Below are positions 1-36,912 of a stretch of DNA of 36,912 nt, piece by piece (position 1 is the stretch's first letter; every line of letters begins with the position of its first letter). This DNA is from a virus: positions 1-36,912 of the IMG/VR virus record IMGVR_UViG_3300043015_000083, one strand, 5' to 3'. Under the pieces are notes generated by a model that saw only the letters and a list, made by a program, of their open reading frames with translations, ran no database searches and was not told the DNA's origin. The position numbers were made by a program, and so were the translations under genes.

Positions 1-58
1 TGTTGTACACGACTCCAGATGGTAGTGTGCGCTCAAGTTGTGCAATAGTGAGTTCCAT
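1..58 (-). CDS. Small membrane protein, N-terminal part (gene crosses the window ends)
   Basis: This is the first 19 codons plus one base of a 72-residue protein whose remainder is at 36752-36912. The ATG at 58 has AGGAG six bases upstream. The frame leaves at base 1 and continues in frame at 36912, where the last base here plus the first two there make an ATG codon. The whole protein has a charged Lys/Glu/Ala-rich segment (about residues 20-40) followed by one hydrophobic span (about 41-68) and ends in LSKQ. I infer a single-pass inner-membrane protein with a cytoplasmic N-terminus. Since the holin gene lies two genes downstream it may have an accessory role in lysis, but I do not recognise the family. 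Confidence 0.75.
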   Translation of the reverse strand, partial: MELTIAQLERTLPSGVVYN

Positions 59-61
59 GTG

Positions 62-316
62 TTACTCCTGATTATCTAAAAAGGTCTGGTAGTTTGCTTT
101 CACAGTGTCGGTAAACACTGCTGTTGCGATTGCTTGCACCTCTGCTGACTCATTGGTTAAGTCTGCATCAGGTGTTAGTACGTGTCGATGATAGGACGAT
201 GAAATCACCTCACCATCTTCAACGATCTTGGTAGCAGTACGCACTTGAATGACCTTGTGGTCACCGACTGCGACTGTTTCAATCTTGTCTTGTACGATTT
301 GTTTCTCTAAGGCCAT
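62..316 (-). CDS. Conserved small phage protein, tail-fibre neighbour
   Basis: An 84-residue protein between the long tail fibre gene and the membrane protein that crosses the window ends. The start at 316 is preceded on the minus strand by GCAGGAGAAAACA, a good ribosome binding site. The middle contains a VIQVRTAT segment and a YHRHVL segment. I recall this pattern in short proteins encoded next to fibre genes of marine phages, but their function is not known. There are no membrane segments or cysteine clusters. It could be a fibre assembly factor or a minor virion part; this rests on position only. Confidence 0.8.
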   Translation of the reverse strand: MALEKQIVQDKIETVAVGDHKVIQVRTATKIVEDGEVISSSYHRHVLTPDADLTNESAEVQAIATAVFTDTVKANYQTFLDNQE

Positions 317-378
317 TGTTTTCTCCTGCGTCGCATCTATGCGATGCTATGTCCGTCCCTACAATCCAGTGGGGATAA

Positions 379-3300
379 TTAAGCGTCTGTGAAATATGTA
401 ACTACACCGCCCATAATATTAGACCTACCAACAGTTCCATCTACTGTGTGGAAAATAAATCCAAGTACGTTGGTTCCTGCAAATCCTGCATAGGCCATTG
501 CAATGTCTTCTCCAGTAGACATATTAAGTTGACAACCAAAAGTACCTACCGCATGCCCATTAAATGAAGGGATAAAAGGTAAGCAATTAGATGTTAAGAC
601 AACATCATCCCCTGCGACAATATTTCCGGTACTTGAATCAAGGCTAAATTCAAACTCAAGAGTTACTTGACGACCAATTTTTGTATATCTTCCATCTTTA
701 GACGTTACTGTTGCAGTGCTGAAACCAGTAGCATGGCTGACATCAGGAAACCACGTACCCTCCTCGTAATCGTCCAACAGATTGGCTGAACCAGTGCCGC
801 CTAGGTAGACACCGCCTGAGAGGTAGAGGTTGCGCCAACGTGCAGATGAGTCACCAAGATCATTCCCATTACTTGCCCCATCTACATTTTGTCCATTTGT
901 GTACGTTGGCAATAGAAACTGACCATCCATTCTAAAGCCACGACTTGCACCTGCCCAGTATGTATCTCCGTTATAAGCACCAATAGACCCTACGGTGCTA
1001 CCGTCTTTGCGGAACTGAGCTATTTCACCGTCAGTAGATGTGCGATTTAATAAAAGGCAAAAAACATCATCAGTTGTGCCAAATATACGTCCTTCAGGTC
1101 TAATCTCAGCCCCTACTGTTGTGGAAGCCGTAGCAGTCTTACCAACTAGCAAGTTACCTGAGCTATCGATTCTGGCGGCTTCTGAGCCGTTGTTATTGAA
1201 ACGTATATCACCAGACTCATCATTCTGAATTGTTAATGATGTACCGCTTCCAGTGTACCCAAACAAACCTCTGCGTGTTCCTGCTTCTTTTGCAAAGTCT
1301 AAGTAAGCTCCGTAAAGGTCTGAACTTTCGCCCTGTAACCGCAGTCCTCCACCATTGTGTTTTACGTGTAAAAACGTAGAAGGATTCGTAGTGCCTATGC
1401 CCAAGCGACCACTTGAGGTGATACGCATTGCTTCTGTTGCAGAAGAACCCATTCGGAACGCTAACTCACCAGAACCTTTCTGCTGAATAAAACTTGTGCC
1501 ATTTCGATTGAATGTTAAGCCATTGCTTCCAAGTTGCGAATAATAGTCATCGCTCGAAAGACCTAGCTGAATGCCTGTTAATGAATCACCTATAATGTTT
1601 AATTTATCTTGAGGAGTCGTAGTGCCTATGCCTAAGCGACCTGCGCTATCGATGCGCATGGCTTCTGAGCCGTTGGTATAGATACGCATAAAGTTAGAGT
1701 TATGATTGTATTGAACCATGCCCTTGGTAGAGCCAGAGGTTGTGTTGATAAAACCTGACTCTCCTGTTGCACTTGGTTGCATACGTATCTGAGCGTTAGT
1801 AGAGCCTCTGAGTTCTAATACTTCAGAAGGACTCGTAGTGCCTATGCCGACATTGCCATTTTGAGTAATCCGCATACGCTCAACAGTAGCAAAGGGACTT
1901 GAGGCTTCTCGCACTGCAAATGACATATAGGGATTTGTGCCTGAAGTTACTCCAGAGCGAATTTCATTCTGAGCAGAAACAAAAGACGAAAGCACTGTCA
2001 TCTTCATGGCAACTTCGCCAGACCCAGTTAAAATATTGCTTCCGTAATCAAGATGAAGTCTTTGTGCAGGACTCGTAGTACCCAAGCCTAGCCGTGATGT
2101 GCTTGCGTCCCAATAGAAGTCTTGGCTTGTACCGTCATCAGCAAAGATAACTAGATCGCCAGTGCCTCCGTCAATCTGAAGTCTATTAGTAAAGGAATTG
2201 AGTGCGTCATTTGCTTTCCGTATCTGAAAGTTACCGCCAGAAACTCGCATATTGAAGTTTTCATCAGCAGGGCCATCGGACTCTACAATGTGAAACTGAG
2301 GATTATTAGCTTCAATTTTGATAGAAGCACTTGCTTGAAAGTTAGTTGCTTGAGAGTTCGCAGTTGCTATGACATTAGTTGCTTGCGCTGTCCCGTTGAC
2401 TTCTAAATCGACACTTGGCGATGTAGTACCTATGCCCAACCTTGATGTGCTTGCGTCCCAATAGAAGTCTTGAGAAGTCCCTGCGTCATCGTAGAAGGAG
2501 ATGTCTCCTGACGAATGATTTAGTGCAAACCTAGTTGTTGATGTACTTAAATTATCGCCAAAAGTTCTGATCTGGAATTGACCATCAGCACCTCTAAGAC
2601 CTGTATTCAAATCAGTGCTGTCTGTTTCAATGAGAAAATAATAAGGGATTACAGACCTGACTTGAGCATAGCCATCAATAGTCAGCGCATCAGCCGTTAC
2701 TGTACCTGTTACGTCAATGCCTGTGGAGGTTGTGGCTAGTTTGGCAGAGTTGTCGTAGTAAAGAGTAACTGCACCGTTTTCATTAGCAGTAAGCATAGAT
2801 TCTGTGTTAGCGGGGTTAACAATATGCACCTTGCTTGACGAAAGCCGTAAATCACCAGTTCCAGAATCTTGTATAAAACTATGATTACCATTGTGGTAAA
2901 TAACAAGATCACCACCATCACCGAACTCAGCTTTGACATTATCCTTGAATTGCAGTTCTTCAGCCGATGCATCCCATGTTAGCTTTGCAGTGGTTCCGGT
3001 ATCTTCGTAGAAGGAGATGTCTCCGCCAGAGTTAATATTTAATCGAGATAAGTTATTACTGTATAAAATACAATTATCGCTAGTAGATGAGCCAAACCGA
3101 ACACTAGAACCTGTTGCAGTTATAAATCCAGTTGTTGCTCCATCAGTGTCGGTAATTGTAATTGTTGGAGTTGTATCGTTAATAGCAATATCACCATCAA
3201 CAGTCAACCCATCAGACACTAAAGTACCAGTAACGTCTACACCGGAGGAGGTTGTGGCTAGCTTATCAGCTCCGTCATACTTGAGAAGAACAGAGCCATT

Positions 3301-4719
3301 CTTTGTGAACCGTGCCATTTCTTCGGCATTATCTGAGTGACTTATTCTTACACTGTCACCATCTGTATCAAGCACTAATGCGCCTGTTCCAGTGTCTTTA
3401 ATAAAACTTTTTGACCCGTTGTGATATATCTGAAGATCATCACTCGCACCAAAGACAGCCTTGTCATTATCACCAAACTTAATATCGTTCCCGTTCGTGT
3501 CCAGATCACCGCCAAGTTGCGGAGTGGTGTCTTCGGAGACGTTCTGTAGTGCAGTGTCTAATGTGGCTCCATCAGCGGCAATGTCTCGTCCATCGACTGT
3601 ACCTGAGACAGTGATGTTGCCTGTTACGTCTGTGTTGCCTGAGAGCTTGAGAGTGCCTGTAGAGTTAGCAATGTAGCTATCTGTACCGTCATGATACACC
3701 TGCAAATCATCAGAATCACCTAAGCGGATTCTGTCGTTATCACCAAGGTCAATGGTCTGTGCAGTGGCAGAGTCTACAGTGATGGTAGTGCCTTGAACCT
3801 CAAGGTTGCCTTTGACAACTACATCGTTGTTAGAGGTGAGAGAGTTGACGGTTTGATCGCCAGAGAGTTCTTGGATAGGTTCCCATACGTCTCCATCAGT
3901 GTACACTCGTACTTCTTGTTCTGTCGTGTTAAAGTACAAATCACCAGTGGTGACAGCAACGCCATTACCGTCCAGTGTAGGGTCATCTGCAAGACTACCA
4001 AGGTAGAGGCCATTGATATTATACTCAGCGGCTTCAGCGGCGGCTTGAGCAGTCTCAGCGGCTGTTTGAGCAGTCTGAGCATCAGTAGCATAAGAGCTAG
4101 CACTAGCGGCTGATGTAGCGGCCTGTGATGCGCTTGAGGCCGCATTGGTTGCTGATGTACCTGCTGAGGTAGCACTGTTGGCCGCATTGGTGGCTGATGT
4201 AGCCGCTTCAGATGCTTTGGTAGTGGCTGTGCTTGCTGATGCACTAGCAGAGTCTACAGCGTCTTGAACGTCTTGAGCATCACCAAAGATTGCTAGGGTG
4301 TTAGCGTAGGCAGTCTCTGCGTTAGTCTCTGCAGTCTCTGCGGCAGTCTGTGCTGTCTGTGCATTATCTCTGGCAGACTCAGCTTGGTTCTTTGCTGTGA
4401 CTGCATTAGCCTCTGCTGTCTCTGCATTAGTCTCTGCAGTCTCCGCCGCTGTCTGTGCGGCTTGTGCGGCAGTCTTTGCAGTCTCTGATGCAGTGGCTGA
4501 GGTAGCCGATGCAGTAGCACTGGTGGCCGCATTGGTTTCTGAAGTAGCGGCATTGGTTGCAGAAGTCTCTGCAGAGGTTGCAGAGTTACTGGCTGAAGTT
4601 GCGCTATTGGCGGCTGAGGTAGCTGAAGATGCGGCTTCTGCGGCTTTCTGAGTTACAGTGGTGACTGTAGTATCTGTTGTGCTGTCACCTTGTCCACCTG
4701 TGCCACGAAAAATAGCCAT
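379..4719 (-). CDS. Long tail fibre / host-recognition protein
   Basis: This is the largest protein in the genome (1446 residues) and probably the receptor-binding fibre. Residues about 20-235 are low-complexity, alternating Ala/Ser/Thr with Glu and Asn, as in trimeric coiled-coil fibre shafts. The middle is a long series of beta-type repeats: DDLQIYHNG-like units, DISFYDD-like units, and at least five copies of a LGIGTTSP-type motif, as in phage fibres and in proteins with intramolecular chaperones. The C-terminus contains LLDDYEEGTW, common near the tips of marine phage fibres. I see no clear S74 chaperone Ser/Lys dyad. The start has GGAG seven bases upstream. The gene lies just after the capsid gene and a weak hairpin. 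Confidence 0.9.
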   Translation of the reverse strand: MAIFRGTGGQGDSTTDTTVTTVTQKAAEAASSATSAANSATSASNSATSAETSATNAATSETNAATSATASATSATASETAKTAAQAAQTAAETAETNAETAEANAVTAKNQAESARDNAQTAQTAAETAETNAETAYANTLAIFGDAQDVQDAVDSASASASTATTKASEAATSATNAANSATSAGTSATNAASSASQAATSAASASSYATDAQTAQTAAETAQAAAEAAEYNINGLYLGSLADDPTLDGNGVAVTTGDLYFNTTEQEVRVYTDGDVWEPIQELSGDQTVNSLTSNNDVVVKGNLEVQGTTITVDSATAQTIDLGDNDRIRLGDSDDLQVYHDGTDSYIANSTGTLKLSGNTDVTGNITVSGTVDGRDIAADGATLDTALQNVSEDTTPQLGGDLDTNGNDIKFGDNDKAVFGASDDLQIYHNGSKSFIKDTGTGALVLDTDGDSVRISHSDNAEEMARFTKNGSVLLKYDGADKLATTSSGVDVTGTLVSDGLTVDGDIAINDTTPTITITDTDGATTGFITATGSSVRFGSSTSDNCILYSNNLSRLNINSGGDISFYEDTGTTAKLTWDASAEELQFKDNVKAEFGDGGDLVIYHNGNHSFIQDSGTGDLRLSSSKVHIVNPANTESMLTANENGAVTLYYDNSAKLATTSTGIDVTGTVTADALTIDGYAQVRSVIPYYFLIETDSTDLNTGLRGADGQFQIRTFGDNLSTSTTRFALNHSSGDISFYDDAGTSQDFYWDASTSRLGIGTTSPSVDLEVNGTAQATNVIATANSQATNFQASASIKIEANNPQFHIVESDGPADENFNMRVSGGNFQIRKANDALNSFTNRLQIDGGTGDLVIFADDGTSQDFYWDASTSRLGLGTTSPAQRLHLDYGSNILTGSGEVAMKMTVLSSFVSAQNEIRSGVTSGTNPYMSFAVREASSPFATVERMRITQNGNVGIGTTSPSEVLELRGSTNAQIRMQPSATGESGFINTTSGSTKGMVQYNHNSNFMRIYTNGSEAMRIDSAGRLGIGTTTPQDKLNIIGDSLTGIQLGLSSDDYYSQLGSNGLTFNRNGTSFIQQKGSGELAFRMGSSATEAMRITSSGRLGIGTTNPSTFLHVKHNGGGLRLQGESSDLYGAYLDFAKEAGTRRGLFGYTGSGTSLTIQNDESGDIRFNNNGSEAARIDSSGNLLVGKTATASTTVGAEIRPEGRIFGTTDDVFCLLLNRTSTDGEIAQFRKDGSTVGSIGAYNGDTYWAGASRGFRMDGQFLLPTYTNGQNVDGASNGNDLGDSSARWRNLYLSGGVYLGGTGSANLLDDYEEGTWFPDVSHATGFSTATVTSKDGRYTKIGRQVTLEFEFSLDSSTGNIVAGDDVVLTSNCLPFIPSFNGHAVGTFGCQLNMSTGEDIAMAYAGFAGTNVLGFIFHTVDGTVGRSNIMGGVVTYFTDA

Positions 4720-4747
4720 TTACATCTCCAGTGTATTGAATTAGGAA

Positions 4748-4767
4748 GGGGCCACGAATGTGACCCC
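4748..4767 (-). terminator. Candidate partial terminator after the capsid gene
   Basis: On the minus strand GGGGTCAC-attc-GTGGCCCC can pair over 8 bp with one G:U pair and a 4-base loop. The plus-strand copy would have a C:A mismatch at that position, so the hairpin suits minus-strand RNA. Only a weak U-poor tail (TTCCTAATT) follows. T7 has a leaky terminator at the same place, just after its capsid gene, where it reduces downstream expression. The fibre gene starts 29 bases further on. Confidence 0.45.
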
Positions 4768-4777
4768 CTAGGTTGCT

Positions 4778-5716
4778 TTAGGCGTTGAAGATCAATGCCA
4801 AAGCTGACTCAGGACGTAACACCTTGACACCGTAGAGAGTGTCTGCAGTGAACAAGTCACCAAGGTATTCTTGCTTGTATTGAGTCTGTGAGCGTACACC
4901 TAATTGCTCTGCAAATACCATAGCGTCTTTATGACCTAAGATACCTGCTTTCAAATCACCACCGGCAGTGTTTTGTGCGGCAGTTTCAATGACAGGGCAG
5001 TTAGTTGAAACGTAGATGTCGATACCGTAAAGGCTACCGATGTTACCGTTTTGTACAGGCTGACCTGATACGAAATCAGATGAGTTGTAACGGTCAATAC
5101 CACGAATAGTCTGAACGACTGATGGAGGTACAACGAGGAAACGCTGATCCATTGGTGTGTCGTTATCGTCCAACTCTTTAACTGCTTCACGGAAAGCCGC
5201 ATCAGTAAATACGTCAGCCGCCGCAACAGTGTCAACAGCGTAAGCAGTCAAACCTGTAGAAGCATCCATGAAGAATGAGTTAGAGTGAACCCAGTCTGCA
5301 CCATCAGAGTCGCCTAAAGACTTACCAAGGGCAAACAAGTCAGTATCGACCTGCTTTGCAAGTGCATAACCTGCGTCAGAAGTGTAGAACTGACGGAGTG
5401 AAGACAGAGCTTGCACGTCAGTGATGTCTTCGATCAAACGAGAATACTCGTAGTGTTGATCGATTGCGACTTGTACTTCTGACTCAGTAGCCGCAATCAG
5501 TGTGACCTGAGTTGAAGCTGACTTAGCAGATGCATCGCCACGAGTAGGCTTAGGGATGTGAATAGTATCACCCTTCTTGCCAGTCATGGGCATACGGTTT
5601 ACAAGATTGGCGAGTACGAGTGACTTCTCGTATGCCGCTACGATTTCGTCAGACCAAATTTCGGGGATGAAAGTAGCCGCCGTGGTATTGGTGACGTGGT
5701 TAGTACCTAGTGCCAT
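4778..5716 (-). CDS. Major capsid protein
   Basis: A 312-residue protein directly downstream of the scaffold gene. It starts with MALGTNHVT and has early residues FIPEIWSDEIVAAYEKSLV, followed by a GDTIHIPKP segment and an Asp/Glu-rich middle. This matches the HK97-fold coat proteins of small marine podoviruses and cyanophages, whose N-terminal arm has this IWS-E-- pattern. The family length of about 300-350 residues fits. A strong AAGGAG lies nine bases before the ATG. I see no signal peptide and no frameshift-extended form. Confidence 0.9.
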   Translation of the reverse strand: MALGTNHVTNTTAATFIPEIWSDEIVAAYEKSLVLANLVNRMPMTGKKGDTIHIPKPTRGDASAKSASTQVTLIAATESEVQVAIDQHYEYSRLIEDITDVQALSSLRQFYTSDAGYALAKQVDTDLFALGKSLGDSDGADWVHSNSFFMDASTGLTAYAVDTVAAADVFTDAAFREAVKELDDNDTPMDQRFLVVPPSVVQTIRGIDRYNSSDFVSGQPVQNGNIGSLYGIDIYVSTNCPVIETAAQNTAGGDLKAGILGHKDAMVFAEQLGVRSQTQYKQEYLGDLFTADTLYGVKVLRPESALALIFNA

Positions 5717-5742
5717 GTTAATAGCTCCTTAATGCTAAATGT

Positions 5743-6555
5743 TTACCTTACACGTTTTTCAGCATAAGCTAACATGATTTCGTCATGTAATTGCTGATAA
5801 CGCTTAGGGTTCGTTTTCATGAGTTCAATAATATCAGCACGACGATAGATTTTACGACTTGGAGCCTCTGTAGAACCTGTGGTACTGCCTGTAGAAGCGG
5901 CCTTTAGTTGACGCTTACGATCTTGCTCTTGAACTTTAGCTGTTTCTGCTACCATGCCCTGACGTTCTTTCCAGAGTGTCAAAAGCTCATTGGCGGCTTC
6001 ATAATCAAAGTTCTTGTCTGCACGTTCGTAGAGTTCACGTCGAACTGAAGTGCTGTCTCTCCAGTCTTGGAACTTCTGATCCTGAATAATATCTATAAAG
6101 TCAGGATGATTGTTCTGTAACTGAGCCAGTATCTGCTGTTGCTTCATAGCCAGTGAGGTTTCTTCAGCTTGCTTTAGCTTCGGATGGTTCTCAATTGCTC
6201 TTGCAATAGCTCTTTCAGGATCTGCAAAGAAGTCTATGTCTTCGTCAGTTTCTTTTTGTGGGCTTGGGGCCGCTTGAATCTGAGACTTTACGAAATCATC
6301 AACAATTTTCCGTAGTTCGCCTACTTCAGAACTTTGCCTGCCTAGAAGTTTCTCAGCTTCCTGATGCATCTGGACGATATCTTTGATATCTTTCCCTTGA
6401 TACTTTTCAGGAATGCCGTCATCTTCTTCAGGTTCTTGAGTGTCTTCTAGGATTGGCTCTTCAGCTTCCTGTTCGACTTGCTCTATTTCCTCTAGTGAAG
6501 AGAACTCTTCGGTGTCTTGTTGATCTTCGGGTTTCCGATCAAGTAATTGTGCCAT
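5743..6555 (-). CDS. Capsid scaffolding protein
   Basis: A 270-residue, highly acidic protein immediately upstream of the capsid gene, where scaffold genes usually lie. Residues about 10-50 are rich in Glu, Asp, Gln and Pro. The centre (about 60-200) is predicted helical and coiled-coil-like (Glu, Gln, Lys, Leu rich). The C-terminal 30 residues are basic (KTNPKRYQQLHDEI, ending EKRVR), which suits binding to the acidic inner face of the capsid shell. GGAG lies about nine bases upstream of the ATG. Confidence 0.85.
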   Translation of the reverse strand: MAQLLDRKPEDQQDTEEFSSLEEIEQVEQEAEEPILEDTQEPEEDDGIPEKYQGKDIKDIVQMHQEAEKLLGRQSSEVGELRKIVDDFVKSQIQAAPSPQKETDEDIDFFADPERAIARAIENHPKLKQAEETSLAMKQQQILAQLQNNHPDFIDIIQDQKFQDWRDSTSVRRELYERADKNFDYEAANELLTLWKERQGMVAETAKVQEQDRKRQLKAASTGSTTGSTEAPSRKIYRRADIIELMKTNPKRYQQLHDEIMLAYAEKRVR

Positions 6556-6591
6556 ATTGTTAAACTCCGTGCCGTAGCATTATGGAAGTGA

Positions 6592-6801
6592 TTATTTTCT
6601 AGCGGCTCTCTCATGATCCCTAGCCCACTTATCATCAGCATCGGGCCATCCGATTCCTTTGAAATGTGAGGATACACTTGAGATTATCCGCTGTGAGGTG
6701 TCACCACATTCAGGACAAGTTGCGAATAGATCATTTGAATCTACCCATTGTTCTTCTATGTGGTTACAAGTCATGCATTTGAAATCATATCGTCTAAGCA
6801 T
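6592..6801 (-). CDS. FmdB-like zinc-ribbon protein
   Basis: A 69-residue protein with two CxxC pairs (Cys9/Cys12 and Cys29/Cys32) in the form YDFKCMTC and CPECG, the pattern of FmdB-type zinc ribbons. I chose the ATG at 6801 because it overlaps the end of the upstream gene and directly precedes the conserved Tyr-Asp-Phe start. An upstream ATG at 6825 would add eight residues inside the neighbour. Small FmdB-like proteins are common beside capsid genes in marine phages; their role is unknown. Zinc binding is inferred. Confidence 0.8.
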   Translation of the reverse strand: MLRRYDFKCMTCNHIEEQWVDSNDLFATCPECGDTSQRIISSVSSHFKGIGWPDADDKWARDHERAARK

Positions 6802-7027
6802 CCTCAGACTCCATGTCAATTGCATTTTTTATTCCTGTCTCAAAACGAGTGATGTTCAATAGTGAACTACGCTGTCCTTTGACAAAGAATAATTCTTGTT
6901 CGTTTTTGATCTCTTCAATACTATATGCATTTAAGAGGTCTTGGGCTTCACCTACAAATTGTTTCCAACCGGGATGAATAAACAAGCCAAGATAGTTTTC
7001 ATAATAAGTTTCGTCTTCAGGACTCAA
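6794..7027 (-). CDS. Conserved small podovirus protein, TTG start
   Basis: A 77-residue protein that starts with TTG at 7027, with AGGAG eight bases upstream; no ATG lies in the first two thirds of the frame. It contains LFIHPGWKQFV and FFVKGQ, which I recall from short proteins between portal and scaffold genes in marine podoviruses. It is the first gene after a consensus promoter at 7060-7088 and overlaps the zinc-ribbon gene by 8 bases. The function is unknown; its position suggests head assembly. Confidence 0.75.
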   Translation of the reverse strand: MSPEDETYYENYLGLFIHPGWKQFVGEAQDLLNAYSIEEIKNEQELFFVKGQRSSLLNITRFETGIKNAIDMESEDA

Positions 7028-7059
7028 GAGAGTTTCTCCTGTTTTGTTTGTATACTACT

Positions 7060-7088
7060 ATTATACCATAAAATACTTGACTTGTCAA
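7060..7088 (-). promoter_or_regulatory. Consensus sigma70-type late promoter
   Basis: On the minus strand TTGACA (7088-7083) is followed after exactly 17 bases by TATAAT (7065-7060), with TGG before it, an extended -10. The -35 box overlaps the stop codon of the small gene at 7085-7231. It would start transcription about 20-25 bases before the TTG-start gene at 7027 and so drive scaffold, capsid and fibre. The -10 region TTATGGTATAATA is the same as in the promoter at 11412-11440. Confidence 0.88.
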
Positions 7089-7231
7089 GAGGATTGTGCT
7101 AATGGAGCCTTCTTTTGTGGTGCTTTAGGCTGTTTTGATTGCTCTTCTAAAGCCTTAAGACGTTCGTCGTATTGCTTAAGAATGGCATTCACTTGTGTTA
7201 GAATGTTATCCAGTTCTTGTTTGGTTACCAT
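7085..7231 (-). CDS. Small coiled-coil protein overlapping the portal gene
   Basis: A 48-residue protein overlapping the last 26 bases of the portal gene. The ATG at 7231 has GAGGA about five bases upstream. Residues 1-32 form an amphipathic helix (MVTKQELDNIL, then KQYDERLKALEEQ). The tail is rich in Lys, Pro and Gln and ends LAQSS. I do not recognise a family. The close fit between the portal gene and the next promoter supports it being a real gene. Confidence 0.65.
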   Translation of the reverse strand: MVTKQELDNILTQVNAILKQYDERLKALEEQSKQPKAPQKKAPLAQSS

Positions 7232-9158
7232 TAGTTCCTCGCATTTGCATTTCTACAATATCTTCTTTTGTTTCAATCTCACGTTGCTTGAGGGCAAGTT
7301 CTGCAATCTTCGCACGTTGAGTGAACTCTTGTTCAGTAGGGTCTTGGCCCATACCTTTCATCACAGCCGCATAACGCTTGGTTTCACTATCAACAGGAAG
7401 CAATTGTGTTTCAACTTGATTCTGTTGAATGCGTGAGACAACCTCTTGTGTTTGCGCTTGTGTGTAATCAACCATTGCTTGTTTTTGAGCCATTTCCATT
7501 TGCATTGCTTGCATTTGTGCTTGTTGTTGCTCTGGATTTGGTTGCATAGACTGTTGTAGGCTTGCAATGATTTCTTCACGGTTGCTTAAGTTCATGTTGT
7601 CTACAATAGACTGAACAAGCATTGGATACATTGGTGAATCCTGACCCATTGTCTGTAGCAATTGAACAAGCTGTGTCACTTCATACTCACGAGCAATAAT
7701 ACCCAAAGAGCTACTAGCGACAAACTTAAAGTCTTTAGCAGGGTAACGCTCAGGGTCAAACTGCATATACCGATAAGCAACCTTTTGAACTAATGGGATC
7801 AAGAATGCTTCTTGGAAGTTAATCAATGTACGTTTATGTCGCTTGATGATTGCTCCAAGAGACATAGAAATACCTGCCGCAGTTGAATCGCCATTAATAC
7901 TTCCCGGAATACCTGCCGCATCAATAGCTCCTGTTGCCATCTGCACCATTTGTTGGAGACTGGCAGACTGATTAAATGTGTTGGCGTCAAGATTTCCAAA
8001 TCTAAACGGCTGTAAGATTTCTGAGGGATTGCCATTCGTAAGGATGGCCTTGCCGGGTCTAACTTCCAGTTTGCTTCCCCTAGGAAGGCGTGAAGCATCA
8101 ACAGCAAGCATAGGGTGTACGGTAAGCGCAAGTGCGTCAATTCGTGCTCGTAATTCAGTATCAAGTGCTTTCTGTGCGTTGTAGCCTTTCTCACAGATCC
8201 CACGGCCCCAGAAACGTCCCGGAACAACGTCCCAAGGGAATGCAACAACAGGACGATCTTTCATCATATAAGGATTTGCTTCAGCTTTAAGCAAGATCCC
8301 GCCATTAGCAATAACAATAATTGCTTCTACATACTCTGACTTACCTTGAGCCTTTTCACCGGCATCAGCGTTTTCTTCAAACAAGTCTCTAGGGACTAGA
8401 CCATAGTATTTAGTCAGTCGTACTTTATCGTCTGTGTACAATGTTAAGTCTTGAGTTGGCTCAAGGTCAATGTCGATGGCCGCTTGTTCCACATCAACAT
8501 CTTTCCGGTAAATCCCTGCTTCCTGTGCCATGTGTACTTGGTGTACGGGAACATACTCGTCAATAGCAACACCTAGGGCTTCTTTGACACTGGTGGCAAC
8601 AGGGTCAATCAAGAAGTTCTGAGGCATAACTGGACGTACTTTGAAAACTGTTCGCTCACGCTCCATCACACCGACAGCTTGCATATCACCTTCCATGATT
8701 GGTTCCATGGCAGGAATCAATTCAAGTTCTTCATCGGCAACAATTTCAGCAACACCAGTACCGAATACAGCGGCATTTAGAATACATTCTGCAATTGACT
8801 TACGTGCCGCAACAAACTTAAAGTCCTCTTCAAGATGATTACGGAGATGGAAGATGTCAGAATTGTCTTGATCCATCATGTCGTCTTGAATGTCGAACCA
8901 CTTTCCTCTTCCAAAGGTTGCTTCTTCGACCTCTGCGACTGCAGATTCTACGGCTTGCTGTAGGGCAGGGGAGATGATGCGAGAGCGTTCTGAAGATCGC
9001 ATGGCGTCTTCAGCGGCCCATTGGCCTCTCCAAAGACGATAGTATTCGTCGAACTTCTCTTTGTAGTTACCTTCATAGTGGTCACGCCACTGATCGCATT
9101 TGTTGATTACCCAAGACTCAAGGGAAGTTGGGTCAATTGAGTTGTTTTCATATTCCAT
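7206..9158 (-). CDS. Portal (head-tail connector) protein
   Basis: A 650-residue protein just downstream of the large terminase gene, in the usual order terminase-portal-scaffold-capsid. Features typical of podovirus portals are the early SERSRIISPALQQAVESAVAE segment, which enters the clip/wing core, the WDVVPGRFWGRGICEKG segment near the middle, and a very Gln/Met-rich helical C-terminus (about residues 545-640) that would form the barrel. Length is within the range of P22- and T7-like portals. AAGGAT precedes the ATG. A dodecamer at the capsid vertex, bound by the terminase, is the family role. Confidence 0.9.
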   Translation of the reverse strand: MEYENNSIDPTSLESWVINKCDQWRDHYEGNYKEKFDEYYRLWRGQWAAEDAMRSSERSRIISPALQQAVESAVAEVEEATFGRGKWFDIQDDMMDQDNSDIFHLRNHLEEDFKFVAARKSIAECILNAAVFGTGVAEIVADEELELIPAMEPIMEGDMQAVGVMERERTVFKVRPVMPQNFLIDPVATSVKEALGVAIDEYVPVHQVHMAQEAGIYRKDVDVEQAAIDIDLEPTQDLTLYTDDKVRLTKYYGLVPRDLFEENADAGEKAQGKSEYVEAIIVIANGGILLKAEANPYMMKDRPVVAFPWDVVPGRFWGRGICEKGYNAQKALDTELRARIDALALTVHPMLAVDASRLPRGSKLEVRPGKAILTNGNPSEILQPFRFGNLDANTFNQSASLQQMVQMATGAIDAAGIPGSINGDSTAAGISMSLGAIIKRHKRTLINFQEAFLIPLVQKVAYRYMQFDPERYPAKDFKFVASSSLGIIAREYEVTQLVQLLQTMGQDSPMYPMLVQSIVDNMNLSNREEIIASLQQSMQPNPEQQQAQMQAMQMEMAQKQAMVDYTQAQTQEVVSRIQQNQVETQLLPVDSETKRYAAVMKGMGQDPTEQEFTQRAKIAELALKQREIETKEDIVEMQMRGTNGNQTRTG

Positions 9159-9181
9159 GTTAATATCCTTTAGTCACTAAA

Positions 9182-10441
9182 TTAGTAACCTGCCACAGGG
9201 TCTAAGATTTCAAAGTCGTCTTCTTCGTAGTCGTAGTAGTATGCTACTTTTGCTAGTTGGTCAATATATGCAAGTGCGTCAACCAAGTCATCATGCACGA
9301 GGGCATTAGGAAACTGAAAGAGTTCGTCAAGGAACGTAGGGTTCCAATCACCTTCGTTTAAGACAATCTGTCCGTGCTCAAAGCGTCCTTGAAGAGCCCA
9401 GACAACACGATCAGTTTTCTTTTTGTTTCCATGCGTTAGTTCCTCCACCCTGAAGAACCGTTGTTTTGACTTCATCAAATCTGTAAGGTAAGGAAGTACC
9501 GCATTCTTTAAGGCTCCTTTTTCGATACCAACCGCTACTGGTTGATAAGCATCGACAGCCTCGAAAATCTTTCTGGCGGTCTTTTTGATATCCCATCTTC
9601 CATGTACAATATCCGCTACCCACCATCCGTCTTCATTTGCCTTAACGATTGCTATCGCTGTTTGGTCGAGTTTTTTGTTCTTAGACTTCGTTGCGCTTTC
9701 AACATCAGCAAAGCCCGCAAGGTCGACTGCAATATAATAATCCCCAACGTCAGGCTCTTCATCAGAAAACTTAACCCAATCCTCTTTGAAGATCTCAGAA
9801 CCCAGTGCTTCAAACGATGCCAGAAACTCCTGTCGGAATGCATAGGATGACATTGACTTCTTAGCAACATCAATTTCGTCTGGGTCGAGTAGTGGGTTGT
9901 CATAAGACGTAAAATGCCACGCCTTATAAGTCTCATCGCCTGACATTTCCGCATATTTAAACAACTCGTAGAAGTGATTACGGCCCATAGGGGTTCCTAT
10001 GAACATCGCTTGGCCCTTTTGGTCAGCTAGGGCAGGCCGTAGGATGGTTTCCCATACACTAGGCTTCATATCCGCATATTCGTCCATGACAAGGAACTTA
10101 AGGGATACACCACGCATTGTTTCTGGACGGTCAGCACCTTTGAGACTGATGGTAGCACCGTTGACCAGTTTGATTGTCAGGTTGTTAATGTGACTACCTG
10201 TGATGACTGGACTACCTAAGTCCATCAAGGTGTTCCACATAATGTCTCTAGCCTGCCCCTGCGTTGGAGCTACGTAGAAGACGTGTCCTCGCTCAGTCTG
10301 TAGAGCGTTGATAATGAGCATCCATGCCGCTAGACGGGACTTGCCAGTACGACGACCTGCGGCAATAACTTTGAAACGCACAGGGTCACTAAAGACATCC
10401 TGTTGCCACGGGAGAAGTTCGACATTGAGTTCTGTCGACAT
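9182..10441 (-). CDS. terL: Terminase large subunit (packaging ATPase-nuclease)
   Basis: A 419-residue protein with both halves of a packaging motor. The ATPase half has Walker A GRRTGKS (residues 29-35), followed by the Q-motif-like YVAPTQGQAR, and Walker B FLVMDE (116-121). The RNase H-like nuclease half has Asp240 in YIAVDLAG, Glu307 in VGIEKGA, and HDDLVDAL with Asp384/385/388. All expected acidic residues are present. The ATG overlaps the lysozyme stop (TAATG), so translation is probably coupled. Confidence 0.95.
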   Translation of the reverse strand: MSTELNVELLPWQQDVFSDPVRFKVIAAGRRTGKSRLAAWMLIINALQTERGHVFYVAPTQGQARDIMWNTLMDLGSPVITGSHINNLTIKLVNGATISLKGADRPETMRGVSLKFLVMDEYADMKPSVWETILRPALADQKGQAMFIGTPMGRNHFYELFKYAEMSGDETYKAWHFTSYDNPLLDPDEIDVAKKSMSSYAFRQEFLASFEALGSEIFKEDWVKFSDEEPDVGDYYIAVDLAGFADVESATKSKNKKLDQTAIAIVKANEDGWWVADIVHGRWDIKKTARKIFEAVDAYQPVAVGIEKGALKNAVLPYLTDLMKSKQRFFRVEELTHGNKKKTDRVVWALQGRFEHGQIVLNEGDWNPTFLDELFQFPNALVHDDLVDALAYIDQLAKVAYYYDYEEDDFEILDPVAGY

Positions 10442-10899
10442 TAAGCCTTAGCGTCCTTCATGATGTCGACAAGCTCTTTGCTACGACGACCGACTTGACG
10501 ATACCACTTAGAGTCAATCATCTCATTAGCGGCCATTAGATAGTTACCTTCGTTGACGTAACGTAGCATATTCTTGAATTGTGCTAGACGATTACGCCCA
10601 AGGTTGAATGCCATGTTCACAAGAACCCTTTGGGCATCTGGAGCTTGTCCTGCAAAGTTTAAGACAAGAGTACAGGCATCAGTGTAAGCAACATCACAGT
10701 CCTTACGGAAAACATCAAGGATTCTTTCGTCAGTCACGGGTGTGCCGACAGGCCAAGTGTGCTCCATGTCGTCTTCGGTAACCATATGGCCGATGCCAAA
10801 GGTCGGGTATCCTTCAGAACACAAGTAGATCTCAGTGACGTAACCTTCGTGACGAACTAAGTCTTCTTTCACAATTTCGATTAGTTCATCCTTCTTCAT
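10441..10899 (-). CDS. T4-type lysozyme (endolysin, GH24)
   Basis: A 152-residue muramidase that would cut the glycan strand of peptidoglycan. The catalytic pattern is Glu18 (HEGY), Cys27, Thr33, then the FGIGH box, with spacing identical to T4 lysozyme Glu11-Asp20-Thr26. Cys in place of Asp is a known natural variant. I placed the start at ATG 10899, which has GGGGAG three bases upstream and gives the family N-terminus; an ATG at 11028 would add 43 residues lying inside the upstream gene. There is no signal peptide, so export needs the holin. The gene lies between the small and large terminase genes, an odd place for an endolysin. Confidence 0.92.
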   Translation of the reverse strand: MKKDELIEIVKEDLVRHEGYVTEIYLCSEGYPTFGIGHMVTEDDMEHTWPVGTPVTDERILDVFRKDCDVAYTDACTLVLNFAGQAPDAQRVLVNMAFNLGRNRLAQFKNMLRYVNEGNYLMAANEMIDSKWYRQVGRRSKELVDIMKDAKA

Positions 10900-11305
10900 C
10901 AACTCCCCTAGACTCGTCTTCGACAAGTTCCGCGTCAATAATATCGTTTTCAGTGACCTTTGCATCACCAATGCCACTAATGGTAATCGACACTGAAGGG
11001 CGACCACCACTAGCATTATCTTTTTCAAAGTAACTCACAGGCAACATACGATCCATTAAGAGTTTCCAAGCCGCCGCTTGGTTTTTATGGTCATCGTTTA
11101 GTGCCGCATCAAGAATGCTATCTAAGACCTTCTTGGACTTAGGTGAAGCCAACATCCTAGCTTTATATTCATTAATGATTGCGGTGTCGCCCGGAGGTCG
11201 ACCAACCTTGTTCCTTTTTGTTGGCATTTTTGATTCGACATCTTGTTTTCTAGGTCGACCAATCTTTTTACCACTAGGGCTTAAGGTTTCTTTGTAATCT
11301 GACAC
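10886..11305 (-). CDS. Probable terminase small subunit (DNA-binding)
   Basis: A 139-residue protein, first gene of the late operon, downstream of the promoter at 11412-11440. The basic N-terminus contains two AT-hook-like motifs (GRPRKQ near residue 17 and GRPPG near 36). A helical core (about 45-95) includes KVLDSILDAALNDD and AAAWKLLMDRMLP, and the C-terminus is acidic. Short proteins of this type precede the large terminase in many marine podoviruses and are taken as small terminases. The call rests on position, DNA-binding motifs and memory of relatives, not on a diagnostic motif. Confidence 0.65.
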   Translation of the reverse strand: MSDYKETLSPSGKKIGRPRKQDVESKMPTKRNKVGRPPGDTAIINEYKARMLASPKSKKVLDSILDAALNDDHKNQAAAWKLLMDRMLPVSYFEKDNASGGRPSVSITISGIGDAKVTENDIIDAELVEDESRGVDEEG

Positions 11306-11411
11306 AAGTATTTTCCTTCTTAAGTGTTATGAGGGTACTTGATTGTAAAACATAACGACTAACTCTTAACGAATTACTCAATAGTTGCTCATTGGTACTT
11401 AATATAACTAT

Positions 11412-11440
11412 ATTATACCATAAAAATAACCAAAAGTCAA
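11412..11440 (-). promoter_or_regulatory. Consensus sigma70-type promoter of the late operon
   Basis: On the minus strand TTGACT (11440-11435), a 17-base spacer, then TATAAT (11417-11412) preceded by TGG, an extended -10. It points toward the small terminase gene, about 100 bases away. Only one base of the -35 differs from consensus. It would be read by host RNA polymerase without a phage factor. Confidence 0.88.
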
Positions 11441-11504
11441 GAGATATACTTAAGATTCCTTAGGATGCCCCAAGTTTACCCTTTTGTCAACCCCTTAGAG
11501 CCAC

Positions 11505-11592
11505 TTTTATTCATTTAATTTAACTATGGATATCATATAATTACATTAGTGTGACCAATGTGTTTCTTTTAGTCATTTTTTAGGTATTTCTT
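11505..11592. other. AT-rich tract, candidate DNA unwinding element
   Basis: A visibly AT-rich run (TTTTATTCATTTAATTTAAC, later ATCATATAATTAC, then a T-rich stretch) on the left of the DnaA-box cluster and between it and the late promoter. It contains no open frame with a ribosome binding site. An AT-rich region next to phased DnaA boxes is the layout of bacterial origins, so this is the likely melting site if the origin call is right. Confidence 0.4.
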
Positions 11593-11692
11593 AGGGGTTT
11601 CCTGAGGGTTTCCTTAGCAAGTCTGGGTGGGTACACTGAAATATCAATAGAACACTAGGCACCCCCCGGCCCCTTAGGACACCCTAGGCCAC

Positions 11693-11835
11693 TTATCCAC
11701 AAGAAATACACAGGAAACACACAGGCAATCCACAAGTGATCCACAGTGTGCATAAGTTATCCACAAGTGGACAACCTGTGGGTAACTCAAGGGTATCCAC
11801 AGGGTGTACACAAAAGGATACACAGGTTATCCACA
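11693..11835 (+). other. Candidate replication origin: cluster of DnaA boxes
   Basis: Three perfect high-affinity DnaA boxes TTATCCACA occur at 11693-11701, 11757-11765 and 11827-11835. One-mismatch copies are at 11737-11745, 11793-11801 and, inverted, 11777-11785; weaker ones are at 11726 and 11816. The CACARG core recurs every 11 bp at 11698, 11709, 11720, 11731 and 11742, and CACA again at 11798, 11809, 11821 and 11832, so the sites lie on one face of the helix. The cluster sits where the two gene arms diverge. I infer that host DnaA, or a phage protein with the same specificity, binds here. Confidence 0.7.
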
Positions 11836-11883
11836 GGGTTCTTGAGGGTGCAAGTGTGTGAGCCTAAGTAGTACCCTCAGGAC

Positions 11884-11925
11884 ACACCCAAGCAACACCC
11901 AAGCAACACCCAAGCAACACCCAAG
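11884..11925 (+). repeat. 11-bp tandem repeats (iteron-like)
   Basis: Three exact units ACACCCAAGCA at 11884, 11895 and 11906, plus a fourth partial unit (9 of 11 bases) at 11917. The 11-bp period is the same as in the adjacent DnaA-box array. It is non-coding and directly beside the candidate origin, so a binding site for an initiator is the most likely meaning. Confidence 0.85.
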
Positions 11926-11975
11926 TGTTACCAAACCACACTACACATGTGTTACCAAATCACCCAAGTGTTACC
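11925..11975 (+). repeat. GTGTTACC repeats
   Basis: The octamer GTGTTACC occurs at 11925, 11949 and 11968. The first two continue as CAAACCAC-like sequence. Spacings are 24 and 19 bp. They follow the 11-bp tandem repeats and precede the first early gene. They may be operator or initiator sites; nothing identifies the protein that would bind. Confidence 0.6.
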
Positions 11976-12030
11976 GATAGTGACTAGACTAATGTCTAAT
12001 GGTAATCCTGAAAGCCAGTAATGACGAGGG

Positions 12031-12062
12031 TTTCCAAAGTTGGCATGGTGTCTGCATATACT
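12031..12062 (+). promoter_or_regulatory. Possible early promoter, -10 only
   Basis: TATACT at 12057-12062, within GCATATACTATGG, lies 33 bases before the first early ATG. The best -35 candidates are TTGGCA at 12040 (spacer only 11) and TTTCCA at 12031 (spacer 20), neither good. The same TATACTATG occurs before the gene at 23283. An upstream activator could compensate, or the true promoter may be elsewhere in the repeat region. Confidence 0.35.
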
Positions 12063-12094
12063 ATGGAAACACACAAACAAACGAGGAACACAAC

Positions 12095-12337
12095 ATGACT
12101 ACTTGGACAACATTTGAGACTATCGACGAGAGAGAGTACGAAACGGAGTTCTACATTGATCGCTTAGGCGTTCATCAGTACCGTCAGGACGAGCGCACAC
12201 GGTTCAAGCTTGAGCGGCGGGGCGACGAGTGGAGAGTTGAGGACTTGGAAGCTGAGGATGACCAGTTCCACAAGTATCAGAGCAACATGCGTGACGTGAT
12301 CCATTGGGTCGCCGGTCGCATCTTGTACGGAGCTTGA
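12095..12337 (+). CDS. Early protein of unknown function
   Basis: An 80-residue acidic protein, the first gene of the rightward arm. I chose the ATG at 12095, which has ACGAGGA about seven bases upstream; an upstream in-frame ATG at 11999 lacks a site and precedes the putative promoter. The sequence begins MTTWTTFETIDERE and is rich in Glu, Asp and Arg, with no cysteine cluster or membrane span. As the first early gene it might act on the host, but the sequence does not show how. Confidence 0.7.
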   Translation: MTTWTTFETIDEREYETEFYIDRLGVHQYRQDERTRFKLERRGDEWRVEDLEAEDDQFHKYQSNMRDVIHWVAGRILYGA

Positions 12338-12395
12338 CAACATCAACGGGGCGATGTAGTGTCGCCCTTGTTCACACACGAGAGGAGTACAGAAC

Positions 12396-12587
12396 ATGAT
12401 CACATCACAATTTGATACATGGCAAGCACACGCCAAAACATTGTCAATCGAATCGTTGCAGTATGTTATTGCCGATTGCAAAAACGCACGAGATGCAATG
12501 AAAGGATGGAACCCTGAAAAGGAAAACTATTATCAAGATCAATACTTGACATATTTAGACGAACTACGAATGAGGACAGCAAAATGA
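12396..12587 (+). CDS. Small conserved early protein
   Basis: A 63-residue protein with a strong GAGAGGAG upstream of its ATG. It contains an IADCKNARDAMKGWNP segment and a YYQDQYLTY segment; I recall similar short proteins in marine phages, with no known function. It is predicted mainly helical. Its last four bases overlap the next start (ATGA), so the two are probably coupled. Confidence 0.75.
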   Translation: MITSQFDTWQAHAKTLSIESLQYVIADCKNARDAMKGWNPEKENYYQDQYLTYLDELRMRTAK

Positions 12588-13231
12588 TCAAACTATCTAA
12601 AGCGTCTAAGATGCCTTGTCGCTCGTGGTCTTTGCAAGCTCTCGACACTTGTCCGGGTTCAAAGAAACCAGACGGCACACTGGTCGATGCTTGTGCAGGA
12701 TGCTATGCCACCACAGGCAACTACAGGTTTCCTAATGTAAAAGCTCCACGAGAGCACAACAGAGAGGATTGGAAACGATCAGAATGGGTTGCTGAGATGG
12801 TCTCAGAGCTTGACAACGACCGGTATTTCCGGTGGTTTGATAGTGGCGATATGTACGATATTCGGTTGGGTCGGAAGATTTTGGAAGTCATGCGCTTGAC
12901 TCCTTGGGTTCGTCACTGGTTGCCCACACGTATGCACAAGTTTGAAAAGTTCGTTTCAACCATTGATGCTATGGAATCACTTGATAACGTAGTCGTGCGG
13001 AAAAGCTCTGATAGTATCACAGGGTCAACGATTGAGGGTTTGACTACCTCGACTATCGTACCAACCAAAGAGGACGCACCAAAGGGTTCTACAGTGTGCG
13101 AGGCATACACTAGAGAGGGCAAGTGTGCCGATTGTCGTGCGTGTTGGTCAAAGGATACTCAAGTGGTCGCCTATGTTGCCCACGGTAAAAAGATGGAAAA
13201 GAACTTGATCAAGCTCAAAATGGTGGCGTGA
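12584..13231 (+). CDS. GP88-like cysteine-rich protein
   Basis: A 215-residue protein resembling the phage 'gene product 88' family. It has two cysteine groups: Cys12, Cys23 (CPGS), Cys37 and Cys40 (CAGCYA) near the N-terminus, and Cys172, Cys181, Cys184, Cys187 (KCADCRACW) near the C-terminus. Between them are the family segments RWFDSGDMYD (about 83-92) and HWLPTRMHKFEKF. The eight-cysteine layout suggests a bound metal or iron-sulfur cluster. No catalytic activity is established for the family to my knowledge. Its ATG overlaps the previous stop. Confidence 0.75.
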   Translation: MIKLSKASKMPCRSWSLQALDTCPGSKKPDGTLVDACAGCYATTGNYRFPNVKAPREHNREDWKRSEWVAEMVSELDNDRYFRWFDSGDMYDIRLGRKILEVMRLTPWVRHWLPTRMHKFEKFVSTIDAMESLDNVVVRKSSDSITGSTIEGLTTSTIVPTKEDAPKGSTVCEAYTREGKCADCRACWSKDTQVVAYVAHGKKMEKNLIKLKMVA

Positions 13232-13234
13232 CGG

Positions 13235-13262
13235 TTGACAGTCTGATTGAGTGCTATATACT
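13235..13262 (+). promoter_or_regulatory. Sigma70-type promoter with dyad over the -10
   Basis: TTGACA at 13235-13240, a 16-base spacer, then TATACT at 13257-13262. An inverted repeat GAGTGCT / AGCACTC (13250-13256 and 13265-13271) brackets the -10. It lies just after the GP88-like gene stop and 29 bases before the next ATG. The dyad could be an operator, or the 5' end of the RNA could fold. Confidence 0.8.
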
Positions 13263-13290
13263 GAGCACTCTTTCAACAGGAGAAAAACAC

Positions 13291-13518
13291 ATGAAAACGA
13301 TTAACACAGCACGATTTGAGGTCGGCATACACGACGACCACAAGCACGGTTGGTTCGAGCATCACGAGCACGGTGACGAGTACGGCGGCGGTCTCTGGTT
13401 TGATAATGACGTACTGGTTGACTATGACGGCATAGGCGGGTATCTTCCGGCTGAAATCCTTGAGGCTCTAGAGGCTGAGGGATTCAACGTGGACGACATG
13501 AGACCAGAGGAGGATTGA
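13291..13518 (+). CDS. Conserved small early protein
   Basis: A 75-residue acidic protein starting MKTINTARFEVGIHDDHKHG, followed by a His-rich WFEHHEHG and a GGGLWFDND segment. I recall this pattern from many marine phage early regions; the function is unknown. The ATG at 13291 has ACAGGAG upstream; a longer frame from 13228 would run through the promoter and is rejected. It is the first gene after the promoter at 13235-13262. Confidence 0.8.
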   Translation: MKTINTARFEVGIHDDHKHGWFEHHEHGDEYGGGLWFDNDVLVDYDGIGGYLPAEILEALEAEGFNVDDMRPEED

Positions 13519-13519
13519 G

Positions 13520-13714
13520 ATGAGAGACGATGGACGATACACGACAGTCGCAGAGGACAGTGACTACTACATCACATACGACAGCGCAGGACTGTTCAGA
13601 GTGTACAGTAAGCCATGCGGTGAGTTCGTGGAGGCTGTACGTTATGAGGTCGTGTCTTATGATGATGCGATGTTGTTTGCAACTGGATATTTAGAGGATT
13701 TACCTGATGACTGA
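13520..13714 (+). CDS. Small acidic protein of unknown function
   Basis: A 64-residue protein starting MRDDGRYTTVAEDSD, rich in Asp, Tyr and Val. It begins two bases after the previous stop; the GAGGAGG within that gene's end serves as a ribosome binding site. It overlaps the next gene by 8 bases. No motif is recognised. Confidence 0.7.
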   Translation: MRDDGRYTTVAEDSDYYITYDSAGLFRVYSKPCGEFVEAVRYEVVSYDDAMLFATGYLEDLPDD

Positions 13715-13943
13715 CCACGAGAACCAGTACGACCCACAGTTGCAGTGGGTGATTGATGAGGTGATCTTTGCGATCACTCAACAGAAGCACTCAGACGCTG
13801 TCTGGTTTGACGTCTACGAGACGATCACCGGCTCGACAGCAGATGAGGCTTGGGACGAATACCAACAGCAACAGAGAGCCGATGCAGAGGGCGAGGCTCG
13901 TTATGAACAGGAGCAATACGATGCTAAAACGTATTCATGTTAA
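13707..13943 (+). CDS. Small Gln/Asp-rich protein of unknown function
   Basis: A 78-residue acidic protein. The N-terminus (MTDHENQYDPQLQWVIDEV) and an ITGSTADEAWDEYQQQQ stretch suggest an all-helical fold. The start overlaps the upstream gene and the end overlaps the next gene by 23 bases. I do not recognise the family. Tight packing and codon use like the neighbours support it being translated. Confidence 0.65.
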   Translation: MTDHENQYDPQLQWVIDEVIFAITQQKHSDAVWFDVYETITGSTADEAWDEYQQQQRADAEGEARYEQEQYDAKTYSC

Positions 13944-14160
13944 TCAGCACAACATACGTGCTAACAGCAAAGGTGAGGATCTTCCGGTCTTCACCGTCAA
14001 GACCTACAAAGAAAACCTCAAGGGCGAGCGTGTCGTCATTAAGGGCGACTCTGAACTGGTCTACAGCCCCGACAAGCCTCTCTCATGTGGTGCAAAGGTC
14101 TGGATTGAGACAGCGGCAGACGTTGATGTTTATTTTGGCAACTGGAGGGTCACTAGGTGA
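13921..14160 (+). CDS. Conserved small marine-phage protein
   Basis: A 79-residue basic protein that starts MLKRIHVNQHNIRANSK and contains LPVFTVKTYKENLKG and PLSCGAKVWIET. I recall this sequence pattern as very common in marine phages of several kinds; no function is known. AGGAG lies eight bases before ATG 13921. A longer frame from 13768 is rejected since it lies inside the preceding gene. Predicted mostly beta. Confidence 0.85.
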   Translation: MLKRIHVNQHNIRANSKGEDLPVFTVKTYKENLKGERVVIKGDSELVYSPDKPLSCGAKVWIETAADVDVYFGNWRVTR

Positions 14161-14378
14161 ACAAGGTACCGCCTGTAGAGCGTGATCTGTTGACTGGAGG
14201 GCTCACTTTTGAGTCCGCTAGTCGATGGTGTCAATTCCTCTCTGAGGAGTTCGATTGGCAGGGCAATAGCTCACTATCAGAATATTACAAACGTCGAGCA
14301 CAGGAGCTTTCTGTGGCTCCTAGCGGCTCTTTACATGATCGTCGGCTAGAGGAGGCCATCAAGACATGGAAACGATGA
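14157..14378 (+). CDS. Small protein of unknown function, GTG start
   Basis: A 73-residue protein starting at GTG 14157, which overlaps the previous stop (GTGA) and has GGAGGG about nine bases upstream. It contains ASRWCQFLSEEFDWQGN and a basic helical end. No motif is recognised; the start choice rests on the overlap and the ribosome binding site. Confidence 0.65.
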   Translation: MNKVPPVERDLLTGGLTFESASRWCQFLSEEFDWQGNSSLSEYYKRRAQELSVAPSGSLHDRRLEEAIKTWKR

Positions 14379-14476
14379 ACTTATTCAACCTGATGGTCAT
14401 CTTGACAGGTTGGACAGTAGCAATGGGTGTTGGTGCTTTCCTTGCATGGTTATTTTACGAGAGGCATGATGACTGA
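14366..14476 (+). CDS. 36-residue single-pass membrane protein
   Basis: A very small gene, METMNLFNLMVILTGW followed by a hydrophobic run to LAWLFYERHDD. One membrane span covers about residues 8-29. GAGGAGG lies 11 bases before ATG 14366; a second ATG at 14375 is possible. It overlaps both neighbours, as others in this operon do. It may alter the host membrane or work with the next gene, also a membrane protein. Confidence 0.55.
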   Translation: METMNLFNLMVILTGWTVAMGVGAFLAWLFYERHDD

Positions 14477-14609
14477 ACGACAGGAAGACCAAGCAGTCTC
14501 TGAGTTGATTGGCGTCTTGACGCTCTTAGGGACTGCTTTAGTGGCTGTGGTAACAGTCTGTTTGATTGAAGGTATATACTTAAGTATTAAAGATTTCTTA
14601 GAGGACTAA
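14466..14609 (+). CDS. 47-residue single-pass membrane protein
   Basis: Starts at one of two adjacent ATGs (14466 or 14469) after GAGAGG. The N-terminus MMTERQEDQAVSEL is charged; a hydrophobic span covers about residues 14-38; the end KDFLED is acidic. I do not recognise it. Two membrane microproteins in a row in the early operon suggest a joint function at the cell membrane. Confidence 0.6.
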   Translation: MMTERQEDQAVSELIGVLTLLGTALVAVVTVCLIEGIYLSIKDFLED

Positions 14610-14612
14610 ACG

Positions 14613-14807
14613 ATGAGATGTAGAGCGTGTAATGTTGAACTGAGTGACTATGAGTCGACCTTGAAAGACAGCCAAGGTGATGGTTACTTTGACCTGTGCT
14701 TAGAGTGCTTGACAGCAACTAGACAAGCAGTGTTTGACTCTGAACTCAAAGGAGAGTATAATGTTACTAAAGAGTACCAAGGTTCTGAGGAAGAACCTCA
14801 GGACTAA
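14613..14807 (+). CDS. Small zinc-finger-like protein
   Basis: A 64-residue acidic protein with two CxxC pairs (Cys3/Cys6 in MRCRAC and Cys29/Cys32 in CLEC), consistent with a single bound zinc. GAGGA lies upstream of the ATG. I recall similar short proteins in T7-like marine phages. A role in transcription or host takeover is possible but not shown. The C-terminus overlaps the next gene. Confidence 0.7.
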   Translation: MRCRACNVELSDYESTLKDSQGDGYFDLCLECLTATRQAVFDSELKGEYNVTKEYQGSEEEPQD

Positions 14808-14892
14808 TATCAAAAGGACTAACATCAAGAAGAAACTTAAGTACACTTTAGAGTTCAAGGAGTTTCGTCAAGAGGTAAAAGAATTATGTTGA
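14761..14892 (+). CDS. Small very basic protein
   Basis: A 43-residue protein, MLLKSTKVLRKNLRTNIKR to KELC, with about a third Lys or Arg. ATG 14761 has GGAG seven bases upstream. It overlaps the preceding gene by 47 bases and the next by 7. It might bind nucleic acid, from charge alone. Confidence 0.5.
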   Translation: MLLKSTKVLRKNLRTNIKRTNIKKKLKYTLEFKEFRQEVKELC

Positions 14893-15074
14893 ACGATGTC
14901 TCAACTTCAATTATACTATTAGAATTACGGAACAGGGTCTTTGACCAGATCGAAGATCCTGAACCGCAATACGATGCCTTGCTGTCGACCATGTCGGGCA
15001 AGCATCTTTTGGAACTAGGTGCGGCTCTGCAAGACATCCGCATCGCAACACCTGAACCTAAGGAGGTCAGATAA
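14886..15074 (+). CDS. Small helical protein upstream of the SSB gene
   Basis: A 62-residue protein (MLNDVSTSIILLELRNRVFDQ) predicted fully helical. Its end overlaps the SSB start by one base (TAATG). It has AGAGG upstream. I know no family; it is directly coupled to the replication block. Confidence 0.65.
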   Translation: MLNDVSTSIILLELRNRVFDQIEDPEPQYDALLSTMSGKHLLELGAALQDIRIATPEPKEVR

Positions 15075-15451
15075 TGTCTGTAATTAACGGTACTGTCGCT
15101 TTTGCTAACCTAGCAGAGCATGAGGTCTACAACGGCCAATCAACTGGCAAATACTCAATCGTCCTTGCCCTTGACGAACCTGAAGCTGAGAAGCTGAAGG
15201 CGGAAGGTGTCAAGATCCGTGAGTACAAAAATATCCCACAGCGCAAGTTCGCTACCAAGTTCGACCAGTTCCCTGTCGTTGACAATGATGGTGAGCCTGT
15301 GAGCAAGGCGTCTGTACGCTACGGTGACAAGGTGCGTATCAAGTACAACCTTGGCAACCCTCACCCTGTCCACGGAACTTCTGTGTACTTACAGGCTGTC
15401 CGTGTTGTCGAGAAGGGGGAGATGGACATTGTGGACGATGGAGAGTTCTGA
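15074..15451 (+). CDS. Single-stranded DNA-binding protein (T7 gp2.5-like role)
   Basis: A 125-residue OB-fold-type protein just upstream of the primase-helicase. It has alternating beta-strand segments (GTVAFANLA, YSIVLALDEPEAEKL, VRYGDKVRIKYNL, VYLQAVRVV) and an acidic tail ending DIVDDGEF. T7 gp2.5 also ends in an acidic tail with a terminal Phe, which contacts the polymerase and helicase. This protein is about half the length of T7 gp2.5, so it is a minimal version. AAGGAGG lies upstream. Confidence 0.85.
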   Translation: MSVINGTVAFANLAEHEVYNGQSTGKYSIVLALDEPEAEKLKAEGVKIREYKNIPQRKFATKFDQFPVVDNDGEPVSKASVRYGDKVRIKYNLGNPHPVHGTSVYLQAVRVVEKGEMDIVDDGEF

Positions 15452-17036
15452 GTTCCTAGGCCATCAAGGGTGTAACAAGTGCGGGAGCAGTGATGCTCTC
15501 GCTACTTACTCAGATGGTCATGGGTATTGTTTTAACTGCCTAACTCATTTCAAGGAGGTCGACGGATTGGAAGCTATTGAGAGCAACATCGTCAACTACA
15601 ATAAGCCTGTCGAAATGTACGGTACACCAATGGCAATCACAGATCGTCGGATATCTCTCGACACTGTGAAACGCTACGGTGTAACGTCAGACGATACAAA
15701 GCAGTATTACCCGTACTACGATAAGGACGGTAAGCTGATCGGCTCCAAGGTTCGCACAGTGGCAACCAAGGACTTCAGCACTCGTGGTGATATGCGACAG
15801 AATGTCCTGTTCGGACAACAACTGTTCAAGTCAGGTGGTCGATACGTGACTGTCGTCGAGGGTGAACTAGACGCAATGGCCGCTTATGAGATGCTTGGGT
15901 CACGCTATTCTGTGGTCTCAGTGTCCAAAGGGGCAGGTGGTGCAGTCAAAGACTTCAAGCAGAACCTAGAGTGGCTTGAGGGCTTTGAGAATGTCGTCAT
16001 CTGTTTCGACAATGATCCTGCAGGTCGTGAGGCCGCAGAGAAGTGTGCTCAGGTACTCAGCCCTAACAAGGCTAAGATCGTCACGCTAGGAGCGTTTAAG
16101 GACGCCTCAGACTACCTTAAGAACAATAAGGTCAGACAATTCACTGCTGAGTGGTGGGAAGCAAAAGCCTACCGCATGACCGGGGTGATTACCCTTGAGG
16201 ATGCTTGGGGTGACTTTATCAAGCGTGGCACAGAGGAGGTCATTCCCTTCCCTGAGTCATTCGGGATGCTGAACTCCATGTTGAACGGAGGTGTTGCCGC
16301 AGGAGAGATTACTGTTGTCGGTGCACTCACGTCTGTTGGTAAGACCACTATGGTCAACGAGATCGCCTATCACTTCTGGAAGAATACCAGTAAGACGATT
16401 GGCTGTGCGTTCCTTGAGGCATCCAATGGTGAAGCTGTTGAGAGTCTTCTGACTGTTCACACAGGGCACAATCTGTCCCTTGAGGATCGCAAGAACATTG
16501 ACTACGATCAACTGCGGACAGATATCATCACTGACGGTCGGATCTTACTGCTAGATCATAACGGTGCTGTCGATACTGATGAGTTGTTCTTGAAGCTCCG
16601 TGCGATGGTCAAAGGCAACGGTTGTGACGTGTTGATTATCGACCCGTTACAGGCGGCAGTTACTAGCAACAGCAACGAGACCATTGACGAGTTCATGGAT
16701 CGTTTGCTCAAGCTCGCCAAGGAGACCGATGTGTCAATCATTGTGGTTAGTCACATGCGGAAGCCTAGTCTGACGAATCCACACAATGTCAACGAGTACG
16801 ATCTGAAGGGCTCAGGCTCGATCAATCAGATTGCATTTAATACGATTCTGTTGAGTCGTGACAAGATGGCAGAGGACGAGTATGCACGGAACAGCACACA
16901 AGTGCAGGTCGTTAAGTGTCGTCGCACAGGCATTACAGGATCGGCAGGTTGGTTGTACTACAATGCATTAACTGGTAGACTAGAAAGAGGTGAGAAACCA
17001 GAAGTTCACGAAGCAAACAACATTGAGGAGTTCTAA
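15438..17036 (+). CDS. DNA primase-helicase (T7 gp4-like)
   Basis: A 532-residue bifunctional protein that would unwind the fork and make primers. From the chosen ATG at 15438: a zinc-binding domain (Cys12, Cys15, Cys31, Cys34), a Toprim primase domain (Glu142 in VVEGELDA; Asp191 and Asp193 in CFDNDPAG), and a RecA-like hexameric helicase with Walker A GALTSVGKT (295-303), Walker B VLIIDPLQ, VSHMRKP and the GSGSINQIAFNT motif that T7 gp4 also has. The C-terminus NIEEF is acidic with a terminal Phe. A longer frame from 15324 lies inside the SSB gene and is rejected. It overlaps the SSB gene by 14 bases. Confidence 0.96.
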   Translation: MESSEFLGHQGCNKCGSSDALATYSDGHGYCFNCLTHFKEVDGLEAIESNIVNYNKPVEMYGTPMAITDRRISLDTVKRYGVTSDDTKQYYPYYDKDGKLIGSKVRTVATKDFSTRGDMRQNVLFGQQLFKSGGRYVTVVEGELDAMAAYEMLGSRYSVVSVSKGAGGAVKDFKQNLEWLEGFENVVICFDNDPAGREAAEKCAQVLSPNKAKIVTLGAFKDASDYLKNNKVRQFTAEWWEAKAYRMTGVITLEDAWGDFIKRGTEEVIPFPESFGMLNSMLNGGVAAGEITVVGALTSVGKTTMVNEIAYHFWKNTSKTIGCAFLEASNGEAVESLLTVHTGHNLSLEDRKNIDYDQLRTDIITDGRILLLDHNGAVDTDELFLKLRAMVKGNGCDVLIIDPLQAAVTSNSNETIDEFMDRLLKLAKETDVSIIVVSHMRKPSLTNPHNVNEYDLKGSGSINQIAFNTILLSRDKMAEDEYARNSTQVQVVKCRRTGITGSAGWLYYNALTGRLERGEKPEVHEANNIEEF

Positions 17037-18748
17037 TGCAGTGCGTGTGGGATATTGAGACCAACGGCCTCAAGCCAACTAAGATATGGTGCCTATGTGC
17101 TATCAAGGGTGACAATATGTACACGCTTGAGAACCCAACGAAAGAGATGGTTGAAGACCTATTCGCTGACGTGACGGTGCACATCGGCCATAATTTGATT
17201 GGTTACGATATCCCTACTGTTGAGCGACTCTTGAACGTGTCGATAAAAGGTGAAATCATCGACACATTGGTGATGTCACGTTTATACAATCCACAATTAG
17301 AGGGAGGACATTCACTTGCCGCATGGGGTGAGCGTCTAAACTTTCCAAAAGGAGACTATCATGATTGGTCTGCGCTTACGCCAGAAATGGTGGAGTATTG
17401 TAAGCAAGACGTTAGCGTTACTCAACGACTACACGAGAAACTCAGTGGGCTTCTTAGTGAGTTTGGAGATAACAGCATTACTCTTGAGCACTCAGTACAA
17501 CGTGCAATTACAAAGCAAATCCAAAACGGTTGGCTCTTAGATGAGCGTAAGGCTACTGACTTAGTAGCAGAACTAAAGGAGAAACAATATGATCTTGAAG
17601 AAGCCGTACATGAAAAATTTCGTCCGTTACCTACGTTCATTAAAGAGATCGTACCTAAGTACAAGAAAGATGGTTCGCTTTCTTCAGTGGGACTCAAATT
17701 CTTGGGCGACAACTGGACGCAAGTAGGCGGCCCCTTCTCTCGCATTGACTGGCCTGAGTTCAACCTAGGATCTCGACAGCAGATCGGGAGGTATCTTAGG
17801 CTCTTTGGTTGGAAACCAGAGAAGTTTACGGAGACTGGTCAGGCTATTGTCGACGAAAAGACACTGGAAGCTGTTACTGATATACCTGAGGCTCAGCTTA
17901 TTGCGGAGTATCTCATGGTTGGTAAGAGGATCGCACAAGTCCAATCATGGCTTGACGCAGTCGAGGATGACGGTCGAGTCCATGGACAGGTCAACGCAAT
18001 CGGAGCAGTCACAGGACGTATGACACACAGCAGTCCTAACATGGCTCAAGTGCCTGCCGTAGGAGCACCCTATGGCTACGAATGTCGTGCCTGTTGGATT
18101 GTGCCAGAAGGTCACAAGCTCGTCGGTGTGGACGCTTCAGGGCTAGAACTTAGGATGCTTGCATCATTCATGAACGACAAGGAGTATACTAATGAAATCC
18201 TTAACGGAGACATTCATACAACAAATCAGCGAAATGCAGGATTGTCTACACGATCTCAGGCAAAAACATTTATATACGCCTTCCTATACGGAGCAGGAGA
18301 CGCTAAAATCGGCTCTATTGTGGATGGCAGTCAGAGGACTGGAGCGAGACTTAGACAACGCTTTCTCGACAATACTCCCGCACTTGCAGAGCTTAGAGAA
18401 AAAGTCTCCCTCGCCTCTCAACGAGGATACCTCAGAGGACTGGACGGACGATGCCTTCACATCAGAAGCGAACATTCTGCCCTGAATACACTCCTTCAGT
18501 CTGCCGGGGCAGTCGTTATGAAGAAAGCTCTAGCAATCTTCACAGAATATGCTCCTAAGTGGAATCTGACGTACAAGCTCTTGGGGTCAATCCACGATGA
18601 ATACCAGATAGAGGCACCTGAGAAACACGCTGACAAAGTTGGTTGGCTGATGGTTGAGTCCATCAAGGCCGCAGGGATAGCATTGGATCTCAAGTGTCCT
18701 CTTGATGGTGAATATAAAGTTGGAAATAATTGGGCAGAGACCCATTAA
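17036..18748 (+). CDS. DNA polymerase, family A (T7 gp5-like)
   Basis: A 570-residue replicative polymerase. Exonuclease residues: Asp6 and Glu8 (WDIET), Asp58 (HNLIGYDIP), Asp125 (YCKQDV). Polymerase motif A is VDASGLELR (Asp366), motif B runs Arg406, Lys410, Tyr414 in QAKTFIYAFLYGAG, and motif C is SIHDE (520-522). The motif B Tyr matches T7 Tyr526. LDNTPALAELR and ALNTLLQSAGA are also shared with T7 gp5. It is shorter than T7 gp5 (704), and the thumb region that holds the thioredoxin-binding loop in T7 is reduced. The ATG overlaps the helicase stop. Confidence 0.97.
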   Translation: MQCVWDIETNGLKPTKIWCLCAIKGDNMYTLENPTKEMVEDLFADVTVHIGHNLIGYDIPTVERLLNVSIKGEIIDTLVMSRLYNPQLEGGHSLAAWGERLNFPKGDYHDWSALTPEMVEYCKQDVSVTQRLHEKLSGLLSEFGDNSITLEHSVQRAITKQIQNGWLLDERKATDLVAELKEKQYDLEEAVHEKFRPLPTFIKEIVPKYKKDGSLSSVGLKFLGDNWTQVGGPFSRIDWPEFNLGSRQQIGRYLRLFGWKPEKFTETGQAIVDEKTLEAVTDIPEAQLIAEYLMVGKRIAQVQSWLDAVEDDGRVHGQVNAIGAVTGRMTHSSPNMAQVPAVGAPYGYECRACWIVPEGHKLVGVDASGLELRMLASFMNDKEYTNEILNGDIHTTNQRNAGLSTRSQAKTFIYAFLYGAGDAKIGSIVDGSQRTGARLRQRFLDNTPALAELREKVSLASQRGYLRGLDGRCLHIRSEHSALNTLLQSAGAVVMKKALAIFTEYAPKWNLTYKLLGSIHDEYQIEAPEKHADKVGWLMVESIKAAGIALDLKCPLDGEYKVGNNWAETH

Positions 18749-18771
18749 TGTGTTATACTATTAGAATAGTA
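18730..18771 (+). promoter_or_regulatory. Possible middle promoter with palindrome
   Basis: TTGGGC at 18730-18735, an 18-base spacer, TATACT at 18754-18759. A near-perfect palindrome TACTATT-AG-AATAGTA (18756-18771) overlaps the -10 and the expected start site. It sits between the polymerase stop and the next gene. The -35 is weak. Confidence 0.55.
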
Positions 18772-18784
18772 ACAGGAGAACGAT

Positions 18785-18988
18785 ATGACTCAGATTTACA
18801 CTTTAGAAGATTTTGAAGAGCGTTTGTCAGAACTAGCGATAGGGACTGAAGACGTACAACAACTCATGGACTTTGTTAGTCGCTTAGAGGCTCGCTATCG
18901 ATGGCAGTCCAGACGAGTTGAAACTGCGGCTGTACTTTTAGGCCACAATATGATCGACGAGGCCTTAATGGAAGAAGATAATGGATAA
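18785..18988 (+). CDS. Small helical protein upstream of the exonuclease
   Basis: A 67-residue acidic protein (MTQIYTLEDFEERLSELA) predicted to be two helices. CAGGAG lies eight bases upstream of the ATG. It overlaps the next gene by 8 bases. I do not recognise it; first gene after the possible promoter at 18730-18771. Confidence 0.7.
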   Translation: MTQIYTLEDFEERLSELAIGTEDVQQLMDFVSRLEARYRWQSRRVETAAVLLGHNMIDEALMEEDNG

Positions 18989-19853
18989 ATCAATTTACAC
19001 ACTAGTAGATGACATCTACGCCCTGATGGAGAACCGTAATACTCCTAAGGACGTAGACGTTGATGCGGAGATTGAACGCTTTGGTGAGGCTATGAAAGAC
19101 CTCATGAAGAAAGAGTTCAAGCCATCCATGCGTGATGGTCGCAAGCTCCGCTTGTCTGCCATTGGTAAGGATGATCGTCAGCTTTGGTACTCTGCGAACA
19201 AATACTCGCAAGAGAAGATGAAGCCTCATAACTACATTAAGTTCATGTACGGGCATATGATTGAAGAACTGATTCTGTTCTTGACTCGTATGGCAGGACA
19301 TACCGTAGAAGACGAACAGAAACTTTGTGAGGTTGAGGGTGTCAAGGGCTCTATGGATGCCCGTATTGATGGTCGACTGGTTGACGTGAAGTCAACTTCA
19401 ACCTACGGCTTCAAGAAGTTCAAGGACGCTACGCTTGCTTTTGACGACCCCTTTGGCTATGTAGCTCAGCTAAAAGCCTACGCTCACTCTGAGGGTGACA
19501 CTAAGTACGGATGGATTGCTATTGACAAGCAGAATGGTCACCTGTGTTACCTTGAGTATGATGAGGAAGACACACAGGCTCCGGTTCACTCTGTGATTAG
19601 TTATGACATCGCTGAGCGAGTACGCCATGTAAAAAAGGTGGTGGAGCTTCCAGAACCTCCGTCCTTCTGTCACGAGCCCGTGGACGATGGGAAGTCTGGA
19701 AACAAAAAGCTCGCTACGGGTTGCTCGTATTGCGGCTACAAGCTCCACTGTTACCCCACCTTAAGAGGATTTATCTATTCTACTGGTGTAAGGTTTTTAA
19801 CAGAGGTTAAGAATGAACCTAAGGTTCCTGAGTTGCAACTGAAGGAGGTCTAA
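18981..19853 (+). CDS. Cas4/RecB-like exonuclease (PD-(D/E)XK)
   Basis: A 290-residue nuclease. The core motifs are YGHMIEE (about 90-96), Asp126 in GSMDARIDG, Asp135 and Lys137 in VDVKS, and Gln163 followed by Tyr167 (QLKAY). Four cysteines (230, 248, 251, 257; GCSYCGYKLHC) near the C-terminus probably hold an iron-sulfur cluster or zinc, as in Cas4- and AddB-type nucleases. In phages of this type it replaces T7 gp6 exonuclease, for host DNA breakdown and recombination. There is no cas1 or CRISPR array near. The stop overlaps the next start (TAATG). Confidence 0.88.
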   Translation: MDKSIYTLVDDIYALMENRNTPKDVDVDAEIERFGEAMKDLMKKEFKPSMRDGRKLRLSAIGKDDRQLWYSANKYSQEKMKPHNYIKFMYGHMIEELILFLTRMAGHTVEDEQKLCEVEGVKGSMDARIDGRLVDVKSTSTYGFKKFKDATLAFDDPFGYVAQLKAYAHSEGDTKYGWIAIDKQNGHLCYLEYDEEDTQAPVHSVISYDIAERVRHVKKVVELPEPPSFCHEPVDDGKSGNKKLATGCSYCGYKLHCYPTLRGFIYSTGVRFLTEVKNEPKVPELQLKEV

Positions 19854-20344
19854 TGTCAGACATCAATCCAAAAACAAAGAAGAAGTTTTATTACAAAGAC
19901 AACCCTGAGGCAGTCCGTAATCGTGATGCAAATCGTATGTACGTCAACGGAAAGGAGGTGTCTAAAAAACACCCACTGCACAAACCCGGTCGTTATCGTA
20001 TGCTTGATGATGCATGGAGTCATTGTGAGATTGATGAGAAAAGCACTGAAGGAGTAGTCTACATCATTCGCAACAGCGCATGGCCTGAGTGGCAAAAGAT
20101 TGGTAAAGCCGTGGATGCGGAAGACCGACTCAAGGGCTATCAGACAGGATCACCTAAGCGTAATTATGAGTTAGTACACGCAGAATGGTTCTCTGATCGC
20201 CATACTGCAGAGAAAGCAATTCATAGTATGCTTGAGCAACATAAGCATTGCCATGAGCGTCGAGGTGAGTGGTTTAAGTCCTACGACTCCGTAATCAAGG
20301 AGGTTATGCGTGAGTACAAAGAAACGCAAGGGCAAGCCTCCTAA
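19853..20344 (+). CDS. GIY-YIG (T5orf172-type) nuclease-like protein
   Basis: A 163-residue protein. The GIY-YIG core starts near residue 65: GVVYIIRN, then QKIGKA, DRLKGYQTGSP with the Arg, and AEKAIHSMLEQH with the Glu of the active site, followed by GEWFKS. This is the T5orf172/Mug113 form of the fold. The N-terminal 60 residues are basic and probably bind DNA. It could be a free-standing homing-type endonuclease or a domesticated nuclease in DNA processing. It lies between exonuclease and endonuclease I and overlaps both. Confidence 0.82.
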   Translation: MSDINPKTKKKFYYKDNPEAVRNRDANRMYVNGKEVSKKHPLHKPGRYRMLDDAWSHCEIDEKSTEGVVYIIRNSAWPEWQKIGKAVDAEDRLKGYQTGSPKRNYELVHAEWFSDRHTAEKAIHSMLEQHKHCHERRGEWFKSYDSVIKEVMREYKETQGQAS

Positions 20345-20717
20345 GGGCTACGATAGTTGGTTTGAGTATGAGTTGCACACAGGCGTACTCAAGCCGTGCC
20401 AGTACCACACTGGTCTGGTTCACTACACACAGGAGAAAGTATACGAACCAGACTTTGCAATAGGGGACTTCCTGATAGAGGCCAAGGGTCGCTTTAGGGA
20501 CTCTGAAGAAGCACGAAAGTATGTAGACATACGAAAGAGTTTAATATTTGAAGAGTTAGTGTTTGTGTTTTATCACCCAGACACACCAATGCCAAGAGCA
20601 AGGAGACGTAATGATGGGACTAAGTTCACAATGGCTGAATGGGCTAACAAGAATGGTTTTAGGTACTACACTGTCGAGACCATTACTGAACTTCTTAAGG
20701 AAGCGGAAGTATGCTAA
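20310..20717 (+). CDS. Endonuclease I, Holliday junction resolvase (T7 gp3-like)
   Basis: A 135-residue protein. The catalytic residues of T7 endonuclease I (Glu20, Asp55, Glu65, Lys67) are matched by Glu19 (WFEYEL), Asp48 (YEPDFAIG), Glu57 and Lys59 (IEAKGRF). The length is close to the 149 of T7. It resolves branched DNA before packaging and helps degrade host DNA. The basic N-terminus MSTKKRKGKPPKGYDSW is usual for the family. AAGGAGG precedes the ATG, which lies inside the GIY-YIG gene. Confidence 0.94.
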   Translation: MSTKKRKGKPPKGYDSWFEYELHTGVLKPCQYHTGLVHYTQEKVYEPDFAIGDFLIEAKGRFRDSEEARKYVDIRKSLIFEELVFVFYHPDTPMPRARRRNDGTKFTMAEWANKNGFRYYTVETITELLKEAEVC

Positions 20718-20872
20718 CATTTACCGATGTGTGTGACCGCTTGAAACAACAGGACGAGATCAGTGTCCTTGAGGTGCTTGAGATCACCTCAGAGGAACTG
20801 GTCGATAGATTTAATGACAAGATTGAAAACAAACTAGATTACTTTTTGGAGGACTTAGAAGATGAGTCGTAG
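20711..20872 (+). CDS. Small acidic protein
   Basis: A 53-residue protein, MLTFTDVCDRLKQQDEISV then ELVDRFNDKIENKLDYFLEDLEDES, predicted to be two helices with a helix-turn-helix-like spacing. It overlaps endonuclease I by 7 bases and the next gene by 11. I recall similar microproteins after endonuclease genes in marine podoviruses. Confidence 0.65.
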   Translation: MLTFTDVCDRLKQQDEISVLEVLEITSEELVDRFNDKIENKLDYFLEDLEDES

Positions 20873-21086
20873 ATTTGATAGCGTCTTTGAAGATGAAGAT
20901 GACAAAGCGTACATGACGTTTGAGTTTCGCAACTGTGGTAAGACTGTCACATTGGATAACAAGTATGATTATGACGTTACTTGGAATGAAATCCTAGAAG
21001 ATGTCGTACAGTGTCTTGAGGGTTCCTATGGTTACTCTTTTGACATAAAGGACTTCAGTATTTACACAGGTAAGTCCGATGAGTGA
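20862..21086 (+). CDS. Small acidic protein of unknown function
   Basis: A 74-residue protein (MSRRFDSVFEDEDDKAYMTF) with a predicted beta-rich fold and many Asp and Tyr. GGAGG lies in the end of the previous gene. It overlaps the DUF3310 gene by 8 bases. The family is not recognised. Confidence 0.7.
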   Translation: MSRRFDSVFEDEDDKAYMTFEFRNCGKTVTLDNKYDYDVTWNEILEDVVQCLEGSYGYSFDIKDFSIYTGKSDE

Positions 21087-21309
21087 CCTGAGTGAAATGG
21101 CCCGTGAGTATCAACTTGGCGGTAGTCATTATACTGACAAGAAGATACAGCCTTGGGACGCAATGGAATGTTGGATGTCTGAAGAGCAGTTTAAAGGATT
21201 TATCTTAGGTAATGTTATCAAATACATGGCACGTTTTCAGGAGAAAGGTGGTAAGTTAGACTTGCAAAAGGCCAAACACTATCTAGACAAACTAATAGAA
21301 TTGTGGTAA
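21079..21309 (+). CDS. DUF3310-family protein
   Basis: A 76-residue protein with the pattern of DUF3310: GGSHYTDKKIQPWDAMECW near residues 14-32, FILGNVIKYMARFQEKGG, and KAKHYLDKLIELW at the end. These small phage proteins are often labelled 'nucleotide kinase' without proof and usually lie near nucleotide metabolism genes, as here next to nrdA. Helical; no P-loop is visible. Confidence 0.85.
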   Translation: MSDLSEMAREYQLGGSHYTDKKIQPWDAMECWMSEEQFKGFILGNVIKYMARFQEKGGKLDLQKAKHYLDKLIELW

Positions 21310-21312
21310 AAT
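21284..21312 (+). promoter_or_regulatory. Promoter of the reductase operon
   Basis: TAGACA at 21284-21289, 17 bases, then TAAAAT at 21307-21312 preceded by TGG (extended -10). It overlaps the end of the DUF3310 gene and points to nrdA. One mismatch in each box. Confidence 0.72.
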
Positions 21313-21316
21313 AGTA

Positions 21317-21347
21317 GGTTCGCTCTGGTGATTTTGTCAGAGCAACC
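21317..21347 (+). promoter_or_regulatory. Leader hairpin before nrdA
   Basis: GGTT-(C)-GCTCTG pairs with CAGAGC-AACC around a 10-base loop, a 10-bp stem with one bulge, at the expected 5' end of the nrdA message. No T-run follows, so it is not a plain terminator. It could stabilise the RNA or act as an operator. Confidence 0.6.
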
Positions 21348-21373
21348 ACACAAGAAAAATACTGGAGAAGTGA

Positions 21374-23131
21374 ATGACAAACTACCTAGGGATAACGATT
21401 GATTATGAAAGAGATAATCGCCTCAGTGACCAAGCAATTAAACTCATGCAGGATTACTATATGCTCGACCATGAGAACTCCCCTCAGGAGGCTTTTGCTC
21501 GTGCTAGTGTGGCCTACTGTAGCGGTGATCTCGATCTTGCACAGCGCATCTATGATTACGCTAGCAAAGGGTGGTTCATGTTTGCGAGCCCTGTCCTCAG
21601 CAATGCCCCAGAACCGAATGGAAAGATTGGTGGGTTGCCTATTAGTTGTTTCCTTACTTACGTGGGGGACACTCTTGATAGCCTTATTGAACATAATGGT
21701 GAAGTAGCATGGCTTTCCGTAAAGGGCGGCGGTGTGGGTGGGCACTGGTCAGACGTGAGAGGGATCAGCGACAAGGCTCCGGGCCCGATCCCATTCATGA
21801 AAGTAGTAGACGCTCAGATGACAGCGTACAAACAAGGGAAGACACGGAAGGGAAGCTATGCGGCGTACCTAGACGTAAGCCATCCTGATATTGAGGAGTT
21901 TGTCTCCTTCAAAGTACCGACTGGTGGAGACATCAATCGCAAGTGTTTTAATCTTTTTAATGCAGTGAACCTCACTGATGAATTTATGGAGAGTGTAATT
22001 AATGACGCAGAATGGAACCTTATCGACCCAAGTACAGGAATTGTTAGAGATACAGTCAAAGCTCGTAAGCTGTGGCAACGAATCCTTGAAGCTCGCTTCA
22101 GAACTGGCAGTCCTTACCTTAACTTTATCGACACAGCCAAAAGAGGCTTACCAGAAGCTCAAAGAAAACTTGGATTGTCAATTAATGGCAGTAACCTCTG
22201 CAACGAAATCCATCTCGCAACAAGTGAAGAGCGTACAGCAGTCTGTTGCCTCTCCTCAGTCAATCTCGAAAGATACGACGACTGGAAAGCAAGCGGAATG
22301 GTTGGAGACCTTATCAGATTCTTGGACAACGTCCTTCAATTCTTTATTGACAACGCACCAGAAGAACTATCAAAAGCTGTCTACTCAGCTTATAGAGAAC
22401 GCTCAGTCGGTCTTGGAGCAATGGGGTTCCACGGATACCTACAAAGCAAAGGCATAGCATGGGAGTCATGGCAAGCGGCGAGTGAGAACTATGCAATCTT
22501 CAAAGACATCAAAGCCCAGTCTCTTGAGGCCACCTACTCGCTCGCTGTGGAGCGTTCTGAATGTCCTGATGGGGTGGGTCATGGTGTTAGAAATATGCAT
22601 CTGTTGGCTGTTGCTCCTAACGCTAATTCTAGTATCCTATGTGGGTGCTCTGCTAGCATTGAACCACGTATTAGCAACTGCTTTGTCCATCGTACTCGTG
22701 CCGGTAGTCATACTGTTCGTAATCCGTACCTTGAGGAACTTCTAGATGAGTATAACCAGAACACCAAGAAGGTATGGCAAAGTATTCTTGAGAATGAAGG
22801 CTCTGTACAGCACTTGGAGTTCCTATCGGACGACGAGAAGGCTACATTTAAGACAGCATTTGAATTGGATCAGAACTGGGTCATCGAACACTCCGCCAAA
22901 AGACAAGAGTTTATATGTCAAGGGCAGAGTGTTAACGTGTTCTTCCCATCGGGTACTGATAAAGCTATTGTTAATCAGGTACATCTCAAGGCTTGGAAGG
23001 AAGGACTTAAAGGATTATATTATCTCCGGACGACTGCAGGTGTTACAGCGGAGAAAGTGGGAACGAAGGTAGACCGCAACGCCCTGAAGGACTTTGAAGA
23101 CGATGATGTCTGTGTGAGTTGTCAGGGATAG
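21374..23131 (+). CDS. nrdA: Ribonucleotide reductase large subunit, class I
   Basis: A 585-residue catalytic subunit that reduces ribonucleotides to deoxyribonucleotides. It has the active-site Cys92 (GLPISCF), the NLCNE motif (274-278), Cys291/Cys292, the radical-transfer Tyr pair 549-550 (LYYLRTTAG) and the C-terminal redox pair Cys580/Cys583 (CVSCQG). It is much shorter than E. coli NrdA (761) and lacks the N-terminal ATP-cone, as in other phage reductases, so allosteric dATP shut-off is probably absent. GGAG precedes the ATG. Confidence 0.96.
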   Translation: MTNYLGITIDYERDNRLSDQAIKLMQDYYMLDHENSPQEAFARASVAYCSGDLDLAQRIYDYASKGWFMFASPVLSNAPEPNGKIGGLPISCFLTYVGDTLDSLIEHNGEVAWLSVKGGGVGGHWSDVRGISDKAPGPIPFMKVVDAQMTAYKQGKTRKGSYAAYLDVSHPDIEEFVSFKVPTGGDINRKCFNLFNAVNLTDEFMESVINDAEWNLIDPSTGIVRDTVKARKLWQRILEARFRTGSPYLNFIDTAKRGLPEAQRKLGLSINGSNLCNEIHLATSEERTAVCCLSSVNLERYDDWKASGMVGDLIRFLDNVLQFFIDNAPEELSKAVYSAYRERSVGLGAMGFHGYLQSKGIAWESWQAASENYAIFKDIKAQSLEATYSLAVERSECPDGVGHGVRNMHLLAVAPNANSSILCGCSASIEPRISNCFVHRTRAGSHTVRNPYLEELLDEYNQNTKKVWQSILENEGSVQHLEFLSDDEKATFKTAFELDQNWVIEHSAKRQEFICQGQSVNVFFPSGTDKAIVNQVHLKAWKEGLKGLYYLRTTAGVTAEKVGTKVDRNALKDFEDDDVCVSCQG

Positions 23132-23282
23132 CAACACATATGTAGCTTATATGATACAAAGTGTACACATATGTTGCTTTTATAGTGCATTCGTGTACAC
23201 TTATAAGCGCATAAAAAAGTTATAACTTGCGTTTATCAGCGCATAAAAATGCATAGATATACTATGCAAAGGAGAAGAACAC
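23132..23282 (+). promoter_or_regulatory. Regulatory gap with paired repeats between nrdA and the nrdB genes
   Basis: ACACATATGT occurs at 23134 and 23165; AAGTGTACAC at 23159 is repeated inverted at 23193; AGCGCATAAAAA occurs at 23206 and 23238. Pair spacings are 31, 34 and 32 bp, about three helical turns. A hairpin-forming TGCATAG-atata-CTATGCA (23250-23268) contains a -10-like TATACT (23258-23263) with no good -35. This looks like a regulated promoter with several protein sites. AAGGAG precedes the ATG at 23283. Confidence 0.6.
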
Positions 23283-23492
23283 ATGAACCAAGCTAAACTA
23301 GCAGAAGCAAGACGCTTGTATCATCATGTGTATCACGGTGGGACTCTAACGTTAGAGGATGTTTCTTTTATGGTAGAAGCACTTGAGGAGGCAGTGTACC
23401 TACTCAATCCAACCGATGAAGATATGCAGAAGAAGGCAGGTGTGTATCGGGTTGTGAGTGCGTTGGAGAAGTTGAAGGAGAAGAACACATGA
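23283..23492 (+). CDS. Small helical protein of unknown function
   Basis: A 69-residue protein (MNQAKLAEARRLYHHVYHGG) predicted to be three helices, ending VVSALEKLKEKNT. It follows the regulatory gap and overlaps the next gene by 4 bases (ATGA). I recall related short proteins in marine phages without known function. Confidence 0.75.
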   Translation: MNQAKLAEARRLYHHVYHGGTLTLEDVSFMVEALEEAVYLLNPTDEDMQKKAGVYRVVSALEKLKEKNT

Positions 23493-23704
23493 AAGCAGGA
23501 ACAATTGAAGTCACAGACTGCATTGAACATGAGGATGGCTCTGCAACAATTGTTGTAGATACAGACAAAGAAGCTACCAGACTGCTTGTTGAGGTGGGTC
23601 TACGGCGGTTGCTTGAGATGGCTATGAAGAATGAGGAAAACTATGAATTTAAAGAAGCTGTATCTGAAGCTTCTGAAGGCTCATGCGAGACGGAAGCTGA
23701 ATAA
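23489..23704 (+). CDS. Small acidic protein of unknown function
   Basis: A 71-residue protein with beta-strand-like start (MKAGTIEVTDCIEHEDGSAT) and a helical, Glu-rich end. GGAG lies upstream within the previous gene. Similar short early proteins occur in T7-like phages, with no role assigned. It overlaps the next small gene by 62 bases. Confidence 0.7.
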   Translation: MKAGTIEVTDCIEHEDGSATIVVDTDKEATRLLVEVGLRRLLEMAMKNEENYEFKEAVSEASEGSCETEAE

Positions 23705-23801
23705 GGCAGAGAAGCTGTTTGCTAAAGTATTACAGGCACAAGTCGAGGAGGGTTATGAAAGAAGAAACAATGAATCTCATAAAGCGTCTGGATCTGATTA
23801 A
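23643..23801 (+). CDS. Small basic protein, overlapping gene
   Basis: A 52-residue very basic protein (MNLKKLYLKLLKAHARRKL) nested between two other small genes and overlapping both. GAGG lies seven bases before ATG 23643. Overlap on both sides makes it less certain, but the ribosome binding site and the amphipathic basic helix support it. Confidence 0.5.
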   Translation: MNLKKLYLKLLKAHARRKLNKAEKLFAKVLQAQVEEGYERRNNESHKASGSD

Positions 23802-23949
23802 AGACAGTGATCCATTCAATAAACAAATACTGAATGACTGCCACAGGCATTTTAAGACTTTACAAGATGAGATAGACAGGTTACAATATCATAATAACAA
23901 CCTGATGAATGTCATCTACCAGAATCAAGGAGAATTAGAAAACACATGA
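23755..23949 (+). CDS. Small coiled-coil protein upstream of nrdB
   Basis: A 64-residue protein starting MKEETMNLIKRLDLIKD, with a coiled-coil-like second half (FKTLQDEIDRLQYHNNNL). I chose ATG 23755 for its GGAGGG; ATG 23770 is an alternative. The stop overlaps the nrdB start (ATGA). Confidence 0.65.
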   Translation: MKEETMNLIKRLDLIKDSDPFNKQILNDCHRHFKTLQDEIDRLQYHNNNLMNVIYQNQGELENT

Positions 23950-24899
23950 GTTTATTAGAAGCGAACGTAACCTACAAACCCTTTAGCTACCCTTGGGCAG
24001 TTAAGTATGCAACAGAACACGAAAGGATACATTGGATTGAAGATGAATTGGAATTGCAGACAGATGTCAACCATTGGAAATCCGGGGCACTATCGGAGCA
24101 AGAGAAGCACCACATCACCCAGATCCTGCGGTTATTTACGCAAAGTGACGTTGCGGTCGGGACAAACTATCTGGAATATTATATACCCAAGTTTAAGAAC
24201 AATGAGATCAGGGCAATGCTTACGGCCTTTGCAAGTCGTGAATTTATCCACCAAAGAGCCTACGCCCTCCTAAATGATACCCTAGGGTTACCTGAGGAGG
24301 AGTTCACAGCTTTCCTTGAGTATCAGCAAATGTCTGCAAAACTGGAGTTCATGTCCGGATTAGACGTAAATTCTATCAGTGGTACAGCCCTTGCAATTGC
24401 ACGTTCAGTCTTGAATGAAGGTATGTCGTTGTTCAGTGCTTTTGCAATGCTCTTGAACTACCAGAGATACGGTAAGATGCCGGGGATGTGTACAGTCGTC
24501 GAATGGTCTGTACGAGATGAGAGCCAACATGCTGAAGGAATGGCTAAGTTGTTTAGGGAGTTCTGTGATGAACATCCACGAATTGTCAATGATGACTTTA
24601 AGAAAGATATCTACGAAATGTTCCGTACTGCAGTCAAACTGGAAGACAAGGTTATTGATCTTGCGTATGAGATGGGTGACTTGGAAGGTTTGTCGGCGGC
24701 AGATGTCAAGCAGTACATTCGCTACCTCGCAGACAGACGTTTACTCCAACTTGGTCTCAAGACGAACTGGAAGGTTAAGGAGAATCCTCTGCCGTGGATG
24801 GAGGAACTACTAGGTGGATCGTCAATGAGTAACTTCTTTGAGAAGCGAGTGACTGACTACAACGCACATGGTTTGGAAGGAGATGACTGGGGTTGGTAA
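23946..24899 (+). CDS. nrdB: Ribonucleotide reductase small subunit, class I
   Basis: A 317-residue di-iron subunit that makes the radical for NrdA. All metal ligands are present: Asp68, Glu99, His102, Glu158, Glu192 and His195 (REFIHQRAY and RDESQHAEG). The radical Tyr106 is at the class Ia position, four residues after His102. The C-terminus ends in GDDWGW, an acidic-aromatic tail as needed for NrdA docking. It is separated from nrdA by about 0.8 kb of small genes. The stop overlaps the next ATG. Confidence 0.96.
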   Translation: MSLLEANVTYKPFSYPWAVKYATEHERIHWIEDELELQTDVNHWKSGALSEQEKHHITQILRLFTQSDVAVGTNYLEYYIPKFKNNEIRAMLTAFASREFIHQRAYALLNDTLGLPEEEFTAFLEYQQMSAKLEFMSGLDVNSISGTALAIARSVLNEGMSLFSAFAMLLNYQRYGKMPGMCTVVEWSVRDESQHAEGMAKLFREFCDEHPRIVNDDFKKDIYEMFRTAVKLEDKVIDLAYEMGDLEGLSAADVKQYIRYLADRRLLQLGLKTNWKVKENPLPWMEELLGGSSMSNFFEKRVTDYNAHGLEGDDWGW

Positions 24900-25033
24900 T
24901 GTATACTGTTTATTGTGGGCAAAGATATATCGGTAAATATTTAGCAAGGAGTAAACAGGATGCAATTACAAAAGCAACCTCAAGTCAAACAGGTAACGCA
25001 AAACATTTGTACAATGCTAGGGAGTCAGTATGA
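24899..25033 (+). CDS. Small basic protein after nrdB
   Basis: A 44-residue protein (MYTVYCGQRYIGKYLARSK) starting on the nrdB stop (TAATG) and ending over the next start (ATGA). It contains one Cys and is basic. Its size would suit a redox or RNR accessory protein, but it has no CxxC. No family recognised. Confidence 0.55.
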   Translation: MYTVYCGQRYIGKYLARSKQDAITKATSSQTGNAKHLYNARESV

Positions 25034-25215
25034 TAGCGGCAAGATTTCACCATGTCTTTGGGCTGTCCATTGAAACAGTCCAGAGTCAGCCAGTGTTAGG
25101 TTGGAAAGAACAGGAGGAGATTGGGGATGCCCAAGTGTACTTCTTTGATGGGTTTGTGATTAACATCCCCTTTGTTAAAATTATGATCGGGGATGTGTTT
25201 GACGTTTTTGAGTAG
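25030..25215 (+). CDS. Small conserved protein, last gene of the early arm
   Basis: A 61-residue protein ending in hydrophobic beta-like stretches (VYFFDGFVINIPFVKI). I recall this FDG--I-IPF pattern in short marine phage proteins. It is the last plus-strand gene before the terminator. No signal peptide; probably soluble. Confidence 0.7.
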   Translation: MIAARFHHVFGLSIETVQSQPVLGWKEQEEIGDAQVYFFDGFVINIPFVKIMIGDVFDVFE

Positions 25216-25233
25216 GTCGTTCGCTCAACTTAT

Positions 25234-25256
25234 GGCTCCTTAGGGAGCCTTTTTTT
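25234..25256 (+). terminator. Intrinsic terminator of the early arm
   Basis: GGCTCC (25234-25239), loop TTAG, GGAGCC (25244-25249), then seven T. A classic rho-independent terminator on the plus strand, 19 bases after the last early stop. It lies at the meeting point of the two convergent arms; on the minus strand no T-run follows the hairpin. Confidence 0.95.
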
Positions 25257-27039
25257 ATTCTATAGTTGAGGCAAACGGATCTTCGTATGTTAAAGGCATA
25301 CTGAAGGCAGATATGTTTTGAGCTACTGCACCAGTCTCTCGTGCCCTTGAGAGTGCTGAAGGAGTAAGCTGATCCATATCTTGTAATCTCTGAGCCGCAT
25401 CAGCAAACTCTGCGGCTTGCCCTTGAGCAGGTTCGGGTCTAGCTACTTTCATAGCTTCTTGTGTTCCTTCTCCATACACTCGATCAACTTTCTTTTTAGA
25501 TGTAAAAGAATAAATGTTGGTCTGCATTGGTGGCGACACAGCAAGCACTTGGGTTGGTAGGCTCTTCTCTAATGCTTTACCTAAGACAGGCACTTTTTCT
25601 AAGAAGTCATGTAGGTCTGACATATAGCCTGTAACGTCCCCGTTAGGTTCAACCTTCATCAGTAAGTTAATACCTCCTTCGACCTTACCACGACCACCTT
25701 TGCGTTGCTTACGGGCAACCTGAAGGTAAACACCTGTGTCGTCCTTACCTGTATAAACAAACTCAGCATCTTTGCGCTTTTCTTTCTTCTTGACTGCAGA
25801 CTCTAATGAGTTTAGTGTGTACTCTGGGGCTCCTTTCTTTGGAGTCGGGGAGAACAAATCAAACAGGTGGCCTTTAACTGGCCCTGCGACACCGCCCTTG
25901 TCAACCATGTCGAGGAAGTGCGCTCCTGAGACATACGATAGTGGCTTCTTAACAAGGACTCTGGTCTTCTCAGGGTCAATACCCCAGACACGTTCAACGT
26001 GCTTCTGTACGAAGTTAGCTTCGCTAGGTAATACTTGGCGACCTGCAGTAGCTCCTTTAGATGCCATCTGCTCGTACCAGTTACCACCTACGACCTCAGT
26101 CGGTCTAAAGTATATTTCAGGCGAACTAGGATCAGAAGCGGCTAATACAAATTCTTCAGGAACATCCCTCTTGCCTGCAGTAGCTTCTGCCTGTGTACGA
26201 ATGTTACCTAACTGCTGTGCTTGTGAGTGGGCAACTTCAATAGACGCTTTTACATCGTTCTGTGCTTTACGGACTTGACTACGATATTGATCGAGGACTT
26301 CCTTAGAAGCACCTGCGGGAGGCATATTCTCTTGCAGTGTATTCAGTCTAGCAATCGCCTGATCGACACGACCTTTAGCTTCTTTCAATACCGGGGTGAT
26401 GCCGTAGTCTCTATACAAGGCACGAGCTTCAGGATTGAAAATACTTTTCGCAACACGAGTTGCACCATCAACACCCCACTTGGCAAACCCAAGACCTTGA
26501 CGTAGTTTATTCTGTGTTACGTTCTGAAGCTCTGGGTTCTGGATCATCTTAGACCAGTTTTCATCAAAAGGAGCATTCTTATCCCAACCGGGATCGGGAG
26601 CAACACGCTGTAGTGCCGCTTCAGTCAATGAGCCGTAGCGGTCTGTACGAGGGCCATAGAAGTTGGGGACAATGACATCGCCAGAGCCTGCCTTAAAGCC
26701 ACGCATAGCCACATCGTCAGCAGGAGACGCTGTCAGAGCTTTACCTGCACGGCCTAGTCCAGTAATACCAAACAGACCAAAGCCTTCACTTAGGGCTCTG
26801 CGGGTGTCTTCTGAGGTGTTCTCTTGAATGTACTGAGGGATTCCGGTCTTAGCTACTTGTTCACCGATGAATTGACCGACACCTAAGTCAGGAGTAACGG
26901 CTTCAAATAAACTTTCAATTGGCTTAGCGACACCATAATATCCAGTACCAAGAATGTACTCACCAATATTACGATCTCCGGTCTGAAACTCTTGTTCAAC
27001 TTTTTGAAGATTCTTGACGTAATCCGAAAATACGGCCAT
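25255..27039 (-). CDS. Internal virion / DNA ejection protein, large
   Basis: A 594-residue protein, last gene of the virion arm. It has a helical, Gln- and Ala-rich middle (about 215-300), a GFGLFGITGLGRAG hydrophobic stretch near residue 90, and a Lys-rich segment near 400-420. In T7 the large ejection proteins (gp15, gp16) are the last structural genes, and the position here matches. No lytic transglycosylase motif is seen, unlike T7 gp16. The stop overlaps the T-run of the early terminator; the start overlaps the upstream stop (TGATG). Confidence 0.7.
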   Translation of the reverse strand: MAVFSDYVKNLQKVEQEFQTGDRNIGEYILGTGYYGVAKPIESLFEAVTPDLGVGQFIGEQVAKTGIPQYIQENTSEDTRRALSEGFGLFGITGLGRAGKALTASPADDVAMRGFKAGSGDVIVPNFYGPRTDRYGSLTEAALQRVAPDPGWDKNAPFDENWSKMIQNPELQNVTQNKLRQGLGFAKWGVDGATRVAKSIFNPEARALYRDYGITPVLKEAKGRVDQAIARLNTLQENMPPAGASKEVLDQYRSQVRKAQNDVKASIEVAHSQAQQLGNIRTQAEATAGKRDVPEEFVLAASDPSSPEIYFRPTEVVGGNWYEQMASKGATAGRQVLPSEANFVQKHVERVWGIDPEKTRVLVKKPLSYVSGAHFLDMVDKGGVAGPVKGHLFDLFSPTPKKGAPEYTLNSLESAVKKKEKRKDAEFVYTGKDDTGVYLQVARKQRKGGRGKVEGGINLLMKVEPNGDVTGYMSDLHDFLEKVPVLGKALEKSLPTQVLAVSPPMQTNIYSFTSKKKVDRVYGEGTQEAMKVARPEPAQGQAAEFADAAQRLQDMDQLTPSALSRARETGAVAQNISAFSMPLTYEDPFASTIE

Positions 27040-28553
27040 CAGTTACTCTCCTCTTCCAAGGCCAGAGCTTCACGAATCTGGTCAGCAGTCACACCACCGA
27101 CAGATGCAGTACCAATGTTAGGATTCTGTGATGCTTTCTTGACAGCTTCTACACCACCGGCTTTAGCAATCAACTTCTGTGCCGCCGCAATAGCCTTACG
27201 GTCAGCCATGTACTTAGCTCCACCAGTGCCTACGAACAACAGTGCTGTCCAAGGTGCGCTTGCAAGTGTAAACAGGTTGATTGCACCGGCCAGACCTTTC
27301 GCACTGAAGTCAAAGCGTCCTAAGGTGTTCATTAGGCGTTGTGAAGCAGTACCGTCAGCCATTGCTTGTAGAACTTGTTTTTCAGAATCAGTGAAATACT
27401 TCATCTGACGTTGGTTGTTCAGTAGACTCTGGGCAACCTTACGGTACCCTTCAGTACGCTTACCCACTCTGACATCAACCTTCTCAAACGCCTCTGAAAT
27501 TGCTTCAGAGTTTTTGTACTTACGGTTAGCCTCACGAGCAATCTGTAATTGTGGGATCTGCCCTTTAGCTAATGAGTCCTCAATCACATCGTCAAACTCA
27601 TTAATCATTTGGCGTACAATGTACCCGTCAGTCTTGTCTTCAGCGAGTTTAAACAAACGACGACGAACTTGCTCAGAATTACCTAAGGTCATTCCTTTGG
27701 TTGTCAGGTCTTGCAATAGCTTCTTGGCCTTGTCTACGGCTGTCGCTGTACCGGGCATAGGTGTGTAGAATGCTTCATCAGCAACTTTAGAAGCCCTTTG
27801 AAAGATCTGTTGTGCTTCTCCGGGGCCGATAGCAAAGTTAGTCTGATCGACAGCTTCATAGGCGGCATCTTTGATTGATTTAAGACGATCAAGATCAGGT
27901 GCTCGTGATTGTGCTTTGATCTGTTTGTTGAGCTTAGCATTACCAATAAGACTGACAGCTTTCTCCAAAGGAGCACCAATGATAACACCGGCTCCTGCAC
28001 CAACAAGACCTTCTTCTGTTCGTTGAGCTAGATCACCTTCAGCACTTCCAAATCCATACAGAAAACCACCAGTACCGCCTTTGATCGCTCCACGGAGCAT
28101 CGGTGCGGCTCTTTCAATATATGCAGGTGCTTTCAAAAGACCTGCAGGAGTCATGACGGCACCAATGAGTTCCTGAGATAATGCAGAACCGGGGTTAGCT
28201 TCAGCGTAGGCTTGCATCTCTTGACGAATCACGTCGAGATTCTCTTGATACCCTCTGTCACCAAAGGCTGAACGTAAGGCCGCCTCAGCCTCATCAGCAG
28301 TCCCAAAGGACATACCCTGCAAGACATTCCTGATCGTCGCTTTAGCGGCTTCTGGTGCGCTCTCAACACCTGTTTCAGATACTGTTAGTGCATCAGCCAT
28401 CTCAGGCTCTACATAAGGCTCTTGAGTATACTGGATTTGTGGCTTTGCAGGTTCTTGAGGTTGCTCAGGTGTAACTTGAGTTGTTCTTTCGGCTTCAGCT
28501 TTCCGTTTACGTGCTTTAGCCAATGCTAAAACTCTTTGTTGTTCTTTAGTCAC
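27039..28553 (-). CDS. Internal virion / DNA ejection protein
   Basis: A 504-residue protein. I chose GTG 28553, eight bases after GGAGG and five bases after the upstream stop, giving VTKEQQRVLALAKARKRK as N-terminus. An Ala/Gly-rich hydrophobic region (GGTGGFLYGFG and GLVGAGAGVIIGAPLEKAV, about residues 160-205) resembles membrane-active segments of ejection proteins. An upstream in-frame TTG at 28568 is an alternative start. The rest is helical. It probably forms part of the channel through which DNA enters the cell. Confidence 0.7.
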   Translation of the reverse strand: MTKEQQRVLALAKARKRKAEAERTTQVTPEQPQEPAKPQIQYTQEPYVEPEMADALTVSETGVESAPEAAKATIRNVLQGMSFGTADEAEAALRSAFGDRGYQENLDVIRQEMQAYAEANPGSALSQELIGAVMTPAGLLKAPAYIERAAPMLRGAIKGGTGGFLYGFGSAEGDLAQRTEEGLVGAGAGVIIGAPLEKAVSLIGNAKLNKQIKAQSRAPDLDRLKSIKDAAYEAVDQTNFAIGPGEAQQIFQRASKVADEAFYTPMPGTATAVDKAKKLLQDLTTKGMTLGNSEQVRRRLFKLAEDKTDGYIVRQMINEFDDVIEDSLAKGQIPQLQIAREANRKYKNSEAISEAFEKVDVRVGKRTEGYRKVAQSLLNNQRQMKYFTDSEKQVLQAMADGTASQRLMNTLGRFDFSAKGLAGAINLFTLASAPWTALLFVGTGGAKYMADRKAIAAAQKLIAKAGGVEAVKKASQNPNIGTASVGGVTADQIREALALEEESN

Positions 28554-28558
28554 AAACA

Positions 28559-30004
28559 CTACCTCCAAAGAGCACGTTCGTCTTCAGTCATAAACTCCCA
28601 AGTATCTTGAACTTCTTGAGGGAGACTTGTGATGTCAAAAGTGTCATCTGCAGGCTCCAAAGGCGTGTATGACCCATCAGGGTTACGATTGGCAGTCCTG
28701 AATGGAATCAAGTCCCCTAGACCTTCTGCAATCAATTGCTCATCTGTCAAGTCATTAGCAACAGCTTCTACAGCCTTACGGTAGGTGTCTTTGACTTTGT
28801 TCAAACTAGCAACCAACTCTGTGTCTTTCATGTTGGGATTCAACGGAGCAATCGAACTCTGAAGTGCATAGAGTTCCTGCAAGGCTACCTGACCAAGAGC
28901 ACCACCAGTCGGTGATTCATCACGCATCTTCTGTAGTCTGTCGAAACCAATGTTTGCCCTAATGGTTGTCAATTGTTCTGTCAATGCAAGACGACTTGTC
29001 TCAGCACTGATGATACCACCTGAGAGTCTCCCAAGTTGCTCAATGAACGCCCCTGATTTACCGGTAGCCCAATTATCTGGATCTTCGGCAATCTCAATGG
29101 CAAGATCAATGGACGGAGAAACAACCTGAGTAAACTTTGTTGCCTTACCACGCTTACCGGCCCTTACAGCCTCTTGAGATTGCTGTAGTTCTCGTTCTTG
29201 AGGTGATCCCGGAATAGGTTGCATAGAGATTAATGGACGATTGTTTGCATCCGTGTCAACGATTACTTGGTACCCTTGAGGGATTGTGCCAAGTTGTGGT
29301 AAATCAGCCCCTGCAATACGGGACACCTTACCGTCACTACCACGTTGATATAGTCCCGGTGCAGTAATGCCTAGCTGATTCTTTTGAGCCTCTGTCAAGA
29401 TTTCATATGTGGTGTTTGGTTTCCGTTGACGAGCATCAAAAATCGTAGCGGTTTGCTTTGTCTTAGGATCGTAGTTGACTAAGACATCTCCAACTTTAAT
29501 TGGTTCTTGTGCTTTACGAACAGCCTCAATACCGTCCTTGACATCCATTGCTCCTGAAGCAACTAAGTTACCAACATCAGGATTCGTCTGAGAGATGAAA
29601 GATACTGCTTGCTCTCTTGCTTTAGCCTGACGCTCTTTCTCACGTTGTGCTTCAGCACGAACATTGAAGGCTTCAGAAGCGGCAGTAATGTCACCTGAGA
29701 GACGCTGAAGTGTTTCCGCAGGTGCTCCGGCTTCCTTAAGACGTGTGTAGGTCTCAGCCATGTTCTGAATGTTGCCCGGTTGGTATTCTCTTCCGATTGC
29801 TTCTAGCTGTTCTGCTTTTTGCATTTCTTCTGATGGGCCTCCAAAGAGTCTCGCAAGCCCTAATCCAATCGCCCCTCCTGCCATTTGGTATGGGTCACGA
29901 CTAGCTTGCTGAAGAAACGCTTGTTGACGCTTTAAATTTTCAGCCGCAACTTGTTGTGGTGATCTCATTCCAAACAAAGAGTAAACTGTATCTTGTTTAG
30001 CCAT
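28559..30004 (-). CDS. Internal virion protein
   Basis: A 481-residue, helical, Gln/Ala-rich protein (MAKQDTVYSLFGMRSPQQVAAENL) with a small hydrophobic stretch AGGAIGLGLARLFGG near residue 42. The C-terminus ends EFMTEDERALWR. The start has AGGAG about nine bases upstream. Position between the shorter ejection protein and two larger ones fits a gp15-like role. No enzyme motif. Confidence 0.7.
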   Translation of the reverse strand: MAKQDTVYSLFGMRSPQQVAAENLKRQQAFLQQASRDPYQMAGGAIGLGLARLFGGPSEEMQKAEQLEAIGREYQPGNIQNMAETYTRLKEAGAPAETLQRLSGDITAASEAFNVRAEAQREKERQAKAREQAVSFISQTNPDVGNLVASGAMDVKDGIEAVRKAQEPIKVGDVLVNYDPKTKQTATIFDARQRKPNTTYEILTEAQKNQLGITAPGLYQRGSDGKVSRIAGADLPQLGTIPQGYQVIVDTDANNRPLISMQPIPGSPQERELQQSQEAVRAGKRGKATKFTQVVSPSIDLAIEIAEDPDNWATGKSGAFIEQLGRLSGGIISAETSRLALTEQLTTIRANIGFDRLQKMRDESPTGGALGQVALQELYALQSSIAPLNPNMKDTELVASLNKVKDTYRKAVEAVANDLTDEQLIAEGLGDLIPFRTANRNPDGSYTPLEPADDTFDITSLPQEVQDTWEFMTEDERALWR

Positions 30005-30005
30005 C

Positions 30006-30134
30006 TTAAAACTCCTGAGCGGCTAGCATTCTTGATTGCTGACTGAATGGGTTTGTATTGTAGCGTGTACCGATCAATGTAGATCCTTTATTGTACAGCG
30101 TTGATAACGGAGACGTCCCTCCGCCTATCCCCCC
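30006..30134 (-). other. Candidate -1 frameshift extension of the internal virion protein
   Basis: The gene at 30125-30868 reads GGG GGA TAG at its end. The heptamer G_GGG_GGA (30134-30128) is a -1 slip site. Four bases later a hairpin CGGAG-ggacgt-CTCCG (30123-30108) follows. After a -1 slip the frame continues for 40 residues from IGGGTSPLSTLYNKGS to SRMLAAQEF and stops at 30006, one base before the next gene's ATG. No good independent start exists in this frame. The alternative is one missing G in the assembly. Confidence 0.6.
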
Positions 30135-30868
30135 ATCATGGCTCCTCCAATTAAAGAACCAAAGAATGATGCATTTTGACCACGTTGTTGTTGTTCTATT
30201 TGTGCTTTAGAAGCGTAAGGAGCAAGTTCCATATTAGCCGCACCCAGTGCCGCCGCCGCACGAGCTTGTTCTGCATTGAGACCCATACCCATGAGGGATT
30301 GCTCAAGGCCACTAATGCCCATACCTGACTGCAACGCTTGTGCCGCCATTTGTCCTAACTGCGCTTGTTCACCAAAGGCTTGCTGACGTGAACCTGCCGC
30401 TAACTGAGCTAATGTCTGTTGTTGTGCTTGTCCTAGTCCTAAAGCGTCTGGCTGAACCATGCCTGAGCCTGCTCCTAAGCCCTGTGACTCGCCTGCAAGA
30501 CGTAGACCTAGCCTACCCCCGCCAAAGAGTCTGCTTTGGAGTTGTGTGGCTTGTTGTTCAAAAGAAGGCTGAAGTAATGCCGCCTGCTGTTGGTAGATAT
30601 CTGCCGCACGTTGGCTAGGATCAAAGGAACCAAACTGCTCAAAGAGTCCTTGAGCACCACCTAAAGTGGTTCCTAAGAGTTGCTGATAAGGTTGAGACAA
30701 TTCTGAATAGAACTGACCATCACCTGTGTATCCTGTTGTACCTGTTCCGGTACGAACGGCGTAAGGATTAAACCTAGCACCCGGAGCCAGTGCTCTAGCT
30801 CGTGCTACGGCTTCTCCTGCGGTACCAGAACCGCCCTTGCCGAACAGTCCACTTACTACACTACCCAT
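30125..30868 (-). CDS. Internal virion protein (gp14-like position)
   Basis: A 247-residue, Gln/Gly/Ala-rich protein with a hydrophobic end (SFFGSLIGGAMMGG). Most of the middle is low-complexity helix (LGQAQQQTLAQLAAGS). In T7 gp14 forms the first part of the ejection channel in the outer membrane, and this gene has the same position. A -1 frameshift would extend it to 287 residues. It overlaps the upstream gene by 8 bases. Confidence 0.7.
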   Translation of the reverse strand: MGSVVSGLFGKGGSGTAGEAVARARALAPGARFNPYAVRTGTGTTGYTGDGQFYSELSQPYQQLLGTTLGGAQGLFEQFGSFDPSQRAADIYQQQAALLQPSFEQQATQLQSRLFGGGRLGLRLAGESQGLGAGSGMVQPDALGLGQAQQQTLAQLAAGSRQQAFGEQAQLGQMAAQALQSGMGISGLEQSLMGMGLNAEQARAAAALGAANMELAPYASKAQIEQQQRGQNASFFGSLIGGAMMGG

Positions 30869-31157
30869 ATCTATATATGCTCCGTTTTACATTGTCGATG
30901 CAATTTGCATCTGTTACAAATTTGTATCCTAATTGTTTTACAAACTTTGTGAGTTTAGGATTGTCAACCAGACAGAAAAATGGTTGTCCTGCTATGATAT
31001 TCAATAATCCGTGTACTTCTTTGAACTCTTTGGCAATCTTAGGTGTCCATTTGTGTACATCTGCGTGAGTCCAAATCTTGTCTTCAAACCACTCGTAATA
31101 AATCGTGTATGCAGGTTGTATTGCTACTGGTGTTTTTATCAATTTTAAGATGTCCAA
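30861..31157 (-). CDS. Small protein in the T7 gp13 position, TTG start
   Basis: A 98-residue protein with no ATG in its frame; TTG 31157 gives (M)DILKLIKTPV and overlaps the adhesin stop. It contains FFCLVDNPKLTKFVKQLGYKFV, which resembles the C-terminal half of GNAT acetyltransferase folds. In many T7-like phages a gp13-like protein with such similarity lies at this place, before the ejection proteins. The acetyl-CoA loop is not clear, so activity is doubtful. Confidence 0.65.
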   Translation of the reverse strand: MDILKLIKTPVAIQPAYTIYYEWFEDKIWTHADVHKWTPKIAKEFKEVHGLLNIIAGQPFFCLVDNPKLTKFVKQLGYKFVTDANCIDNVKRSIYRYG

Positions 31158-32446
31158 GTAACTTTAATGTAACCATCACCACCTTGTTTGCCGGTCTGTT
31201 CACCACCACCTCCGCCACCGCCAGAGCCTAGGTATCCACGACTACTTGAGTTGCCTCCGGGGGCAAACCCACCGCCTCCGCCACCTCCTCCAGAACTACC
31301 AGATGAACCATAGCTATTTGCTAAGCCGCCTGCTTGCCCAGTTGTAGCGTTTGATGAGCCTGCAAAACCAAAACTATTAACTGTTTGGTTAACACCTCCT
31401 GTAGCAAAAATTGTCCCTGATACTGCTTTTAATCTGTATGAGCCTTTACCACCCGATGCACCATTAGGCGAACGTCCAGATCCACCTGTATTTCCTGTAT
31501 CTGGATTTTGTAATCTTCCTTCATCATCATATGATTCAGCGGCATTGTAACCGCCTAGACCGCCAAAACCGCCTGCCGCACTAAGTACACTAGATCCATT
31601 AACTAATACAGTTGTTGTGCCGCCTGTTGTTCCTGTATTTTCACGAGTATTCTGTTGGTTATAATCTAATGCGCCTCCAGATGTTCCACCTTGAGCAAGC
31701 GTAATAGTAAACTCAGCGTTTGATGCTGATTGATTAACATACACAGCACCAGAACCTCCGCCTCCGCCGCCAGAAGCTGAATTACTATTACCGAAACCGC
31801 CGCCATTACCGCCGCCTCCACCGCCGCCAATTCCTGAAACAAGAATATTTGTAGCAATGGATGGGGGGTTCCAAGTAAATGTTGATGAACGTGTAGAGGC
31901 ACTACTGTTGCCCCACTCAACAATATGGGTAAAGTGTGCTTCATCTAATGTAGAAATGTCTGTTAGAGCAACGCTAATGCGTGTTGTGCCTGCAACGTAG
32001 TCAGCCATTGCTGATGATCCTGCAAGTCCTTGCGACCCACTAGCAGAGTTCTGTGTCGCACTGCCATCAGCGGCCACTGTAAACAAATATCGTACAGAAT
32101 AAGTTCCAGTATATGATGCTGTATCGCCAGTATCACCACTTAAACGATACCCCGGAGCTAATATAATTTCCCACGTGCCTGTTGTCCCTTCAGCCTTATC
32201 GCCGCTTAAAGGCCCTGCTGACAATATTGCATCGCCATAGGAATCAATCAACTCAGTTACAAACGTATAAAATGTTACCTGACCGTCACCTGTACCTATA
32301 ATCCAACCTGCTTGAAAAACTTTACGCCATGTGCCTAAATCATTGACATGAACTTCGTCAATCTGTTGCCAAGAACCAGAGTTCTTAACGTAGACCTCTT
32401 TAATGTCTCTCCATGTACCGGAGTCGTTTACATTGAGCTTAGTCAT
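31145..32446 (-). CDS. Glycine-rich tail adhesin
   Basis: A 433-residue protein. The N-terminus has about three copies of a 16-residue unit ending in a GTW/GSW pattern (SGTWRDIKEVYVK, SGSWQQIDEVHVN, LGTWRKVF), probably for attachment. The C-terminal 200 residues contain glycine runs (GIGGGGGGGNGGG, SSGGGGGGGG, GSGGGGGGGE) and end GGDGYIKVTWTS. Polyglycine-sandwich tips of this kind bind receptors in T4-type gp38 adhesins. I chose ATG 32446, overlapping the previous stop. It probably works with the long fibre as second binding protein. Confidence 0.75.
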   Translation of the reverse strand: MTKLNVNDSGTWRDIKEVYVKNSGSWQQIDEVHVNDLGTWRKVFQAGWIIGTGDGQVTFYTFVTELIDSYGDAILSAGPLSGDKAEGTTGTWEIILAPGYRLSGDTGDTASYTGTYSVRYLFTVAADGSATQNSASGSQGLAGSSAMADYVAGTTRISVALTDISTLDEAHFTHIVEWGNSSASTRSSTFTWNPPSIATNILVSGIGGGGGGGNGGGFGNSNSASGGGGGGSGAVYVNQSASNAEFTITLAQGGTSGGALDYNQQNTRENTGTTGGTTTVLVNGSSVLSAAGGFGGLGGYNAAESYDDEGRLQNPDTGNTGGSGRSPNGASGGKGSYRLKAVSGTIFATGGVNQTVNSFGFAGSSNATTGQAGGLANSYGSSGSSGGGGGGGGFAPGGNSSSRGYLGSGGGGGGGEQTGKQGGDGYIKVTWTS

Positions 32447-32871
32447 TAGCTGTACTTGTACCAAATATCGCCATCAGAACCTCCTGAAGGATCAGAAGTA
32501 GACACTGTGCGAGTGCCGAATCCATTTGTTGTAGTATCCATTTTTACTGAAGTAACAGCCCCATCTTCTATTTTGGCTGTAGTTACTGCATCGTCAACAA
32601 TCTGTGCTGTGTCAATAATATCTGATTGTCCTAGCGCAGACTGTACCATTGCTGTTGTAGCAATCTGTGTTGTACTGGTTGCCGCTGATGCTGTAGGAGC
32701 CGCAGGAACACCAGTGAATGTCGGTGAATTAATGTCCGCCTTAGTTGCTACAGCAGTTTCAATGGCCTCAAACTCATCATCGAGTTCTGTACCCTTAACA
32801 ATCTTTGCGGCATTACCAGTCACTAGAGTGTCTTTACTGGCAAAGTCGGTGAGTTTAGTATAATCAGTCAT
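32446..32871 (-). CDS. Small fibre-like tail protein
   Basis: A 141-residue protein, Thr/Ala/Ser rich, with VATKADINSPTFTGVPAAPT, a segment common in collar and fibre domains, and the C-terminus SGGSDGDIWYKYS, frequent at the ends of phage fibre modules. It starts on the last base of the tail nozzle gene and is coupled to the glycine-rich adhesin (TAATG). It is perhaps the adaptor that joins the adhesin to the tail. Confidence 0.75.
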   Translation of the reverse strand: MTDYTKLTDFASKDTLVTGNAAKIVKGTELDDEFEAIETAVATKADINSPTFTGVPAAPTASAATSTTQIATTAMVQSALGQSDIIDTAQIVDDAVTTAKIEDGAVTSVKMDTTTNGFGTRTVSTSDPSGGSDGDIWYKYS

Positions 32872-34631
32872 TAGAAGACCCTACCTTGTTTAATAAATAT
32901 ATCTAGCTTTTGAAGTGATAGTTCTGCACCATCAATATTTGCTTCAAACCCAATCTGAAGTACACTTCCTGTACCGCCTGTCGATGACCGTACAACCTCC
33001 ACAAGTGTCCCTGTCTGGTACTCTGTTCCGTAATCACTACTACGTGTATAAATTGTTGCTCTCGTGCGAGTACCATCATCTGTTGAATAATAGTATGTGT
33101 CAGAATCTAACCAGACTTTCAGAGGTGTATCATATGTTTCATTCTGAGTTGTCTGAAAGTCAACAGTATAGTGATCTGTTGATATAACTACATCATCATT
33201 ATCTCTAGTTTCAACAGATATCGTAGAGGCTCCTTGAGAACCTGCAACAACGGTATTCGTCAAGCCATACTCAGCAACATTATACTCATCAACGGTCTTA
33301 ATTGTTAGCTGTGCAGGAAAAGACAAGTAACTGTCTGTGTAGTCAAAGCCTGCTTTAAGAACAAAGTCTTGACCTGAACCACCAATAATTGTTGTTGCAA
33401 GACGCTTGAGAATTTTAAATTGACTAGCACTACCAAAGTCAAAGTACGTTGTATAATACTTCATACGGTACTTAGTTGCATTGTCTTGGTAGGTAGCGTA
33501 GTCTGCAATACCATTTGCTTGTGAAAAGTACACAGCATTAGGAAGCATTAGCATATTTGTCTGTGTCTGGTTGTCCCAAATGGTTACCCTAAGTGCTCCA
33601 TTTTGAAGTGGTGCTCTTGTGTCAAAGCAGTAGATACGTTCAAAGGATGGAAACAACAGTAGGTAGAATGCATTGTCTTCTGAGTAGACTGATTTAATAT
33701 CACCTGATGTTTCTGTCTGTGTAACCTGTACGATATCATCACGTACATTCGCAGACAAATCACGCATTGGTAGAGACTTCTCTTGGATGACTCGCCCAAG
33801 GCTTCTTAGGCCATCTTCAGACAAGAAGAAAATATCAAGACCTGTGTTCTGGATGCTGTCTCTTGCAACACATCCGACACGACTAATGACTTCAATCAAT
33901 CTCATAGTGGCAGGATCAAAAGAAGCACCGCCAGTGTTGTCGTCAAAGATGACAATATTCTGCTTACAGAAGACAATGAACTGACCGTTCTGAGCACCTA
34001 ACCCTACGATTTCATCAGTGCCTTTAACAAGAATAGAGCTAAGATCAATACTACCTGCAGACCCTGCATTCCATCCTGCACCATCAAGCAAGTCTGAGAA
34101 AGATACAGTCATCTTGTCTGTTGTGGTGTCAGCAACCCATAAGCGTCCATAGGCTGACAGTACAGTGTTACCTTGAGGGACAGTACCAGAGTAGCTTGTC
34201 TCGTCCTCTACGTCTGTAATCGTATCACCGACAGGATCATACACCATTGGCTTGTAGCCAGACTGAAAGAAGTATGCCTTATCATTTAGCGTAGCACACT
34301 GCCAGTTACCAGTGGTAATTGTATTGTCAGTCGTTGGTGTAATTTCAGTCAGTGTACCGACACCTGTGTAAAATGCTGTGTCAGACCATGAGATAATTGT
34401 TTCTGATCCCGTGATGTCAACAAACCGATGCATGCCTACAAGGTTGACACCTGTGCTACCACTGGTTAGATAACGCCATCCCTTACGAGACCCTAAGCGT
34501 CCAAAGCGGTCAATAATGCAGTTATCAGCAACAAGTGCAAAACCATCCTGAAGGGTTACTGAGGACTCCTGAGTGTTAAGTCCAAAGAACCCCGGTGCGG
34601 CAATACTTGCTGACTGTAATGGTTTAGCCAT
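32871..34631 (-). CDS. Tail nozzle protein (T7 gp12-like)
   Basis: A 586-residue beta-rich protein. The N-terminus SASIAAPGFFGLNTQESSV, then DNCIIDRFGRLGSRKGW, is typical of tail tubular B / nozzle proteins of marine podoviruses. It lies immediately after the adaptor gene, in the same order as T7 genes 11 and 12. It probably forms the distal tail tube as a hexamer. The start immediately follows the adaptor stop. Confidence 0.85.
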   Translation of the reverse strand: MAKPLQSASIAAPGFFGLNTQESSVTLQDGFALVADNCIIDRFGRLGSRKGWRYLTSGSTGVNLVGMHRFVDITGSETIISWSDTAFYTGVGTLTEITPTTDNTITTGNWQCATLNDKAYFFQSGYKPMVYDPVGDTITDVEDETSYSGTVPQGNTVLSAYGRLWVADTTTDKMTVSFSDLLDGAGWNAGSAGSIDLSSILVKGTDEIVGLGAQNGQFIVFCKQNIVIFDDNTGGASFDPATMRLIEVISRVGCVARDSIQNTGLDIFFLSEDGLRSLGRVIQEKSLPMRDLSANVRDDIVQVTQTETSGDIKSVYSEDNAFYLLLFPSFERIYCFDTRAPLQNGALRVTIWDNQTQTNMLMLPNAVYFSQANGIADYATYQDNATKYRMKYYTTYFDFGSASQFKILKRLATTIIGGSGQDFVLKAGFDYTDSYLSFPAQLTIKTVDEYNVAEYGLTNTVVAGSQGASTISVETRDNDDVVISTDHYTVDFQTTQNETYDTPLKVWLDSDTYYYSTDDGTRTRATIYTRSSDYGTEYQTGTLVEVVRSSTGGTGSVLQIGFEANIDGAELSLQKLDIFIKQGRVF

Positions 34632-35276
34632 TTAAACTGTCCATTCTAGTTCTTCAGAATGCCGTTGTGCATCCTGAGAAATTGCATCATTCAATACACG
34701 GGCGGCTGTTGCATAAGCCGATGTTGATGACATACCTCCGTCTTCACCACGTTCTTCAACAGCTTTAGCATACGCAAGCATTAATACAGGTTGTGAAGGA
34801 ATTACTAACGTATCTGAATTATTGGTTAAGTCAGTAGTACGTTGAATGATATTAAAGTAAATTGTATATGTGTTATCTGGTTTAGGGTAAAGATCAACTA
34901 AAGTGTCTCCATCACTAGAGACACCATTAAAGTTGTAGTAACGAGGAATGCCAGTAGCGGGGGTTTGGTTTAGATAAAACTGGTTAAAGTCATGCTGAGT
35001 ACGATACTCCATAAAGAAGTTACCGTCATCACTGACAACATCCATGACACTAAAGTTGTTACCAGTGCCATTAAGCTCATAGTTAAAAATACCTGATGAT
35101 GTTGTAAGCGTTAGAGTATTACGCAAAGCACTCCAGTTCCAAGCATTCTCAACCTCAGCTTTAGCGTCATTCACAAGAACACCAACAAGTTCTGAGTAGG
35201 TTGACTCAGACACTGAATTTACTGTACGCTCTCTTAAGCGTTTTAAAACATTATTGACAAGTTCTAAATATGTCAT
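34632..35276 (-). CDS. Tail adaptor / tubular protein (T7 gp11-like)
   Basis: A 214-residue protein with N-terminal MTYLELVNNVLKRLRERTV and a NAWNWSALRNTLTL segment (about 43-56), usual for the gp11 family, and a helical C-terminus EDGGMSSTSAYATAARVLND. It would form the ring between portal and nozzle. It is the first gene after a consensus promoter at 35304-35332. Confidence 0.85.
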   Translation of the reverse strand: MTYLELVNNVLKRLRERTVNSVSESTYSELVGVLVNDAKAEVENAWNWSALRNTLTLTTSSGIFNYELNGTGNNFSVMDVVSDDGNFFMEYRTQHDFNQFYLNQTPATGIPRYYNFNGVSSDGDTLVDLYPKPDNTYTIYFNIIQRTTDLTNNSDTLVIPSQPVLMLAYAKAVEERGEDGGMSSTSAYATAARVLNDAISQDAQRHSEELEWTV

Positions 35277-35303
35277 GAGAATACCTTAGTGTATATATGT
35301 ACT

Positions 35304-35332
35304 ATTATAGCACATTTTGTAGTAAATGTCAA
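35304..35332 (-). promoter_or_regulatory. Consensus sigma70-type promoter of the tail block
   Basis: On the minus strand TTGACA (35332-35327), 17 bases, TATAAT (35309-35304) preceded by TGC (extended -10). It lies just after the stop of the small basic gene and 28 bases before the tail adaptor ATG. Confidence 0.88.
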
Positions 35333-35334
35333 GT

Positions 35335-35598
35335 CTACCATTTTTTACAAGACCAATAACGTGCTGTTAGCTTACTTGGTGGGCTTGTGTCGCACTTGTG
35401 TCGTGCTCTAAAGCTCTTACGTCGAGCAGGTTGATCTTTCTTGATTGTCATGTTAGGGTCACCAAATCGGATTGTTTTGGTTTTATAACCCTCTTTGGCA
35501 ACCACTACGAACTTCTTAGAGCCACCCGGAGTGCGCTTAGGTTTATTGTAGCCGCTTACACCTGCCCTGGCTAACTTAGGGTCTTTGGACTTAGGCAC
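35335..35598 (-). CDS. Conserved small basic phage protein, GTG start
   Basis: An 87-residue, Lys/Arg-rich protein. I chose GTG 35598, with a perfect AAGGAGG five bases upstream, giving VPKSKDPKLARAGVSGYN. An in-frame TTG at 35631 has no good site. The pattern ARAGVSGYNKPKRTPGG with RRKSFRARH and ending YWSCKKW is one I recall from many marine phages, perhaps DUF5754. Its role is unknown; positive charge suggests a DNA-associated virion or packaging protein. Confidence 0.82.
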   Translation of the reverse strand: MPKSKDPKLARAGVSGYNKPKRTPGGSKKFVVVAKEGYKTKTIRFGDPNMTIKKDQPARRKSFRARHKCDTSPPSKLTARYWSCKKW

Positions 35599-35599
35599 A

Positions 35600-35938
35600 C
35601 TAGCCTCCTTGAATAATGTTGTTTTCTTCAATCAACGACACAAGCATTGTCATTTGTTGCGTAGCAAATGCAGAGATACTGTCACCTTCACGCATCATAA
35701 TAAAAGAATTGATTGTTCCACCAATTTGAAGAAAATCTTTAGCTGTTACCGTGTAACTTTCAAGGACAGAAAATGTAGAGTCTTGTGCCGCACTGTAATA
35801 ATCAACCTCTACACTTCCATTAGAGCCACTGGTATTGGTAATGTACATTAGCACCCACTGTGCGCTTTTACCTGTCGGTACAGTGTACACAGTCTGTGGA
35901 GTGCCTGTCAGTACAGCACCGTAGGTTTTCTTAATCAT
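35600..35938 (-). CDS. Putative minor structural protein
   Basis: A 112-residue, beta-rich protein (GTPQTVYTVPTGKSAQWVL, then VEVDYYSAAQDS) resembling small head- or tail-decoration proteins in marine phages. It is coupled to the basic protein upstream (ATGA) and ends one base before the next start. The assignment as virion part rests on fold impression and position. Confidence 0.65.
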   Translation of the reverse strand: MIKKTYGAVLTGTPQTVYTVPTGKSAQWVLMYITNTSGSNGSVEVDYYSAAQDSTFSVLESYTVTAKDFLQIGGTINSFIMMREGDSISAFATQQMTMLVSLIEENNIIQGG

Positions 35939-36084
35939 TTCTTCTTCTTCGCTGTTCTAGCGGATTTGCGGAAAGCAGACGCTGTTGGAGCACCTTGAGT
36001 GCCGGGTTGACGCATACGTTCTTTAGAGCCTCTGGCAATCCGTCTGCGTTTAGCGTGAATGTTAGCGTAGAGTCCTTTAGACAT
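35935..36084 (-). CDS. Small basic conserved phage protein
   Basis: A 49-residue protein, MSKGLYANIHAKRRRIARGS and ending in KSARTAKKKK, with about 35 percent Lys/Arg. I recall this GLYANI-AKR pattern with a GAPT-AF segment in cyanophages and other marine phages. It is linked to both neighbours by overlapping stop/start codons (TAATG and ATGA). Function unknown. Confidence 0.75.
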   Translation of the reverse strand: MSKGLYANIHAKRRRIARGSKERMRQPGTQGAPTASAFRKSARTAKKKK

Positions 36085-36197
36085 TACTTTTTAGCCTTGC
36101 CCAAGCACTTCTTAGCGGCTTTACATTTAGCCTTGCTCTTACAACCTGCACAGGTCTTGAAGGCTTTAGTCGTTTTCTTTTTAGTTGAATACGGCAT
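36084..36197 (-). CDS. 37-residue Lys/Cys-rich protein
   Basis: A tiny protein, MPYSTKKKTTKAFKTCAGC then KSKAKCKAAKKC, with four cysteines and over 40 percent Lys. The cysteines (16, 19, 25, 31) might hold zinc. It is joined on both sides by TAATG overlaps. No family is recognised. Confidence 0.65.
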   Translation of the reverse strand: MPYSTKKKTTKAFKTCAGCKSKAKCKAAKKCLGKAKK

Positions 36198-36565
36198 TAC
36201 TTTTTCCCTATCATTTCTACAATACCCTTACCCGCTTTAACACCAAAGCTAGCAAGAACAATCACCATGAGAATCTCATGATACCAAGTCGGTAAAGTTG
36301 CCAAGGCATCGAAACCCTGCTGTATATGTGTGACCATGCTTGGTATAAAAACAAGAATCAGAGGAATGCTGAACACTATCGTTAGCCACTCGTCCTTCCA
36401 CGAGTTCTTGGATGCTTCGGCCATGATGCGTTCCCAATCCGCTGTGGACTGTGCCGCTGTTTTCAGTGCGGTGGCTTTGGCTTCTGCGGTGGCCTTGGTT
36501 GATTCCGCCTTGGCACTGACCCATGTACCTGCCAAGTTCGTGATAGCTGTGACTAACCCAATCAT
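36197..36565 (-). CDS. Holin (3-TM / GTA type)
   Basis: A 122-residue protein with an Ala/Thr/Lys-rich N-terminal helix (about 15-50), then WKDEWLTIVFSIPLILVFIPS (first clear span) and WYHEILMVIVLASFGVKAG (second); the N-terminal IGLVTAITNLAG may be a third. The WKDE--T and LPTWYHEIL pattern fits the 'holin of 3 TMs' family of GTAs and marine phages. It would form the hole that lets lysozyme reach the wall. ATG 36565 overlaps the upstream stop; a TTG-type longer start at 36598 is less likely. Confidence 0.82.
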   Translation of the reverse strand: MIGLVTAITNLAGTWVSAKAESTKATAEAKATALKTAAQSTADWERIMAEASKNSWKDEWLTIVFSIPLILVFIPSMVTHIQQGFDALATLPTWYHEILMVIVLASFGVKAGKGIVEMIGKK

Positions 36566-36744
36566 GAGGCATTTCCTGTTACGTCCGTTTGTATACACAC
36601 TGCTTCATAGTTTATCTTAGGCTGTGGTGCTGTTGCCATGAAATACTCACGGGCTTCAAAGCACTCACCCATTGTTGCAAATGGGCCTTGAGGATAGACA
36701 GCGTAGCCATCAGACTGAATTAGGATTGCAAATAATAACCACAT
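36562..36744 (-). CDS. Small exported or anchored protein
   Basis: A 60-residue protein that begins MWLLFAILIQSDGYAVYPQ, a short hydrophobic signal or anchor, then a segment with two Cys (CFEAREYF and EAVCIQTD). I recall similar proteins beside holin genes in marine phages. It is placed between the membrane protein crossing the window ends and the holin; a lysis role is plausible. No lipobox is seen. Confidence 0.7.
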   Translation of the reverse strand: MWLLFAILIQSDGYAVYPQGPFATMGECFEAREYFMATAPQPKINYEAVCIQTDVTGNAS

Positions 36745-36751
36745 AGGTGAC

Positions 36752-36912
36752 CTACTGTTTACTAAGCCAGTAGAAGATGTATATTACCAAGCCAACGGCT
36801 GAGAGAACGCTAACGCCCAAACAGATGCTAATGCAAAGATCAACAATTTGTTTTTTACGTTTAGCTTTTTTGGCTTTCTCAGCTTTCTCTGCGGCTTCAC
36901 GGCTTTCCTTCA
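36752..36912 (-). CDS. Small membrane protein, C-terminal part (gene crosses the window ends)
   Basis: This is the remaining 53 codons and stop of the 72-residue gene that starts at 58. It contains the charged stretch (KESREAAEKAEKAKK) and the only membrane span (IVDLCISICLGVSVLSAVG and following). The stop at 36752 lies 7 bases before the next ATG. The join is in frame and free of stops. Confidence 0.75.
   Translation of the reverse strand, partial: KESREAAEKAEKAKKAKRKKQIVDLCISICLGVSVLSAVGLVIYIFYWLSKQ

Follow-up and report, generated by a model that had tools for sequence, protein, structure and literature searches.

A DnaA-box array in the predicted terminal repeat of phages from a marine family

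The phage genome

The sequence considered here, referred to as the window, is the whole of IMG/VR virus record IMGVR_UViG_3300043015_000083, a viral contig of 36,912 bases without an end repeat. On its left strand are the genes for terminase, portal, capsid and tail functions, among them the terminase large subunit (9182–10441, minus strand) and a putative small-terminase-like gene (10886–11305, minus strand), which matched no family and owes its name to its position and the look of its sequence. The right-strand genes include a primase-helicase (15324–17036, plus strand; these are the limits of the open frame, and the true start lies further in), a family A DNA polymerase (17036–18748, plus strand), a Cas4-type exonuclease, a T7-type endonuclease and ribonucleotide reductase, together with several early proteins of unknown function, one of them of the GP88 family. 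Both the primase-helicase, whose presence had been predicted, and the family A polymerase are of the T7 type, as in the Autographiviridae. The single-subunit RNA polymerase that also defines that group is missing, again as predicted: there was no PF00940 match in the window or in 12 relatives, the same search detecting the polymerase in the positive controls CRP-403 and FBKp16. Nor was a DnaA C-terminal domain found in the window or the 12 relatives in a search that included positive controls, and the idea of a phage-encoded DnaA was dropped.

The genes from the two ends of the window are neighbors in one relative, G012, which suggests that the window was assembled in circularly permuted form. 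A genome scan for the host led to three mixed metagenome bins (Sphingobacteriales, Verrucomicrobiales and Crocinitomicaceae), and the assignment was not trusted.

A phased array of DnaA boxes

An array of DnaA boxes occupies positions 11693–11835 (plus strand). It contains three exact copies of TTATCCACA, at 11693, 11757 and 11827, all on the plus strand, and four copies with one mismatch: TGATCCACA at 11737 (plus), TTATGCACA at 11747 (minus), TTACCCACA at 11777 (minus) and GTATCCACA at 11793 (plus). The original prediction, made from the sequence of the window, had the exact copies right but listed three one-mismatch copies instead of four, and hence six boxes in all rather than seven. Weak copies at 11704, 11715 and 11726 lie in register, in steps of 11 bp. 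The left part of the array (11693–11745, plus strand) has the form of an oriC-like sub-array, in which the strong box at 11693 is followed by four weak copies on the same strand (those at 11704, 11715, 11726 and 11737), with gaps of 2 bp; the 11-bp spacing is also seen in the direct-repeat families D1 and D2.

Could such a cluster arise by chance? The array has a cluster score of 10, compared to a mean of 0.07 and a maximum of 2 in dinucleotide shuffles of the same 143 bp, where none of 2000 reached the score of the array, and to a maximum of 3 in 100 shuffles of the whole window. A scan of all 36,912 bases found no further exact TTATCCACA outside 11693–11835, and the boxes are thus concentrated at this one place, as had been expected, and phased in 11-bp steps. 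The loose pattern TTWTNCACA, which was to be scored across the genome as a check, occurs 6 times against 4.2 expected and is not enriched overall, so the signal is the cluster. The array is real and non-random, and it presents the strong DnaA-box cluster above chance that is looked for in an origin of the oriC type.

Sequence, spacing and flanks all support the reading of these repeats as DnaA boxes. Their G-TTATCCACA-G context is that of the strong boxes R1 and R4 in Escherichia coli oriC; among relatives, the box consensus is AAGTTATCCACAGGTT, and box-to-box spacings peak at 11–12, 19–23 and about 33 bp. The array thus resembles oriC in its strong R1/R4-type boxes, in their flanking bases and in the weak boxes at 2-bp gaps. 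Unlike oriC, however, it is non-chromosomal, lies at a predicted genome end and has no neighboring AT-rich unwinding region. The AT-rich tract that had been noted to the left does exist, but a gap of more than 90 bp separates its end, near 11599, from the closest box. Directly to the left of the array (11660–11689) the AT content is 27%, the flanks overall are 27% and 43–50% AT, and no AT-rich unwinding region was found directly beside the boxes on either side. A GC-skew switch had been sought at 11.7 kb, and the cumulative GC skew does reach a minimum nearby, at about 12.0 kb. Gene orientation switches at the same place, however, so as evidence for an origin the minimum is confounded and not independent.

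Location in a predicted terminal repeat

The array lies between two conserved elements, a circumstance overlooked in the original prediction. The left element, GAGGGTACTACTTAGGCTCACACACTTGC (11850–11878, minus strand), is a predicted terminase cut region, to which contig starts and direct terminal repeat (DTR) starts of relatives map. The right element, GTGTACCCACCCAGACTTGCTAAGGAAACCCTCA (11603–11636, minus strand), is a predicted second cut region, where the DTR ends of two relatives, G031 and G021, are found. Between the array and the right element is a GC-rich block (11660–11679) that is also present in most of the relatives shown. The same frame is present in relatives without boxes: a left element resembling GGGTACTACTCAGACACACACACT is followed by a stretch that varies, then by a GC-rich block, and finally by a right element resembling GTACCTACTCAGATACAAAAAAGAG. 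In the 70 relatives that have both elements, the interval between them is 110–339 bp and holds 57 of 62 DnaA sites.

G031 (35,752 bp) and G021 (36,338 bp) are both near-complete and have exact direct repeats at their ends, of 146 bp and 221 bp, respectively, the latter containing all of the G021 boxes. Both repeats run from within the left element as far as the right element. Chance end overlaps of 106–149 bp are seen elsewhere in other contigs, so the argument is the coincidence with both elements and not the overlap itself. Contig starts are consistent with this picture: of the 15 mappable to intact relatives, five fall within 17 bp of the start of the left element, and two are no more than 8 bp away from the right element. 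This mapping worked better than matching to truncated HMMs, by which the pile-up of contig ends (4 of 32, versus 0–4 in the null) was not significant. Judging by homology to the G031 and G021 repeats, the most likely place for the array is within a short DTR of about 240 bp, predicted at approximately 11632–11871, with ends uncertain by a few bases, and present as a single copy in the permuted assembly. Just outside the left element, and outside the predicted DTR, there is a second block of 11-bp repeats (11884–11927, plus strand), made up of ACACCCAAGCA units, with a period equal to that of the boxes.

Relatives and other regulator-like sites

A terminase-based scan yielded 80 related contigs. 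In 42 (the window included), the sequence reached far enough upstream of the small-terminase-like gene; 20 of the 42 showed a DnaA-box array in that region, nearly always 250–590 bp from the gene. The array is thus conserved in the sense that it recurs, about half of the relatives being box-less. In a set partly chosen by the DnaA pattern, the density of boxes upstream of this gene is 158 times that elsewhere in the same contigs; the 20 of 42 come from the terminase-only set. The boxes remain identical while the adjacent small-terminase-like protein drops to about 35% identity. When the presence of the array is traced on a terminase tree with 82 rows, 16 changes are required, compared to 20.3 with shuffled labels, and well-supported branches force at least 11 of the 16, which indicates that the array has been gained or lost often. 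When the viral collection was scanned blindly for contigs with three exact boxes close together, 37 of the 119 contigs recovered belonged to the family of the window. In the range L081–L199, outside the family, more than half of the contigs with such boxes have no match to any of its proteins.

Sites resembling those of other host regulators occur in the same interval. All 24 NtrC-like sites and 28 of 30 sigma-54-like sites in the relatives lie between the two elements; Fur-like sites are found inside the interval and also just downstream, and LexA-like sites are not concentrated there. Read from consensus patterns, the NtrC-, sigma-54- and Fur-like sites are 79- to 381-fold denser in the terminal zone than elsewhere in the contigs. 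Sigma-54-like sites that fit the strict pattern are oriented mostly toward the early arm (27, versus three toward the late arm). None of the recognized site types was found in 45 of 127 relatives. The window itself has a sigma-54-like promoter sequence, TGGCATGGTGTCTGC (12041–12055, plus strand), that fits the relaxed pattern only; it precedes the first early gene and is directed into the early arm.

Individual relatives vary in what the interval contains. L007, L013, L017, L012 and L035 have rows of sigma-54-like sequences (TTGGCACGnnnnTTGC), mostly directed into the early arm, and L029, L023, L033, L358 and G021 (L234:60-180) have NtrC-like palindromes (GCACCAnnnTGGTGC or looser), which in G021 alternate with pairs of DnaA boxes. 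Fur-like repeats are found at or beside the interval in L080, L033 and L035. In an unrelated T5-type Klebsiella phage (L217:400-620), three Fur-like copies adjoin DnaA boxes.

Similar arrays in cultured phages

A blastn search with the array of one relative as query led to T7-like phages that have been grown in culture. Shigella phage A7 (Berlinvirus) has four exact boxes in a 177-bp DTR, which accounts for all eight exact boxes in its genome. PhiEap-1 (Eapunavirus) has five in a 195-bp DTR (10 of 11 in the genome), and Klebsiella phage ZK1 (Molineuxvirinae) has six in a 292-bp DTR (12 of 13 in the genome). Like the window, these phages have phased exact boxes in a short repeat and almost none elsewhere, and the idea that the combination is unique is not supported. 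They differ in being Autographiviridae records, with an RNA polymerase annotated in phiEap-1 and found in FBKp16, a ZK1-like Molineuxvirinae phage; the family of the window has none. Since polymerase-bearing T7-like phages carry the same arrays in their DTRs, the array is not a substitute for a missing polymerase, and this explanation, part of the original prediction, is rejected.

Helically spaced short repeats near genome ends are also found in T7 itself, as SRL and SRR, but these have a different motif and lie beside the terminal repeat, outside the DTR.

How do the Zobellviridae compare? The window family A polymerase is 39–40% identical to that of SIO1, a member of this group. The replication module, the two-arm layout and the lack of an annotated RNA polymerase are shared with SIO1 and VpV262, and the VpV262 record places its terminal repeats between the two arms, as predicted for the window. 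On the other hand, the window terminase is only distantly related to that of any cultured phage, with no TerL match covering more than 80% of its length, and exact boxes are absent from SIO1 and VpV262, as they are from Pelagibacter phage HTVC103P and Roseobacter phage CRP-403; all four were rejected as array carriers.

For T5, the presence of DnaA boxes in the terminal repeat is already known. The T5-type phage DT57C has boxes in both copies of its terminal repeat, and according to a 2026 paper (PMC13250531), repeats and DnaA boxes are characteristic of the T5 injection stop signal, with which host components may interact. This statement is the only close report found. The likeness to the stop signal of the T5 family (Demerecviridae) consists in DnaA boxes within the terminal repeat of a virulent phage; in T5, however, the repeat is far longer, the boxes lie several kilobases from the end, and entry takes place in two steps, for which no counterpart is known here. 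A search of the open-access literature turned up no account of DnaA boxes in short terminal repeats, whether of T7-like phages or of the marine family of the window, nor any paper on the DTR boxes of A7, phiEap-1 or ZK1.

The array query also matched small single-stranded DNA records resembling Microviridae (MG945568, PQ006258, OQ686952 and others). Lactococcus phage AM4, a large phage of the 949 type, has two separate DnaA-box arrays, at 98048–98090 and 106131–106484.

What might the array do?

Host DnaA very likely binds the array, to judge from the sequence of the boxes, their flanks and phasing, and the convergence of different phages on them. Binding would presumably be cooperative, since R1/R4-type boxes are placed on one face of the helix in a phage that has no DnaA of its own. 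If the array lies inside the DTR of a linear T7-type genome, it would be present at each physical end of the DNA and wherever two genomes join in a concatemer. The account that we favor, with about as much confidence as doubt, is that the genome ends serve as a docking platform for host DNA-binding regulators, the array providing high-affinity sites for host DnaA. The largest group of lineages with recognized sites would use DnaA in this way, and others would use their apparent NtrC, sigma-54 or Fur sites. The bound protein might act at the first steps after the genome end enters the cell: it could hold the end, pause entry, as has been proposed for the DnaA boxes of the T5 stop signal, or set transcription of the early arm by host RNA polymerase.

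The main rival is a DnaA-dependent replication origin, which is credible but rather less probable. Host DnaA would load at the genome end or concatemer junction and open the DNA, whereupon synthesis would be started by the phage primase-helicase or host DnaB, a process that might also serve to duplicate the terminal repeat for packaging. The strong box followed by weak boxes in the same orientation is indeed what oriC arrays look like; the helicase and polymerase are in place, an origin primed by a phage RNA polymerase is impossible, and the skew minimum is close by, although confounded by gene orientation. An oriC-like function, as in the original prediction, is nevertheless doubtful: nothing AT-rich adjoins the boxes, about half of the relatives with the same replication genes have none, and the array apparently sits inside a terminal repeat. 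In addition, T7-like phages with their own RNA polymerase have the same arrays, and the slot holds NtrC-like or sigma-54-like sites in other relatives. The traces expected of a docking platform would be equally expected of an origin at the junction. Docking is preferred because there is no opening region beside the array and because an origin leaves the sites for other regulators unexplained. The same arrangement in unrelated T7-like phages likewise suggests that this is probably a docking place for a host protein and not simply a copied bacterial origin.

Alternatively, the repeats, once amplified, could titrate host DnaA, as datA does, and halt new rounds of host replication. Each copy would bring many consensus boxes, multiplied by phage replication, and the parallel use of sites for other host regulators would be accounted for. 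However, a virulent phage equipped with nucleases would hardly need to block initiation, and titration requires neither placement in the DTR nor helical phasing, which makes this explanation improbable. Still less plausible is that the repeats are read by terminase for packaging or end processing, comparable to the short repeats of T7, and that their likeness to DnaA boxes is incidental. The location inside the DTR next to the terminase genes would suit such a role, and relatives do have other phased repeats, but the same nine bases recur across unrelated phage families and stay exact beside a small-terminase-like protein that has diverged so far. Iterons for a phage-encoded initiator, suggested by the spacing and by the uncharacterized early proteins, including the GP88-family protein, are scarcely believable, since the boxes equal R1 and R4 in extended context and no DnaA C-terminal domain was found in the window or the 12 relatives.

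Returning to the docking platform, a wider reading can be put forward tentatively, as a possibility on the doubtful side. The short terminal repeat of this large marine family may be a swappable slot for host global regulators (DnaA, NtrC, Fur and sigma-54), gained and lost many times, with unrelated T7-like and T5-like phages having converged on the DnaA version. The first steps of the virus in the cell would thereby be tied to the replication or nutrient state of the host. If host DnaA binds the genome ends of T7-like phages, a textbook phage group has an unexplored dependence on its host, in entry, early transcription, replication or packaging, and the question is testable at once in the cultured phages A7, phiEap-1 and ZK1. 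The use of a single terminal slot for sites of different host regulators, if true, would represent a novel means by which virulent phages gauge the state of their hosts.
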